Source of the DNA: Prochlorococcus sp. AG-418-I20
GTDB lineage: Bacteria; Cyanobacteriota; Cyanobacteriia; PCC-6307; Cyanobiaceae
DNA: 55,894 bases
Direction: 5' to 3'
NCBI GenBank assembly: GCA_003214175.1
Contig: QCLZ01000008.1
Coordinates: 1 to 55,894 of the forward strand
Shown here: piece after piece, positions 1-55,894 of the stretch
How the letters are laid out: every line of letters begins with the position of its first letter
Position numbering within the stretch: the first letter of the stretch is position 1
Position numbers and translations under genes: made by a program
Notes under the pieces: generated by a model
Database searches by the model: none
Seen by the model: the letters and a program-made list of their open reading frames with translations, nothing else
Told to the model about the DNA's origin: nothing

Positions 1-218
1 GTGGTTTCCCAATTTAGGAATTCACCCCATTCAGCAGCATGTTGGTATATCGCTTTTGGATCATCAGTCTTTAAAACTATCCAACCCTCTAAAGAACCAG
101 GTGCATGATATCTTCCAATCATCTCAACTCCAGGATACTCTCCCCCACCACCAAGGAATTTTTCTGCACCTTTTTGATGATATCCAGTCTTAAATGACCA
201 ATGCTGAACATAAAGCAT
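1..218 (-). CDS. DUF3303-family small protein, 3' end cut by window edge
   Basis: The visible N-terminal part begins MLYVQHWSF and continues with a Gly-rich EKFLGGGGEYPGVE segment and then SLEGWIVLKTDDPKAIYQH. The order of a beta strand, a central Gly/Glu segment and a GWI/GWA strand matches the small DUF3303 proteins, and a second member lies at 13992-14303. An in-frame ATG seven codons upstream (239) is possible; 218 is preferred because the family motif starts there. The function of DUF3303 is unknown; its size suggests a ferredoxin-like dimeric alpha/beta barrel, which is inference. The gene runs off the left edge. Confidence 0.75.
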   Translation of the reverse strand, partial: MLYVQHWSFKTGYHQKGAEKFLGGGGEYPGVEMIGRYHAPGSLEGWIVLKTDDPKAIYQHAAEWGEFLNWET

Positions 219-441
219 TTTTTTAATTTTTATTTGCATTCTATTAGTAGCAAGAAAAATAATTCCTGAAAATAATTATTGTTAATTGCCTTTTTTTTAG
301 ATCGAATTTAAATAAATTCATACACTATCTATCCACCTTATGCATAGTCAAATTATGAACAGTTTCTAATGAATAAATATTTTATAAACCTATTTAGCCT
401 TTTTAGTTTTTAAAATAATTAAAGTTTATCTTTCTAATAAA

Positions 442-699
442 ATGATTGAAAAAAAAGAAGACAATATTCGAAGCGAAAGCTATTACCCAGATAGTAATTA
501 TTATCTAGATCAGGACAATGCTCCCAAAGAGACTCCACTTTCAAAAGATCAAATATACGATAAGGGGGGGGATTTTGAATGGCCAAATACCTATTGGTTT
601 ATTGCGGAAAGAACAAATGGAAGGCTTGCGATGATAGGTTTCATGGCTGTCATCATTAACTACACATTATTTGGTTGGATAGCATATCCAATACTTTAA
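442..699 (+). CDS. hli: High-light-inducible protein (Hli), long N-terminal form
   Basis: This 85-residue protein has an acidic, hydrophilic N-terminal half. It ends in one chlorophyll-binding helix with the motif AERTNGRLAMIGF, where Glu, Arg and Asn are the ligand and salt-bridge residues of the LHC/Hlip family, followed by a NYTLFGW tail. Hli proteins bind chlorophyll and carotenoid in the thylakoid membrane and protect photosystems during light or nutrient stress. The tail closely resembles the 42-residue Hli at 27720-27848. An 18-codon frame follows directly and may be a remnant of a second hli. Confidence 0.92.
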   Translation: MIEKKEDNIRSESYYPDSNYYLDQDNAPKETPLSKDQIYDKGGDFEWPNTYWFIAERTNGRLAMIGFMAVIINYTLFGWIAYPIL

Positions 700-756
700 A
701 TGAGTAATTCAAATTTTGACAACCATGGTGCAGAAGTTTGGGGGATATGGCAATAA
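700..756 (+). pseudogene. Possible truncated second hli gene (18 codons)
   Basis: An ATG immediately after the hli stop opens a frame reading MSNSNFDNHGAEVWGIWQ and then stops. The start resembles N-termini of short Prochlorococcus Hli proteins, where an NGRWAMIG helix would follow, but no such helix is encoded. It is either a decayed hli or chance. Translational coupling to the upstream hli is plausible from the TAAATG junction. Confidence 0.3.
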
Positions 757-814
757 TTCAAGAGGTAAAAGTAGTAAGCGTTTCTTTTAATTATAAAAAG
801 AGGGTTTCATACCT

Positions 815-836
815 TAAGTTTAGATCGACTGTCAAT
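815..836 (-). repeat. 22-bp direct repeat, promoter-like, copy 1
   Basis: This 22-bp sequence is identical to 1121-1142, so the two copies bracket the gene at 841-1095. Read on the minus strand it begins with TTGACA, a perfect -35 hexamer, followed by GTCGATCTAA. No convincing gene lies downstream of this copy on the minus strand, only a 7-codon frame. Confidence 0.6.
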
Positions 837-840
837 CGAA

Positions 841-1095
841 TTACTTTGCTTTAACTTCAGGCTCGTAAACAGCACCATTGCAAACTGCTACTGCAATACT
901 TTCTTTGGATGCCTTATCCCAAGTTTTTAGCTCCATCTCATTTTTATCAATCCATTGGAAAGTTTTTTTAAAGCATTGATTCCAATAAAATGCTTTTTTT
1001 GATAAGGGTATTAAAGAGATAAAAATGAGTACCATTGCAGTTGTAGATGTAATTACACAGTATTTAATGACTTTTGGGCCTTTATTAGGTGACAT
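841..1095 (-). CDS. Small single-span membrane protein, unknown function
   Basis: The 84-residue product has a short basic N-terminus, one hydrophobic span at about residues 10-31 (CVITSTTAMVLIFISL) and a hydrophilic C-terminal domain with two Cys and several Trp. No family is recognised. The gene is preceded on its own strand by the promoter-like repeat copy at 1121-1142, 26 bp before the start, and followed by the second copy at 815-836. Two identical 22-mers bracketing one small gene could reflect promoter duplication or a former insertion event. Confidence 0.6.
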   Translation of the reverse strand: MSPNKGPKVIKYCVITSTTAMVLIFISLIPLSKKAFYWNQCFKKTFQWIDKNEMELKTWDKASKESIAVAVCNGAVYEPEVKAK

Positions 1096-1120
1096 AAAAA
1101 AAAAGAGAGTTTTATATCTC

Positions 1121-1142
1121 TAAGTTTAGATCGACTGTCAAT
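1121..1142 (-). promoter_or_regulatory. Promoter-like repeat copy 2 upstream of 841-1095
   Basis: On the minus strand this reads TTGACA, then GTCGATCTAAACTTA, then GATATAAAA about 17 bases after the -35, giving a plausible -10 in TATAAA. It lies 26 bp before the ATG at 1095. A diverged copy lies upstream of the secreted protein at 10162-10533. The shared part is TTGACAG, two variable bases, then GATCTAA, which is more than a sigma-70 promoter needs, so a regulator site within the spacer is possible. Confidence 0.5.
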
Positions 1143-1285
1143 TATAGAAGTGTTATTTTGAATTAAATGGATCTAAAAACGTGTCACATATGAGTTGACG
1201 ACTTTTGATGAAAACAGGTTTTAACATAACGCAAGGAATGGCTTTACTTCTTTTAAAGCCTTTAAATTTACCTGCGAACCTAGTT

Positions 1286-1450
1286 TTAAATCTGATTATT
1301 TTTATAACTAATCCAAAAAACAATATTGGCTATTAAAGGAAATAATGATAATATCGCTTTTGGAATTAGGGCCTGATTCCATCTTTTTATATCAGTATCT
1401 CCTTCGTTAAGTTCTTGATATATCTTTTCTAGCTTTTTTCTTTCTTTCAT
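1286..1450 (-). CDS. Small membrane protein, translationally coupled to the 23-codon gene
   Basis: This 54-residue product starts MKERKKLEKIYQELNEGD, a charged helix, and ends with one hydrophobic span (LSLFPLIANIVFWIS). The ATG at 1450 overlaps the TAA of the 23-codon frame at 1450-1521 (TAATG), which favours it over an in-frame TTG six codons upstream. No family is recognised. The pair looks like a minimal two-gene operon of membrane miniproteins. Confidence 0.55.
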   Translation of the reverse strand: MKERKKLEKIYQELNEGDTDIKRWNQALIPKAILSLFPLIANIVFWISYKNNQI

Positions 1451-1521
1451 TAAATAAGCAATAAGCAAATAATTGCTCCAACACTAAAAATTAAGCTCCA
1501 TCCCTGTGAATTTATTTGCAT
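1450..1521 (-). CDS. 23-residue single-span miniprotein
   Basis: The frame reads MQINSQGWSL followed by IFSVGAIICLLLI, one short membrane span and almost nothing else. That is the size class of small photosystem or cytochrome b6f subunits, though it matches none I recognise. Its stop overlaps the start of the next gene by one base. Support comes from the coupling and composition only. Confidence 0.4.
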   Translation of the reverse strand: MQINSQGWSLIFSVGAIICLLLI

Positions 1522-1603
1522 TGAAATCAATTCTTATTTATAGACTAATTATTTTCTTTTAAATATCAACAACTCCATAAGTAATAGCTATTCCAAATAT
1601 GAG

Positions 1604-1831
1604 TCACTTTTCATTAACGCAAACATAAGTTAAAGGAGTCTTTGTTTCTTGTTTCCAAAACCATACTTTTGCGTCTACAAATTTTGACCTGCAGCTTCAC
1701 ACGCTCCTAATAATTACAGAAGCACTGCATAGGATTTTCTTGCTTCCATTCCTAAAAGATAATATTTAGAAACTGAACATTAACAGCCTTAGGTAAAGCG
1801 AGGACTACTGATAGTAGAAGTAGTAAGCGTT
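1604..1831 (-). pseudogene. Decayed gene for a small secreted protein
   Basis: The minus strand encodes a signal-peptide-like stretch RLLLLLSVVLALPKAVN, then in another frame GMEARKSYAVLL, a stop, and LLGACEAAGQNL. After a further one-base shift it reads DAKVWFWKQETKTPLTYVCV and stops. Adding one T at the QNL/DAK junction and changing one TAA restores a continuous exported protein. The start codon is also missing: the codon before the Lys-Lys-Arg is GAT. The fragments follow each other in protein-like order, so this is very probably a dead gene rather than noise. Confidence 0.55.
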
Positions 1832-1833
1832 TT

Positions 1834-2016
1834 TTATCTTCTTGCTAGGTAAATTATGACTGTCGTAGTACTCATGGCAACAATACCAATATTCCATATA
1901 TTTGAACTATTTCTATTAAAATTTTGAACCCAAATAGGCACCCCATCTGTCATAAAAAGAAGAGTTATTCCAACTAACAAAATAATAGGAAAACCTAAAG
2001 CTATAAAAAATTCCAT
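1834..2016 (-). CDS. Small two-span membrane protein, unknown
   Basis: The 60-residue product has one span near the N-terminus (FFIALGFPIILLVGITLLF) and a second near the C-terminus (IGIVAMSTTTVIIYLA), joined by a polar loop, and ends in Ala-Arg-Arg. The start is ATG. No family is recognised. It lies downstream of the Imm-like gene on the same strand with about 50 bp between them, so co-transcription is possible. Confidence 0.5.
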   Translation of the reverse strand: MEFFIALGFPIILLVGITLLFMTDGVPIWVQNFNRNSSNIWNIGIVAMSTTTVIIYLARR

Positions 2017-2068
2017 TTTTTAATTGATTAAGAAATGTTTAACCACAAATTATTCTAAAAAGAACTTT

Positions 2069-2365
2069 TTATCTATTTTTTTCGTCTAAGTAACCTCTTT
2101 CTCTTCCGTATTCTAAAGATCCAACAGTATCCCCAGAATTCCTAGTGCCCTTACCTGTTACATTACCAGCTATTGGATCAATCAGTGATTTGTTTTCTGG
2201 CCATACTGCCCATATAAAAGCAATAAGCCAAGGGAATCCTCCAGCAATTGCGAAAGTATTTATTCCCAATATAACCCACTTGTAAGAATGCCTTCTTTGT
2301 AAAGCGATAAAAGTAGGGATGAAATAAACAGCTATCAATACAAGTCCTAATATTAAAAATTCCAT
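2069..2365 (-). CDS. Superinfection-immunity (T4 Imm-like) membrane protein
   Basis: The 98-residue product has two spans arranged as in the superinfection immunity protein family: LGLVLIAVYFIPTFIALQRR, then HSYKWVILGINTFAIAG, then FPWLIAFIWAVWP. The PTFIALQR and N-x-F-x-G-x-x-W-x-x-A-x-x-W-A features are the recognisable ones. T4 Imm blocks entry of DNA from a second phage at the inner membrane; most bacterial homologues have no proven role. The hydrophilic C-terminal tail of about 40 residues (SGDTVGSLEYGRERG) is extra. It is alone and not part of a visible prophage. Confidence 0.65.
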   Translation of the reverse strand: MEFLILGLVLIAVYFIPTFIALQRRHSYKWVILGINTFAIAGGFPWLIAFIWAVWPENKSLIDPIAGNVTGKGTRNSGDTVGSLEYGRERGYLDEKNR

Positions 2366-2552
2366 TTATAAAGTTTTTTTTAATTTTACATAAATAGTTA
2401 AAAAAAAATGGAATTTGTTTAGATTCCCCTCAAATTTCAGTCAAACAACTCAGAAATAGTACTAAATTTATTTCGAACTTCTTCTAAATTTACTAATATG
2501 GTTATGATTTTAAATAATTTTTTTTATATTAAGTACACACTCTAATTTAAAA

Positions 2553-3098
2553 ATGCGACGTTTATCACTTCTCACCTTCTTATTCTCAGTCTCAATTTTA
2601 AGTAGTGGATTTACTAATATATTGCAAAAATCTAAGGAACCAGAAATTAAGGGGATTATTTGCGGAACTGATTTGTATATGAATGTTTTAATAGACAATT
2701 TTCCTAAAGAAGCGATCTTTTCATCCAAGGCAGAAGATTCGATTTATGAGGAATTTGACTACATAGATGGTGAATATTTTTACAAATATATCTTCGATAC
2801 CAAAACTGGCAAGCTATATACATCAGACGATTCTTCTAATGCATTTGTTACAACATTAAAACCTTTATATCAAGAAAGATGGGATGATTCAGAGTTTTCC
2901 TATACCTATAAATCCGAAAAAAAAGGAAACAAATTAATGGTTTATACTACTGAATATGAAAATAATTCAAAAGTAGATAATTGGGTTGATGACATTAATT
3001 TAAATAAGCTAACTAATACATTCATAGAAGAAGGTGAAAGAGTTGTTCAAAAGTGTATTTATTTCCCTATACCTGGAACTCTAAAGATTTCAGAATAA
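2553..3098 (+). CDS. Secreted protein of unknown function
   Basis: The 181-residue product begins MRRLSLLTFLFSVSILSSG, a clear signal peptide. The mature part is acidic, rich in Tyr, Asp and Glu, with two Cys (near residues 37 and 168) that could form a disulphide. No domain is recognised. The gap to the divergent Imm-like gene (2366-2552) must hold both promoters. The ATG is the first in frame. Confidence 0.65.
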   Translation: MRRLSLLTFLFSVSILSSGFTNILQKSKEPEIKGIICGTDLYMNVLIDNFPKEAIFSSKAEDSIYEEFDYIDGEYFYKYIFDTKTGKLYTSDDSSNAFVTTLKPLYQERWDDSEFSYTYKSEKKGNKLMVYTTEYENNSKVDNWVDDINLNKLTNTFIEEGERVVQKCIYFPIPGTLKISE

Positions 3099-3432
3099 GG
3101 TAATAATCTAAAAATTTTTTAAACCTTTATTCCTTATTTTGAATTTCTAAACTGACAAATTGCTAAAAAAAGATGGTTAATTGAAAGGTAAATTATTCTT
3201 GGAGGGAGATATAAAAATTAATTAATATTAGAGATTTGCCCAGTATCTCTTTAAATTATTTTTTTAAAATTGTTAGCTCTAAGAGTAGCTATCATTAAAT
3301 ACTTTGTGTAAACTTTTACTTCTTTTGCTACTTACATGATTTTATTTTTCTCAGTATTGTATAACTACTCTGATGACAAGTCCTTCCAGCTAAACTAGAT
3401 TTAAGTTATAGTAATTATTTATTTGGATTTAA
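3099..3432. other. Intergenic, no gene seen
   Basis: About 330 bp of AT-rich sequence. A strong ribosome-binding-like GGAGGGAG occurs near 3200 but no start codon follows at a usable distance. I see no hairpin terminator or conserved reading frame. Confidence 0.5.
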
Positions 3433-3762
3433 ATGAGAATCCAGACTTTTACAAAAATTGTATTTTTTGCTACTTTCATCAGTTGCAATTTTCAATTGAG
3501 CAAAGCAAATCCCATTATTAACAACGTAGAGAGACATCGCAATTATCCAGGCTATCTTATAAACCAGCCAAGAAATGGAGGTACCACAACACTTAAAGAA
3601 AAGTGTGAAGCTATTAATTATTTTCAAAGAATTAACGATTTCGGAGGAATCGCGAAAATTTCTTTTCAAATCGGTTATGAACACCCTATTGACTACCTAA
3701 CAGTCGATGAAGCCTGTGCAAAAGTTGGAGTAAATACCACATCATTAGATTTTAGTTTTTGA
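3433..3762 (+). CDS. Small exported protein, unknown
   Basis: The 109-residue product starts MRIQTFTKIVFFATFISC followed by NFQLSKANP, a signal peptide with likely cleavage after Lys-Ala or, less likely, a lipobox-like Cys at 18. The mature part has two further Cys flanking an INYFQRINDFGGIAKISFQ segment. No family is recognised. Confidence 0.6.
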   Translation: MRIQTFTKIVFFATFISCNFQLSKANPIINNVERHRNYPGYLINQPRNGGTTTLKEKCEAINYFQRINDFGGIAKISFQIGYEHPIDYLTVDEACAKVGVNTTSLDFSF

Positions 3763-3852
3763 GGACCTTAATGATGAGGATATATAAAAAGACTTAGGCA
3801 ATACATAAGATATGGGGTAGCTAAAATCATTAGTATAAAGAGGACAATTTCT

Positions 3853-4026
3853 ATGAAATCAGTACTTTCAAACAAAAGATCAAAAGCAATACTTCTTATT
3901 GGTTTAATAGCTATTGGTATTGGTGCAATTGCAAAAAAATTTATCAACTATCCAAGTGGAGGCTGTATAGAAGGTAATCAAGAATTAACTTTAAATAAAG
4001 TGAAAAACTATTTATTTAAGGAGTAA
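3853..4026 (+). CDS. 57-residue single-span protein
   Basis: The frame encodes a basic N-terminus (MKSVLSNKRSK), one span (AILLIGLIAIGIGAIA) and a short tail with one Cys (YPSGGCIEGNQ). An AGAGGAC sequence lies about ten bases before the ATG. No family is recognised. It is 90 bp downstream of the exported-protein gene on the same strand. Confidence 0.5.
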   Translation: MKSVLSNKRSKAILLIGLIAIGIGAIAKKFINYPSGGCIEGNQELTLNKVKNYLFKE

Positions 4027-4040
4027 AAGTTTTAATCTCT

Positions 4041-4220
4041 TTAGTTTTTGGTATTTTGTGCAATAACTCCTAATACAATTAAGCCAAATCCAAAACTAAG
4101 AATCTCATAAATCTGATTAATAGCAGAGGTGCCCTGACCAATAATTGAGAAAGCATTAGTCAAAATAATAATTCCAGAGGTGTAACCTACAAATGCTCCT
4201 AAAGAGAAGTTGTTCTTCAT
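4041..4220 (-). CDS. 59-residue two-span membrane protein
   Basis: The product reads MKNNFSLGAFVGYTSGIIIL, then a polar loop (IIGQGTSAINQIYE) and a second span (LSFGFGLIVLGVIA). It converges on the gene at 3853-4026 with 14 bp between stops. Gly-rich helices suggest a small integral membrane protein; the role is unknown. Confidence 0.5.
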   Translation of the reverse strand: MKNNFSLGAFVGYTSGIIILTNAFSIIGQGTSAINQIYEILSFGFGLIVLGVIAQNTKN

Positions 4221-4340
4221 AAAAAAAGAGATTATTCCTCTATATTAAATTTACTAAATGTTAATTAATTATCTCTTCTTAATATTAGGTATCATCATTT
4301 TAAATTTATGCTTAAATATTCAGATCTTATCAACTAACAT

Positions 4341-4574
4341 ATGTACTATTCAGAAACTAAAGTGATATTGGGTGGTTTAGCCCATGTTCCAATATTAATT
4401 TTTATAGTAAATTTTATTCAAGGTAAATTTGAAGCTATAGCAGCAAAAGAAGCTGCAGTTAGAAAAGAGGAAGTAAAATCGCGCGAGGTAAAAGCAAATT
4501 CAACTGAAGTTATAAAACAGGAGGTAAGATCGCTAGAGGTAAAAGAAAATGAGGTTAAAGATGACACAGAATGA
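4341..4574 (+). CDS. Small membrane-anchored charged-helix protein with internal duplication
   Basis: The 77-residue product has one span (ILIFIVNFIQG) and then a highly charged helix rich in Glu, Val and Lys. The DNA for the helix contains a tandem duplication: the REVKANSTEV stretch and the later LEVKENEVK stretch arise from two copies of about 30 bp that begin at about 4469 and 4520. This would make a coiled coil or amphipathic helix at the membrane. The function is unknown. Confidence 0.5.
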   Translation: MYYSETKVILGGLAHVPILIFIVNFIQGKFEAIAAKEAAVRKEEVKSREVKANSTEVIKQEVRSLEVKENEVKDDTE

Positions 4575-4927
4575 CAGTAAGGAAAATTTAAAAAAGAGTT
4601 CCCCCCTACAACTTTAGATCTAATTTCAACAAGTATATCCTTTTGGTAACTTATTTATTTAACTCCAGCCACTACGTAGCTCAGCGGGGGTCCCATAAAA
4701 AATACTTTGATCTACTTTGTGCATAGTTTTCTAATTATGTAGATTAATATGTTTCTCTTAAATAAAGATTCTTATTATTTGCGCTTTCTGGAGAAAGAGA
4801 TAACAACAATTTGATTTCAATTAAACCTAAGAAGGTAAGTTTAAGTTAAAAAATTCCATAATTAACATGCTTCGTTATTTCCTTACTAAAAACTTAGTAG
4901 TGATTTCATTTTTAAAAAAGAGTAAAT
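4575..4927. other. Intergenic with tRNA D-arm-like fragment
   Basis: There is no supported gene. At 4676-4688 the plus strand reads GTAGCTCAGCGGG, identical in pattern to the D-arm of many tRNAs and unusually GC-rich for this region, but no acceptor, anticodon or T arm follows. A GATCTAA sequence on the minus strand (near 4613) weakly resembles the promoter-like repeat. A 22-codon frame at 4867 has no support beyond its ATG. Confidence 0.4.
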
Positions 4928-4948
4928 TTCCTTAACTATGTTAAGGAA
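4928..4948 (-). terminator. Hairpin terminator of the 36-codon gene
   Basis: A perfect 9-bp stem (TTCCTTAAC with GTTAAGGAA) and three-base loop lies 10 bp beyond the stop of the minus-strand gene at 4958-5068. The following T tract on that strand is imperfect. Confidence 0.5.
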
Positions 4949-4957
4949 TAATTAAAT

Positions 4958-5068
4958 TCAAAAATAAGGAGTATATGGCTCTTCTTCTTTTTTCATTGAT
5001 TCGCCATAGTAATTTTCCGCAGTCTTCATCAATAACCAGTAAAAGAAATTAGCAAGTTTTTTCTGCAT
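4958..5068 (-). CDS. 36-residue conserved-looking miniprotein
   Basis: The frame reads MQKKLANFFYWLLMKTAENY followed by YGESMKKEEEPYTPYF. This is an amphipathic aromatic-rich helix with a charged tail. A GGAG lies about 12 bases before the ATG and a perfect hairpin follows the stop, so start and end signals both fit. No family assignment is possible. Confidence 0.55.
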   Translation of the reverse strand: MQKKLANFFYWLLMKTAENYYGESMKKEEEPYTPYF

Positions 5069-5155
5069 AATAATTTATATCTCCATATCAATTCAAATAA
5101 GAATTTGAATTTAAATCAACGTAAAAAATACTTATTTAAATCCTCAATCCATATC

Positions 5156-5300
5156 TTAATCATCATCAATATCTTTCCCGAAAACCTAGGAAGTTCTCTA
5201 ATTAGAGTTGTTACTTCCAAATTCATAGCCCCAGTGTCATCTTTGATTTAGAGCATATAACTTTAATTTTCTCATAAGCTTGCTCAAGAAATATTATTTT
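5156..5300 (-). pseudogene. Frameshifted small gene (two A-run deletions)
   Basis: The minus strand reads KIIFLEQAYEKIKVICSKSK, then, after a one-base shift at an AAA run, DDTGAMNLEVTTLIRELPRF. After a second shift at another AAA run it reads SGKDIDDD and stops. Restoring one A at each site gives a continuous helical protein of about 48 residues. The 5' end lacks a start codon. A 36-codon ATG frame (5116-5226) inside this interval is best read as part of the broken gene. Confidence 0.55.
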
Positions 5301-5318
5301 TTAATCAGGATTCGCAAT

Positions 5319-5468
5319 TTAATTTTTATCTACTACTTCTCCTCCATACTCTCTCGCTAGGACATCTAAACACATAAGAATATCTTTATTTTTTAATAAA
5401 TCTGTCTCACTCAAATACCTAAGAAGTATCCTAATTTGTTCAATTGTATTTTCTTGTAATTCTTTCAT
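5319..5468 (-). CDS. 49-residue helical protein
   Basis: The product begins MKELQENTIEQIRILLRYLS and ends with CLDVLAREYGGEVVDKN. It is soluble, acidic and predicted fully helical. No family is recognised. The reading frame is clean and has natural amino-acid composition, which supports it despite its size. Confidence 0.5.
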   Translation of the reverse strand: MKELQENTIEQIRILLRYLSETDLLKNKDILMCLDVLAREYGGEVVDKN

Positions 5469-5588
5469 TAATTTCTAATTGATACATTACTATAAGGATA
5501 ACAGCATGATTTCTATAAATTATTTATAGTTTTCTAAAATTTTTTTTTACGAAATAGGGCTGGCTGATAAGAAAAAAGAGTATTTTTT

Positions 5589-5867
5589 CTATTTAATACC
5601 TAAATATCTCTCGCAGTAATAGTTGGCTAACTCACGATTATTATAATTCTTTATTGCCTTTAATTTTAGCTTTTTGATCGCTTCATCACCTGTAATTTGA
5701 TAGCTTGAATTTAATTTTGCACAGGTGTCCTTTACTTTTGCTTCTTTCTCAAAAGGACTTCTAAGATAAAAAGCAAATATAGAAAGGAAAAGACCAATAG
5801 TTATTAGTTGCCTATGATTCTTCCAAAATTGGAAAAATTTATTTTTCATCATAAAGAGTAAATCCAT
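5589..5867 (-). CDS. Small membrane-anchored protein with paired Cys
   Basis: The 92-residue product has one N-terminal span (LITIGLFLSIFAFYL) followed by an exported domain. That domain begins with Cys (DTCAKLNSSY) and ends with Cys (ANYYCERYLGIK), with an amphipathic KKLKLKAIKNY segment between. The same plan recurs at 16077-16307 and 19069-19293, suggesting a loose paralogous family in this island. An ATG six codons downstream is an alternative start. Confidence 0.55.
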   Translation of the reverse strand: MDLLFMMKNKFFQFWKNHRQLITIGLFLSIFAFYLRSPFEKEAKVKDTCAKLNSSYQITGDEAIKKLKLKAIKNYNNRELANYYCERYLGIK

Positions 5868-5959
5868 AGAAATACTAGCTATTAGAGAGTTGAAATTCTA
5901 CTATCTTTTTTTATATCAACAAAAAGAGTTTAAATTTAGAAAAGTGATCATACTAAAAA

Positions 5960-6210
5960 ATGAAAAAACATTTTTTATTTTCTTCAATAGTTTTTTTTAA
6001 CTTCTTTCATTAATTTCAAGCCCGCAAAAGCTTTTGATACTTGAGCATACTGGTATGGTGTATGTTAGTTTAAAAGAAACTCTTTTCGTATCTTTAGAGG
6101 CTTGATATATTAAAAATTTTTCGGCTAAAAACCTTTTAAAAAATATAGAAAAAACTTTAAACAAAATACAAATTTTGATAGTAGGAGTTTCGAAGATAGT
6201 GTACAAATAG
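5960..6210 (+). pseudogene. Decayed gene for a small exported protein
   Basis: The ATG opens MKKHFLFSSIVFF and is thrown out of frame at a run of eight T. With seven T it would continue LTSFINFKPAKAFDT, a complete signal peptide ending in AKA. A TGA follows, then AYWYG, a frame change to MVYVSLKETLFVSLEA, another stop, and YIKNFSAKNLLKNIEKTLNK. These fragments in order resemble a short secreted protein with several lesions. A long frame on the opposite strand here is a shadow. Confidence 0.55.
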
Positions 6211-6458
6211 TCTTCGTTACTTATCCTTCTTGTAGATTATGCAGATGTCTTTAATGATTTAACTTTTGAATAAAGAATTAGAAAATATTTACAAATCTAA
6301 AAGAATTAGATCTACTAATTAGTAATTATTTGAAAGCAAATGCTTTTAATAAAAATATTGGAGTTCATTATTAAGACATAAACATTTTGATTTATACCGA
6401 CTTAATAGGAATATTTTTCAAATTTTTTTTGAGAATATAGTCTCTTAAATAAGATAAA

Positions 6459-6692
6459 TCATTCGGGTTGTCTCCATCCCTGAGAAAGTAATCTTTCATA
6501 AATTTCTCTAGCTAAATCTATATCTACAGAAATAGTTGTTATTATTACAGGTGGCTCTTTCCCAAATGCGCCATCTATTTTCCCAGTATCTACAAACATA
6601 TACTCGAAAACCCCATCAATACTCTTTTCGTTTTTTGTAAATATCTTTAGTTCTGTTCTGGATGGATTAATCAACCAATAAGATTTATTCAT
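6459..6692 (-). CDS. DUF1651-type small protein
   Basis: The 77-residue product starts MNKSYWLINPSRTELKIF and ends with ISVDIDLAREIYERLLSQGW. The W-L-I-x-P opening, a central V-F-V-D-like segment (YMFVDTGK), a PPVIITT strand and the final A-x-x-x-Y-x-x-L-x-x-x-G-W are the hallmarks of DUF1651, a family frequent in marine picocyanobacteria and of unknown role. A decayed relative probably lies at 26764-27120. Confidence 0.65.
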   Translation of the reverse strand: MNKSYWLINPSRTELKIFTKNEKSIDGVFEYMFVDTGKIDGAFGKEPPVIITTISVDIDLAREIYERLLSQGWRQPE

Positions 6693-6709
6693 AAATCAAT
6701 AAAAACAAG

Positions 6710-6748
6710 AAACCTCTCCAGAAATTCCAACTACCAGAGAGGTTTTTA
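6710..6748. terminator. Strong hairpin, terminator or end of a small RNA
   Basis: A 9-bp perfect stem (AAACCTCTC with GAGAGGTTT) encloses an 18-base loop and is followed by a T run on the plus strand and a broken T tract on the minus strand. It sits upstream of the minus-strand DUF1651 gene, and no plus-strand gene ends here, so it may terminate an unannotated transcript from either side. Confidence 0.5.
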
Positions 6749-6931
6749 GGTCGATTCGTACTATATAAAATCAACCTATGTCTTGCAGTAAACGTAGAGT
6801 ATACTGATGAGGTTTGGCCTCAATTAATTTATAGCAAAAATTTTAACTCTTACAAAGTAGTGCATGAAGCAACGGATTAATTTATGACTTACTATTGTCT
6901 TCTAAAAATATTTTCTTAAAATCTATATCCA
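6749..6931. other. Intergenic, possible small RNA
   Basis: No gene is seen. A small hairpin (TGAGG, loop TTTGG, CCTCA) lies near 6809-6823. Together with the strong hairpin at 6710-6748 it is compatible with a minus-strand noncoding transcript, but there is no promoter I can name. Confidence 0.25.
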
Positions 6932-7076
6932 CTAAGCAAAATCTTTCTTTATTGCAGCAATAGCATCTTTATTCTTTTCAAATTCAACTAAAAGTTTTTT
7001 TTTTCCAGATTTTATTTACTTTAAATTTATTAAGAAGAGAATTTTCAAAAAAGAATCTTATTTTATATATAAGTTT
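6932..7076 (-). pseudogene. Frameshifted fragment with a run of ten A
   Basis: The minus strand reads KLIYKIRFFFENSLLNKFKV and then NKIW up to a run of ten A. After removal of one A it continues KKKLLVEFEKNKDAIAAIKK and ends with DFA and a stop. There is no start codon. It is probably a decayed helical protein, but could be a short gene with an unrecognised start if transcriptional slippage occurs at the A run. Confidence 0.4.
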
Positions 7077-7090
7077 TTATCTATTGATAA

Positions 7091-7342
7091 TTAAAAACTA
7101 CTCGCTACAAAACTTGAAACTATAAGACAAATAGTTGCTATCCAACTAGAGGCTTTCTGTTCCAAGCTAAATGCGATAACAGGTCCAAAGAAATAACCCG
7201 TGAATACTCCCAGAATAATTCCTACTACACATTCTGATAAATCTTCACTGATACCTAATAAACTTGAAATTATTGGAGCGAATACAGCATCTGCGACAGC
7301 CCAAATCCCACTAAATATTATAAAAAATAGTATTGATTCCAT
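7091..7342 (-). CDS. Small membrane protein, unknown
   Basis: The 83-residue product has three hydrophobic segments (ESILFFIIFSGIWAVADAV, CVVGIILGVFTGYFFGPVIA and IATICLIVSSFVASS). Gly-rich helices and the D-x-S-E-C loop suggest a small integral membrane protein. No family is recognised. The start is ATG. Confidence 0.55.
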   Translation of the reverse strand: MESILFFIIFSGIWAVADAVFAPIISSLLGISEDLSECVVGIILGVFTGYFFGPVIAFSLEQKASSWIATICLIVSSFVASSF

Positions 7343-7605
7343 TACTCCAAAGATTTAATTTTAATTAGATTATTAATCAACATATTTTACACCTCCATAT
7401 TTAATGGATAATTGGTTGGCAAGAATTTATTGATCTAAGGTTATTTGGTGCATATTATGCTTTTTTCTTAAAACTCATAATTTATTATAAATTGCAACTG
7501 AGATGCCACAATCTTAAAATATATTTTGCTTAAAAATTTGAATTGAAGTTCTAGTACTTTGTGATTATTTTATTAAAAAACAAAAAAAAAGAGGGGGGAG
7601 GCTGA

Positions 7606-8328
7606 TTAGTCAAATGTTTTTGAAGATTTTTCGAGTAATTCATTTATTTCCAATAGTTCTTTTTTTGTAAATTCACGATATTTTCCTGTTGGTACGTCTA
7701 ACTTAATATTCATAATTCTTATACGCTTTAATGATTCTACTCTGTAGCCTAAAGACTCACACATCCTTCTAATCTGACGGTTCAGTCCTTGAGTGAGTAT
7801 GATTTTGAATTTTTTTGGCCCCAATTGTTTTACGAAACAATTCTTAGTTATAGTCTCTAATATTTCGACTCCATTACTCATGGCTTGAATAAAGTCTCTA
7901 TTAATTGGACGATTGACGCTAACAATATATTCTTTTTCATGATTATTTTTGGCCCTGAGTATTTTATTTACAATATCTCCATCGTTAGTTAAAAAAATTA
8001 ATCCCTCACTTGGCTTATCCAATCTTCCAATAGGAAAAATTCTTGTAGGGTAATTAATATAATCTATGATATTGTCCAATTCTACTTTTCTATCAGTTGT
8101 GCAAACAATCCCAACAGGTTTATTAAAAGCTAAGTAAATGTTTTTTTGATTCTTTGATTTTTCTATCCTTTGACCTTCAACTTCTACTTGATCACCTTCT
8201 TCTACCTTAGTACCCATTTCTGGAATTTTTCCATTAACGGTTATTTTCCCTTCTTTAATTAATCTATCTGCTACCCTTCTAGAACAGAAACCGACTTCAC
8301 TTAAGAATTTATTTATTCTGGTAGCCAT
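7606..8328 (-). CDS. rluF: 23S rRNA pseudouridine synthase, RluF type
   Basis: The 240-residue enzyme has an N-terminal S4 RNA-binding domain (residues 1-60, INKFLSEVGFCSRRVADRLI) and a RsuA/RluB/E/F-type catalytic domain with the motif GRLDKPSEGLIF, whose Asp104 is the catalytic residue. NDGDIVNKILRA, VQGLNRQIRRMCE-like (here TQGLNRQIRRMCE) and the RIRIMNIKL motif match E. coli RluF, which modifies U2604 of 23S rRNA, much better than RsuA or RluB. The long basic C-terminal tail of E. coli RluF is absent. It is a single gene with no obvious partners, set in small-gene territory. Confidence 0.9.
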   Translation of the reverse strand: MATRINKFLSEVGFCSRRVADRLIKEGKITVNGKIPEMGTKVEEGDQVEVEGQRIEKSKNQKNIYLAFNKPVGIVCTTDRKVELDNIIDYINYPTRIFPIGRLDKPSEGLIFLTNDGDIVNKILRAKNNHEKEYIVSVNRPINRDFIQAMSNGVEILETITKNCFVKQLGPKKFKIILTQGLNRQIRRMCESLGYRVESLKRIRIMNIKLDVPTGKYREFTKKELLEINELLEKSSKTFD

Positions 8329-8377
8329 TTTGTGTAAGTTACCTTTTATTTATCTTAAATATTCCAACAAATTTCGT

Positions 8378-8506
8378 TCAAATACCGAATTGTTTCTCAT
8401 TGCAAACCAAATATAAAAAGAAAAAAATAATTGCTTGTAAACTTATAGCTAAAATTGGCTTATAAGGTGTTTTAGGGCCCAAGATCCCTGGGATTAATCC
8501 ATACAT
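8378..8506 (-). CDS. 42-residue single-span protein
   Basis: The frame reads MYGLIPGILGPKTPYKPILA followed by a span (ISLQAIIFFFLYLV) and a short tail CNEKQFGI. The small inverted repeat in the DNA (AGGGCCCAAGATCCCT) falls inside the coding region. It is upstream of rluF on the same strand, 49 bp away. The family is unknown. Confidence 0.45.
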   Translation of the reverse strand: MYGLIPGILGPKTPYKPILAISLQAIIFFFLYLVCNEKQFGI

Positions 8507-8752
8507 TTACTCTAAGCAGAGTCAAAAGAAGTGCAACCAGGATGTCTTTATAGGTTGCAAAATAAATAATAACTCATTTATATTTAATTTCAGATAGCTT
8601 TATTTAGTTGGTTACAAGTAGATATTTTAGTTAATCGATGTGTCCTTCAAGAGATAGAGATTTTATAAAAAAGTTATCGTTCAATTATTAAAAGAAAATG
8701 TAGACATTTAGAAAATACCTCAAATTTAAATAAATTGTTTCACAATAAAATA
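8507..8752. other. Divergent intergenic region
   Basis: About 250 bp between the minus-strand 42-codon gene and the plus-strand acidic miniprotein. Both promoters should lie here; no strong motif is recognised. Confidence 0.3.
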
Positions 8753-8899
8753 ATGACAGATCCAACTCTATACATATCAATGATTTTGGGATTTGGAGGA
8801 ATATATGTATTAATCTCTTCTTTTCATGATGATGATGATGATAGTGATGATGGAGAGAAGTATTTTTATAATTTTGAATTCACCAACTTTGCAAAATAG
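8753..8899 (+). CDS. 48-residue membrane miniprotein with Asp cluster
   Basis: The frame encodes one span (LYISMILGFGGIYVLIS) followed by a His and a run of aspartates (SFHDDDDDSDDG) and an aromatic tail. The Asp codons come from a GATGAT tandem repeat. The cluster could bind divalent cations; that is inference. No family is recognised. Confidence 0.5.
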   Translation: MTDPTLYISMILGFGGIYVLISSFHDDDDDSDDGEKYFYNFEFTNFAK

Positions 8900-8951
8900 T
8901 TGATGAGTTTATACACAGATAGATGTCATTAGAAGTTATAAATCTTTTCAT

Positions 8952-9590
8952 CTAAAACAAACTCATTTGATTTATTCCAGCTTTATTGACTTCTTCTAAT
9001 ATCCATCCATCTGGTGACCAACTCATCATTATTGGCAATAATTCTTTTAATTCATCAATGTCTTTTACCTGTTCAGTCCATTTTTCTTCAAAGCCATTAG
9101 GAACAACAACGGGCATACGGTGATGTAAAGATTTAATTAAATCATTTGGTTCAGTTGTTAAAACACAACAACTTTCTATTTCAGCTCCATCAGGAGAACT
9201 CCAATTGCTCCAGATTCCTCCTAACCAAAAAGTCTCATAATTTTCTTTACGAATACGGAATCTTTTCTCAAAAAAACCACTAGACGGTATTAAGCATCTT
9301 TTATACTTCCAACTTCCACTGAATAATTTCTTTTCTGCTACTGTTTCTGATCTCGCGTTAAATGGTCTAGGTCTCTCTTTATCAAAAGGGTCTTTAGTCC
9401 ACGGTGAAATAAATCCCCAAGACATAAAGGTAGTTTTCATTTTTCCTTCATTCTTAATAACCAGAACTGGCTCATTTGGTCTAATTAAATCTTGAGGCTT
9501 GTATTTAATTTCTAGACCACTAGGATAATCTTGTTGTAAAACCTTAGGCAGCTTTGCAAAGCTAGTTTTAAGTTCGAATCTGCCACACAT
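8952..9590 (-). CDS. yedK: SOS-response-associated peptidase, YedK/HMCES family
   Basis: The 212-residue protein begins MCGRFELK, with Cys2 as the residue that forms a thiazolidine crosslink to abasic DNA after Met removal. Other active-site residues are present: Asn78 in FNARSET, Glu108 in PSSGFFEKR (usually FYEW) and His157 in LHHRMPVVVP. The family shields abasic sites in single-stranded DNA at replication forks. The length is normal and the start is fixed by Cys2. It is monocistronic, 130 bp upstream of the secreted nuclease gene on the same strand. Confidence 0.92.
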   Translation of the reverse strand: MCGRFELKTSFAKLPKVLQQDYPSGLEIKYKPQDLIRPNEPVLVIKNEGKMKTTFMSWGFISPWTKDPFDKERPRPFNARSETVAEKKLFSGSWKYKRCLIPSSGFFEKRFRIRKENYETFWLGGIWSNWSSPDGAEIESCCVLTTEPNDLIKSLHHRMPVVVPNGFEEKWTEQVKDIDELKELLPIMMSWSPDGWILEEVNKAGINQMSLF

Positions 9591-9720
9591 TTTTTTTCAA
9601 AATTTATTAATTACCCACTTTAAATAAAAGAGCTGAATTATTTTTTTATTATATATAGATTGCAAAAAATATAATATAGCCTTAATTAAAGTATTTTTTG
9701 TTTATTAAATAATTAAGTAA

Positions 9721-10131
9721 TTATCTAGTCCATTCGCATTGGTCAGCATATTTTTTATAAATCTTTCCATAACCTTTTTTCACAAGTAATTCTTGAATAT
9801 TAATATCTTTTTTAATTAACTCACCAACTGTTCTTCCATATCTATCAAAAGTAATTCGTCTGATAGATACTTGTTTATTTGATACTAAATTATTGAGAAA
9901 ATCTCTAGCTTCCTTAGCTAGAATAGGATTTGCTTTTTCACCTTTCAACTCTGGAGTATCGATGCAAGCAAGTCTTATTTTTTCTCCATCAATAGTTGTG
10001 CAGGTATCTCCGTCGTAGCAACTTTTTATGGTTATAGTTGGAAGTTTTGCATTTATCTCAGATGAAAAGCTTATTAAAAAAAATAAAACTAAAATATTTT
10101 CCAACCAATTTAATTTAAATTTCCCCATCAA
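9721..10131 (-). CDS. Secreted staphylococcal-nuclease-like endonuclease
   Basis: The 136-residue protein has an N-terminal signal or anchor (residues 10-28, ending INA) and one SNase domain. Catalytic residues corresponding to Arg35, Glu43 and Arg87 of the Staphylococcus enzyme are visible as Arg53 (KIRLACIDTPE), Glu61 and Arg100 (DRYGRTVGEL), with Asp58 for calcium. It should cleave DNA or RNA in the periplasm or outside, perhaps for phosphorus or nucleoside scavenging. Two extra Cys near SCYDGDTC could form a disulphide. Confidence 0.88.
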   Translation of the reverse strand: MMGKFKLNWLENILVLFFLISFSSEINAKLPTITIKSCYDGDTCTTIDGEKIRLACIDTPELKGEKANPILAKEARDFLNNLVSNKQVSIRRITFDRYGRTVGELIKKDINIQELLVKKGYGKIYKKYADQCEWTR

Positions 10132-10161
10132 AAAACAAATTAATTTTTTGTGATTTTTTAT

Positions 10162-10533
10162 TTAAATTTCCGAAGGATCATTTCTGATAACGTTCTGATA
10201 ATATTCATAAGCTGTATCATTATCTTGCGAAGCTGTTGCGTATGAATAAGTACCATAAGCGGTCTCGCATCTAAAAGTAAAAGCGGTTGCACTATACATA
10301 TTTGAACCAAAAATAGTAGCTCCATTTACAGGATTATCATCATAAATAACTTCATCAATATCAAAACCTGATGCTCTTGTTATTCGCCTGCCTTCCCTTA
10401 TACATTCAGTAGTATTTGAATAAAGTTTACCTCCAGTGGTGTAGACATATGGGGGTTCTGATTTTGCTGGCAGGGTGATTTGAAGTAATCCTGATGTAAC
10501 TGTAAAAATAAATGCTTTTGAAAAAAATTTCAT
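10162..10533 (-). CDS. Periplasmic protein of unknown function
   Basis: The 123-residue product has a signal peptide (FIFTVTSGLLQITLPAKS) and a mature domain with two Cys (TECIREGRR and FRCETAYGTYSY). No family is recognised. It lies 30 bp upstream of the secreted nuclease gene on the same strand, so the two may be co-transcribed from the promoter-like element at 10591-10609. Confidence 0.6.
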   Translation of the reverse strand: MKFFSKAFIFTVTSGLLQITLPAKSEPPYVYTTGGKLYSNTTECIREGRRITRASGFDIDEVIYDDNPVNGATIFGSNMYSATAFTFRCETAYGTYSYATASQDNDTAYEYYQNVIRNDPSEI

Positions 10534-10590
10534 AATTAAGTTGCTAACTACTTTTTTAAATTTTTTGATTAGACAAATAGATTATTCTAA

Positions 10591-10609
10591 TCTTAGATCA
10601 GCTGTCAAT
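10591..10609 (-). promoter_or_regulatory. Diverged third copy of the TTGACA/GATCTAA element
   Basis: On the minus strand it reads TTGACAGCTGATCTAAGA, matching the repeat at 815-836 and 1121-1142 except for a two-base swap and its 3' end. It lies 58 bp before the ATG at 10533. Occurrence ahead of a second, unrelated gene makes a real promoter or regulon more likely than chance. Confidence 0.5.
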
Positions 10610-10885
10610 TAAGAACAGTTAAATTAAATGCACAAAATTATATTAATTAATAATGCACAATACTAATGATTCTTAAAATTATTTCAATATTACCAAGATG
10701 TTTTTAGTGTATGGATTAATTATTATGAATACATTTAGAGAAAGAATTTATAACAATAATAAATTCACATTAATAATAGAGTGAGCAAAAAGTCTCCAAA
10801 AGGGTATGTAATGTAATAGAAGCCATTATTAATTAAGGCCTTTTTAGGTTGATAATGATCTTTTTCTCAAGACCAAGCAGGGAAT

Positions 10886-10899
10886 TGTCACATGTGACA
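10886..10899. promoter_or_regulatory. 14-bp perfect palindrome, possible operator
   Basis: TGTCACATGTGACA is a perfect palindrome 95 bp before the ATG at 10995. It resembles dimeric regulator sites of the CRP/FNR type in symmetry but not exactly the NtcA (GTA-N8-TAC) or CRP (TGTGA-N6-TCACA) spacing. Apart from this and the element at 10591-10609, the interval 10534-10994 holds nothing I can support. Confidence 0.4.
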
Positions 10900-10994
10900 G
10901 TTAAGATAGATTAATAACGCAACTTTTTTTTTAAAATGAACTAATCTAATATTTATTTGTGTGAGTGAGTTGTGGCAAATATTCTTAAATTTCA

Positions 10995-11441
10995 ATGAAA
11001 AAATTAATAGCAGCAATTTTCATTTTTGCTTCCTGGCCAGTTAATGCTCATCATAAAGTTTCCGATTATAACAATCATGAAACTTATAATTCTAATCAGG
11101 GATATGCATATGAAGAGAAATGTTTCCGGTATGAATATAGAGAAGATTACATTCCAGGAAATTCAACTTCTCCAGGTTATGTGAAGTCCTACCAAGAGAA
11201 AGTTTCCATAGCTTGTGAAAATCAAAACAATGCTTTAAATCATTCTGAATACAATAACTCACATAAAATTGAGTATGTAAATTACGTGAGCCAAAAAAAT
11301 TGTAGTGGGAGTACTACTTTAGGTGGATTGATAGGTGGTGGAATTGCGGCATCCCTATCGCATGAAGATGCTTACTCATGGTCTATCCCACTAGGAGCTG
11401 TATTAGGAGCTGGTATAGGAAATGCTAGTTGTAGTAATTAA
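10995..11441 (+). CDS. Exported glycine-zipper protein with Cys-GN-GYV domain
   Basis: The 148-residue protein has a signal peptide (MKKLIAAIFIFASWPVNA). Its central domain is spaced as KCFRYEYREDYIPGN, then PGYVKSYQEKVSIAC. The C-terminal glycine zipper (LGGLIGGGIAASL and PLGAVLGAGIGNASC) is as in outer-membrane 17-kDa-antigen-like proteins. The Cys-to-Cys domain recurs in the small secreted protein at 54535-54786. It is likely anchored in or associated with the outer membrane; the function is unknown. Confidence 0.65.
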   Translation: MKKLIAAIFIFASWPVNAHHKVSDYNNHETYNSNQGYAYEEKCFRYEYREDYIPGNSTSPGYVKSYQEKVSIACENQNNALNHSEYNNSHKIEYVNYVSQKNCSGSTTLGGLIGGGIAASLSHEDAYSWSIPLGAVLGAGIGNASCSN

Positions 11442-11495
11442 ATATTATGAAGTTAGTTGACGATTAATCAAGAAGTATAGGAATTTTTAAAAAGT

Positions 11496-12284
11496 TTAAA
11501 ACCAGCCAGACTTACAGTTAGTTTTAATCCAATTATTATTTTCCACACTTTTATAACCATAAGACTTAGCTTTCTTGGCATCTTTACAAGCACCTTCGAT
11601 ATCGCCAATTTTTGATTTTGAAGTACTACGGTATAGATAAGCCTCAGAAAACTTGTTATTTATTTCAATGGCTTTACTGTAATCAGAAACAGCCTCATAA
11701 TACTGTCCTGCAAAGTGTTTCTCACGACCTCTATTATAAAAAGCATTACTATTATTTGGATTTAAATTAATAACTTCTGTATAGTCTGCAATTGCTCCAT
11801 AGGAATTTTTAATTTTACTCTTACTCAAAGCACGCCCAAAGTAGGCATCTTCATGTTGAGAATTTATATTTATTAATCTAGTATATTCAGATATTGAGCC
11901 ATAATAATTTCCTAATTTACTTTTACTGAAACCAAGGCCGTAAAGAGCTTTTTCATATGATTCATCTATATCGATAGCTGTTTGATAATCTGCAATAGCT
12001 CCATTATGATCATTAATCTGAGATTTTGCCCAACCACGATTGTAATAGGCATCAACGCTATTTGGATTTAATTCGATTGCAGCTGTGTATTCATATATTG
12101 ATCCAAAGTAATCACCTTCTTCACCCTTCTCAAAACCTTTATCAAAATAAGTCTGGTAATCATTTGCATAGGCTATTGAATAAGAATAGGTAATGAATGT
12201 ATAACCAGCAGTTATGGTAATTGGCTGTAATAAAGGGATTAAGGCTAAGATTTTTTTTGTTACTTTAAGAAATTTTCTGTTCAT
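11496..12284 (-). CDS. Exported TPR-repeat protein
   Basis: The 262-residue protein has an N-terminal hydrophobic segment (ILALIPLLQPITITAGYTF) and about six tetratricopeptide repeats of 34 residues from residue 42 on. They carry the typical A-x-x-x-Y-x-x-A-I pattern (for example AIADYQTAIDIDESYEKALY, GAIADYTEVINLNPNNSNAF). A Cys-containing last repeat (GACKDAKKAKSYG) is standard in cyanobacterial TPR proteins. It should be a periplasmic or membrane-tethered protein scaffold. The start is ATG. Confidence 0.85.
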   Translation of the reverse strand: MNRKFLKVTKKILALIPLLQPITITAGYTFITYSYSIAYANDYQTYFDKGFEKGEEGDYFGSIYEYTAAIELNPNSVDAYYNRGWAKSQINDHNGAIADYQTAIDIDESYEKALYGLGFSKSKLGNYYGSISEYTRLININSQHEDAYFGRALSKSKIKNSYGAIADYTEVINLNPNNSNAFYNRGREKHFAGQYYEAVSDYSKAIEINNKFSEAYLYRSTSKSKIGDIEGACKDAKKAKSYGYKSVENNNWIKTNCKSGWF

Positions 12285-12440
12285 TTTATATGGAAATAAA
12301 ATAAGGTTATCCTAAAAAGAAGAAATGTAAATTATGAAAATTATAACAATAAAAGAATTATTGTCTTGAAACCGTATCAACTCCATGCGAAAAGTGATGA
12401 CTTAATGGTATTATTACTCAATATTTATTTCAAAAATTAA

Positions 12441-12965
12441 ATGACTGAAAAAGAGAGTCTCTCATCAGCCTTAACTAAAATAGATAAAAAAAGTAAATTT
12501 ATCATATTTTTTGTTGGTGCGCTTGTTCTATTACTTGCTCTTGTAGGAGTTAAAGAAATCAGTACAACAAGGTCTTGGTTATATCCTCCCACGTGGCTTG
12601 CCATCATAACTGGACTTGTTACTCTTTGGAGATTCTGCAAAAAACAAAAAGAAAATCCATTTGCAAACATTTTCAGAACGCTTAAAGATGATTATGTTCT
12701 TGATAAATACGTAACAATTCAACTGTTCAGTATTTTCTATGCTTTTGGACAAGGTGCTGGTGTAGGTGCTGCATTCGGATTCTTTGTAGATTGGATTCAT
12801 GAATTATTTACCGATACATCATTCCTTCCCCATTGGTTCTACCTAATTTATATTCTTGTTGCCCTCCTTCTAATTCTTGGTCTAAGGGTTATTCTTGAAC
12901 TTGTTTCAATAACCTATAAAGCTACTGATGAATTTAGGAATTATTTAGCTAAAAAACAAGGATAA
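12441..12965 (+). CDS. Four-span membrane protein, possibly DUF4282-like
   Basis: The 174-residue protein has four spans, at about residues 20-36, 49-66, 92-115 and 131-150. It ends with RVILELVSITYKATDEFRNY. The last-span pattern R-x-x-x-E-x-x-x-x-x-x-x-A-x-x-x-x-R resembles DUF4282 membrane proteins, but I cannot confirm this. A strong terminator follows 53 bp after the stop, so it is monocistronic. Confidence 0.6.
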   Translation: MTEKESLSSALTKIDKKSKFIIFFVGALVLLLALVGVKEISTTRSWLYPPTWLAIITGLVTLWRFCKKQKENPFANIFRTLKDDYVLDKYVTIQLFSIFYAFGQGAGVGAAFGFFVDWIHELFTDTSFLPHWFYLIYILVALLLILGLRVILELVSITYKATDEFRNYLAKKQG

Positions 12966-13018
12966 TTTATTAATTAAGAACTACATTAAACTTTATTCTT
13001 CTTCTTACTAAACCTATT

Positions 13019-13052
13019 AAACTCCTTTTACTTAGTTAAAAGGAGTTTTTTT
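13019..13052 (+). terminator. Intrinsic terminator
   Basis: A 12-bp stem (AAACTCCTTTTA with TAAAAGGAGTTT), six-base loop and run of seven T follow the membrane protein gene at 12441-12965. Confidence 0.9.
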
Positions 13053-13377
13053 AATGCTTTAATAAATCATAAATAATTTTATAAGAGAATCTTTTCAAAA
13101 AGTTTAAAGTAAATTGAACATACTTAATTGAAATTTTAGATTATGTTGACTCTCCATCTAAAAGATTATTTAAGAAATATTTGTATAGCTCGATCTCTGA
13201 GTTATTAGGCAAATGATGCATGGACTTATTATTTCAGCCAGCCCAAAGTTCTTATCAATTTTTAAATTTAATTGTTGGTCCTCTATCCGTATATATTAGT
13301 GCCTTAAACCGTACATTTTTTATTAGTCGGTTGATGAGCATGCTTAGTTAGAACTAGCAATAGCAAAGACAAAATAA
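13053..13377. other. Intergenic, weak coding trace only
   Basis: No gene with a start codon is seen. The plus strand near 13132-13212 has a 25-codon protein-like frame (DYVDSPSKRLFKKYLYSS) without an initiator. It may be a gene fossil; the support is too thin to call. Confidence 0.25.
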
Positions 13378-13563
13378 ATGCCTTCAATACCGATCAAATC
13401 TTGTAATAAATATGTGTTGAGTTACAAAGATTCATCAAATAATACACATGAAGTCGGCTTCTATGCACGCGATGCATACAATTGCCTAATGCTTGCAAGA
13501 GAATTCAACTCTTACGTAAATGAAAATCCAGGATCTGTAATCAGAATCCAACAAAAATTTTGA
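13378..13563 (+). CDS. Small soluble protein, unknown
   Basis: The 61-residue product has two Cys and a YVLSYKDSSNNTHEVGFYAR beta-rich start, followed by a helix (DAYNCLMLAREFNSYVNEN). It lies 11 bp upstream of the next small gene, suggesting an operon. No family is recognised. Confidence 0.55.
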   Translation: MPSIPIKSCNKYVLSYKDSSNNTHEVGFYARDAYNCLMLAREFNSYVNENPGSVIRIQQKF

Positions 13564-13574
13564 GTTAATTAATT

Positions 13575-13739
13575 ATGAATTTAAAAAGATCACCCTTCGC
13601 AATCCAAGATAAAAACGCAAGAGATCTTGATAATGCAAAAGATTCTCCAACTATTGCTGATTTAATGAGAGAACAAAAAGTTTCAAACTCTGAAGGGAAT
13701 TCGGTTCACCGAAGAAGAGATTTGGATTCCCTAGGTTAG
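13575..13739 (+). CDS. 54-residue charged protein
   Basis: The product starts MNLKRSPFAIQDKNARDLDN and ends with VHRRRDLDSLG. It is hydrophilic, rich in Asp and Arg, and probably disordered. It shares an operon with 13378-13563. The function is unknown. Confidence 0.5.
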   Translation: MNLKRSPFAIQDKNARDLDNAKDSPTIADLMREQKVSNSEGNSVHRRRDLDSLG

Positions 13740-13991
13740 TTTATTGCGATGGTTATTTAACTAATTTGCTTGTTATTAATTTAATGGATTATCACTCTCG
13801 ACAACCATTAAGAATCTAAAATTAGACTACATTAATCAATATTCCGAAAAAATATCCAGCATGAAATTAATCTTATTTGGTATTAACTCAGAATTATCTT
13901 AATTATGCTTGGCTTTGAGTAATTAATAATAAAAAATATAAAAAGCCTTACACCTAGATAATCGGTAGTCAAACAACTAAAAATTTGATAT
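13740..13991. other. Intergenic between convergent genes
   Basis: About 250 bp without a supported gene or strong hairpin. Confidence 0.4.
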
Positions 13992-14303
13992 TTAATTCGA
14001 GGAAGTTTCAATTTCTCTATGAACGGAGAGAAATTCTTGGTCTGTTAAAACAGGTGTAACTTCAACTTGAACGCCAAAATTTTCGGCCCAGATACTACTC
14101 CATTTCCAAATATTCTCATGATTTGAAGATTCAATTATTGCCCAACCATTAGCTCCCTCAGGATTTACTACTCGATTAATAACTTTAAACCCATCAAATT
14201 CATCACCCTCACATCCTCCTTCAACGAAGCTAGCGAAAGCTTCTGCCCCCTGAATATGACTTTCTTGATCTGGAAATTGCCAGTGAATAATGTAAGTCTG
14301 CAT
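13992..14303 (-). CDS. DUF3303-family protein behind an attenuator-like leader
   Basis: The 103-residue protein starts MQTYIIHWQFPDQESHIQ, has a central FVEGGCEGDEFDGFKVINRV segment and then NGWAIIESSNHENIW, the layout of DUF3303. An upstream in-frame ATG nine codons earlier is unlikely because the family motif begins at MQTYIIHW. Its leader contains an intrinsic terminator at 14436-14459, 130 bp before the start, with competing pairings (see 14436-14600). Expression may therefore be controlled by premature termination. The ligand and function are unknown. Confidence 0.75.
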   Translation of the reverse strand: MQTYIIHWQFPDQESHIQGAEAFASFVEGGCEGDEFDGFKVINRVVNPEGANGWAIIESSNHENIWKWSSIWAENFGVQVEVTPVLTDQEFLSVHREIETSSN

Positions 14304-14435
14304 AACAAAAATGTTTTTTTTTATTATCATTTATCAAATTCTAAAATTAAACAAAAAATCTTTGAACACTAATCAAAAGCCAAATAAATAATAGACCTGT
14401 GGATAAAAACTAAAATTATCAATTTAAAACCAGAC

Positions 14436-14459
14436 AAAAAAAAAGACTCTTGCGAGCCT
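14436..14459 (-). terminator. Intrinsic terminator in the DUF3303 leader
   Basis: On the minus strand it reads AGGCTC, loop GCAA, GAGTCT followed by nine T in all. This is a six-base-pair stem (one G-T pair) capped by a GNRA tetraloop, a textbook terminator. No gene ends here on the minus strand; the next downstream gene is DUF3303. Confidence 0.8.
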
Positions 14460-14600
14460 AGGTGATGGGGACTCCTATAATGACAAATTAAATAGAAACT
14501 AACAACCCCATCAATAGGTTATTTAAATTGCTTACAAACACCATATGTGGTGCTAAAATTTTAGTAAGGCTGGGTGATGGGGATTATCCTGCTTTTACCA
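14436..14600 (-). ncRNA. Candidate attenuator/riboswitch or small RNA
   Basis: In transcription order the minus strand carries segment 1 CCCCATCA (14582-14575), segment 2 TGATGGGG (14513-14506), segment 3 CCCCATCA (14470-14463) and then the terminator. Segment 2 can pair perfectly with segment 1 or with segment 3, not both. Pairing with segment 3 extends through CCTA and TAGG and takes bases of the terminator 5' arm, so it would act as antiterminator; pairing with segment 1 would free the terminator. A small hairpin (CACCA, TATG, TGGTG on the plus strand, 14539-14552) sits between segments 1 and 2. Segments 1 and 3 lie in two similar modules, AGGA-x-TCCCCATCACC. A stand-alone small RNA is the alternative. 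Confidence 0.6.
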
Positions 14601-14688
14601 AGACGAAGCTATAGTTTTTTTTATTTATTTTAAAATGCAACTTAATAAATGAAATTTCTTTTAAGTTATAAGTATTTAAGACTTTTAG

Positions 14689-14814
14689 AAATATTTCAAA
14701 GCCCTAGCTATATCTATTAATGCAGTTAAGATTTCTTATGTTTCTTTAGGAGATCAAGTAAGTAACTTACAAAAAGCTAAAGGGTTTAAAGACTATCGAA
14801 GCGAAAAAGAGTAA
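14689..14814 (+). pseudogene. Gene fragment without a start codon
   Basis: An open frame after a TAG reads KYFKALAISINAVKISYVSL and then GDQVSNLQKAKGFKDYRSEK before TAA. The composition is protein-like but no ATG, GTG or TTG is available. It overlaps the promoter side of the DUF3303 leader on the other strand. Confidence 0.35.
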
Positions 14815-15059
14815 AAAAGGTATTAATATCAGCAAAGTGGTCAAAAAAAATTTTTGATTCACTAGTTTTTATTAGCAAAATCTTTTAAAGGGTACTTTCC
14901 CTTGAATGTGACATTATTTAAAAATACTTGCTAGATAAACAATATATTTGAAGTTTAAATTTGAATAAAGAAATTTATTTAAATATTAAAGATCTAGATG
15001 CTTTAGAAAGTTTTTGAATTTATTAGTACTTTTTGCAGTATCGATAATTAGGGACTGAA

Positions 15060-15158
15060 ATGTTCTGCGACTTCTTATACAAAATATTTAGAGTCAAAAA
15101 ATTTGGATTACCCTCTAAAAATTTCAAAAACAAAGATGATCTATTATTGTTAAATTGA
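15060..15158 (+). CDS. 32-residue basic miniprotein, uncertain
   Basis: The frame reads MFCDFLYKIFRVKKFGLPSK and ends KDDLLLLN. It ends four bases before the next ATG. No ribosome-binding site is obvious. It is kept only because frame and spacing fit a tandem of small genes. Confidence 0.3.
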   Translation: MFCDFLYKIFRVKKFGLPSKNFKNKDDLLLLN

Positions 15159-15162
15159 TTTT

Positions 15163-15273
15163 ATGATATTTCCTCCTTCTCAAGTCGTTTTTGGTCTATT
15201 GCTTTTATCTTTACTATAGTTCTCATTTGGGATATTAAATATAATAAATCCTTTTGGAGAAGATGAAGATTGA
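15163..15273 (+). pseudogene. Small membrane protein gene with in-frame TAG
   Basis: The frame reads MIFPPSQVVFGLLLLSLL, then TAG at 15217-15219, then FSFGILNIINPFGEDED and stops. Both halves are in one frame and together look like a 35-residue single-span protein with an acidic tail. The amber codon probably inactivates it, unless the first 18 codons alone are functional or the stop is read through. Confidence 0.45.
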
Positions 15274-15282
15274 ATTTAAGCT

Positions 15283-15399
15283 TCAACTCGGTAGCTGGTT
15301 GGTAGGTGGTGCATGAAATTTCTTTTTCTTTCTTTTGAGTCTTTTAAAAACAAATAAAGATCCTAATACTAATAATGGAATAGCTATAGAGTTAATCAT
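15283..15399 (-). CDS. 38-residue single-span basic protein
   Basis: The frame reads MINSIAIPLLVLGSLFVF followed by KRLKRKKKKF and a Pro-rich tail. A short hydrophobic span with a strongly basic cytoplasmic end is typical of real membrane miniproteins. It converges with the broken gene at 15163-15273. Confidence 0.45.
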   Translation of the reverse strand: MINSIAIPLLVLGSLFVFKRLKRKKKKFHAPPTNQLPS

Positions 15400-15569
15400 T
15401 TTAAATACTTTTTATTTATAAAAACAAATTTGTTCTAAATTTCAATATCTAAATTAAATGCCCTAGAAAATATTCATATTAAATATTCCTAAATGTTCAA
15501 TTTTAATTTTGGGAAACCTTGAATCTATAGCAAAATAAACAAACCATAAATAGATGTAATGAAAATAAG

Positions 15570-15674
15570 TCACCTTCTCTTGTTTCTCATTTGATACTGC
15601 AGAATAGCTTTTAGGTGTTGTACTTCTTTTTCTAAAGCCTCAATTCTTTTTTCTATTTTTTGATTATTGATCAT
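15570..15674 (-). CDS. 34-residue coiled-coil peptide
   Basis: The frame reads MINNQKIEKRIEALEKEVQH followed by LKAILQYQMRNKRR, with a clear heptad pattern (I, I, L, V, L, I). It would form a short coiled coil. No neighbour in the same direction is close. The function is unknown. Confidence 0.45.
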   Translation of the reverse strand: MINNQKIEKRIEALEKEVQHLKAILQYQMRNKRR

Positions 15675-15820
15675 ATTTTTGTGAGATAAATTGATTAATT
15701 TTTTTTATTATTGAAAAAATAGACTTTTTACTCATGATGAATAATAGATGAGTATTAGGGCCTATTGATGAGCATAATTTATATAGATAAATTAGCGAAG
15801 TATAAATTTAACGCAAAGTT

Positions 15821-15964
15821 ATGAGTGGAGATTATGAGACATTAGAAAGCAATCAACCAAAAATTTCATATTTTCAGAAAAGATCCAAAAACAATACTGA
15901 ATGGTTGGATGAATTAATCAACGAAATTGAAGATATGAAAAATAATTTATCCAAAGCCGCTTAA
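15821..15964 (+). CDS. 47-residue acidic protein, first gene of a mini-operon
   Basis: The product begins MSGDYETLESNQPKISYFQK and ends LINEIEDMKNNLSKAA. It is soluble with an amphipathic C-terminal helix. Its TAA overlaps the ATG of the next gene by one base, indicating translational coupling in a three-gene cluster (15821-16307) that ends at a terminator. Confidence 0.6.
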   Translation: MSGDYETLESNQPKISYFQKRSKNNTEWLDELINEIEDMKNNLSKAA

Positions 15965-16080
15965 TGAAAGAAAAAGATATCAAGAAATTAGAGAATTTTG
16001 CAAAAGAAAATTACTACAATCACGAGCTAAAAGATATATATTTAAGGGAAGTCTTAGACCAAAATAACATATACAAATGA
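15964..16080 (+). CDS. 38-residue helical protein, second gene of the mini-operon
   Basis: The product reads MKEKDIKKLENFAKENYYNH followed by ELKDIYLREVLDQNNIYK. It starts in a TAATG overlap and ends in an ATGA overlap with the third gene. Such a chain of overlaps is hard to explain by chance. Confidence 0.6.
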   Translation: MKEKDIKKLENFAKENYYNHELKDIYLREVLDQNNIYK

Positions 16081-16307
16081 GATCTAATATCAGGTCAAAT
16101 ATTCGAATGGCAACAAACATTCTTTTGGTTATTGGTACTTTTACTATTGCTTTAAAGATCTCACCAATAGCTGAGTCATATCAGAAAAAGAATCTATGTA
16201 TTAAATATTTAAAACATCAAATAGATCGAGATATGCTTATCAAAAGGCTAAAAATAGTTAAACAAGCAAATCCCTCCAGTGTTTGTGACTTTATACTTAA
16301 AAGTTAA
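16077..16307 (+). CDS. Small membrane-anchored protein with paired Cys
   Basis: The 76-residue product starts with a tandem RSNIRSNIR, has one span (NILLVIGTFTIALKI) and an exported domain from Cys (KNLCIKYLKHQ) to Cys (SSVCDFILKS). The plan matches 5589-5867 and 19069-19293. It overlaps the previous gene by four bases (ATGA). A terminator follows 20 bp after the stop. Confidence 0.6.
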   Translation: MRSNIRSNIRMATNILLVIGTFTIALKISPIAESYQKKNLCIKYLKHQIDRDMLIKRLKIVKQANPSSVCDFILKS

Positions 16308-16327
16308 AAATGAAGATTATTTTATTT

Positions 16328-16349
16328 ACTCCATTAATTGGAGTCTTTT
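16328..16349 (+). terminator. Intrinsic terminator of the mini-operon
   Basis: ACTCCA and TGGAGT form a 6-bp stem with a five-base loop, followed by CTTTT. Confidence 0.7.
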
Positions 16350-16381
16350 GTAATTAATTTCTCATAACTAATATAAAAAAA

Positions 16382-16402
16382 TTCTTAGTTTTAACCTAAG
16401 AA
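16382..16402. terminator. Hairpin between convergent genes
   Basis: TTCTTAG and CTAAGAA form a 7-bp stem; flanking A and T runs on both sides suit bidirectional termination. It lies just beyond the stop of the minus-strand gene at 16418-16618. Confidence 0.55.
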
Positions 16403-16417
16403 ATTTTAGGAAACTAC

Positions 16418-16618
16418 TTAATTAATACTTTCTGCTCCTCCACTAACTAAGAAAATTATTGCTCCAAGAGCCATAGTAGCTACTCCCATATAAGGATATT
16501 TTTTAATCATTGATTTATTGATTGGCAGCCATGAAAAATATCTATCAGAATTATTTTGTGTAACATTTTTTCTTCTTGGTTGTAAGCTTAATTCTTTCCT
16601 TCTTTTAGCTTCGCCCAT
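16418..16618 (-). CDS. DUF2839-like small membrane protein (MGEAKRRK)
   Basis: The 66-residue product starts MGEAKRRKELSLQPRRKN, the signature opening of DUF2839-type cyanobacterial proteins, continues with WLPINKSMIKKYPY and ends in one span (GVATMALGAIIFLVSGG). A paralogue is at 18845-19060. The function is unknown; the basic N-terminus faces the cytoplasm. Confidence 0.7.
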   Translation of the reverse strand: MGEAKRRKELSLQPRRKNVTQNNSDRYFSWLPINKSMIKKYPYMGVATMALGAIIFLVSGGAESIN

Positions 16619-16726
16619 AATTTATAAATAGAGTTATATGACCATCTTAAAAATTAAGTTCTAATCCTGCGAGTATAATTTTATTTAAAATATAGCCCTT
16701 TTATCTAAAGATAAATTATTTAAAGA

Positions 16727-16873
16727 TTATTTAGCCTTCTTCAAATATAGATTCTTTGTATTTGCCTGATCTGATGTAAATAACAAAATCAATATAGTTC
16801 CAACTAAAAATGAAAAAATCATAATTAAACCAAAAATCTCAACCATCTCACTAGGCAAATAATTTAGAAACAT
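16727..16873 (-). CDS. 48-residue single-span protein
   Basis: The frame reads MFLNYLPSEMVEIFGLIMIF then SFLVGTILILLFTS and a polar tail ending YLKKAK. The start is ATG. It is upstream of the DUF2839-like gene on the same strand. The family is unknown. Confidence 0.5.
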   Translation of the reverse strand: MFLNYLPSEMVEIFGLIMIFSFLVGTILILLFTSDQANTKNLYLKKAK

Positions 16874-17025
16874 AATGAATTGATCTCTTATTCTTAACTT
16901 AGCAATTGTATTTTTTATGTAAAGTAAGTATTCATTCTTAAATTTTTGAAAGAACTAAGTAAATTTATAATTTTTATTTAATTCTATTGTTAGGACAAGT
17001 CTTATCTTAGTCCATAAGAATTTTC

Positions 17026-17316
17026 TTACTTAGCTATTCCTATTTTCTTAAGCAATTTCAGGTAAGGTAAAGCCCAATTACCAAAAGTAAAAGAGATTGT
17101 CGTATTTTTTGTAGTTGGAAATAATGTTTGAGAACGTATAGAGGCTAATTTTGAGAATTGCTTAATAGTCTCTGTCTCTAGATTGTTCATAAACACCTTT
17201 TTTTGAACTCCTCGATCTTTCTTCTGTGGCAAATAATTTTCTATAAACCATAAGATTTGATCTAACTTTGATTTATTGGGCATGTTATTAAATTGTTTAT
17301 ATTTCTTTTTTAACAT
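17026..17316 (-). CDS. Basic soluble protein, unknown
   Basis: The 96-residue product is rich in Lys, with a helical N-terminal half (KLDQILWFIENYLPQKKD) and a TTISFTFGNWALPYLKLL segment. A second ATG at codon 12 is an alternative start. No family is recognised. Confidence 0.55.
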   Translation of the reverse strand: MLKKKYKQFNNMPNKSKLDQILWFIENYLPQKKDRGVQKKVFMNNLETETIKQFSKLASIRSQTLFPTTKNTTISFTFGNWALPYLKLLKKIGIAK

Positions 17317-17452
17317 CTTTATTTACCTCTTAATTCCTAAATTAAATTTGCCATCTAAATACTTGAACGCAATAGTATAAGTATTAAAATAATATTCTTT
17401 TAATAATCAAGAATAAGAAAAATAAACTCTTTAAAAAATACATTATTAAAAA

Positions 17453-17480
17453 AAAAGAGAGGGGTTAAAACCTCTCTTTT
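17453..17480 (-). terminator. Intrinsic terminator
   Basis: AAAAGAGAGG and CCTCTCTTTT form a perfect 10-bp stem around an eight-base loop; nine T follow on the minus strand. It terminates the broken gene at 17481-17673. Confidence 0.85.
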
Positions 17481-17673
17481 AAATCGGTTACAAATAAAAA
17501 ATTGATTTTTGGAGTCTCTCAATCTCATTTCTTTTTGTGTTTGCCTGATTCTTTCTTCAAAGACAGATCTTCTGTATGGGGTAACTTCTCCATTTTTAGT
17601 TGCTAAAAGTCGAGCTTCATTAAGCCTATTGGCTCTATTGATTTTTTTTTCTTATTTGTAAGGGGTTATTCAT
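17481..17673 (-). pseudogene. Frameshifted basic protein gene with A9 slippery run
   Basis: ATG at 17673 opens MNNPLQIRKK and runs into a stretch of nine A, after which the frame stops at once. With eight A it continues INRANRLNEARLLATKNGEV, TPYRRSVFEERIRQTQKEMR and further, up to the terminator. The frame is strongly coding-like after the A run. It is either a pseudogene or a gene rescued by transcriptional slippage. The natural stop is unclear since the restored frame runs into the terminator. Confidence 0.55.
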
Positions 17674-17857
17674 GGTCGTTTTCAGTTAATAAGAATTCAT
17701 TTCCCTATTCCCACTTCATGCTTCCAGAGATATAAAATTGGATGAACTTTAACAAAGAATAACACCCGAAAATAATAAATGAGAGAGTAATTTTTACTAA
17801 CTTTCTTTTATAAATTTGTAGAGTAAAAGTCCGAATAACCTTAAAATATTAAATAAT
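17674..17857. other. Intergenic
   Basis: About 180 bp; no supported gene or motif. Confidence 0.3.
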
Positions 17858-18133
17858 TTAGGATAAGAAAATTGTTTGCGACCCATCATTGTTATCCTTA
17901 ATCAATATTTTTTTATCTGGAAAAATTTCTGATAATATTTTTTTTAAATTTGAGTTTTCTGAAGGAATTATATTATCCATATTTTTTGAACTTATTTTCC
18001 AATTTTCATCTACAAAAAGTTCTTCATCATCACTACTTTTATTTTCAAGTAAGGTCTTATTTAGAATCTTAAGTAACAATTCGGAATCTACATCTCTAAA
18101 TTTTTGGAGGTTCTCTTCGTCATTTTCAATCAT
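17858..18133 (-). CDS. Acidic protein of unknown function
   Basis: The 91-residue product is acidic with a helical N-terminal half (NLQKFRDVDSELLLKILNKT), an Asp/Glu-rich linker and a C-terminal beta-like segment (KILIKDNNDGSQTIFLS). The frame on the opposite strand at this place is a low-complexity shadow. No family is recognised. Confidence 0.5.
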   Translation of the reverse strand: MIENDEENLQKFRDVDSELLLKILNKTLLENKSSDDEELFVDENWKISSKNMDNIIPSENSNLKKILSEIFPDKKILIKDNNDGSQTIFLS

Positions 18134-18175
18134 TAATTTATAAATCTAACATCTTCTAAATATTGCTTAAAAAAC

Positions 18176-18265
18176 ATGAAAGATACAAGGTATGAATTAC
18201 CTAAAAATTTCTTTAAGGCAAAAAATCAGGATATTATTAAGGTCCTTTTATTTTTACAAATTTAA
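18176..18265 (+). CDS. 29-residue miniprotein, uncertain
   Basis: The frame reads MKDTRYELPKNFFKAKNQDI followed by IKVLLFLQI. Composition is natural but there is no strong ribosome-binding site, and no similar neighbour. Confidence 0.3.
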   Translation: MKDTRYELPKNFFKAKNQDIIKVLLFLQI

Positions 18266-18360
18266 TTTTCAAGATAGCTAATATTTAATATAAAAAAACA
18301 TGTATTAATCATTTACAACTTTTATTAACTTGTTAACTTGCAAATAATAGCTTTAAGAAA

Positions 18361-18492
18361 ATGACGAGAGTTATTAATAGAAAAATAAGATTTTTAAGAT
18401 GGTTGAACTCAGGAATGATACTACCATTTGTTTTTATGGCTACATTCTCCTCTATTCTTCTTTATGGCTTTTTATATATCCTAATAAAATAG
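18361..18492 (+). CDS. 43-residue single-span protein
   Basis: The product has a basic N-terminus (MTRVINRKIRFLRWLNSG) and one long hydrophobic segment (MILPFVFMATFSSILLYG). It converges with the minus-strand gene at 18503-18637. The family is unknown. Confidence 0.5.
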   Translation: MTRVINRKIRFLRWLNSGMILPFVFMATFSSILLYGFLYILIK

Positions 18493-18502
18493 TTTTTCTA
18501 AT

Positions 18503-18637
18503 TTAAGAGGCTAATTTATCCTCAGATTTTGACATTATCACTGCAGCTTTTTTTAATAAACTAACTACTTCTTTTCTCCCAACGGCATCATCAGCTTGAC
18601 TCATTATTTCAATATATTTTTTATTGATTTTTTTCAT
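18503..18637 (-). CDS. 44-residue helical protein
   Basis: The product starts MKKINKKYIEIMSQADDAVG and continues RKEVVSLLKKAAVIMSKSED. The regular helix and the A-D-D-A-V-G-R turn look conserved, but I cannot name a family. Confidence 0.5.
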   Translation of the reverse strand: MKKINKKYIEIMSQADDAVGRKEVVSLLKKAAVIMSKSEDKLAS

Positions 18638-18844
18638 AAATTTTTCTTTTCAACCCAAAATTACAACACCATAAGATCTTGTCAATCGTAAATAAGCCTC
18701 ATATATTACTTTGTTTAAAATTTGTTTTTAAAATTATCTTTGCTCACTTTATTAACCTTAAAATTTTTGATATTCATTTTTCAAAAGAAACATACCTATC
18801 AAAATACATAGAGAAATGAGTATTTAAACTAGCAATTCTAATAA

Positions 18845-19060
18845 TTAGGCAATATTAAAGGATTTAAAAACAAAAAACAAACCTCCTACTAGGATCAATA
18901 TTGCAGCGCCATAAAAAAGAAAAGGAATTATTGGGTATTTATATAGTGTGCGCCTAACTTTTTGTTGTAAGACTTTTTTATCGAGTTGAGGCAAATTTAT
19001 TTCTTCATTTTTTTTTCTAGAGGAAATACCTAAATTTTTTCTTCTCTTTGCTTCTCCCAT
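18845..19060 (-). CDS. DUF2839-like small membrane protein, second copy
   Basis: The 71-residue product starts MGEAKRRKNLGISSRKKN and ends in one span (PIIPFLFYGAAILILVGGLF). The start at 19060 is chosen because it begins the MGEAKRRK signature; an upstream non-ATG start is unlikely. It lies 8 bp after the stop of the upstream gene at 19069-19293, so the two form an operon. Confidence 0.7.
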   Translation of the reverse strand: MGEAKRRKNLGISSRKKNEEINLPQLDKKVLQQKVRRTLYKYPIIPFLFYGAAILILVGGLFFVFKSFNIA

Positions 19061-19068
19061 AATTAATA

Positions 19069-19293
19069 CTAAGGTATTCCCATACATTTTAAATAATTAT
19101 TATCCGCTAAATCTAATATCAGATCCCATTCTTCACTAGATGTTTCCAAAGGATTTTTAAAATCTTTTTCAAATTTAAGAATACATCTTTTTTCTATATT
19201 TTCTGGAGAATTATAATTTCTTAGAAAAGTGACACTCAAATACGATAATGATGAAATAACTAAAATTATCTTAGCAATTCTAAAACTATTCAT
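19069..19293 (-). CDS. Small membrane-anchored protein with paired Cys
   Basis: The 74-residue product has one span (IAKIILVISSLSYLSVTFL) and an exported domain from Cys (IEKRCILKFEKD) to a Cys near the end (NYLKCMGIP). The architecture is shared with 5589-5867 and 16077-16307. It is the first gene of a pair with a DUF2839-like gene. Confidence 0.55.
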   Translation of the reverse strand: MNSFRIAKIILVISSLSYLSVTFLRNYNSPENIEKRCILKFEKDFKNPLETSSEEWDLILDLADNNYLKCMGIP

Positions 19294-19375
19294 ATTTAAG
19301 ATAATATTTCCATAGAACTAGATATGTTTCTGTTTGGTTTTATAATTCCTTTAATTTATTATATACAATTATCTC

Positions 19376-19573
19376 ATGACAAATTCTATTAATTTTAAGC
19401 ACTTACCTATTCAAGATTTGTTTTTTTCAGGGATAATAATTTTCATTATGTCCACCATTATTGCCAATATTTATAACCCACTTTTGGGAATAATTTATGT
19501 ATCTGGGAACATACTTACTCTTACTTTTTTGAGTTGGCTATATCAAGATACTTGGAATGACCCAAGTAAATAG
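19376..19573 (+). CDS. Two-span membrane protein, unknown
   Basis: The 65-residue product has two spans (LFFSGIIIFIMSTIIANIY and LLGIIYVSGNILTLTFLSWL) and a short acidic tail. The start is ATG. No family is recognised. Confidence 0.5.
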   Translation: MTNSINFKHLPIQDLFFSGIIIFIMSTIIANIYNPLLGIIYVSGNILTLTFLSWLYQDTWNDPSK

Positions 19574-19606
19574 ATCTGATTAATAAAAAAGATAAAAATT
19601 ACAAAC

Positions 19607-19720
19607 CTACTTTTGTGGTCTTAATTTTGAAGAATATTTTAAATTTACAATAAATGTTGCGACAAGAGATAATATCAAAAAAAATAATAAGCTTTCTAAT
19701 GTAGATTGGGGCATAAACAT
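19607..19720 (-). CDS. 37-residue single-span protein
   Basis: The frame reads MFMPQSTLESLLFFLILSLV then ATFIVNLKYSSKLRPQK. One span with a basic C-terminus follows the usual plan of membrane miniproteins. It converges with the gene at 19376-19573. Confidence 0.45.
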   Translation of the reverse strand: MFMPQSTLESLLFFLILSLVATFIVNLKYSSKLRPQK

Positions 19721-19858
19721 AATTAGTACTAAAAAATATATATTTCTAGAAAAACGAATCTTGAAGAAAAAATCAACCCTTTAATTATTATTTTTCAAAT
19801 TAATAAATTTAATTAATCTAAAAAAATTTTTATATAAAAGTTTTTTAAATTTTAACGA

Positions 19859-21163
19859 CTAACTAATTCCAATCCCAAAAAACGAATTTGCAATATATAA
19901 AAAACTGAAGATAATTAAGAAAAACAACCCGATCCAAGAAAGTGTTGTCAAAAATGATCCGTATCTATTTTGAACTGGGACTAAATTGCTATTAATCGTG
20001 TCCATTGCCATCCATGCGAATAATGGAGCCGTTAAAAAACTACCACTGGTCGCAGCAAATAAAAACTGTTTAAATGTTAATAAGTAAGATTTTGCTATGA
20101 GAAGGGCAATAATTGAAACAAAGATATGCACAATCATCCAATTTTGAAATCTATTTCTCTCTACTTTCGAATCCAAGTGTCCTAAATCAGTTCCTTTTAA
20201 TAAACCTTGAATTGCAGAGATACTTCTTGGATATGCATCTAAACAAGTAATTGTAGTACTAAACATTGCGGCAAAAGATGCTGGAATTATTATCCATTTA
20301 GACCAATCACCAATAGACTTTGTATAAAGGATTATCAACTTCTTCGCAAAAGATCCCTGAATACCAGAAAGCATTCCATCCCCAACTTCATACATTGTTA
20401 TTGCACCAAGAGTTAGAAAAAAAACAGCTGTAATAACTGTAATTATGTAACCAAGATTAAAATCAAATTCAGCCTCTTTAACATTTGGTACATATTCAGA
20501 ATCTTTTGATCTCGAAAACATCCATAAAGAAGGCCATACACATAATTCTAGGGGGCAAGGCATCCATCCCATAAGAGGGATTAGGAAACCTAAATTCGAA
20601 AATTTCCAGGGGCTATCATTCGGTTTAATCCAACTTATATTAAGAGCTTGATTAATTGAACCTTTCAATAGAAGAGATCCGACTGCAAAAAAAGTTAATA
20701 AAGTTAAAAGAGCTACCAAAAATTTAGAAATTCTGTCTAAAGCTTTATATTTACCAAGAATTAAAATCCATCCGCTTATTACAAGGATAGCTATAGCTAG
20801 GTTTATATGATGGAAGGAAGAAAACAATGGAAAATTCTGCAAAAGGGCTCCAGACACACTACTTACAGCCGCAATTGTTATGGTCCCTGTAATTAAACTA
20901 ACTATTAAAAATAAAGGAAGATAATAAGAATTCCTCTCTTTGAAACCTTCTAATAATGATTTTCCAGTAGATGCAGTAAATCTAGTCCCTACTAGTAAAA
21001 ATGGATATTTTAATAGATTAATAAGAAGGATTAGACCAAATAATGCAAATCCATATAAGGCGCCAGCCTGAGTTGAGAAAACTAAATGAGAGCCCCCAAT
21101 AGCAGCTCCTGCCAGCAAAATACCTGGACCTAAACTTTTTTGTATTCCTTTTGTTAAATTCAT
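19859..21163 (-). CDS. Nramp-related transporter lacking the canonical metal site
   Basis: The 434-residue protein has about 11 spans in the LeuT-like Nramp order. Helix 1 has GPGILLAGAAIGGSHL (residues 12-27) where classical Nramp proteins have the metal-binding DPGN, and helix 6 has MGWMPCPLELCVW (198-210) in place of the A-x-x-M-P-H motif, keeping Met-Pro but losing His. It belongs to the divergent Nramp-related group often annotated as Mn/Fe transporters. Metal specificity, or even metal transport, is not assured. The gene is alone; its promoter should lie in 21164-21221. Confidence 0.8.
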   Translation of the reverse strand: MNLTKGIQKSLGPGILLAGAAIGGSHLVFSTQAGALYGFALFGLILLINLLKYPFLLVGTRFTASTGKSLLEGFKERNSYYLPLFLIVSLITGTITIAAVSSVSGALLQNFPLFSSFHHINLAIAILVISGWILILGKYKALDRISKFLVALLTLLTFFAVGSLLLKGSINQALNISWIKPNDSPWKFSNLGFLIPLMGWMPCPLELCVWPSLWMFSRSKDSEYVPNVKEAEFDFNLGYIITVITAVFFLTLGAITMYEVGDGMLSGIQGSFAKKLIILYTKSIGDWSKWIIIPASFAAMFSTTITCLDAYPRSISAIQGLLKGTDLGHLDSKVERNRFQNWMIVHIFVSIIALLIAKSYLLTFKQFLFAATSGSFLTAPLFAWMAMDTINSNLVPVQNRYGSFLTTLSWIGLFFLIIFSFLYIANSFFGIGIS

Positions 21164-21221
21164 GTTTAAATTAAATGATTTAATTTACTTTTTGAGCCCT
21201 TCTTAATTTATTGTTTAATAC

Positions 21222-21296
21222 TCATTTTTTTACAGCAATATCAAATAATGAGTGAAAAATAAAAAATATAATTAGTAATCCTATTCGAATTGTCAT
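21222..21296 (-). CDS. 24-residue single-span peptide, uncertain
   Basis: The frame reads MTIRIGLLIIFFIFHSLFDI followed by AVKK: a lone membrane span with a basic start and end. It is in the size class of small photosynthetic subunits but matches none I know. Confidence 0.3.
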   Translation of the reverse strand: MTIRIGLLIIFFIFHSLFDIAVKK

Positions 21297-21323
21297 AAGA
21301 TATCTCCTTTAAATATGCTTTTA

Positions 21324-21440
21324 TCAGATATTCATTTTGTATTCAACCTCTTTTCTCCATAAAATCATCAAAAACCTATCTAATATATCTAATTCCTTTT
21401 TATCAATCTTTTTTGGGGTCTTATTATTTTGTTTTTTCAT
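21324..21440 (-). CDS. 38-residue basic protein
   Basis: The frame reads MKKQNNKTPKKIDKKELDIL followed by DRFLMILWRKEVEYKMNI. A Lys-rich N-terminus is followed by an amphipathic helix. Codon content looks genuine. The function is unknown. Confidence 0.4.
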   Translation of the reverse strand: MKKQNNKTPKKIDKKELDILDRFLMILWRKEVEYKMNI

Positions 21441-21531
21441 AAATTATTACTTAAGTATTTCAAATTTAAACTGAGCTATAAAAAACACAATAAGCAAAAC
21501 TTCTTAAAATTCTTTGTAGTAAAGATTATTT

Positions 21532-21888
21532 TTAATTTGACATGTATTTTTCTGCCCTTCTTAAGGCTTTTATTGCTCCTCTATAATCAAGATTTTTTAA
21601 TTTCTCCTCACTTTTACGTTCCAACATTTTTACAATTTCGTTTATCTTTATTTGATCAATTTTCAGCTTATGATCAAATATAAGGTCGAATTTTGAGGAA
21701 TACAAATTAGATAATTCTTCATTATATTTTTCAATAAATTTTTCATCACAACATTTAGATTTCAATATTTGATTAGCCTTCATTTTGTCGTCTAAAGCTC
21801 CTTTGAAATTTCCTTTTTTAAATTTTGTTTCACTTGATCTAGTTAGCTTAATAAGATTTGCCAATATCGATAACCCAGAGTGTTCCAT
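21532..21888 (-). CDS. Helical protein with two TPR-like repeats
   Basis: The 118-residue protein contains two similar helical hairpins, KFKKGNFKGALDDKMKANQI near the N-terminus and LKNLDYRGAIKALRRAEKY at the C-terminus. Both match the TPR half-pattern (N-x-x-G-A-x-x-x-x-x-A). It is probably a small protein-interaction module of the cytoplasm. The long frame on the opposite strand is a shadow. Confidence 0.55.
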   Translation of the reverse strand: MEHSGLSILANLIKLTRSSETKFKKGNFKGALDDKMKANQILKSKCCDEKFIEKYNEELSNLYSSKFDLIFDHKLKIDQIKINEIVKMLERKSEEKLKNLDYRGAIKALRRAEKYMSN

Positions 21889-21963
21889 CTTTATAACTAA
21901 CTTTCATTAACCATATCAGCATATAGAAAAAGCAACTTTTTTTAATGCTCAAATACTGAATAA

Positions 21964-22263
21964 TTAACCAATAACAAGTCCTTTTTCAAGAAGCAAATCG
22001 AAAACTTCTACACTTTTTGTTTTACCAAATTTAGGAGACCTATGTAAATCTAATATTTCAGCAAGACACATAATCCAATAAGTATCTTGTTTTAAATTAA
22101 GGCCTTCACAAATATGAGAGGGAGCGGACTTAAAACAGCCAAATTCTGTTGATATATTAATATTCATAATTTGAGTTTCAAGTTCCAGACTGAGGATTTC
22201 TATTTCTTGATCAGAAAGTGCTTCCCCAAAAGAATATGATTCAATTAAAAGTTGATAATTCAT
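21964..22263 (-). CDS. Small soluble protein, unknown
   Basis: The 99-residue acidic product begins MNYQLLIESYSFGEALSDQE and contains a central Cys-rich stretch (FGCFKSAPSHICEG, and later IMCLAEILDLHRSP). It is 16 bp downstream of the DUF3764-like gene on the same strand, so probably an operon. No family is recognised. Confidence 0.6.
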   Translation of the reverse strand: MNYQLLIESYSFGEALSDQEIEILSLELETQIMNINISTEFGCFKSAPSHICEGLNLKQDTYWIMCLAEILDLHRSPKFGKTKSVEVFDLLLEKGLVIG

Positions 22264-22279
22264 AGAAAGTTAATATTTT

Positions 22280-22555
22280 TCATGAAATCCAGCGCGTAAT
22301 TTTTGTACCTTCATAAATATGCCCTGAAGCTTCAACTATAGGTTTTGTTTCTGGATTCATAAAAATGTCATATAAAACATTTTCTGATCCTTGAAAAATC
22401 ACAGTTGCCCTTTGAGGATCATCTAATGATTTACCAATATAAAATATTTTGACTCCCATTTCTTTAAACATCGTCTGCTGTTCCTTGGCATTCATATATG
22501 ATTCATATTGTTCAAAAGTATTACTTAATTGAAAATCTAGAATAGTTGTTTCCAT
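22280..22555 (-). CDS. DUF3764-like small protein
   Basis: The 91-residue protein starts METTILDFQLSNTFEQYESY, has MGVKIFYIGKSLDDPQRATV and a later PIVEASGHIYEGTKITRWIS. The T-F-x-x-x-x-x-x-x opening, the G-V-K-x-x-Y-x-G-x-S-x-D-D-P segment and the length suggest the DUF3764 group, which has an alpha-beta-barrel dimer look. The function is unknown. It is the first gene of a pair with 21964-22263 and divergent from the symporter gene. Confidence 0.55.
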   Translation of the reverse strand: METTILDFQLSNTFEQYESYMNAKEQQTMFKEMGVKIFYIGKSLDDPQRATVIFQGSENVLYDIFMNPETKPIVEASGHIYEGTKITRWIS

Positions 22556-22656
22556 AGCTATAAGAATTAATGAGTTTTTTAGATTCTAAATCTCTATTAA
22601 AAATTATTGAAGAAAGATTGGTTTTTATTAAGCGACCTATTAACTAATTTTTATTT

Positions 22657-24036
22657 ATGAGTTATAAATCAACTATAAAAAGAAAGATTTTAATTTTGGA
22701 CTCAAAGATTTCTCCAAGAGAACAATGGACTAGTAAGTTAGGATTCATTCTCGCAGCTGTCGGCAGTGCAGTTGGTCTAGGTAACCTTTGGGGTTTTGCC
22801 TATAGAGCCTCTCAAGGTGGGGGGGCTGCTTTTGTTCTTTTGTATGTACTAATCGTTTTAATTGTATGCCTTCCTGTATTTGTCGCTGAATTGGCTCTAG
22901 GAAAGAATGCGATGGTAAGTTCATTACTTGCACCTGTTAAGTTAGGCGGAACTAATTGGTCCCCGCTAGGAGTACTTTTCTTTTTAGCTCCTATAGGAAT
23001 CCTCTCTTATTACTCTGTGATAATGGGTTGGGCTGCTGATACTTTTTTTCATTCTTTATTATTTGGATTACCAAAGGATCTCAGTGAAGCAAAAGAATTT
23101 TTTGGTTCTGTAAGCTCCGGTAGCAGTGTTCTATTAGGACATTCGTTAAGTCTTGTTCTAACAGCTTTAATAGTTTCATCAGGAGTAAAAAAAGGAATAG
23201 AAAAAATAACTAAAAGCTTTATGCCCATCCTTTTCATAATCCTTTTTATGCTTACTATTTGGGCAAGTTCTCTTTCAGGAGCATGGGAAGGTTATCAAAC
23301 ATTTTTATTTAAGTTTGATTTTGATCAATTAAAAAACCCTACAACAATTCGCAATGCATTTAGCCAAGCCTTCTTCTCATTAAGCTTAGGTATTGGAATA
23401 ATGGCAGCTTATGGTTCCTACTTAAGTAAAAAGAGTAATTTACCTAAACTAAGTTTTGGAGTTGCTTCTTTAGATACTCTAGTGGGATTAATGGCAGGAC
23501 TTATTACTTTCCCAATATTTTTAACTTTTGGTTTAAGTGATTCAATATCAGATTCAACAATTGGTGCATTATTTATATCAATCCCTACTGGGCTAGGTTC
23601 AGCAGGAATCCTAGGAAGAATTGTAGCTATTGCATTTTTTGGATTAGTTTATATCGCCGCGATTACCTCTTCAGTTTCGTTATTAGAAGTACCTGTATCA
23701 TCTTTGATGGACAAATTTAGATTTGATAGAAACAAATCAGTTTGGCTAGTATCTATTTTTGTTTTTATATTAGGAATTCCATCAGCCTTAGATACGAATA
23801 CTCTTGGGACATTTGATTCCGTATGTAATATATTGCTTATCTTTGGTGGATTCTTGGTTACTTTCTTTATGGGTTGGGTTGTACCAAAAAAATTAGACTC
23901 AGAAATTGAGGTTTCAAAAGTTGGAGTTAAAACAGCGCGATATTTGAAATTCATGACTAAATGGATCTGCCCACCTCTCATTGCTTTTGGTTTTCTTGTT
24001 AGTTTATTTGACTTATTAAAAGGCTGGGTAAGTTAG
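22657..24036 (+). CDS. Neurotransmitter:sodium symporter (SNF) family transporter
   Basis: The 459-residue protein shows the LeuT-fold hallmark in helix 1, LGFILAAVGSAVGLGNLWGF, with the unwound region binding substrate and sodium, followed by GGGAAFVLLYVL in helix 2. About 11-12 spans are present. Prokaryotic members import amino acids with sodium; the substrate cannot be read from the sequence. An ATG is used; the sodium-symporter homology begins near residue 20 (REQWTSKLGF), so a later start is possible. It stands alone. Confidence 0.9.
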   Translation: MSYKSTIKRKILILDSKISPREQWTSKLGFILAAVGSAVGLGNLWGFAYRASQGGGAAFVLLYVLIVLIVCLPVFVAELALGKNAMVSSLLAPVKLGGTNWSPLGVLFFLAPIGILSYYSVIMGWAADTFFHSLLFGLPKDLSEAKEFFGSVSSGSSVLLGHSLSLVLTALIVSSGVKKGIEKITKSFMPILFIILFMLTIWASSLSGAWEGYQTFLFKFDFDQLKNPTTIRNAFSQAFFSLSLGIGIMAAYGSYLSKKSNLPKLSFGVASLDTLVGLMAGLITFPIFLTFGLSDSISDSTIGALFISIPTGLGSAGILGRIVAIAFFGLVYIAAITSSVSLLEVPVSSLMDKFRFDRNKSVWLVSIFVFILGIPSALDTNTLGTFDSVCNILLIFGGFLVTFFMGWVVPKKLDSEIEVSKVGVKTARYLKFMTKWICPPLIAFGFLVSLFDLLKGWVS

Positions 24037-24406
24037 AAAATCAATACAGGTTATAAAATATGGGGGGGGTGATATAAGTCGATAAACAAATTAAATTGTT
24101 GGCTTTTTTCAAATTATTTTAAGCCAAACTTTTAAAAATACTCATCAATAAATATGTATTTGCAGTGGCTCTTGTTTAAAAGATTAATATGTTAATAAAG
24201 TTCTCTTTTGTTTTATTTAAAAGTCTAAAAATTTTTTCAAGAAAATGTTTTACTACGGAACCTTTTTTTTGTAAACATTAAACTTTAACTTCTATTTGAT
24301 TTCAAACGTTTCGGAAGAAACCATACCTAATAGAAAATATATAAGATATATCTAGGTGTTGAATTTAAAGAAATTACAACGCAATCAAGAATAGATAACA
24401 AATTTA
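24037..24406. other. Intergenic before selO
   Basis: About 370 bp with a run of eight G near 24062 and no supported gene. No hairpin terminator of note is visible. The selO promoter is expected here. Confidence 0.4.
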
Positions 24407-26110
24407 ATGTCAACCAAGTCTGATTCATTAAAAGAAAAGCTCACTGAAAATTTTTCTGAATTTTCTAAACTTTCTGACTATTCTTTTATGAACTCTCTTA
24501 AAGCAGATCCTCAATCTACAAAAGATGGAAATGATCATAGATCGCGTTCAGTATATTCAGGCCATTACGTTCCAGTTGTTCCAAAAGCTATTCCAGAACC
24601 AGAATATATTTCCCACAGCAACAAACTTTTTAAGGAACTGGGCTTAAGTTCTGATCTAACAAAAGACCAAAATTTTTCTCGTTTTTTCTCAGGTGATATT
24701 TCTGTTGCTGATTTTCCAATGAGTCCCGTTGGTTGGGCAACAGGTTATGCATTATCAATTTACGGGACTGAATACACTCATCAATGTCCCTTTGGAACTG
24801 GGAATGGTTATGGCGATGGCAGAGCAATTTCTGTTTTTGAAGGTTTATTCAATGGGAAAAGAATGGAAATGCAACTAAAAGGAGGAGGTCCAACTCCCTA
24901 TTGTCGAGGAGCAGATGGTAGGGCTATTTTGAGATCTAGCGTTAGAGAATTTCTTGCACAGGAATTTATGGATGCCTTGGGAATCCCTACCTCAAGATCT
25001 TTTACACTTTATGTCTCTAAATCAGAAATAGTTAGGAGACCATGGTATTCCAAAGGTTCCAAGTATTTTGAACCTGACATCATGGTTGATAATCAAGCGG
25101 CAATAACGACAAGGGTAGCTCCATCTTTTTTACGCGTTGGCCAGATTGAACTTTTTGCGAGACGAGTTCGCAATAATGCTCATGATGAAGCCTTTAATGA
25201 ACTAAAGATGATAGTTCAACATCTCATAGATAGAAACTATAAAGATGAAATTGAAAATGATATTTCAATTGAAAGTAAGGTAATAAAACTGGCTTGTTTA
25301 TATAGATCGAGACTTATATCTCTTGTAAATAACTGGATGCGAGTTGGTTATTGCCAGGGTAATTTCAATAGTGATAATTGTGCTGCTGGTGGCTACACCT
25401 TGGACTATGGCCCCTTTGGATTCTGTGAATTATTTGATCCAAGATTTCAACCATGGACAGGTGGAGGTGAGCATTTCTCGTTCTTTAACCAACCTTCTGC
25501 TGCGGAAATCAACTTTAAAACATTTTGTTCTTCTCTTATTCCTTTACTCTCAGAGAGCAAACATGATTTTGAAAAGCTAGAACAAATCGAGAAGGACTTC
25601 TCAAAATTAATGAATCAGGAATTGATGAAAATGTGGGCAAACAAACTTGGTTTAGAACATTACAACGAAACTCTAATAAATGATTTTTTTAATCTCATGG
25701 TCATTTCAAAAGCAGACTATACAATTTTATTCCGTAAACTTTCTGAAATACCTGATAACTTAGATTACTTAAAAGACAGTTTCTATTTACCAATTAATGA
25801 TGAGCTCAAAAACAGGTGGGAAGTCTGGCTTAAAAACTGGCAATCAGTCTTGAAGAAAGAGGGTAATATTAAAGCAAAATCGGCATCAATGAAATCCCTT
25901 AATCCAGTCTATACTTGGCGAGAATGGATGGTAGTTCACGCATATGAAGAGGCTGAAAAAGGAAATTATGACAAAATAAAGGAGTTGCAGTTAGTTTTTG
26001 GCAATCCATACAAAGAACACTCCACAGAGATAGATCAAAAATATAATCGACTAAGACCAAACAAATATTTTAAATATGGAGGAGTCTCTCACTACAGCTG
26101 TTCTTCGTAA
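24407..26110 (+). CDS. selO: Protein adenylyltransferase SelO (YdiU)
   Basis: The 567-residue pseudokinase transfers AMP from ATP to Ser, Thr or Tyr of proteins, linked to oxidative stress. Visible motifs are RSVYSGHY near 47, GDGRA (137-141), LKGGGPTPYCRGADGR with Lys158, SSVREFLAQE, and FNSDN with Asp323 and Asn324 followed by LDYGPFGFC with Asp333. These match the catalytic Lys, Asn and Asp of the family. The usual His of the HGVMNTDN loop is Gln317 here (CQGNFNSDN). The C-terminus ends CSS, where other SelO proteins carry Cys or selenocysteine. Monocistronic. Confidence 0.93.
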   Translation: MSTKSDSLKEKLTENFSEFSKLSDYSFMNSLKADPQSTKDGNDHRSRSVYSGHYVPVVPKAIPEPEYISHSNKLFKELGLSSDLTKDQNFSRFFSGDISVADFPMSPVGWATGYALSIYGTEYTHQCPFGTGNGYGDGRAISVFEGLFNGKRMEMQLKGGGPTPYCRGADGRAILRSSVREFLAQEFMDALGIPTSRSFTLYVSKSEIVRRPWYSKGSKYFEPDIMVDNQAAITTRVAPSFLRVGQIELFARRVRNNAHDEAFNELKMIVQHLIDRNYKDEIENDISIESKVIKLACLYRSRLISLVNNWMRVGYCQGNFNSDNCAAGGYTLDYGPFGFCELFDPRFQPWTGGGEHFSFFNQPSAAEINFKTFCSSLIPLLSESKHDFEKLEQIEKDFSKLMNQELMKMWANKLGLEHYNETLINDFFNLMVISKADYTILFRKLSEIPDNLDYLKDSFYLPINDELKNRWEVWLKNWQSVLKKEGNIKAKSASMKSLNPVYTWREWMVVHAYEEAEKGNYDKIKELQLVFGNPYKEHSTEIDQKYNRLRPNKYFKYGGVSHYSCSS

Positions 26111-26217
26111 AATTCAATTTAAAAAATATATTTAGGAAATAATATGTTTGATTTGAATAAGATATTTTTATTTCGCTAAATAATTAGTGGTTTGCGAAAC
26201 AAAAGAACAGAAATAAT

Positions 26218-26379
26218 TTATTTTTTATATAACTTTTCAAGTTGCTTAATATCCTCTCTTAAATCATTGCCTCTCTTATTTAATTTATTATTTTTAATTA
26301 TTATTGGAATAATCCACCAAGCTTGAAGACCTAGAAATATAAATAATAAAATTAATAAATCAAAAGTACCAGGCTTCAT
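26218..26379 (-). CDS. 53-residue single-span protein with coiled-coil tail
   Basis: The frame reads MKPGTFDLLILLFIFLGLQA then WWIIPIIIKNNKLNKRGN and a short coiled coil (DLREDIKQLEKLYKK). The span with a basic stop-transfer and a helical tail is typical of small membrane-shaping or assembly proteins. The family is unknown. Confidence 0.5.
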   Translation of the reverse strand: MKPGTFDLLILLFIFLGLQAWWIIPIIIKNNKLNKRGNDLREDIKQLEKLYKK

Positions 26380-26453
26380 TAGATAAATAAATCTTTGTTG
26401 TAGATTATATTATTCTAAAAGTTATTAAACATTCATGAGATGATCAAATACTT

Positions 26454-26636
26454 CTAGGCAGCCTCTAATTCAATATTAAGTTCAATACTTTTGGAAATGA
26501 TTTCTTCTTTAAAATCAATAAGTTTGTAAATAATACTTCGCTTTTCCTGATCAGTTATATATATATCCTCTATAACCTCCTGCATTGCAAGTTTTACTTT
26601 TTGTAGTTTGATTTCTAAATCTTCCCTGTGATTCAT
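26454..26636 (-). CDS. 60-residue helical protein
   Basis: Starting at the ATG at 26636 (MNHREDLEIKLQKVKLAMQE), the product is almost entirely helix with alternating charges. A frame extension upstream starts only at TTG and adds little. It lies in the same direction as 26218-26379. The function is unknown. Confidence 0.5.
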   Translation of the reverse strand: MNHREDLEIKLQKVKLAMQEVIEDIYITDQEKRSIIYKLIDFKEEIISKSIELNIELEAA

Positions 26637-26763
26637 AAGCTTAAAGAAATTATCTTTTTTATTAAAAAACAAACTGATTATTAGTAAATAAGTACTTTAC
26701 CTTAAAAAGATTGACGAAAAAACAAAAAGAAAATGATTTATAGTACAAATGCATTAATAAGCA

Positions 26764-27120
26764 ATGAGTTCTGAAAAGGAAATAATGAGGAACAACTATA
26801 CTTTGACTATGGTACTGGCAAACCTAATGGATACTTACTAAACCCCGAAGACAGCAGATTGATCTTTTTCAAAGAATGCAAAAATCCTCAAATACTTATT
26901 TAAAAATTCATACTCATTATTTCTATACAAATTACCTAAAAGAACATACGGGATATCAAACATTTGAAAGGCTTAACGTAGATTCAGCATGGGAAAGTGG
27001 CACCAGCTTCACCAAAAAGGCTTGCCAGAGGTCTCTTATGAATACGGACAAGGATTCATCGCAAGAAAATGCAAAGATAATAAACTTTTTAACAAAATAT
27101 GTACCAGTATTGCTACATAA
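26764..27120 (+). pseudogene. Frameshifted gene, probably DUF1651-like
   Basis: Three consecutive frames join into one protein. The first gives EEQLYFDYGTGKPNGYLLNP and EDSRLIFFKEC; the second, KSSNTYLKIHTHYFYTNYLK through FERLNVDSAWE; the third, KWHQLHQKGLPEVSYEYGQG and FIARKCKDNK. Each change equals loss of one A, at the AAAAA near 26880 and the AAA near 26994. The L-L-N-P opening and the A-W-x-K-W-x-x-L-x-x-x-G ending recall DUF1651. A start at 26764 (MSSEK) would need a further shift. The 94-codon ATG frame at 26876 is only the middle piece. Confidence 0.6.
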
Positions 27121-27214
27121 ATGTAATATATATCTTGAAAATAACTTAAATTTGGCCTAATACTTTACATTTATTAATAGTAGTGTTACATTAGTTAACA
27201 ATTACATACCTTCA

Positions 27215-27421
27215 ATGGCTAATTCAAACGTTACTACTGAATCAGGTGGCAGACAGAATATGTTTCCTACTGAGACACGTCCTTACATAGATGAATCTGT
27301 TTCATACGACAGTTACCCACAAAATGCAGAAAAAGTTAATGGTCGTTGGGCAATGATTGGACTCGTTGCATTAGTAGGTGCTTACGTTTCTACTGGACAG
27401 ATTATTCCTGGAATCTTTTAA
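27215..27421 (+). CDS. hli: High-light-inducible protein, 68 residues
   Basis: A polar N-terminus is followed by the chlorophyll-binding helix AEKVNGRWAMIGLVALVGAY and the tail TGQIIPGIF that defines the Prochlorococcus multicopy Hli group. Its TAA overlaps the ATG of the next hli by one base (TAATG). It is the first gene of a compact four-gene operon ending at a terminator near 28090. Confidence 0.95.
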   Translation: MANSNVTTESGGRQNMFPTETRPYIDESVSYDSYPQNAEKVNGRWAMIGLVALVGAYVSTGQIIPGIF

Positions 27422-27687
27422 TGAGTCCTCTTTCTGGTTTTTTAGCCGTAATTGTATTATTTACAACCATCCTCGTTGCTTATCTAACCAAGCAATTTCA
27501 AAACGAAAATTTAAACTATTCATCACTTAAACAAATGAAAAATCTAAACACAAAAACAAAAGTCAAAACAATCGAAAAAGAAAAAGTTGTTGCCGAAACC
27601 CTTAATGGCAGATTCGCAATGCTTGGATTAATTGCTGCTGTTGGAGCATATCTAACAACAGGTCAAATAATTCCTGGTTTTGTTTAA
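27421..27687 (+). CDS. hli: High-light-inducible protein with extra N-terminal span
   Basis: The 88-residue protein has an N-terminal hydrophobic segment (SGFLAVIVLFTTILVAYL), a Lys/Asn-rich linker, and the Hli helix ETLNGRFAMLGLIAAVGAY with the tail TGQIIPGFV. The start at 27421 is fixed by overlap with the previous stop; a longer frame beginning at 27346 lies inside the previous gene. Two spans make it unlike ordinary one-helix Hli proteins. Confidence 0.92.
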   Translation: MSPLSGFLAVIVLFTTILVAYLTKQFQNENLNYSSLKQMKNLNTKTKVKTIEKEKVVAETLNGRFAMLGLIAAVGAYLTTGQIIPGFV

Positions 27688-27719
27688 AACGTTCTAAAAA
27701 TTCAATTGCAACTTTAATA

Positions 27720-27848
27720 ATGGAAAATTCAAAACCAACTTATTGGCAAAATGCTGAGAGAACTAATGGAAGAATGGCTATGATGGGCTTATTTGCATTA
27801 GTTGTAAATTATGGCTTATTCGGCTGGATAATTCCTGGAATCTTTTAA
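27720..27848 (+). CDS. hli: Minimal high-light-inducible protein, 42 residues
   Basis: The product is little more than the helix: AERTNGRMAMMGLFALVVNY followed by GLFGWIIPGIF. It is the third gene of the operon and resembles the tail of the Hli at 442-699. A one-base gap separates its stop from the next ATG. Confidence 0.93.
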   Translation: MENSKPTYWQNAERTNGRMAMMGLFALVVNYGLFGWIIPGIF

Positions 27849-27849
27849 A

Positions 27850-28029
27850 ATGAATTTAGGCTTACTTTTTCTTAAGGTAAATACTTTAGGAGTAATAACT
27901 CTTTCTGAACTTGATTGGATAACTAATCATGAATCTGAATTTTCAAGACTAGATATGGCCTTAGTTATTAAAATCGGCCGTCTCATGGATTCTGGAGCGG
28001 TAGAAATTGATAATAGATTACCTGTTTAA
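27850..28029 (+). CDS. 59-residue soluble protein at the end of the hli operon
   Basis: The product begins MNLGLLFLKVNTLGVITLSE and continues through SRLDMALVIKIGRLMDSGAV. It is soluble, with a helix-turn-helix-like layout. Its tight position behind three hli genes and before the terminator implies a role linked to Hli expression or stress, which is inference. No domain is recognised. Confidence 0.7.
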   Translation: MNLGLLFLKVNTLGVITLSELDWITNHESEFSRLDMALVIKIGRLMDSGAVEIDNRLPV

Positions 28030-28054
28030 TTTTACAAAAAATTGATCGTCATGA

Positions 28055-28090
28055 GTGTTTGTCAATAGGGATACTGACAGGCACTTTTTT
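28055..28090 (+). terminator. Intrinsic terminator of the hli operon
   Basis: GTGTTTGTCA and TGACAGGCAC form a 10-bp stem with two G-T pairs and a ten-base loop, followed by six T. Confidence 0.8.
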
Positions 28091-28237
28091 ATGAGAAATA
28101 ATATTTATAAAAGAAGAGATTTTTTCTTAGCTAAAAACAGTCTATAAATCACCTGTCTATTAAATTAAAATTTCAAGTAAGCTCACAGATTTCAAATTAT
28201 TTATTTTTATAGTAAATATGAAAATTACTTTTGGCAT

Positions 28238-28453
28238 TTATCTTTTTAAACCACCTCTTCTTATCCATAGAAACCATGTAACCCAAATAGGAGGGAGAAA
28301 TCTTATTAAAAAATAAATTTTATCTATATACAATATGGCATTTTCACTTTTAAAAAAATTTTTAAAAAAAGTAGATATCGTTACCCAGATAAAAATTATT
28401 AGTATATTGGCACCCAACAAAGCAAACTTATTTTGTTTGAATATTTTTGGCAT
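28238..28453 (-). CDS. Two-span membrane protein, unknown
   Basis: The 71-residue product has spans FALLGANILIIFIWVTIS and FLIRFLPPIWVTWFLWI and ends with a basic RRGGLKR. It is the last of three minus-strand membrane genes (28238-29120) with gaps of about 55 bp. Confidence 0.5.
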   Translation of the reverse strand: MPKIFKQNKFALLGANILIIFIWVTISTFFKNFFKSENAILYIDKIYFLIRFLPPIWVTWFLWIRRGGLKR

Positions 28454-28509
28454 TAGAAATTTTTAATATCTTCAATTTTATCTAATATAAGAAGATTAAT
28501 TATATATTT

Positions 28510-28761
28510 TCAAAAAAACTTTAAATTTAAAATCCATATCCAGATAAAAAAAATACTAAATTTTAATCCCTCTCCAAATAACATTCCAAAAGCCATAGGA
28601 GGCGAAAATATTAAAAAAAGAATAGAAAAAAAGCTAAATAAAGCAAATGATCCTCTGAGAAAAAAATTTTTTCTTTTTGTTCTTCTTAGATTTTTTAAGA
28701 TATTCCACTCCCATTCGATAAACCTGTAGAACTTTTCTGATAATAAAAATAAATACTTCAT
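28510..28761 (-). CDS. Membrane protein, unknown
   Basis: The 83-residue product has a basic N-terminal half (NILKNLRRTKRKNFFLRG) and two spans (FALFSFFSILFLIFSPP and LKFSIFFIWIWILNLKFF). The start is ATG. No family is recognised. Confidence 0.5.
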   Translation of the reverse strand: MKYLFLLSEKFYRFIEWEWNILKNLRRTKRKNFFLRGSFALFSFFSILFLIFSPPMAFGMLFGEGLKFSIFFIWIWILNLKFF

Positions 28762-28814
28762 TAATATTATGAATTTCTATAGGCTTTTCCTATTTATAAA
28801 ATTAATTTCTAACG

Positions 28815-29120
28815 TTAGCAATAAACTTTATTCCCTTCTTCAGAAAGATAGTAAATTCTATTTTCTGAACTTATAAAGAAAGTTAGTCCCTTATATTGTG
28901 ATCTTCTAAATTTTCCTAATCTAAGTTTATGTAAATCCCAATTATCTGTACTTATATCTGGATTGAATTGTTGCTCTTTTAAGAGAGATATAGAAGGTGA
29001 ACTAATTTTTATTTTTATGACAGACTTTTTGTATCGTTTTGAATAAAAAAATGAGAAAAATAAAATTACAAAAAAAACAATCAGCAAAATAAGCATTAAT
29101 AATATGTTTTTAATTATCAC
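28815..29120 (-). CDS. Membrane-anchored small protein, GTG start
   Basis: The 101-residue product has one long N-terminal span (NILLMLILLIVFFVILFFSF) and a cytoplasmic basic domain ending in a strand pair (YKGLTFFISSENRIYYLSEE) and a terminal Cys. The only start in range is GTG at 29120. No family is recognised. Confidence 0.5.
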   Translation of the reverse strand: MIIKNILLMLILLIVFFVILFFSFFYSKRYKKSVIKIKISSPSISLLKEQQFNPDISTDNWDLHKLRLGKFRRSQYKGLTFFISSENRIYYLSEEGNKVYC

Positions 29121-29256
29121 TTTTTATAATTTAAAAAACTTTATTTTTTGAATCAAGAACTTTTCACAATAAATTTTTTAGTAAGTAAAAAATCCTATTT
29201 ATATATTCTTGTATTTTTCAATACTTATCAAGGGGTTCCTTAAATCAGATTATAAA

Positions 29257-29418
29257 ATGAGTCGCAATTTTAAAATGACTCAAAATTCCATGAACACTCC
29301 TTATGCAAAAAGAGTAGCTGAAAAATTTAGAGAGGCTCAAAACTACTTAAAAACAAACGGTTTTAGTAGATCAACTAAACATCTATTGGAAGATATTGAA
29401 AATTCTGTTGAAAAATAA
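29257..29418 (+). CDS. 53-residue soluble protein
   Basis: Starting at the ATG at 29257 the product reads MSRNFKMTQNSMNTPYAKRV and then AEKFREAQNYLKTNGFSRST. It is basic and helical. It ends two bases before the next small gene, so the two are co-transcribed. A longer upstream frame begins with an unlikely hydrophobic stretch. Confidence 0.5.
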   Translation: MSRNFKMTQNSMNTPYAKRVAEKFREAQNYLKTNGFSRSTKHLLEDIENSVEK

Positions 29419-29420
29419 TA

Positions 29421-29579
29421 ATGCCCATACCTCCTCACTTACCACAATTAAAATACGGCTATGAAGATGGCTTTACTACCATTGTTTTTGGGTTAATAGT
29501 AAGTTGCTTAGGGTGTATCTTAATTTTATTAATTTCATTTTTTGAATTTAAATTCAAACAGCAAAATAGTAAACCTTAA
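29421..29579 (+). CDS. 52-residue single-span protein
   Basis: The frame reads MPIPPHLPQLKYGYEDGFTT then IVFGLIVSCLGCILILLIS and a polar tail. The Pro-rich lumenal start and single span resemble small thylakoid subunits, but no family is recognised. It converges on ychF with eight bases between stops. Confidence 0.55.
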   Translation: MPIPPHLPQLKYGYEDGFTTIVFGLIVSCLGCILILLISFFEFKFKQQNSKP

Positions 29580-29587
29580 AATACTAT

Positions 29588-30679
29588 CTAAACATTAAAT
29601 AAGAACTCCATTACATCTCCTTCGTTAACAATATATTCCTTTCCTTCACTTCTTAATAAACCTTTAGTTTTTGCATTTGCAATTGAACCTGAGTCTATTA
29701 AGTTTTGATATGAAATAGTTTGAGCTCTAATGAAACCTTTTTCAAAATCAGTATGAATGACTCCTGCTGCTTGTGGTGCAGTCATCCCCTCTTTTATTGT
29801 CCAGGCTTTTGTCTCCTTTTCTCCTGTAGTGAAATAAGTTTTTAATCCCAGTAATTTATATGTTGATCTAATTAAAGAACTTAATCCCCCTTCTTTTACT
29901 CCCAAACCAATAAGATAGTCTTTTTTATCTTCTGGTTCTAACTCTATTAATTCAGATTCGACTTGCGCTGATATTTTTATGCATTCTGTATTCTCACTAC
30001 TTGCAAAACTCTGGACTTTTGATGAGAAATCATTACCTTCAGCTAAATCATTTTCGTTCAAATTTGTAGCGTAAATAATTGGTTTTGCGGTAAGGAATCC
30101 TAATTGCTTAATTATTAAATTTTCTTCTTCGCTGAGAGATATTGATCTAACTGAAAATCCTTTCTGTAACTCTTCTTCAATTTTTTCTAGTAAGTTATCT
30201 TCTTTTTCTGCCTCTTTACTAGTTCTAACCTGTTTTTTAATTCTTTCTCTTCTTTTTTGTAATTGGGATAAATCAGCTAAATTCAATTCTAAATTAATTA
30301 TCTCAATGTCATCCAAGGGATCTACCTTTCCGGAAACATGAATTACATCACTATCTTCAAAGCATCTAACAACATGTACAATTGCATCCACCTCCCTGAT
30401 ATTTGATAAAAATTTATTACCCAAACCTTCACCTTTACTTGCTCCTTTTACAAGGCCTGCAATATCTACGAATTCAATTTTTGTTGGGATAATATTTTGG
30501 CTAGAACTTAAATTACCTAGCTCTTGCAACCTATGATCTGGAACTGAAACTATACCTTTATTGGGTTCAATAGTACAAAAGGGGAAATTCGCCGCCTGGG
30601 CTTTAGCATTTTCTACGAGTGCATTGAATAAAGTTGACTTTCCAACATTTGGCAATCCAATAATACCGGCTTTTAACAT
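29588..30679 (-). CDS. ychF: Obg-like ATPase YchF
   Basis: The 363-residue translation-associated P-loop protein carries G1 GIIGLPNVGKSTLFNAL, the switch motif FVDIAGLVKGASKGEGLGN, a coiled-coil insert at about 130-175 and a C-terminal TGS domain (from about 275, TYFTTGEKETKAWTIKEG). In place of the usual GTP-specificity motif it has YATNLNEND, as expected for the ATP-preferring subfamily. It acts on ribosomes and in stress responses. Divergent from the HlyD-type gene. Confidence 0.96.
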   Translation of the reverse strand: MLKAGIIGLPNVGKSTLFNALVENAKAQAANFPFCTIEPNKGIVSVPDHRLQELGNLSSSQNIIPTKIEFVDIAGLVKGASKGEGLGNKFLSNIREVDAIVHVVRCFEDSDVIHVSGKVDPLDDIEIINLELNLADLSQLQKRRERIKKQVRTSKEAEKEDNLLEKIEEELQKGFSVRSISLSEEENLIIKQLGFLTAKPIIYATNLNENDLAEGNDFSSKVQSFASSENTECIKISAQVESELIELEPEDKKDYLIGLGVKEGGLSSLIRSTYKLLGLKTYFTTGEKETKAWTIKEGMTAPQAAGVIHTDFEKGFIRAQTISYQNLIDSGSIANAKTKGLLRSEGKEYIVNEGDVMEFLFNV

Positions 30680-30822
30680 TTGAAAATTTTATGGGAAATT
30701 TATCAAGAATTCATCTTCTAGTAATATAGTATTTACTTAACCAATCTTGGATAAGTTACTTATAATCGTTTTGATTATTTATTTAGTTTCTAAATATTCT
30801 TTATTGATGATCTCCAAAAGAA

Positions 30823-31884
30823 ATGCTTGATTTAATAAAAAAAATAATAAACATAAGAAGTGGAATCATATTGCTCTCTTTAACTATATTTTTCGTTTTC
30901 ATAACAAATCCTCTAAGGAAAAATAAATCAAAAGATATTTCTGATTTTGTTGTTCAAGTTGAAAAGGGAATCCTTTCAGATTCGATTAATACTAGTGGTG
31001 AGGTAAAAGCAATTAGAACAAGCAATATTGGGCCTAGGAAGCAAGGTGTAATAAAAGAAATAAAAGTAGAGGAGGGAGATATTGTAAAAAAAGATCAGGT
31101 TTTAGCTTCTCTAGATGATGAAGACTTCATCTATAAAATTGAAGAACTTGAATTAAATCTAGAAAAACAAAAATCTGAATTTTTAAGAAGGGAATACTTA
31201 TACCAAGAAGGTGCTGTGAGCAAAGAGGATTATGAAAGTTATAAAAATAGCTACAACATCAGTCTCGCCAAACTTAATGATGCAAAAGCTGAAAAAAGTT
31301 TCTATTTAATTAAAGCTCCCTATAGCGGAAAGATAACTGCAAAATATGCTGAGATAGGATCTTATGTCACCCCAAGTACAAATTTAAGTTCTGACCCTAA
31401 AACCAAAAACTTTATTTTTGAGCTTTCAGAGGGTCTCAAAATTGTCGCAAAAGTTCCTGAGAGTGATATTGGTAGAATAAAAATAGGACAAGAAGCATCT
31501 GTAAGAATTGAGGCTTATCCCTCAAAAGAATATAGTGCCATAGTTAAAAAAATAGCTACAAGAGCCGTAAAAGATAATAACGTAACCTCATTTGAAGTTA
31601 CTTTAAATTTTAAAGATATTTCTGACGAAATTAAAATTGGAATGACTGCTGATCTTGAATTTAGAGTTGAAGGTAATGAAGAAAAAATTCTAGTGCCAAC
31701 AGTTTCTATTGTCACTGAAAAAGGTGAAAAAGGCGTTTTGAAAGTCGATAAAAACAACTTTCCCAAATTTGAAAAAATAGAAATTGGTATAAGTAGTGGA
31801 AATAAAACATCAGTAATTGATGGATTAGAACCTGGAGAGCAAATTTTTATTGATATTCCACCTTGGGCTAAGAAAAGAAAATGA
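30823..31884 (+). CDS. HlyD/DevB-type membrane fusion (periplasmic adaptor) protein
   Basis: The 353-residue protein has an N-terminal membrane anchor (IILLSLTIFFVFITNPL). It has a lipoyl-like half (KEIKVEEGDIVKKDQVLASL), a coiled-coil hairpin (about 100-150), the second lipoyl half (IKAPYSGKITAKYAEIGSYV) and a beta-barrel domain. Such adaptors link an inner-membrane ABC or RND pump to the outer membrane, but no pump gene is beside it. It overlaps polA by four bases (ATGA), an unusual pairing that suggests translational coupling. Confidence 0.88.
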   Translation: MLDLIKKIINIRSGIILLSLTIFFVFITNPLRKNKSKDISDFVVQVEKGILSDSINTSGEVKAIRTSNIGPRKQGVIKEIKVEEGDIVKKDQVLASLDDEDFIYKIEELELNLEKQKSEFLRREYLYQEGAVSKEDYESYKNSYNISLAKLNDAKAEKSFYLIKAPYSGKITAKYAEIGSYVTPSTNLSSDPKTKNFIFELSEGLKIVAKVPESDIGRIKIGQEASVRIEAYPSKEYSAIVKKIATRAVKDNNVTSFEVTLNFKDISDEIKIGMTADLEFRVEGNEEKILVPTVSIVTEKGEKGVLKVDKNNFPKFEKIEIGISSGNKTSVIDGLEPGEQIFIDIPPWAKKRK

Positions 31885-34811
31885 GTTTAAAATCTCAAAA
31901 CTCTAACAAACCAATTTTACTTTTAGTCGATGGTCATTCACTTGCTTTTAGAAGCTTCTATGCATTTAGCAAAGGGATTGATGGAGGTTTAACCACCAAA
32001 GAAGGATTTCCAACAAGCGTCACCTATGGATTTCTTAAAAGCCTTCTAGATAATTGCAAAAATATTAGTCCTGAGGGTGTTTGTATTACTTTTGATACAG
32101 AAAAACCTACTTTTAGGCATGAATTAGATCCAAATTATAAGGCTAATAGAGATGTAGCACCAGATGTTTTTTTTCAGGATATTGAACAACTAGAAATCAT
32201 TTTAGAAGAAAGCCTTAATTTACCAATTTTTAAATCTCCCGGTTATGAAGCAGATGATCTCCTAGGCACAATTGCAAATGATGCTTCTTCTAAAGGATGG
32301 TGCGTGAATATTCTTTCTGGGGATCGGGACTTATTTCAATTAGTAGATGATCAAAAAGATATTTATGTACTTTATATGGGTGGTGGTCCATATGCAAAAA
32401 GTGGTAATCCAACTCTTATGAATGAAAATGGAGTAAAAGAAAAATTAGGTGTTGCGCCAGAAAGAGTAGTTGATCTTAAAGCTCTAACTGGTGATAGTTC
32501 TGATAATATTCCTGGTATTAAAGGGGTAGGCCCAAAAACTGCAATTAATCTACTAAAAGAAAACGATACACTTGATGGGATTTATCAGGCTTTGGACAAG
32601 ATTCAGCAGAACAATGATAAAGAATATCAAGGATTTATAAAAGGTTCGGTTATAGAAAAGCTCAGAAACGATAAACATAATGCTTTTCTTTCCAGGGATT
32701 TAGCAAAAATAGATACTGAGGTGCCTTTAATTTTAAGTAACGGTTATGAATTAAAAAATATAAATCAAGAACTACTTTTAGAGTCACTGCAAAAACTTGA
32801 ATTATCAACACTACTTAGACAAATTGATATTTTCAATTCAACTTTCAGCAAAGGTGGTTTTGACAAAAATAATGTAGCTAAAGAGGAAGATAAAGATCCA
32901 AAGGTCTCTAGTAAAATTGAATTAGAAAATAGTGAAAATAAAATCCCTAAAATTAAGGTGAATATTGTAAATGATTTCGAATTACTTGATAAATTAATTC
33001 AAAGATTAAACAAGACCAATGAGATAGTTTCTTTAGATACAGAGACCAATAGTTTAAATCCAATCGATGCGGAACTTGTTGGGATAGGGTTATGTCTTGG
33101 AGAAGAAAATGATGATTTATTTTATATACCTCTTGGTCATCAAACAAAAAAAAAGACACCCAATCAAATATCAATTGAAGATGTTTTCTCAAAACTAAGA
33201 ACTTGGATAGAAGATCCGAAAAAAGAAAAGGCTCTCCAAAATTCTAAATTTGATAGGCAAATATTTTTTAATCATGGACTTGATCTTAAAGGCGTAACCT
33301 TTGACACCTTGTTAGCAGACTACCTTCTTAATAACCAGGAGAAGCATGGGTTAAGTGAAATTAGTTTTAGATTATTTGGATTTAAGCCCCCTTCATTTAA
33401 AGAAACAGTTGGGAAAAATAAAGACTTTTCATTTGTTGATATTAATGAAGCAAGTATTTACTGCGGTTATGATGTATTTCTAACTTTTAAGATTGTCAAA
33501 ATTTTTAAAGAAAGATTTTCAAAGGAAAAAGATGAATTAATCAAATTGTTCGAAGAAATCGAGCCGCCTTTAGAGCCGGTATTGTCTCAAATGGAAATGA
33601 ATGGAATAACCATCGATATCCCTTATTTAGATAAACTCTCAAAAGAACTAAAAAGTACTTTAGGAGATATTGAAAGTAAAGTTTATGAATTAGCAGAAGA
33701 AAATTTTAATCTATCTTCACCAAAACAACTCGGTGTGATCTTATTTGAAAAATTAAATTTGGATAAAAAGAAATCACGCAAAACAAAAACAGGATGGAGT
33801 ACAGATGCAGTAGTTCTTGAGAGATTAGTTGATGAGCATGAAATAATCCAACATATAATAAAACATAGAACTCTCAGCAAATTACTTAGTACTTATATTG
33901 ATGCTCTTCCAAATCTTATTAACGAAAAGACAGGAAGGGTTCATACAAACTTTAATCAAGCTGCTACAGCAACTGGAAGACTAAGTAGTAGCAATCCTAA
34001 TCTTCAAAATATTCCGGTTAGGACTGAATTTAGTAGGAGAATCAGAAAAGCATTCTTACCTGAAAAAAATTGGAAACTTTTATCAGCTGACTATTCTCAG
34101 ATCGAATTAAGAATACTTGCTCACTTAGCGGATGAAAAAATATTAATTAATGCGTTTCATAAAAATGATGACATTCATTCTTTGACTGCAAGATTAATTT
34201 TCGAGAAAGAAGAAATATCTTCCGACGAGAGGAGAGTTGGGAAAACAATAAATTTTGGAGTTATCTATGGTATGGGTATAAAAAAGTTTGCCCGTTCAAC
34301 AGGAGTAAGTACTCCAGAGGCAAAAGAATTCCTAATAAAATACAAAGAAAGATATTCAAAAATTTTCAAATTTCTTGAACTCCAAGAAAGACTTGCCTTG
34401 TCAAAAGGTTATGTTAAAACAATTTTTGGTCGAAAAAGAGAATTTAAGTTTGATAAAAATGGACTTGGAAGATTAATAGGGAAAGATCCTTACGAAATTG
34501 ACCTGCAATCTGCAAGAAGGGCTGGCATGGAAGCACAGTCATTAAGAGCCGCAGCTAATGCACCAATCCAGGGTTCAAGTGCAGACATTATTAAAATTGC
34601 AATGGTTCAACTAAATAAGAAATTCATAGAAATGAATGTTCCCGCAAAAATGCTTTTACAAGTTCATGATGAATTATTGTTTGAAGTTCAACCAGATTCT
34701 TTGGAAATTACGAAGAAATTAGTAAAGAATACTATGGAAGATTGTGTAAAATTAAATGTCCCTCTTTTAGTTGATATTGGTATTGGAGACAATTGGATGG
34801 AGACAAAATAA
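31881..34811 (+). CDS. polA: DNA polymerase I
   Basis: The 976-residue enzyme has a 5'-3' exonuclease domain (residues 1-300, with LLVDGHSLAFRSFYAF and GYEADDLLGTIA). Its 3'-5' exonuclease domain keeps Exo I SLDTETNSLNP and a later YCGYDVFLTFKI, so proofreading should be active. The polymerase domain has motif A LLSADYSQIELRILAHL, motif B RRVGKTINFGVIYGMG and motif C LQVHDELLFEV. It fills gaps in repair and removes RNA primers. Length is normal for cyanobacteria. It starts inside the last codons of the adaptor gene. Confidence 0.97.
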   Translation: MSLKSQNSNKPILLLVDGHSLAFRSFYAFSKGIDGGLTTKEGFPTSVTYGFLKSLLDNCKNISPEGVCITFDTEKPTFRHELDPNYKANRDVAPDVFFQDIEQLEIILEESLNLPIFKSPGYEADDLLGTIANDASSKGWCVNILSGDRDLFQLVDDQKDIYVLYMGGGPYAKSGNPTLMNENGVKEKLGVAPERVVDLKALTGDSSDNIPGIKGVGPKTAINLLKENDTLDGIYQALDKIQQNNDKEYQGFIKGSVIEKLRNDKHNAFLSRDLAKIDTEVPLILSNGYELKNINQELLLESLQKLELSTLLRQIDIFNSTFSKGGFDKNNVAKEEDKDPKVSSKIELENSENKIPKIKVNIVNDFELLDKLIQRLNKTNEIVSLDTETNSLNPIDAELVGIGLCLGEENDDLFYIPLGHQTKKKTPNQISIEDVFSKLRTWIEDPKKEKALQNSKFDRQIFFNHGLDLKGVTFDTLLADYLLNNQEKHGLSEISFRLFGFKPPSFKETVGKNKDFSFVDINEASIYCGYDVFLTFKIVKIFKERFSKEKDELIKLFEEIEPPLEPVLSQMEMNGITIDIPYLDKLSKELKSTLGDIESKVYELAEENFNLSSPKQLGVILFEKLNLDKKKSRKTKTGWSTDAVVLERLVDEHEIIQHIIKHRTLSKLLSTYIDALPNLINEKTGRVHTNFNQAATATGRLSSSNPNLQNIPVRTEFSRRIRKAFLPEKNWKLLSADYSQIELRILAHLADEKILINAFHKNDDIHSLTARLIFEKEEISSDERRVGKTINFGVIYGMGIKKFARSTGVSTPEAKEFLIKYKERYSKIFKFLELQERLALSKGYVKTIFGRKREFKFDKNGLGRLIGKDPYEIDLQSARRAGMEAQSLRAAANAPIQGSSADIIKIAMVQLNKKFIEMNVPAKMLLQVHDELLFEVQPDSLEITKKLVKNTMEDCVKLNVPLLVDIGIGDNWMETK

Positions 34812-34835
34812 ACCTTATGAAATACTTAATTTAAG

Positions 34836-36305
34836 ATGATCAAACTTTTTAATACTTTAAGCAGAAGAGTTGAGGTTTTTAAGCCTATTGATGATGTAGT
34901 AAAAATTTATTGTTGTGGAGTAACTGTTTATGATTTATGTCATCTTGGTCATGCCAGAAGTTATATAGCTTGGGATGTATTGAGAAGATTTTTAATTTAC
35001 AGTGATTTCAAAGTAAAGTATGTACAAAATTTTACAGATATTGATGACAAGATCTTAAAAAGAGCGAAAGAAGAAAGCAGTTCAATGAAGGAAGTATCTG
35101 AAAAAAATATTATTGAATTTCATAAAGATATGGATTCTTTAGGAATAATGCGTCCAGATAGTATGCCAAGAGCAACGAATCATATATGCAATATCTGCTC
35201 CTTCATAACAATCCTTGAGGACAAAGGTTATGCATACTCTAGGGATGGAGATGTTTATTATTCTGTTTTTAAAAATAAAAATTATGGAAAGCTAAGTAAT
35301 CAAAATATACAAGAACAAAATATCAATCAGCAAGGAAGAATGGCTAATGATGAAAATAGTAAAAAACTTAATCCGCAAGATTTTGCATTATGGAAAAAAG
35401 CCAAAGATGATGAACCATTTTTTGATTCACCATGGGGGAAAGGTAGGCCAGGATGGCATATTGAATGTTCGGCGATGGTTAAAGATGAATTAGGAGATAC
35501 TATTGATATCCATTTAGGTGGTTCTGATTTGATTTTTCCACATCATGAGAATGAAATCGCCCAATCAGAAGCAGCCAATGGCAAAAAGCTAGCGAACTAT
35601 TGGTTACACAATGGGATGGTCAATGTAAATGGACAAAAGATGAGTAAATCGCTTAAAAATTTTAAAACTATCAGAGAGCTAATTAAGTCAGGTATAAGCC
35701 CTATGACTTTGCGATATTTTGTTATGACTGTGAATTATAGAAAACCACTTGATTTTACTGAAGAAGCTTTAAGGAGTGCTTCAGAAGCTTGGAAAAACAT
35801 TAATGTAGCCCTTTCTTTTTTGGACCTTACAAAAGATGCTTTAAAATCTATTGATAAGAATGAATCTATCGAAGACGAATATAAAGAGAAAATAAGCTTT
35901 GAATTATCTCAAAAAAAGCTTAAATTTTCTGAAGCTCTTGGAAATGACCTTAATACAGCAGGTGCTATTGCAATTATTTACGATTTAGCAAAACCATTAA
36001 AAAACTTTTTAAACCAATTTCAAAGGGTCGAAGGTTTTAAAATAGACCTAAATGAAAAATTCTTTCTACTTGAGAATTTTAAAACACTTGAAAAGTTGAC
36101 TGAGGTACTTGGTCTTAAAAAAGAGGTTTTAGTAAAAGAAAGTAAAATAAAAGAAGAAGAAATATCAATGTTTATTAATGAAAGATTGAAAGCAAAAAAA
36201 GAAAAGAATTATACGAAGGCCGATGAAATTAGGAATTTGTTAAAAGAAAAAGGTATTGAACTTATTGATCAATCCAAGGACATAACAACATGGATAAGGG
36301 TCTAA
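34836..36305 (+). CDS. cysS: Cysteinyl-tRNA synthetase
   Basis: The 489-residue class I synthetase has the HIGH-type motif CHLGHARSY, a zinc-site Cys in CCGVTVYD, HIECSAM and FPHHENEIAQSEA, and the KMSKSLKNF loop. It charges tRNA-Cys in the cytoplasm. It begins 24 bp after polA and likely shares its transcript. Confidence 0.97.
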   Translation: MIKLFNTLSRRVEVFKPIDDVVKIYCCGVTVYDLCHLGHARSYIAWDVLRRFLIYSDFKVKYVQNFTDIDDKILKRAKEESSSMKEVSEKNIIEFHKDMDSLGIMRPDSMPRATNHICNICSFITILEDKGYAYSRDGDVYYSVFKNKNYGKLSNQNIQEQNINQQGRMANDENSKKLNPQDFALWKKAKDDEPFFDSPWGKGRPGWHIECSAMVKDELGDTIDIHLGGSDLIFPHHENEIAQSEAANGKKLANYWLHNGMVNVNGQKMSKSLKNFKTIRELIKSGISPMTLRYFVMTVNYRKPLDFTEEALRSASEAWKNINVALSFLDLTKDALKSIDKNESIEDEYKEKISFELSQKKLKFSEALGNDLNTAGAIAIIYDLAKPLKNFLNQFQRVEGFKIDLNEKFFLLENFKTLEKLTEVLGLKKEVLVKESKIKEEEISMFINERLKAKKEKNYTKADEIRNLLKEKGIELIDQSKDITTWIRV

Positions 36306-36387
36306 ATTTTAAGAAAAAAACCAATTTGAAATTTTTGTTTTTTAAATACACCTTTAAATGGGAAGATATTAGAAATATCAGAGAAAA

Positions 36388-37617
36388 TTGAAATACATTA
36401 CTGTGCTCGGTTCTACTGGTTCAATTGGGACTCAAACTCTCGAAATAGCTAGTGAGCAGCCTGATAAGTTTAAAGCCGTAGCTCTTTCGGCAGGAAGAAA
36501 TATTAATTTATTAACAGAACAAGTTAAAACACACAAACCAGAAGTAGTTGCGATTGAGGATGAAAATCTTATAAAAGATTTAAAAGATAATATTAATAAC
36601 TTAGATTTAAATAGTGCTCCATTGGTTTTGAGTGGAAAGGAAGGGATTAACGCTGTTGCAGCATGGGATAAGGCAGATACTGTGGTTACAGGGATAGTAG
36701 GATGTGCAGGCTTAATTCCAACAATGTCAGCAATTAATGCGGGGAAAAATATTGCACTTGCTAACAAAGAAACTTTAATTGCGGCAGGACCAATTGTTAT
36801 TCCTGCATTAAAGAAAAATAATAGTAGGCTTTTACCTGCTGATTCAGAACACTCTGCTATCTTTCAATGTTTACAAGGATTACCCAATTATGAAAATGCA
36901 GATTTTTCAACAGGAGAGATACCTAAAGGTTTAAAAGCCATACACTTAACAGCTTCTGGTGGTGCTTTCAGAGATTGGGCCATTGAGGATTTAAAGCATG
37001 TCACAGTGGAAGATGCAACTTCACATCCTAATTGGGATATGGGAAAAAAAATAACTGTAGATTCTGCAACTCTTATGAATAAAGGATTAGAAGTTATAGA
37101 AGCTCATTATTTATTTGGGACCTCTTACGAAAATATCGAAATAGTTATCCACCCTCAAAGTATTATTCATTCAATGATTGAGATGGAAGATTCTTCAGTA
37201 TTAGCTCAATTAGGTTGGCCAGATATGAAACTACCTATTTTATATGCGATGAGTTGGCCTGAAAGATTTAAAACAACTTGGAAAAGATTAAACCTAAGTG
37301 AAATTGGAAAATTAACTTTTAAAGAGCCAGACGAGTTTAAATATCCATGCATGGGACTTGCTTATGCCGCAGGAAAATCTTCTGGGACTATGCCTGCAGT
37401 CTTAAATGCTGCTAATGAAATGGCTGTTGAACAATTCCTCAAAGAAAAAATTTCTTTTCAAGAAATTCCAATATTTATAAGTAAAGCTTGTGAATCACAT
37501 ATGGAGAATTTGAATTTGAGTCCCGAATTGGAGGATATTCTTGAAGTAGACAATTGGGCCAGACTTTTTGTTAAGCAAGAAATTAAAAAAGGGAAAAAAT
37601 ACATAAGTATTGGATAA
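36388..37617 (+). CDS. dxr: 1-deoxy-D-xylulose-5-phosphate reductoisomerase, TTG start
   Basis: The 409-residue enzyme makes 2-C-methyl-D-erythritol 4-phosphate, the first committed step of isoprenoid synthesis, which feeds carotenoids and the chlorophyll tail. Visible are the NADPH site [24 protein letters not shown], the metal site [21 protein letters not shown] and [17 protein letters not shown]. The N-terminus matches the family only if TTG at 36388 is used; no ATG is available in frame. The next gene begins two bases after the stop. Confidence 0.95.
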
Positions 37618-37619
37618 AA

Positions 37620-37964
37620 GTGAATATAAAAAAACATCTTCTACTATGCGCAACACCCACAAAACAGAAATGCTTTAAAGGCAATCAAGGTCAAAAAACA
37701 TGGGAATGTCTGAAAAAGACTTTAAAAAAATTTGAGAATGACCCCTCTACAAAAAACGTACATATACTAAGATCAAAAGCTGACTGTTTAAGGGTATGTA
37801 AGAACGGCCCAATTCTTCTTATTTGGCCTGATGGTATTTGGTATGAGAAAGTTTCTCCAGAAAAAATTTCAGAAATTTTTACCTCACATATTATTAACGG
37901 TAAGCCAATAGAAAAATGGATTTTAAAAAAAACACCATTTTTAAATAGTCCTAGATACTCATAA
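37620..37964 (+). CDS. Thioredoxin-like [2Fe-2S] ferredoxin
   Basis: The 114-residue protein has the Cys pattern of thioredoxin-fold ferredoxins: LLLCATPTKQKCF near the N-terminus and DCLRVCKNGPILLIWPDGIW in the second half, which should hold a 2Fe-2S cluster. It starts with GTG three bases from the dxr stop, so it is translated with dxr. Later MEP-pathway enzymes IspG and IspH need reduced ferredoxin, making an isoprenoid link attractive but unproven. Its 3' end overlaps the convergent hydrolase by 14 bases. Confidence 0.85.
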   Translation: MNIKKHLLLCATPTKQKCFKGNQGQKTWECLKKTLKKFENDPSTKNVHILRSKADCLRVCKNGPILLIWPDGIWYEKVSPEKISEIFTSHIINGKPIEKWILKKTPFLNSPRYS

Positions 37965-39036
37965 ACCAGTTCTTTACGACTTCGTCTGACCAGCAGCCAT
38001 TAATAGAATGAAAACCATTATGACCTCCTTTTTCAGTTATTAAAATAGTAAATTTATCACTAGATTCTTTTCTTAAATCCAAAGTATCCTTATATGGAAC
38101 CCAGGGATCATCCTTGGCATGAATAAAAAGCATTGGAGGTAATTTTTTTATTGAGTTTTGGATTCTAAATATTGGAGAAGCTTTTACATAATAATCTTCT
38201 AAAGAATTAAATCCCCAACTAGGAGCTGTAAATTTCTGATCAAATTCTCTTATACTTTTTAAATTTCTAATTTTTTTTCTTAATTTCTCGTTATCAAGGA
38301 GTTTGCCTTCATCATTAAATCCCTCCCATAACTGATTTTTTAAGCGGTGAAGTAACCATTTTTGGTAGATAGAATTTCTAGGTTTTTCAATACAGAGACT
38401 GCATGAAGATAAATCTAAAGGGGTACTCACGCAGGAAAGGCCATCTAAAAGTTTTTCTCCTTTGTTTTTATCGTAATCTAGGCAGGCATTTAAAAGAATT
38501 GTTCCGCCTAAAGATAATCCAACTCCGTAAATTGGAAGATTATTCATCTTATTGAGATCTTTAAACTCTAAATTAATGAATTTTTTAAAATAATTAATTG
38601 CTGAAATAACATCACTGGAGCATCTAGCACAATAATTTCCTTTAGCTAAATATCTCGCTGATCCAGATCCTCTTAGATTTAATTTAAGAACTCCAAAACC
38701 ATTATTTGCTAATTTCCTAGAGATTCTTCTTAAACCAAATCGTTTAGTTGAGCCGCCTAAACCATGCGTAACGATTACAAAACCTCTAAGTGAGTTTAAG
38801 CTTTCAGGTAATTCTAAAAAACCTAAAAGATAATCACATTCAAATTTTTTAGAAAGAATTTTATTAATCGGAAAGAATATTTTTTTATTTTTTTTTGATT
38901 TACCAAAATCGATAACAAAAGTATCTCTCAAAGTTTGTAAGTCGCCACCTATCCAAGGTAAGACTTCTCGAAATGGCTTATTTTTTACGTAATCTGAAAA
39001 ACTAAAAGATATACTATTATTTCTCCCCAACTCCAA
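37951..39036 (-). CDS. YheT-family alpha/beta hydrolase
   Basis: The 361-residue protein has the oxyanion region VTHGLGGSTKRFG, the nucleophile elbow YGVGLSLGGTIL (Ser in GLSLGG), an acid in FIHAKDDPWVP and a catalytic His in GGHNGF. The family hydrolyses esters of uncertain nature. The likely start is TTG at 39036 or two codons on at 39030, overlapping pntB by up to 20 bases, so it is part of the pnt transcript. Confidence 0.85.
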   Translation of the reverse strand: MELGRNNSISFSFSDYVKNKPFREVLPWIGGDLQTLRDTFVIDFGKSKKNKKIFFPINKILSKKFECDYLLGFLELPESLNSLRGFVIVTHGLGGSTKRFGLRRISRKLANNGFGVLKLNLRGSGSARYLAKGNYCARCSSDVISAINYFKKFINLEFKDLNKMNNLPIYGVGLSLGGTILLNACLDYDKNKGEKLLDGLSCVSTPLDLSSCSLCIEKPRNSIYQKWLLHRLKNQLWEGFNDEGKLLDNEKLRKKIRNLKSIREFDQKFTAPSWGFNSLEDYYVKASPIFRIQNSIKKLPPMLFIHAKDDPWVPYKDTLDLRKESSDKFTILITEKGGHNGFHSINGCWSDEVVKNWFMSI

Positions 39037-40432
39037 GATCCTTTAATTCTCCAATCAAATCATTCAGTACCTTTTTTGCATCCCCAAATACCATTGAGGT
39101 ATTTGGCAGATCAAATAAATCATTTTTTATTCCGGAGTAACCTGCACTCATACCACGTTTAATTACAAATACCGTTCTTGCTTCCTGCACATCAAGAACT
39201 GGCATGCCATATAAAGGAGAAGAGCTATCATTTTTAGCTTGAGGATTAACTACATCATTTGCTCCTAAAACTAAAACAACATCTGTTGCTGGAAAATCAG
39301 GATTTACAACGTCCATCTCTTTAAGTTGTTCGTAAGGAACATCTGCTTCTGCTAAAAGTACATTCATATGTCCAGGCATCCTCCCTGCTACAGGATGAAT
39401 TGCGTAAATAACTTCAATACCATTTTGCTCTAGTTTTTTTGTTACTTCCCTTAAAGTATGTTGAGCTTGAGCTACCGCTAGACCATAACCAGGAACAATA
39501 ATTACCTTGTTGGCTGCCTCTAAAGTCAAAGCACATTCTTCAACACTGCAAGAAGTTATATTTGTATATTCTCCTGAACCAGAAGAGGCTGTACTTTGAG
39601 CAGATAAAGATCCTCCAAAAAGAACTGAGACCAATGATCTATTCATACCCTTGCACATTACTTGAGTAAGTATTAGACCTGCCGCTCCAACCATTGCTCC
39701 TGCTATTATCAAAAGCTGACTATTTACAACGAAACCTGCCGCTGCTGCTGCAATCCCTGAATAGCTATTTAATAAAGAAATAACAACTGGCATATCAGCT
39801 CCACCAATTGGCAAAGTAACTCCAATACCTAACAAAGAAGAAACTATAACTAAAAGCCAAATAGAACTGGTATTGCCGTTTATCAAATCAAAAAAGGCTA
39901 TCAAGGAAGAAACTGCAAAAACAATATTTACAAAATGTCTAAATTTGCTCTGCGTCCATCCTGGAGTTGACAACCAACCCTGTAACTTTGCCATTGCTAC
40001 AATTGAACCCGTGAAAGTTATGGCACCAACAAATATAGAAACAGATATAGAAACTTGGTTAATAAGTGAACTACTAGATATAGGGAAAATGGCTACTCCC
40101 AAGGCCACCAAAAGTGATGACATTCCTCCACAACCATTGAACAATGCCACTGTTTCAGGCATAGAGGTCATAGGTACTTTTTTTGCAAGTATTGCTCCGA
40201 ATAAACTTCCTATGATTGATCCGATTATTATCCAAATCCAAGACTGAATAGTAATTCCAGAAGTGCCTAAATAGTAAGAAAGTAATCCTACTACTGATAG
40301 CGACATTGCAAATGCAGCTAATCTATTGGCATCCCTTGCTGATTTTACTTTTGACAATCCTTTTATTCCCAAAGCCAGCAAAAGTACAGCTAAAAGGTCA
40401 ATTACGAATTGAATGATTTCAGGTAGAGTCAT
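39017..40432 (-). CDS. pntB: Proton-translocating NAD(P) transhydrogenase, beta subunit
   Basis: The 471-residue membrane protein combines eight or nine spans with a C-terminal NADP(H)-binding domain that shows VLVLGANDVVNPQAKND and FVIKRGMSAGYSG. The enzyme uses the proton gradient to make NADPH from NADH. ATG at 40432 is chosen over a TTG two codons earlier. It follows pntAB by 8 bases and overlaps the hydrolase gene downstream. Confidence 0.95.
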   Translation of the reverse strand: MTLPEIIQFVIDLLAVLLLALGIKGLSKVKSARDANRLAAFAMSLSVVGLLSYYLGTSGITIQSWIWIIIGSIIGSLFGAILAKKVPMTSMPETVALFNGCGGMSSLLVALGVAIFPISSSSLINQVSISVSIFVGAITFTGSIVAMAKLQGWLSTPGWTQSKFRHFVNIVFAVSSLIAFFDLINGNTSSIWLLVIVSSLLGIGVTLPIGGADMPVVISLLNSYSGIAAAAAGFVVNSQLLIIAGAMVGAAGLILTQVMCKGMNRSLVSVLFGGSLSAQSTASSGSGEYTNITSCSVEECALTLEAANKVIIVPGYGLAVAQAQHTLREVTKKLEQNGIEVIYAIHPVAGRMPGHMNVLLAEADVPYEQLKEMDVVNPDFPATDVVLVLGANDVVNPQAKNDSSSPLYGMPVLDVQEARTVFVIKRGMSAGYSGIKNDLFDLPNTSMVFGDAKKVLNDLIGELKDLGVGEK

Positions 40433-40440
40433 GTTCAAAA

Positions 40441-40734
40441 TTACTTCTTATTTGATGGTTTACGACTAAACATCGCGAGCATTCGATCAGTCACAAAGAA
40501 ACCGCCTACAACGTTGAAAAGAGCAAATCCAAGAGAAACTGAACCAATGATTAAAAGTGGGACGTTACCTTCTGCTTTTACGATACAAGTTAATGCTGCC
40601 AGCATTGTTATTCCTGAAATTGCATTTGCTCCACTCATTAGAGGTGTGTGAAGCGTAGGAGGAACTTTTCCAATTAACTCGAGGCCTAATAAACTCCCAA
40701 GTAAAAGAACCCAAAGAAGATTTATAAAAGTCAT
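40441..40734 (-). CDS. pntAB: NAD(P) transhydrogenase alpha subunit, membrane part
   Basis: The 97-residue protein is the membrane segment of the alpha subunit as a separate polypeptide, with three spans and the conserved opening LLLGSLLGLELIGKVPPTLH followed by TPLMSGANAISG. The alpha subunit is split in two genes in cyanobacteria and many other bacteria. It sits between pntAA and pntB. Confidence 0.94.
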   Translation of the reverse strand: MTFINLLWVLLLGSLLGLELIGKVPPTLHTPLMSGANAISGITMLAALTCIVKAEGNVPLLIIGSVSLGFALFNVVGGFFVTDRMLAMFSRKPSNKK

Positions 40735-40746
40735 AATTTTAAAACC

Positions 40747-41877
40747 TCAATTTTCAAAAACTTTATTTTGAAGAACAACTCCTTCATCGCTTAATAAACA
40801 TCCAGAAATGAGTTCGTCCTCTTTATCTAATTTAATTACACCATCTTTTATAAATGGTGTAATCAAAGATGTTAAGTTCTTAGCATAAAGTGAACTTGCA
40901 TCATAAGGAACTGAAGAGGGTAATTCGCCCGCTCCTATAAGTTTTACCCCATCTTTGATAATAGTTTCATTTGATTTTGTTCCTTCGCAATTTCCTCCCT
41001 GAGAAACTGCTAAATCAATAACTACTGCACCAGATCTCATTTTTTCAATCATGGGAGAGTCTATTAAAACAGGGGCCTTTTTTCCTAGAACTTGCGCAGT
41101 ACATATAGCAACATCAGCTTCAGATAAATATTTAGTTAAAGTTGCCTTCTGTTTTGAGAGGAATTCGGGTGTTACAGCTTTTGCATAACCTCCTACCTCT
41201 CCTGGCTTTTCCTCAACTTCAGGAAGTTCTATAAATCTTGCTCCGAGGGACTCCACTTGTTCTTTAACAGCAGGTCTAATATCAGATACAAATACTATTG
41301 CTCCAAGTCTTTTTGCTGTCGCAACTGCTTGTAATCCTGCAACACCTCCACCAAGAACCACTACTTTGGCAGGTTGGACTGTCCCTGCTGCAGTCATAAG
41401 CATTGGGAAATATCTATCTAACTCACTTGCAGCCAAAAGAACTGCTTTATATCCAGCAATATTGGCCTGTGAAGAAAGAACATCAGAAGATTGAGCTCTA
41501 CTAATCCTCGGAAGCAACTCTAGTGATAAAGCTGAAATCTTATTACTATTTATAATCCTTAGAAGTTCCTTATTACCATAGGGGTTAAGAAGACCGAGAA
41601 GAACAGCGCCTTTCTTTAACTTAGTTAAATTATCCTCTGATGGAGTTTGAACACAAAATATTAAGTCCGCTTCACCCCAAATTTTTTGATCTAAGTTGTT
41701 TATTATTGTTCCGCCCGATTCTTCATATGATAAGTTACTAAATCCTGATAATTGCCCTGCTGAACTTTCAATATAAACATCACATCCAAGGTTTTTTAAT
41801 TTCTTTACCGCTTCTGGTGTAGCTGAAACTCTCCTTTCACCAGAGCTTGTTTCGGAAGGAATAAGTATCTTTGTCAA
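40747..41877 (-). CDS. pntAA: NAD(P) transhydrogenase alpha subunit, NAD domain
   Basis: The 376-residue protein has the alanine-dehydrogenase-like fold: ETSSGERRVSATPEAVKKL at the start, QSSDVLSSQANIAGYKAV and the dinucleotide site VVLGGGVAGLQAVATAKRLG, then TAQVLGKKAPVLI. It binds NAD(H). It is the first gene of pntAA-pntAB-pntB; the promoter should lie in 41878-42004, shared with the divergent gene. Confidence 0.95.
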   Translation of the reverse strand: MTKILIPSETSSGERRVSATPEAVKKLKNLGCDVYIESSAGQLSGFSNLSYEESGGTIINNLDQKIWGEADLIFCVQTPSEDNLTKLKKGAVLLGLLNPYGNKELLRIINSNKISALSLELLPRISRAQSSDVLSSQANIAGYKAVLLAASELDRYFPMLMTAAGTVQPAKVVVLGGGVAGLQAVATAKRLGAIVFVSDIRPAVKEQVESLGARFIELPEVEEKPGEVGGYAKAVTPEFLSKQKATLTKYLSEADVAICTAQVLGKKAPVLIDSPMIEKMRSGAVVIDLAVSQGGNCEGTKSNETIIKDGVKLIGAGELPSSVPYDASSLYAKNLTSLITPFIKDGVIKLDKEDELISGCLLSDEGVVLQNKVFEN

Positions 41878-42004
41878 TTTATTTATTTTTTTAACATACT
41901 AAATATAAATTGAAGAAAGTCAAAAGTCTTGGATTTTTGTTAAAAATATATTTTCTTTTCTATAAAAAATAGCTATCTAGAATATATAAGTACTAAATAA
42001 TCCA

Positions 42005-42583
42005 ATGAGTATAAAAGCAATCGAATGTCCTGATGGAGTTTGCCACAGTCATCATGGTGGTCATGCTGTTCCAAGGCAAGCTATGCAGAAAAATCTAGAA
42101 AAGCATGGTAAAGACTGGTGCGAGAAATTAGCAGAGAGAATTTATGAAATGTCAGTTGATACTTATTCACAGACAGTCATGCCCAGTCTCCACTCGGCAG
42201 GTTGGCAAAGAAGACATTTAGATTGGGAATTTAAGCTGGCAGAAAATGATTCTGAACCTGATGAAGCTCTTGTTGAAGGAATTATTAATGCCACAGAAAG
42301 CTTTCTAAGGAGTAGTGAGGTTCATCGATTATTTATTCAAGAATTAGTTCAGGGCACATTCGAGGAAGCAAATGATAAAAAAATAATTTCTAAAGCAATA
42401 AAATCTATCATTGAAGAAGAAATTGTTAGTTCACTAAGAGAAAAGAAAGAAACTCTTTTAAAGAAAATATCCGCAAAATTAATATCAGAAGAAAAAGTTA
42501 GCGAGGAACTCGCAATAAATTCAGCTAAAGAGGGTTTTGAGGAAGTTGAAAGGCTACTTGCAAATCACAGCGAGGCAGTCTAA
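42005..42583 (+). CDS. Conserved helical protein with His-rich N-terminus
   Basis: The 192-residue protein starts MSIKAIECPDGVCHSHHGGH, a Cys/His-rich stretch that could bind a metal, followed by a long helical domain with WCEKLAERIYEMSVDTYSQT. No domain can be named. It is divergent from the pnt operon. A soluble cyanobacterial protein of unknown function is the safe description. Confidence 0.65.
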   Translation: MSIKAIECPDGVCHSHHGGHAVPRQAMQKNLEKHGKDWCEKLAERIYEMSVDTYSQTVMPSLHSAGWQRRHLDWEFKLAENDSEPDEALVEGIINATESFLRSSEVHRLFIQELVQGTFEEANDKKIISKAIKSIIEEEIVSSLREKKETLLKKISAKLISEEKVSEELAINSAKEGFEEVERLLANHSEAV

Positions 42584-42737
42584 CTCTATTTCTTTATATT
42601 CTCTTTATAATTCACCCAAAAATTGGCTTAAATATAAATTAAAGATTAAATTATTGTTTGGAAGTACAAAGTTGTAACTTATTAGACAATACATAGTTTA
42701 TCTGATGTGTTTATCTATATACAACTTAAATCTTTCA

Positions 42738-42962
42738 ATGGACAATTTCATTAGAAAAAGAATCGACATAGCTACCTGTTGGGCAACCAATAGAATTTCT
42801 GCAATGGACACTTTAGAAAGGTATGAAGACAGTTATGCAATCGCAGAAGAATTTAGAGAGTGGATATTACATATTGGAGAAAAGAATGAAAATTTAAAAG
42901 ATTCTGTTTTAAACTTCCCAAAGGAATTAAAAAAGTTATTAGACCAAAAAGTCAACGATTGA
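42738..42962 (+). CDS. Small soluble protein, unknown
   Basis: The 74-residue product starts MDNFIRKRIDIATCWATNRI and continues SAMDTLERYEDSYAIAEEFR. It is helical. The ATG at 42738 is preferred to one 11 codons upstream, which would add a hydrophobic leader with no logic. It lies 80 bp before trxB. Confidence 0.6.
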   Translation: MDNFIRKRIDIATCWATNRISAMDTLERYEDSYAIAEEFREWILHIGEKNENLKDSVLNFPKELKKLLDQKVND

Positions 42963-43041
42963 GTAATAAATCTATCGAGTAAAATCCGCCCTACATTATT
43001 TGGGTTAGTTTATTATCATTAATAGTGAAATTAGCAAATAA

Positions 43042-44418
43042 ATGGAAAATAAAGAGAAGATTTCAAACGTAGAAAATGTTGTAATTATAGGTTCGGGACC
43101 TGCAGGTTACACCGCTGCAATATATGCCGCACGAGCCAATCTTCAACCATTACTTGTGACAGGATTTAATTCTGGTGGAATTCCTGGTGGGCAATTAATG
43201 ACTACAACATTTGTTGAAAATTATCCAGGTTTCCCAGATGGAGTACTGGGTCCTGAATTGATGGATCTAATGAAGGCTCAAGCAGAAAGATGGGGCACTA
43301 ATTTATACGAAAGTGATGTAGTCTCAATTAATACCGATTCACATCCCTTTGAATTAAAAACTTTAGAAGGAACTATAAAATCTAACTCAATTATTATTGC
43401 AACTGGAGCAAGTGCAAATAGATTAGGCGTAATTAATGAAGATAAATTCTGGAGTAAAGGAATAAGTGCTTGTGCAATATGTGATGGAGCCACCCCACAA
43501 TTTAGAGATGAAGAATTAGCTGTTATTGGAGGGGGCGACTCTGCATGTGAAGAAGCAGCATATCTCACAAAGTATGGAAGCAAAGTGCATTTGATTGTTC
43601 GATCAGAAAAATTAAGGGCTAGCGCAGCAATGGTTGATAGAGTAAAAGCTAATCCAAAGATAGAAATTCATTGGAATACAAAAGTTGATAAAGCGGATGG
43701 CACTGAATGGCTTGAGAGAATAGAAACTATTCACACTCAAGAAGGTAAAGGGGAAATCAATATAAAAGGTCTTTTTTACGCGATAGGGCACACACCTAAT
43801 ACGAAATTCTTGGGCAACAAAATTGATTTAGATAATAAAGGCTATATTGCTTGCAAATCAGGAAGGCCAGAAACATCTATTGAAGGTATCTTCGCTGCAG
43901 GTGATGTTGTTGATTCTGAGTGGAGACAAGGAGTTACCGCAGCAGGAACTGGATGCATGGCAGCATTAGCTACTGAAAGATGGCTAGCCGAGAAAAACTT
44001 AGCAAAAACTATAGTCAGAGAAACACCAGAACCAGAAAAAAAACTTAATTCATCAGATTTTAATGAAGAAGAAGTTAATGAAGATACTTTCGATTCAAAT
44101 TCTGAATGGCAAAAAGGCAGTTATGCATTAAGGAAACTTTATCACGAGAGTAAAAAACCTATCTTAGTAATTTTCAGTTCCCCTAGCTGCGGTCCATGTC
44201 ATGTTTTGAAACCTCAGTTAAAAAGGGTAATTAAAGAACTTGATGGTGCAGTTCTTGGCGTTGAAATAGATATTGATAAAGATCAAGATATTGCAAAACA
44301 AGCTGGTATTAATGGCACACCAACAGTTCAACTTTTTAAAGAAAAATTATTAAAAAAACAATGGCAAGGAGTTAAACAAAGAAGTGAGTTTAAAGAAGCG
44401 ATAAAAAATATTATCTAA
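43042..44418 (+). CDS. trxB: NADPH-thioredoxin reductase fused to thioredoxin (NTRC)
   Basis: The 458-residue flavoprotein has FAD-binding VIIGSGPAGYTAAIYAA near 15-30, redox-active CAICDGA (Cys144 and Cys147), NADPH-binding VIGGGDSACEEAAYL and the FAD end motif GIFAAGDVVDSEW. After a linker rich in Glu and Asn comes a thioredoxin domain with FSSPSCGPCHVLKPQ (Cys383 and Cys386). This fused form reduces 2-Cys peroxiredoxins and tunes chlorophyll and starch pathways in oxygenic phototrophs. It converges with infA. Confidence 0.95.
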   Translation: MENKEKISNVENVVIIGSGPAGYTAAIYAARANLQPLLVTGFNSGGIPGGQLMTTTFVENYPGFPDGVLGPELMDLMKAQAERWGTNLYESDVVSINTDSHPFELKTLEGTIKSNSIIIATGASANRLGVINEDKFWSKGISACAICDGATPQFRDEELAVIGGGDSACEEAAYLTKYGSKVHLIVRSEKLRASAAMVDRVKANPKIEIHWNTKVDKADGTEWLERIETIHTQEGKGEINIKGLFYAIGHTPNTKFLGNKIDLDNKGYIACKSGRPETSIEGIFAAGDVVDSEWRQGVTAAGTGCMAALATERWLAEKNLAKTIVRETPEPEKKLNSSDFNEEEVNEDTFDSNSEWQKGSYALRKLYHESKKPILVIFSSPSCGPCHVLKPQLKRVIKELDGAVLGVEIDIDKDQDIAKQAGINGTPTVQLFKEKLLKKQWQGVKQRSEFKEAIKNII

Positions 44419-44427
44419 AGTAACTTT

Positions 44428-44694
44428 TTATTTGTTATTTCTCTTGGGATTATTTTTATTCGTAGTAGGTCTAGCACCGCCTGCATTCCTCTCTCTATAA
44501 GTTATCCTCCCTCTAGAAAGGTCATAAGGACTTATCTCAACTAACACTTTGTCTCCAGCTAATAATTTAATTCTAAATTTAGTCAATTTACCTGCAGCTC
44601 TACATAAACATTGATGTCCTTCAGGTTGTTCTAAGGTAACCAAATAAAATCCATTCCCCTGCTCTTTTTCTATTACACCTGAAGTTTCAATCAT
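44428..44694 (-). CDS. infA: Translation initiation factor IF-1, atypical
   Basis: The 88-residue OB-fold protein reads VIEKEQGNGFYLVTLEQPEG, then LAGDKVLVEISPYDLSRGRI and TYRERN, the IF-1 core. It has a basic C-terminal extension (about 18 residues, rich in Asn and Lys) and an unusual Cys pair HQCLCRAAGKLTK. The gene is outside a ribosomal operon. It could be the sole IF-1 or a divergent paralogue. Confidence 0.88.
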   Translation of the reverse strand: MIETSGVIEKEQGNGFYLVTLEQPEGHQCLCRAAGKLTKFRIKLLAGDKVLVEISPYDLSRGRITYRERNAGGARPTTNKNNPKRNNK

Positions 44695-44786
44695 TAATTA
44701 ATCTTTTACTAAGTACATATTATCAGAAAAGGATTGGTCAAAATTGATTTAAAAAAAATTACATACGTAAAAATGTGCAATTCAAT

Positions 44787-44999
44787 TCAAATTGAAAATT
44801 TAATTTCATTAATTATTTGAAGTTGTCCATAGTAAAAATTTGCTTTCGCAATCTTTTCAGAATCTTCTAATTGATCAAAAAAAACAAACCCAAGGCTTTC
44901 CCATAATGAAGATCCGCAAACATTATTTAATTCATTTTTTGCTTCTTTTGCAAAATTATCTAGTTTTCGTTCAAGGTTTTTAGACTTAGAAACAGACAT
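44787..44999 (-). CDS. Small soluble protein, unknown
   Basis: The 70-residue product starts MSVSKSKNLERKLDNFAKEA and ends with IAKANFYYGQLQIINEIKF. It is helical with one Cys. It lies between ycf39 and infA on the same strand. No family is recognised. Confidence 0.55.
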   Translation of the reverse strand: MSVSKSKNLERKLDNFAKEAKNELNNVCGSSLWESLGFVFFDQLEDSEKIAKANFYYGQLQIINEIKFSI

Positions 45000-45052
45000 A
45001 GGTCAATAATTAATATAGTACAAATATACTGCCTGATTCTAAAATTGCAATA

Positions 45053-46015
45053 TTAAAACGGTAATCTCTTTTTTTCTTCAATATTAAGATCTGCTTCCAT
45101 TTCCCTTAATCTTTTAAGTATTTGTTGATAGTACTCTTTTATATAACTCTCTAGTGAGGTCATATCCTCTTTTTTAAGTTCTAATATTTCGTAAGTTTTG
45201 CTCATGTCAGCATCTAATGATTCACCACTACTAGTTACTTCAGCAAAAGCCAATCGCTCAGCGACATTAAGAGAATCTTGGAAAAAGGAAACTACTTTTT
45301 GAGTGATACTAATAAGGAAGGGGGAAACTCTAAATATTTTCGCCTTTTTTTCACTAAATTTTTCACATAAAGATATAACTTCGTTTGAATCCCATGCTTT
45401 AGGACCAACCAATGGCAATGATGTTCTGTGAGTTTTTGGATTATTTACTGCTGCTACAACAACTTTCGCCATATCTTGAGTATTCATATAAGCAATTTTA
45501 GTTGGAGTCCCACTCATCCACACTGCTTGACTATCCAAGATTGGGATTGCGAATTGACCAATAACTCCTTGCATAAAAGCTGCACATTTGAAGATTGTAT
45601 AGTCTAAATCAGATTTTTCAAGAAGTTTTTCAGTACAATATTTAATGTCCATTAAAGGAACATTTCTGAATTTCTCCGTTAAAAGGATTGAAAGGAATAT
45701 CACTCTTTTTACTTTTAAAGATTCGCAAGCATTGAATAAGTTAAGTTTTCCATCCCAATCAATTTCATAAATACTTTTAGGATCATCTGGCCTACTAGTC
45801 GCTGCATCAATAACTACTTCAATATCTTGCAATGCATATTCGATATCAGAAGAGTTTAATAAATTACCTTTTGTTAGCTCACAACCCCATTCTTGTAGAA
45901 AGGAAGCTTTTCTTGGATTTCTTACAAAGCATCTTACTTCATGTCCCTCTTCTATAGCTTGCTTTGCTATTTGTCTACCAAGTGTCCCTGTTGCTCCTAC
46001 TAAAAGAATCTTCAT
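45053..46015 (-). CDS. ycf39: Ycf39, photosystem II assembly factor
   Basis: The 320-residue atypical short-chain dehydrogenase starts MKILLVGATGTLGRQIAK, with the NmrA-like nucleotide site, and contains VIDAATSRPDDPKSIYEIDW and KCAAFMQGVIGQFAIPI. Ycf39 works with Hli proteins to insert chlorophyll into nascent D1 and build PSII. That fits the Hli genes elsewhere in the window. petM lies just upstream on the same strand. Confidence 0.9.
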   Translation of the reverse strand: MKILLVGATGTLGRQIAKQAIEEGHEVRCFVRNPRKASFLQEWGCELTKGNLLNSSDIEYALQDIEVVIDAATSRPDDPKSIYEIDWDGKLNLFNACESLKVKRVIFLSILLTEKFRNVPLMDIKYCTEKLLEKSDLDYTIFKCAAFMQGVIGQFAIPILDSQAVWMSGTPTKIAYMNTQDMAKVVVAAVNNPKTHRTSLPLVGPKAWDSNEVISLCEKFSEKKAKIFRVSPFLISITQKVVSFFQDSLNVAERLAFAEVTSSGESLDADMSKTYEILELKKEDMTSLESYIKEYYQQILKRLREMEADLNIEEKKRLPF

Positions 46016-46072
46016 ACTTAAGATTTACTTAACTTTAAGACAATAACTCAAATTGTGATGTATCCGTGAGAA

Positions 46073-46171
46073 TCAATCTCCCTGAAACTTTAACAATAAT
46101 GCGCCACCAACTAATCCTATTGGTATCAGTATCCAAAAAACTGCAGCAATACTAAAAATTTCTTTAGCCAT
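46073..46171 (-). CDS. petM: Cytochrome b6f subunit PetM
   Basis: The 32-residue product reads [20 protein letters not shown] followed by [12 protein letters not shown], one span with the A-x-E-I-F-x-x-A opening of PetM (subunit VII). It stabilises the b6f complex in thylakoids. It is 57 bp upstream of ycf39 on the same strand. Confidence 0.93.
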
Positions 46172-46264
46172 AGTAAGATTTATTAATTACTATAATTTAC
46201 ATTCAATATACAGTTATTTGTTAAAAAAGTAGATAATGCAAATATCTTGAAAATTTTTAAATAT

Positions 46265-47209
46265 ATGAATATTAGTCTTAAACAAGAAAATGTTAACTTT
46301 ACTAATTATTGGAATTGGAATGGTTTTAAAGTTTGTTGGGATGTTGCAGGCGAAGAAAATGAAATTCCAATTATCTTTCTCCATGGATTTGGCGCTAGTC
46401 GAAAACATTGGAGAAACAATTTAGAATATTTTGCAAAAAGGAATTTTGCCTCTTATTCTTTGGATTTAATAGGATTTGGTGATTCAGATCAACCTGGGAT
46501 AAGAGAAATTGGAAGATTAGATAACGAGATATGGTCCAAACAAGTGAGAGACTTTATTACACAGGTCATAAGACCGAAGAACTCTGAAAAAGTCATTCTT
46601 ATTGGCAACTCTCTTGGATCATTAGTTGCTTTAACATGTGCTGCTTCATTAGAGGACCAAATTGCAACAGTTATTGCATCACCTCTACCAGATCAAATCC
46701 AGAATAATCAAAAAAAAATAAAGGGAAACAGCTTATTTAAAAAATTTAGAGATAGATTCATAAAAATTTTTTTTATATTTTTCCCCTTAGAGATAATTTT
46801 ATTTTTAATAACCAAATTAGGTTTAATAAGACTAGGACTAAATTCTGCTTATTTCAAAAAAGATCATATCGATCAAGAATTAATAGATTTGGTAACAAAA
46901 CCTGTTTTAAGGAAAACTTCAGCTAGATCATTAAGAGCAATGTGTATTGGAATGTCTTCAAGAGATCAAAAATTTCAAAGCTCTTATCTTTTAAGAAAAC
47001 TTAGCGTGTCAAAAAAAGTTCCTTTTTTATTGATTTGGGGTGACAAAGATAATTTCATACCCTTGTTTGTTGGGAAAAAGATTGCAAATTTCCATAGATG
47101 GGTAAAATTAAAAATAGTATCCAATTCAGGTCATTGTATCCATGATGAAGATCCTTCAGTATTCAATAGAATTTCTTATGAATGGATTAGAAATTTAAAA
47201 ACCTTTTAA
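46265..47209 (+). CDS. Alpha/beta hydrolase
   Basis: The 314-residue protein shows [15 protein letters not shown], the nucleophile elbow [12 protein letters not shown] (Ser), [12 protein letters not shown] (Asp) and [11 protein letters not shown] (His), a complete catalytic triad. A basic hydrophobic cap region lies at about 160-200. The ATG at 46265 is preferred to a TTG six codons earlier. It ends two bases before ilvH, so the two are co-transcribed; the substrate is unknown. Confidence 0.88.
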
Positions 47210-47211
47210 AT

Positions 47212-47736
47212 ATGAAACATACACTATCAGTTCTTGTAGAAGACGAATCTGGAGCTTTGAGTAGAATCTCAGGTCTCTTTGCTAGAAGAGGATTCAACAT
47301 AGATAGCCTAGCTGTAGGTCCTGCAGAATCCAAAGGGATTTCACGGTTAACAATGGTTGTAGAAGGTGATGAAGAAACTCTTCAACAAATGACTAAGCAA
47401 CTTAATAAGTTATTTAATGTTCTGGGAGTTGTAGATTTTACTAATCTCGCAGCTGTTGAAAGGGAATTGATGTTATTAAAAGTTTCATCGAAAGAAGATA
47501 CTAGAGGTAATATCTTAGATATAGTTCAAATATTCCGTGCAAAAGTTGTTGATGTTTCAGATGTAGCATTAACACTCGAAGTGGTTGGAGATCCTGGAAA
47601 GTTAGTTGCTTTGGAGAAATTACTTGAACCGTACGGCATTCTTGAAATAGCAAGAACTGGCAAGGTAGCTCTTAAACGCTCTTCGGGAGTTAATACAGAA
47701 ATGTTAAAAATTAACAAATATTCTCTAGAAATCTAA
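47212..47736 (+). CDS. ilvH: Acetolactate synthase regulatory subunit
   Basis: The 174-residue protein has an N-terminal ACT domain ([35 protein letters not shown]) and the usual C-terminal domain ([19 protein letters not shown]). It binds valine and activates IlvB in branched-chain amino-acid synthesis. Its end overlaps the convergent cyclophilin gene by four bases. Confidence 0.96.
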
Positions 47737-48389
47737 TTAGAAATCTCAATTTCTATTATGTAGTCATTTTTTTTAATTTTTTCAAGCACATCTACTCCTC
47801 TAATAATTTTCCCAAAAATTGAATATCTTCCATCAAGTTCTGGGAATTGATTAGTTACAAAAAAAAATTCAGTTGACGAAGAGTTATTCTTACCGCTTTT
47901 AACCATAGCAATTGAACCACTCTCAAAATTATTAAGTAAATTTTTAATTTCACTAGGACTTTCTATTTGATAGTTATATCTTGGCGTCATTTCTTCTTTG
48001 AATTTAATCTCTAAGGGTATTGAAGGTGTCCTCTTGTTTAAAGTTTGATTTCTTTCTATATAAGATTTATTTTTAGGATTAACACCTCCATGTATAAAAC
48101 TCAATTGGGGGTAATTAATGATCTTATAAAATTTTTGATTATCGTAAATATTATTATTTATATTTTCTAGGAAGTTTGATACTGTAACTGGGTTATCTTT
48201 ACCAAACAACTCAACCTCAAAATCACCTTTTGAAGTCCTAAAATTAACAATTAAATTATTTTGAGTACAATTAAATTCAAGTTTTTTACAATAAAAATCT
48301 GAATCAATCTCACTTTTTAGATTACAGCCCGTAACAAAAAACAAAATCTGAATAGCAGATAATGCTTTTAATAAAAAATAATTTCTTAT
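47733..48389 (-). CDS. Cyclophilin-type peptidyl-prolyl isomerase lipoprotein, apparent ATA start
   Basis: The cyclophilin domain reads [20 protein letters not shown] through [20 protein letters not shown]. With the start placed at 48389 the product has a complete lipoprotein signal, [20 protein letters not shown] followed by Cys; from the first standard codon (TTG at 48344) the signal is cut short. No ATG, GTG or TTG is available further up. The ATA at 48389 lies six bases after GGAGGG and overlaps the ycf4 stop (ATAA), the position where an ATG would form the common ATGA junction. Either ATA initiates weakly or translation begins at TTG. Confidence 0.8.
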
Positions 48390-48943
48390 TTTAATCCCTC
48401 CAAATTAACATTCAAAAATTTAGCCAGCCTCGCCCCTTCTTCTTCAACCTGAAGAAGTGGTTTAAGCTCGCCTGCCCCGCTAAGAGGAAGTGGTTTTTTT
48501 CTACCTTTAAGTACTAAAGCAATTCTTCTTCTAGGATTGAATCCCTCACTTATATCTAATTTAACTGATTTGATTTCATCAAAATTTAATTTAACTTCAA
48601 TATCTTTTAATAATCCTTTTCTCTTTATTTCTACAGATTTTGATGATTTATCAAAAGTGTTACTTCCAGAACCAAAGTTTATGTAAACCAAATACCATAA
48701 ATAAAAGTTTAATAAATTGGCTATTACTCCATATGCTCCCATTATTATTCCTTGAGGTATAAATAATAAAGTCGATGGATTTCCTAGAGGCAATAAATCC
48801 CTTCCTGTGTAACTAGATATAGATGCTAAAAGAAAACCAATACCTCCAATTGTTAGCATTCCACCAATAATATAATTAGAAATTTTTCTTGATCCACCAA
48901 TTTTTTGTTCAATTTTGTCGAAAGACGAGAGGTCTGAATTCAT
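48386..48943 (-). CDS. ycf4: Photosystem I assembly protein Ycf4
   Basis: The 185-residue protein has two spans (YIIGGMLTIGGIGFLLASIS and then LLFIPQGIIMGAYGVIANLL) separated by SYTGRDLLPLGNP, and a C-terminal domain with ISEGFNPRRRIALVLKGRK. These are the Ycf4 signatures. It scaffolds PSI assembly in the thylakoid membrane. It is divergent from psbD and coupled to the cyclophilin gene. Confidence 0.94.
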   Translation of the reverse strand: MNSDLSSFDKIEQKIGGSRKISNYIIGGMLTIGGIGFLLASISSYTGRDLLPLGNPSTLLFIPQGIIMGAYGVIANLLNFYLWYLVYINFGSGSNTFDKSSKSVEIKRKGLLKDIEVKLNFDEIKSVKLDISEGFNPRRRIALVLKGRKKPLPLSGAGELKPLLQVEEEGARLAKFLNVNLEGLK

Positions 48944-49124
48944 TTTTATCTCTTTTTAGGGCCTAATTCAGATAATTTAACAAACTGAGGGAGTATTCCT
49001 ACCTAATTTTTAATAAAAAAGTCAGGAAAGCTTTACAAGGCATTTCAGATATACAAAAATTTCCCCACATTACTCTCAATCTTTGTTACAGTCACTCCGT
49101 ATCCCGAAGCTAAAACGATTTCTC
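48944..49124. promoter_or_regulatory. Divergent ycf4 / psbD regulatory region
   Basis: The 181-bp gap must hold the psbD-psbC promoter and untranslated leader. A possible -10 lies in GATATACAAA near 49052. A frame extension upstream of psbD to TTG at 49083 is rejected because the conserved D2 N-terminus begins at the ATG at 49125. Confidence 0.5.
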
Positions 49125-50201
49125 ATGACGATCGCAGTTGGTAGCGCCCCACAAAGAGGATGGTTTGATGTCCTCGATGATTGGTTGAAGCGCGACCGCT
49201 TTGTATTTATTGGTTGGTCCGGACTACTTCTACTTCCTTGTGCATATCTTGCTATAGGAGGTTGGTTCGTCGGAACAACATTTGTTACCTCTTGGTACAC
49301 ACACGGAGTTGCAAGCTCATACCTTGAAGGTTGTAACTTTTTAACAGCAGCTGTAAGCACCCCTGGTGATGCCATGGGACACAGTCTTCTATTTTTATGG
49401 GGTCCTGAAGCCCAAGGTAGTTTCGTAAGATGGCTACAACTTGGAGGCCTTTGGAACTTCGTCGCATTACATGGAGTATTTGGCCTTATTGGTTTTATGC
49501 TTCGTCAGTTTGAAATTGCTGGCCTTGTTGGAATTAGACCTTACAATGCATTAGCTTTTTCAGCGGTAATTGCAGTTTTCACAAGTATTTTCCTTATTTA
49601 TCCTTTAGGACAGCACAGTTGGTTCTTCGCACCTTCATTTGGTGTTGCTGCAATCTTCCGTTATATCCTGTTCATTCAAGGTTTTCACAATATTACTTTA
49701 AATCCATTCCATATGATGGGAGTAGCTGGAATTCTTGGTGGTGCGTTACTTTGCGCTATTCATGGAGCTACAGTCCAAAACACATTGTATGAAGATACAA
49801 GTATCTATACAGATGGTAAGGTTCAAAGTTCAACATTTAGAGCTTTTGACCCAACACAAGAAGAAGAAACCTATTCAATGATTACAGCGAATAGATTCTG
49901 GAGTCAAATCTTCGGTATTGCTTTCTCAAACAAGCGTTTCTTACACTTTTTGATGCTGTTTGTACCTGTTATGGGTATGTGGACATCTTCAATTGGTATT
50001 GTCGGCTTAGCACTTAACTTAAGAGCTTATGATTTCGTAAGCCAAGAAATCCGTGCAGCAGAAGACCCAGAATTTGAAACTTTCTATACAAAAAATATAC
50101 TTTTGAACGAAGGTATGCGAGCATGGATGTCTTCTGTGGATCAACCACACGAAAATTTTGTATTCCCTGAGGAGGTTCTTCCACGTGGAAACGCCCTTTA
50201 A
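49125..50201 (+). CDS. psbD: Photosystem II D2 protein
   Basis: The 358-residue reaction-centre protein starts [20 protein letters not shown], contains [38 protein letters not shown], the iron- and quinone-binding His in [19 protein letters not shown] and ends [12 protein letters not shown]. It binds P680 chlorophyll, pheophytin and QA. About six residues longer than the usual 352, mostly in a loop with [14 protein letters not shown]. psbC overlaps its last 17 bases. Confidence 0.98.
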
Positions 50202-51567
50202 TAACTTATTAAGAGCTCCAAACCAAAGTATTGAGGAGACTGGCTATGCCTGGTATGTAGGTAACGCTAGACTAATCAATTTATCTGGTCGTTTATTAGG
50301 AGCTCACATTGCTCACTCTGGACTCATAGTCTTTTGGGCTGGAGCAATGATGCTCTTTGAGGTTAATCATTTTACTTTTGATAAACCAATGTGGGAGCAA
50401 GGTCTAATCTGTATGCCTCACGTCGCAATGTTTGGCTATGGAATAGGTCCTGGTGGTGAGGTTACTGATATCATGCCTTTCTTCCAAGCAGGTGTGGTTC
50501 ACTTAATTGCCTCAGCTGTGCTTGGTTTCGGTGGTATTTACCATTCACTAGCAGGCCCAGAAAAACTTGAAGAAGATTTCCCATTTTTCTCTACTGATTG
50601 GAGAGATAAGAATCAAATGACAAATATCCTTGGATATCATTTGATTGTTCTAGGTGTAGGTGCATTAGCATGGTCAGTTAACTGGTGTTTTATTGGCGGT
50701 GCATATGATACTTGGGCTCCTGGTGGTGGCGAAGTTAGACTTGTTAATCCAACTTTGGATCCAAGAGTGATTCTTGGATATCTATTTAGATCTCCATGGG
50801 GAGGTGCTGGTTCAATTATCGGTGTTAACTCCATTGAAGACATTGTTGGTGGACACGTCTATGTAGGTATAACTGCAATTATTGGAGGAATATTCCACAT
50901 CTTTACCAAACCTTTTGGATGGGCAAGAAGAGCATTCATCTGGAATGGTGAAGGACTATTAAGTTATGCTCTTGGCGGAATTTGTGTGGCAAGTTTTATT
51001 GCTTCAACTTTCATTTGGTTCAATAATACTGCTTATCCATCAGAGTTTTATGGTCCAACAAATGCCGAAGCTTCACAAGCCCAAAGCTTTACTTTCCTTG
51101 TGAGAGATCAAAGAATTGGAGCTAATGTAGGTTCAACAATGGGACCAACGGGTCTTGGTAAGTATCTCATGAGATCTCCTACAGGTGAAATTATATTTGG
51201 TGGTGAAACAATGAGATTTTGGGATTTCAGAGGTCCATGGTTAGAGCCTTTAAGAGGACCTAACGGATTGAGCCTTGAGAAAATTCAAAATGATATTCAG
51301 CCTTGGCAAGTAAGAAGAGCTGCTGAATATATGACTCATGCTCCTAACGCTTCTATTAACTCAGTTGGGGGAATCATTACAGAGCCTAATGCTGTTAACT
51401 TTGTTAACTTAAGACAATGGTTAGCTGCAGCTCAATTCTTCCTAGGATGGTTTACATTCATCGGTCATCTTTGGCATGCAGGACGTGCTAGAGCGGCTGC
51501 TGCAGGTTTCGAAAAAGGAATCGACAGAAAGAGTGAACCAGCTCTAGAAATGCCTGATTTAGATTAA
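50185..51567 (+). CDS. psbC: Photosystem II CP43 protein, GTG start
   Basis: The 460-residue inner antenna protein starts at GTG ([20 protein letters not shown]), with GAGGAGG 10 bases upstream inside psbD. This is the classical psbD/psbC overlap. It carries six spans, many His ligands for chlorophyll and the [20 protein letters not shown] loop whose Glu and Arg contact the Mn cluster. A strong terminator follows. Confidence 0.98.
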
Positions 51568-51587
51568 TTTCTGATCTATTAAAAAAG

Positions 51588-51614
51588 CCCTATCTCTTGA
51601 TAGGGTTTTTTTTT
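51588..51614 (+). terminator. Intrinsic terminator of psbD-psbC
   Basis: CCCTATC and GATAGGG form a perfect 7-bp stem with a TCTT loop, followed by nine T. Confidence 0.92.
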
Positions 51615-51625
51615 GCTAAATTTTC

Positions 51626-52237
51626 TTATTTATATAAATTTTTTCTGAGCCATGGCAAACTTAACCCCATTACATTACTAAAACATCCCTCTATTTTTTC
51701 TATATACTTACCGCCTATACCTTCTAAAGCAAATCCTCCGGCGCAATATAAAGGTTCATTTGTATCTATATAACTCTTAATTTCCCAATCTTCCAACTTA
51801 GAAAAATAAACTCTTGAACTTATTGTTTTTTTAATTATTTCATTGATTTTAAAAATTTTGGAAGTTGAATCAATATTTCCAATTATTAGAGTATGACCAG
51901 TATGTAAAAATCCAAATTCTCCAGACATTTTTTTCCATCTAATAAATGCCTCCTCTTTATTAGATGGTTTTCCATAAGCTTCTCCTTTAAATTCAAAAAT
52001 TGAATCGCACCCAAGTATTTCCACTGGAGCATAATTAAATTCTTCGGGCAATGATATGTTTTGAATATTTTCAGATAAATTATTAGCCTTTTGAAAAGAT
52101 AATTCCAAAGCTAAATTAAATATATTCTTTTCTTGAATAGTAGTTTCATCAAAGTCACTTGATTTTTGGATAAATTCAATTTGACAATTTTCTAGTAATT
52201 TCTTTCTAGATTGAGAAGCAGAGGCTAGAATTAACAC
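51626..52237 (-). CDS. maf: Maf-family nucleoside triphosphate pyrophosphatase
   Basis: The 203-residue protein begins [16 protein letters not shown], the Maf signature, and continues with [18 protein letters not shown] and [20 protein letters not shown]. It hydrolyses non-canonical or excess NTPs and affects septation in some bacteria. The start is GTG at 52237; no ATG fits. Confidence 0.92.
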
Positions 52238-52303
52238 AAATTTTTTTCCAAATTATAATTCAATTTACTAATTAATAAATTTCAAAATTAATATAAATTA
52301 CTA

Positions 52304-53833
52304 ATGGATTTAGAAGCAAAATTATATGAAATAAAGAAACCAATAATGGTCCTAGGCACTTCCAGTGGAGCAGGAAAATCTTTAACGGTTACTGCTATTT
52401 GCAGGATTCTTAAGAATTTAGGAGAAGAGCCAATCCCTTTTAAAGGACAAAATATGAGTAACAACGCTTGGGTTGATTGGGAAGGTGGAGAGATGGCATA
52501 TTCACAAGCTCTTCAAGCTTTTGCTTGTGGTGTTAATCCATCTGCTGAGATGAATCCCATTTTATTAAAGCCACAGGGAAATTCAACAAGCGAGGTCATT
52601 CACCTTGGCAAAAGTATAGGAATAACAACCGCCAAAAATTACTACCAAGATTGGTTTATTCCTGGCTGGGAAGTAATTAAAAAAAGTCTTAATTCTATTT
52701 ATAAAAAAAAACCAAATTGCCGTTTAATTATCGAAGGAGCTGGAAGTCCAGTAGAGATGAATTTGATTCATAGAGACCTCACAAATTTAAGAGTTGCTAA
52801 GTATTTAAATGCAAATTGCATTTTGGTTACTGATATTGAAAGGGGAGGAGTATTTGCACAAATAATCGGAACCCTTGAATTAATGAAACCTGAAGAAAAA
52901 AAACTTATTAAGGGAATAATTATAAATAGATTCAGAGGAGACTTGTCTTTGTTTGAAGAAGGGAAAAAGTGGATAGAGGAGAAAACCAAAATCCCTGTAA
53001 TTGGGATTATTCCATGGTTAAGTGATTCATTCCCTCCAGAGGATTCTTTAGATTTATTAGAAAAAAAATCTCGTTTTACGAATCCTGATATCAAAGTAGG
53101 GATTATAAAATTGCCCTCCATAAGTAACTTCTCAGACTTTGATCCATTGGAAAATGAAGATTCAATAATAATTAAATGGATTGAAGAATCCCAAAATTTG
53201 TGGCAGTATGACTTTATTATTCTTCCTGGTAGTAAACAAACTATTAAAGATCAAATATTTCTTGATAAATGTGGTTTATCTCAAGACTTAAGGGAGTATG
53301 GAAATAATAAAGGCAATATTATTGGAATTTGTGGAGGATTACAAATGTTAGGCACAACACTTGAAGATCCTTATTTTAAAGAGGGCTCCAGCAATTATTC
53401 TGAACAAAAAATTAAAGGCATTGGATTATTGCCCTTAAAAACAACTTTTTTTAAAAAAAAATTAACACGACAAATCAAATCTGAATCTATTTGGCCATGC
53501 AAATCAAAAATTAATGGATTCGAAATTCATAATGGCCAAACAAAATTTGATAAAACTCAAACCTTATCAAAGATTAAACCTATTTTTAAAGACCTGAATC
53601 TAGGTTGGTATAAAAAAAATAACGCGGGTGGGACTATTGCAGGAACTTATATTCATGGAATCTTTGAAAATGATAGTTGGAGAGATCAATATATTAATTT
53701 AATAAGGAAGAGTAAAGATTTACCAATGTTAAATAAAAAATCAATATCTTATGAAAAGAAGAGAGAATCTATTATTAATAATCTTGCAAATGAATTCGAT
53801 AAACATTTAAATCTCAAATCATTTTTAAGTTGA
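52304..53833 (+). CDS. cobQ: Cobyric acid synthase
   Basis: The 509-residue enzyme amidates four side chains of the corrin ring in cobalamin synthesis. The N-terminal synthetase domain has MVLGTSSGAGKSLTVTAIC, GQNMSNNAW and RLIIEGAGSPVEMNL. The glutaminase domain has the Cys in IIGICGGLQMLG and the His in GTYIHGIFEND. Prochlorococcus makes pseudocobalamin through this route. It overlaps the downstream ferredoxin gene by four bases. Confidence 0.96.
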   Translation: MDLEAKLYEIKKPIMVLGTSSGAGKSLTVTAICRILKNLGEEPIPFKGQNMSNNAWVDWEGGEMAYSQALQAFACGVNPSAEMNPILLKPQGNSTSEVIHLGKSIGITTAKNYYQDWFIPGWEVIKKSLNSIYKKKPNCRLIIEGAGSPVEMNLIHRDLTNLRVAKYLNANCILVTDIERGGVFAQIIGTLELMKPEEKKLIKGIIINRFRGDLSLFEEGKKWIEEKTKIPVIGIIPWLSDSFPPEDSLDLLEKKSRFTNPDIKVGIIKLPSISNFSDFDPLENEDSIIIKWIEESQNLWQYDFIILPGSKQTIKDQIFLDKCGLSQDLREYGNNKGNIIGICGGLQMLGTTLEDPYFKEGSSNYSEQKIKGIGLLPLKTTFFKKKLTRQIKSESIWPCKSKINGFEIHNGQTKFDKTQTLSKIKPIFKDLNLGWYKKNNAGGTIAGTYIHGIFENDSWRDQYINLIRKSKDLPMLNKKSISYEKKRESIINNLANEFDKHLNLKSFLS

Positions 53834-54081
53834 AAGAAGCAAAGATAAAAATTATATGGCCAAATAATCATGAAACATTTGTTTCAGAAGGAGATGATTG
53901 GTTCTCTTCAGCGGAAAAAGCAGGATTAGAAATCCCAACTGGCTGTCTTACAGGGAGTTGCGGAGCATGTGAAATAGATGTAAATGGCGAAACAGTAAGG
54001 GCTTGTATAAGTGATATCAAAAGTAAAGAAAAATGTATATTAAAGGTTGTTTTAACTACAGACCCATTTTGGGAAAATTAA
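53830..54081 (+). CDS. Plant-type [2Fe-2S] ferredoxin, TTG start
   Basis: The 83-residue protein has Cys ligands in GCLTGSCGACEIDVNGETVR followed by AC, the C-x4-C-x2-C-then-C pattern of plant-type ferredoxins. It is shorter than PetF and more divergent. It starts with TTG overlapping the cobQ stop (TTGA), so it is translated with cobQ. A redox role in corrin synthesis or another pathway is inference. Confidence 0.88.
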   Translation: MKEAKIKIIWPNNHETFVSEGDDWFSSAEKAGLEIPTGCLTGSCGACEIDVNGETVRACISDIKSKEKCILKVVLTTDPFWEN

Positions 54082-54111
54082 CTTTTAGAAAATCAACCGT
54101 ATTATTCAAGC

Positions 54112-54534
54112 CTAGAAACTTCTATTTAATTTAAAATTAAACGAAAGACTTATCCTTTCTTTATCAGATAAATTAATCTCAACTGCGTGAGGGACCCAGG
54201 CAGGAAAAACTATTAGCATATTTTCTTTTGGTGAAATTGTATTAATGGGATAGTCATAGCCTTGCATTTGATAGCCCTCTTTAAAATGCCCCATATATTC
54301 TGTAGAAATAAAGTCAGCTTCGTTAAAGTTCCTATAGAAAAGAAATCTTCCTCCTTTCATCTCTTTTGGAACTTTAATGAAAAATACACCTGAATAAGTT
54401 AAACCTGAATGAGTATGAGGTGTATTTGAAGAACCTTTTCCACTTATATTTATCCAAAAATTTGTTAATTTCACCTCACCCTTTCTACTGATTTGATGAA
54501 TTGCATTAACCGCATTAATTATTTGCTTTATTAA
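54112..54534 (-). pseudogene. 2OG-Fe(II) oxygenase-like fragment lacking a start
   Basis: From residue FWINISGKGSSNTPHTHSGL the sequence matches the C-terminal half of the putative 2OG-Fe(II) oxygenases (PF13759 type). It has His-x-His, SGVFFIKVP, MLIVFPAWVPHAVEINLSDK and a 2OG-binding Arg in KERISLSF. The open frame extends upstream to the stop of the previous gene (54535), reading IKQIINAVNAIHQISRKGEV, with no ATG, TTG or GTG until GTG at 54474. Normal family members are about 200 residues. It may be a truncated gene, or start at GTG 54474 as a 120-residue protein. Confidence 0.6.
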
Positions 54535-54786
54535 TTAATAAGGACAATTTATTTTTATTTTATCGTTATAACTATTAACATATCCTTTATAGCCTGAATT
54601 TCCTTCAATATATTCTTCCCAATAAACTTCTTTCCAACAGGTTACTTGCTTATTTCGAGCATTTACGGGGAAATCATAGCTTTCAGTTTCTAGTGCTTCT
54701 AAAATTTCCTCCCAAGTCAGACTATAAACTGGTAATGATATTAAAATCATAATCATTAAAGGAATTGAGACTTTAATCTTATTCAT
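54535..54786 (-). CDS. Small exported protein with Cys-GN-GYV domain
   Basis: The 83-residue product has a signal peptide (VSIPLMIMILISLPVYS). Its mature part ends QVTCWKEVYWEEYIEGN, then YKGYVNSYNDKIKINC. The Cys-x(3)-Y-x(2)-E-Y-I-x-G-N and G-Y-V-x-S-Y-x(2)-K-[IV]-x-I-x-C spacing matches the exported protein at 10995-11441, so both share a disulphide-bonded domain. ATG at 54786 is preferred to TTG two codons upstream. Confidence 0.6.
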   Translation of the reverse strand: MNKIKVSIPLMIMILISLPVYSLTWEEILEALETESYDFPVNARNKQVTCWKEVYWEEYIEGNSGYKGYVNSYNDKIKINCPY

Positions 54787-54947
54787 TTTCAATAAAAGAT
54801 TATAAACATAATATTCGATTATTCAATAGTTATATAAAAAATTTAAACTGAACAAACGTGATTAAAAGTTTTTTAAAAAAAACGAAGTCATATCAGTCAT
54901 TTCTGGAAGTTTGACACAACTTGAACAAACCTGAAACGTAATATTCA

Positions 54948-55032
54948 CGGAGAGGGTGGGATTCGAACCCACGAATAGTTGCCTATTAAACGATTTCGAG
55001 TCGTTCGCTTTCGACCACTCAGCCACCTCTCC
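54948..55032 (-). tRNA. trnS: tRNA-Ser (anticodon CGA)
   Basis: On the minus strand, GGAGAGG and CCTCTCC form a perfect acceptor stem with discriminator G. The anticodon loop is CTCGAAA inside a stem CGA/TCG, giving CGA for serine. The long variable arm and the T loop GGTTCGAATCC follow. Its 85-nt length with a variable arm fits class II tRNA-Ser. It lies just upstream of the FutA-like gene on the same strand. Confidence 0.95.
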
Positions 55033-55095
55033 ACTTGCTTATAAGTATGCACAATATCAAAGAGGAAATTATGATCTATCTAATTTTCTTAATTT

Positions 55096-55894
55096 TTAAT
55101 CCCATCCTGCATTTTTCATTAACTTTATTGCAACAGAGTTATATTTCCCAAGATCTTCTACCGTAACAGTATCAGGAATAAATCCTCCAAAATCCTTAAC
55201 AATAGGGTTTTGATTAACCTCTTTCAATGGATGTTCAAAAGTTGGAGCAGCAAGTCCCTTACTTCCAGTTGGAGATGCTAAGTATTCAAGTAGTTCTATA
55301 GCTTCAGCTTTATTTTCTGCATATTTAGCTATCCCTCCAGCACTAATATTTACATGCGCTGGATTTGGTGTAATAACAGATACTCGTTTTGCATATAATG
55401 CATCTCTTCTTCCATTAACACCTGCCAACATCCTTGCGACATAATAATGATTAACAATTCCTACTCCACATTTTTTCTTCGCAACTGCTCTAATTATTGA
55501 AATATCCCCAGCAAAGAAAGGTTGGTCAACGTTAGAAATCATTCCACTTAACCAAGCCTTAGTTTCTGATTCTCCCTTATTAACTAATTGATTAGCAACT
55601 AATGATTGATTATATGGACTTTTTCTATTTCTCAAGCATACTTTTCCTTTTAAGGATGGATCAGCTAAATCTGTATAGTCCTTAATCTTGCTTACATCTA
55701 CAACTTTTGGATTAACTACCATAACCCTAACTCTTCTAGTTAATGCATACCATTCCTTATTTGTATCTTTTAATCCAATTGGAACATCATTTTCTAAAGA
55801 TTTTGATTGTATACTTTGAAGCAATCCAGCTTCAGAAGCATTTGTAATTCTGGCTGCATCTACTAGCAATATTAAATCTGCTTGAGAATTCTTC
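55096..55894 (-). CDS. futA: Iron(III) ABC transporter substrate-binding protein (FutA/IdiA type), 5' end missing
   Basis: The visible 265 residues lack the N-terminus at the window edge. They show NSQADLILLVDAARITNASE, VRVMVVNPKVVDVSKIKDY, DPSLKGKVCLRNRKSPYNQS and CGVGIVNHYYVARMLAG with the Tyr pair that binds ferric iron, and end LMKNAGWD. This is the cyanobacterial FutA/IdiA family, which captures ferric iron in the periplasm. The open frame reaches 55894 without a start. Confidence 0.94.
   Translation of the reverse strand, partial: KNSQADLILLVDAARITNASEAGLLQSIQSKSLENDVPIGLKDTNKEWYALTRRVRVMVVNPKVVDVSKIKDYTDLADPSLKGKVCLRNRKSPYNQSLVANQLVNKGESETKAWLSGMISNVDQPFFAGDISIIRAVAKKKCGVGIVNHYYVARMLAGVNGRRDALYAKRVSVITPNPAHVNISAGGIAKYAENKAEAIELLEYLASPTGSKGLAAPTFEHPLKEVNQNPIVKDFGGFIPDTVTVEDLGKYNSVAIKLMKNAGWD

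Follow-up and report, generated by a model that had tools for sequence, protein, structure and literature searches.

A short intergenic segment of the window (the whole stretch of 55,894 nucleotides that was analysed) is probably not a switch of the neighbouring gene; it looks like a copy of a repeated element from which a very short RNA and, back to back with it, a decoy RNA would be made. On the strength of conservation and complementarity, we lean towards a family of divergent pairs of predicted sRNAs, in which RNA-B would repress translation of the sigma factor gene rpoD4 and RNA-C would act as the decoy. RNA-B would be a minimal sRNA formed by a single-stranded 5' UCCCCAUCACC seed and a terminator hairpin. 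Its 5' end would pair over the rpoD4 start codon, partly on the Shine-Dalgarno side, most likely repressing rather than activating translation. RNA-C would run in the opposite direction from a shared control region and expose GGGUGAUGGGGAU in a hairpin loop; since these are the same letters as those of the rpoD4 start, RNA-C could titrate RNA-B as a decoy and so relieve the repression of rpoD4.

The element was widespread. A DNA search of the genus gave matches in 235 of 266 genomes at E <= 0.01. Covariance model R1, at E <= 0.01, detected it in 154 of 400 genomes of the window's family, taken to be Cyanobiaceae, and model R2, which covers the 3' half and was built from 37 sequences, in 135 of 271 genomes (>= 90% complete) at E <= 0.001, belonging to 15 of 34 genera; both covariance searches were run with stricter filters. 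R2 gave up to 10 matches in a single genome (G316:C1, 2.0 Mb), where a single 35-kb stretch holds at least four. When one element variant was searched by an exact 24-mer, 10 named contigs matched, all 10 labelled Prochlorococcus. The genome of the window contains a paralogue with 83% identity beside other genes (G000:C3:6635-6788) and a more distant member at C3:156932-157094. Copies in MED4 lie at 348812-348969, 936737-936837 and 772353-772456, in a coordinate frame checked by the Rfam match of Yfr10 at 346661-346738, which equals the published coordinates. For comparisons, 46 distinct copies were used, obtained from 50 clustered ones by removing four that were out of register or paired by chance (L002, L096 twice and L141). 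These copies stem from a subset of loci and do not represent all the genomes searched; since selection required a C-rich pattern and a T-run, the right terminator (46/46) and part of the seed constancy are given by construction. Since the copies, like the rpoD4 orthologues described below, are related to each other, the counts are not independent and overstate independence. Among the 30 closest loci, mean variability was 0.004 in the 5' module and RNA-B versus 0.22 in the next 35 nt; it was 0.028 in the left hairpin and linker and 0.054 beyond these on the left, a stretch in which an ORF is present at many loci.

Predicted RNA-B (14436..14470, minus strand, ~35 nt) would carry an unpaired 5' CCCCAUCACCU seed, followed by a terminator hairpin and a U-run. 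It reads 5'-CCCCAUCACC plus the terminator hairpin, and would reach ~43-45 nt in several copies from other genera; its 5' end (14470) was placed by promoter spacing. The intrinsic terminator (AGGCTC-GCAA-GAGTCT at 14459-14444 plus the T-run; unit 14436..14459, minus) was matched by the terminator tool, with 0.1 expected in shuffles, and its run of nine T (14444-14436, minus) has the first T paired. CCCCATCAC was kept in 42 of the 46 distinct copies, partly by construction because of the C-rich pattern used in selection. The seed columns were invariant or nearly so in 37 aligned copies and the seed was free in the predicted fold, while in 6 of the 37 sequences one pair of the terminator stem showed a two-sided change, U-A replacing C-G. 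Computationally, RNA-B combines the conserved unstructured seed and the Rho-independent terminator of a trans-acting base-pairing sRNA. A putative promoter, P_B (14477..14505, minus), consists of a -35 box TTGTTA (14505-14500), a 17-bp spacer and a -10 box CATTAT (14482-14477). Its hexamers are weak (8/12, below the cut-off of the promoter scan tool) and the start would be a pyrimidine; in 35 of 46 distinct copies the seed is preceded by TTG at a distance of 35 or 36 bp, with spacers of varying sequence. Units resembling RNA-B (CCCCATCACCN8-38TTTTTT) occurred in 26 of 30 family genomes outside the genus and the reversed control in 0 of 30, in a count where the seed is fixed by the pattern and a site with a T-run longer than six can be counted more than once. 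The hairpins between seed and T-run differed among these units.

On the plus strand, predicted RNA-C (14566..14622, ~57 nt) would form a hairpin displaying GGGUGAUGGGGAU, followed by a terminator region that is degenerate in the window copy. It includes GGGTGATGGGGAT (14572..14584, plus), the reverse complement of the 5' C-rich module, which is identical to the 13 nt over the rpoD4 start codon and is the longest stretch identical to the rpoD4 start region of its own genome. The putative divergent promoter P_C (14531..14559, plus; CTTACA at 14531-14536, 17 bp, TG-extended TAAAAT at 14554-14559) scored 9/12 in the scan tool, which returned 2 promoter matches in the region versus 1.5 expected in shuffles; by itself P_C was not above chance. 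Across the 46 copies, a leftward TAnnnT box 20-25 nt from the 5' module gave 49 matches; other offsets gave 0-4, except for the palindrome region at 58-63. Of the 46 distinct copies, 35 have a leftward intrinsic terminator at the left edge and 11 lack it, versus 4 with a rightward one there, and control flanks yielded leftward terminators in 1/46 (left side) and 6/46 (right side). In the window copy this terminator is degenerate and was not detected. The decoy site, promoter-like box and terminator of predicted RNA-C were conserved in most copies. The predicted RNA-B/RNA-C duplex was better than the shuffle mean in 10 of 11 copies (L117 fell below it) and beat all 200 shuffles in one of 11, the window copy. 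Beyond the left edge no similarity was seen by eye among paralogues; three Synechococcus-like orthologues share more. The TTG spacing, the leftward TAnnnT boxes, the leftward terminators and this lack of similarity point to two divergent units, RNA-B (14470-14436, minus) and RNA-C (~14566-14622, plus), with ends and expression as predicted from sequence. A DUF1651-like ORF (match below the Pfam cut-off) that follows the leftward terminator in many relatives is not open in the window (14598-14760, plus).

The same letters could instead encode one longer rightward sRNA, ~150 nt in the window's genus and 200 nt or more elsewhere, with two C-rich seeds against rpoD4 and no leftward RNA, the left hairpin being an upstream terminator or a 5' hairpin. 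We regard this as unlikely, yet deserving of weight. The two modules have the same orientation and share an identical 9-mer in 37 of 46 copies, at distances of 103 to 175 nt (111-113 in 11 of 12 copies of the window's genus), and full-length covariance matches extend across genera. The 5'-module stem, which flanks the displayed loop of predicted RNA-C and counts for the divergent reading too, also covaries: 150 Watson-Crick cells were counted versus 127 +/- 5.3 in shuffles, with a maximum of 145 in 1000 shuffles; a strand test on this stem (A-C 48 versus 57.8 expected, G-T 11 versus 19.6) was not decisive. However, because the paralogues (by eye) share no upstream sequence beyond the left edge, there is no visible common promoter, the T-run of the left hairpin is on the opposite strand in 35 of 46 copies versus 4, and some RNA-B units (L138 and L143) have no 5' module within the 230 nt inspected. 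More palindrome-like stretches (e.g. CCAGATCTGG) were seen right after the terminators of L132, L135, L138 and L143.

The proposed target emerged from the distribution of the seed. The window's own genome has eight CCCCATCAC sites: four in family copies, three inside ORFs and one covering, in antisense, the start codon of a gene whose 338-aa product is a sigma-70 family protein with Pfam regions 1.2, 2, 3 and 4. This sigma gene, with GGGUGAUGGGGAU over its start codon, is the group 2 sigma factor gene rpoD4, PMM1697 in MED4, where it lies at 1632707 (G033:C1; L184) and contains both published PMM1697/rpoD4 primers. The ATG used was kept because an in-frame stop occurs 12 codons upstream in MED4 and 5 codons upstream in three other genomes. 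Published PMM1697 primer positions are 60 higher than those counted from this ATG, and the annotated start may need checking. In an alignment of 30 orthologues from 14 genera of the window's family (the start of L203 re-anchored to its motif), 28 of the 35 positions from -14 to +21 were identical in 30/30 and the others in 25 or more, with 17 consecutive invariant positions from -7 to +10. Codons 2, 3, 5 and 7, which encode conserved residues, were the same codon in 30/30 orthologues; among later codons the mean commonest-codon fraction was 0.57 over 218 columns, one of which reached 0.96. Of 44 genomes of the window's family, 36 contain the 17-mer CAGGGTGATGGGGATCC, each a single time (reversed control, 0); it also occurred in one of 246 other genomes of the class, there not recognisably in a sigma gene.

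Target motif and RNA-B unit did not always occur together. Four g6 genomes without CAGGGTGATGGGGATCC still have GTGATGGGG at the sigma start. In g45, GTGATGGG is gone from the sigma start in 3/3 genomes (one reads GGGTGTGGGG), and the RNA-B-like unit is still kept; the g10 genome has neither. By the strict unit pattern, 3 of 22 genomes with CAGGGTGATGGGGATCC lack an RNA-B unit, one of which (G268) has an R2 match; two g34 genomes have the target motif and no unit by this pattern.

The complementarity of window RNA-B to its own rpoD4 comprises 11 Watson-Crick pairs plus a G-U, which together make 12 continuous pairs, and, after one mismatch, four further pairs on the Shine-Dalgarno side. The full 13-nt match to rpoD4 belongs to the 5' module and to several low-light copies with AUCCCCAUCACCC, not to window RNA-B. 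The predicted energy of the window pair was -31.2 kcal/mol versus -16.0 +/- 3.2 for 500 shuffled targets (best -30.7), and RNA-B against 34 ORF starts of the window gave a mean of -12.0 and a best value of -19.7 kcal/mol. In MED4 the pair reached -31.9 versus -28.2 for the best shuffle. All 500 shuffled targets were beaten in two of five pairs, those of the window and MED4, and not in the pairs of the own paralogue and of the genomes that we take to be SS120 and MIT9313; the SS120 optimum was not a plain seed duplex. Conserved complementarity to the start region of a target, as expected of a trans-acting sRNA, was found at rpoD4. The same pairing might have the opposite sign, with RNA-B opening the hairpin at the rpoD4 start and thereby activating or stabilising the mRNA, since this start lies within a predicted hairpin in all four genomes folded. 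We consider activation improbable: the start codon lies within the duplex, which extends to the Shine-Dalgarno side, a position at which a duplex normally blocks ribosomes. The frozen rpoD4 start could, in part, reflect its own predicted hairpin.

Between the two predicted units lies the palindrome GCACCACATATGGTGT (minus-strand letters; 14538..14553, unstranded; pattern RCACYAN4TRGTGY), a possible operator. In the window's genome the pattern has only two sites, the window element and its paralogue; in MED4, two of four sites fall in the element family and the other two inside ORFs. The palindrome resembles the NrdR box. An nrd operator was not supported in either genome, because the only sites outside the family are the two inside MED4 ORFs. 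A reading of the whole element at the DNA level, with palindromes and C-rich repeats as transcription-factor sites or mobile-repeat remnants and no functional RNAs, would account for the near confinement of the palindrome to the family in these two genomes, the varied contexts and the up to 10 matches per genome. It seems very improbable to us, given that terminator stem pairs covary, that both edges carry outward terminators, at the right edge partly as a result of how copies were selected, and that the element exactly matches a constrained mRNA start.

The sequence-only reading had proposed an attenuator or riboswitch for the DUF3303 gene (PF11746; 13992..14303, minus; Pfam E 1e-20), which is co-directional with the element here. 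Its structural description was accurate: on the minus strand, outer segment 1 CCCCATCA (14582-14575), middle segment TGATGGGG (14513-14506, adjoining the -35 box and with only GGGG widely kept) and outer segment 3 CCCCATCA (14470-14463) occur in order, followed by the GCAA-capped terminator with nine T. The two similar modules also stood out, AGGA-N0..12-CCCCATCACC occurring twice in the window versus 0.00 expected, and CCCCATCA occurs five times versus 0.88 expected (0/100 shuffles reach 5), two of these copies lying outside the element (6611 and 10123). The middle segment can indeed pair with either outer one (1-2, -31.1; 2-3, -30.8 kcal/mol), but this is a local property: TGATGGGG was found in 3/46 distinct copies and GGGG in 38/46. 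The regulatory roles given to these pairings did not hold. The 2-3 fold, supposed to take terminator bases, keeps the whole terminator stem, and the 1-2 pairing does not release the terminator, which stands in the free, 1-2 and 2-3 folds alike with a mean pairing probability of 0.94. A fold extended through CCUA/UAGG that does use terminator bases reaches only -29.7 kcal/mol, so that no real antiterminator is predicted; the CCTA/TAGG bases were kept in 6 of 46 distinct copies. RNAalifold on 17 sequences of the window's genus gave a fold through segments 2 and 3 with two-sided changes in 0 of 23 pairs, and the 191-nt minus strand had a z of -1.14 versus shuffles, 31 of 200 of which fold at least as well. 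Searches against Rfam gave no match on the element at the gathering score and, in permissive mode, only a plus-strand snoRNA (E 4.2).

What speaks for the attenuator reading is that the 30 best-matching loci encode a DUF3303-like protein downstream and co-directionally; there the element is almost invariant except for the window's own left hairpin. When ORFs of at least 60 aa within the fetched stretch were considered for the 46 distinct copies of the wider family, 25 had a co-directional and 17 a convergent next ORF, and for 4 none was found; the proteins look unrelated, and DUF3303 is no constant neighbour. In MED4 the gene that follows the element is convergent with a DUF3303-like ORF (identified by eye). 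With the terminator present in both folds instead of excluding an antiterminator, with no constant downstream gene, and with contexts, folding and conservation all disagreeing, a cis attenuator or riboswitch of DUF3303 can be set aside. The small-RNA alternative mentioned by the same reading fits well, since the C-rich modules are complementary over 11-13 nt to a constrained sigma-factor start.

In RNA sponges, a decoy RNA imitates the target site of an sRNA and titrates it; here the decoy is predicted to share a bidirectional control region with its sRNA. A close parallel is Yfr1/Yfr10 and Yfr2 of MED4, in which the motif of an sRNA is counteracted by a nearly complementary sRNA, with yfr10 homologues upstream of yfr2 homologues in high-light strains and several per genome (PMC6778093). 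The element resembles that system in its predicted, nearly complementary counteracting RNA and its several copies per genome, and differs in that the pair is read as divergent and would target rpoD4. A Yfr2-like identity was rejected: the Rfam matches of Yfr10 (RF02362) and Cyano-1 (RF01701) fall at their own MED4 loci, ~2 kb away from an element copy. As a candidate target of Yfr1, PMM1697 proved to be a pseudo target (PMC3142192). Yfr11 and Yfr16 are similar MED4 ncRNAs of 149 and 138 nt with one MIT9515 homologue, located at complement(358606..358754) and complement(657392..657529) (PMC2518516); they were excluded, since these coordinates coincide with no element copy found, nor do the MED4 copies coincide with any of the 14 ncRNAs (Yfr8-Yfr21) in Table 1 of that paper. 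Yfr103, an ncRNA that marine picocyanobacteria carry in several paralogues and that has a palindrome upstream, measures 290-328 nt and has seven paralogues in Synechococcus CC9605, and the available part of its source names homologues for low-light Prochlorococcus and Synechococcus strains only (PMC5069720). Compared by description, the element is likewise multi-copy with a palindrome, but its conserved unit is shorter and is present in MED4. In Pseudomonas aeruginosa, the sRNA ReaL translationally silences rpoS, an alternative sigma factor gene; organism and sequence are different, and the accessible part of the source mentions no divergent decoy (PMC6215814). Our literature search, which did not include the primary-transcriptome paper on MED4 and MIT9313, returned no expression or description of RNA-B or RNA-C.

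One complete element, with both modules and both terminators, was found at L216:10480-10731 in a virus-labelled 12.7-kb contig (IMGVR_UViG_3300006565_001309); the 7 other viral loci fetched had no R2 match. Its proteins match phage families (pstS-like, plastoquinol terminal oxidase), and Pfam also identified a heme oxygenase and an ammonium transporter. Named phage records gave no match to the L216 element and only two 31-nt matches (E 0.5) to the window element. With the entire cassette present on a contig that is labelled viral and has cyanophage-type genes, phages may use it to tune the sigma factor of their host; this copy may also be host contamination.

Besides its mere five sigma factors, MED4 has few regulators, and PMM1697 (rpoD4) shows a daily cycle (PMC2663038); its level was lower under UV at one time point, not significantly so after correction (PMC2921402). 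It is conceivable, at somewhat less than even chances in our estimation, that in marine picocyanobacteria up to 10 divergent sRNA/decoy cassettes, each with a ~10-nt seed and a terminator, set RpoD4 translation and froze ~35 nt of mRNA start across many genera, and that phages use the cassette too. If so, a multi-copy start-codon sRNA with a built-in decoy would explain the odd invariant start of the rpoD4 mRNA and would add RNA-level control to the diel programme, and it could be tested by a two-plasmid E. coli assay without Prochlorococcus genetics.

Some further observations were made around the element copies. In L043, L045 and L047 the ATG of an ORF directly follows the T-run of the element; in L043 (MED4) this is an ABM-domain gene (PF03992). 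A glutamine-II riboswitch lies ~1.5 kb from a MED4 element copy (G033; L153:4947-5009, minus). Within the window itself, Rfam matched IsrR and Yfr13 at 50599-50782 (minus) and 6725-6821 (minus), respectively.
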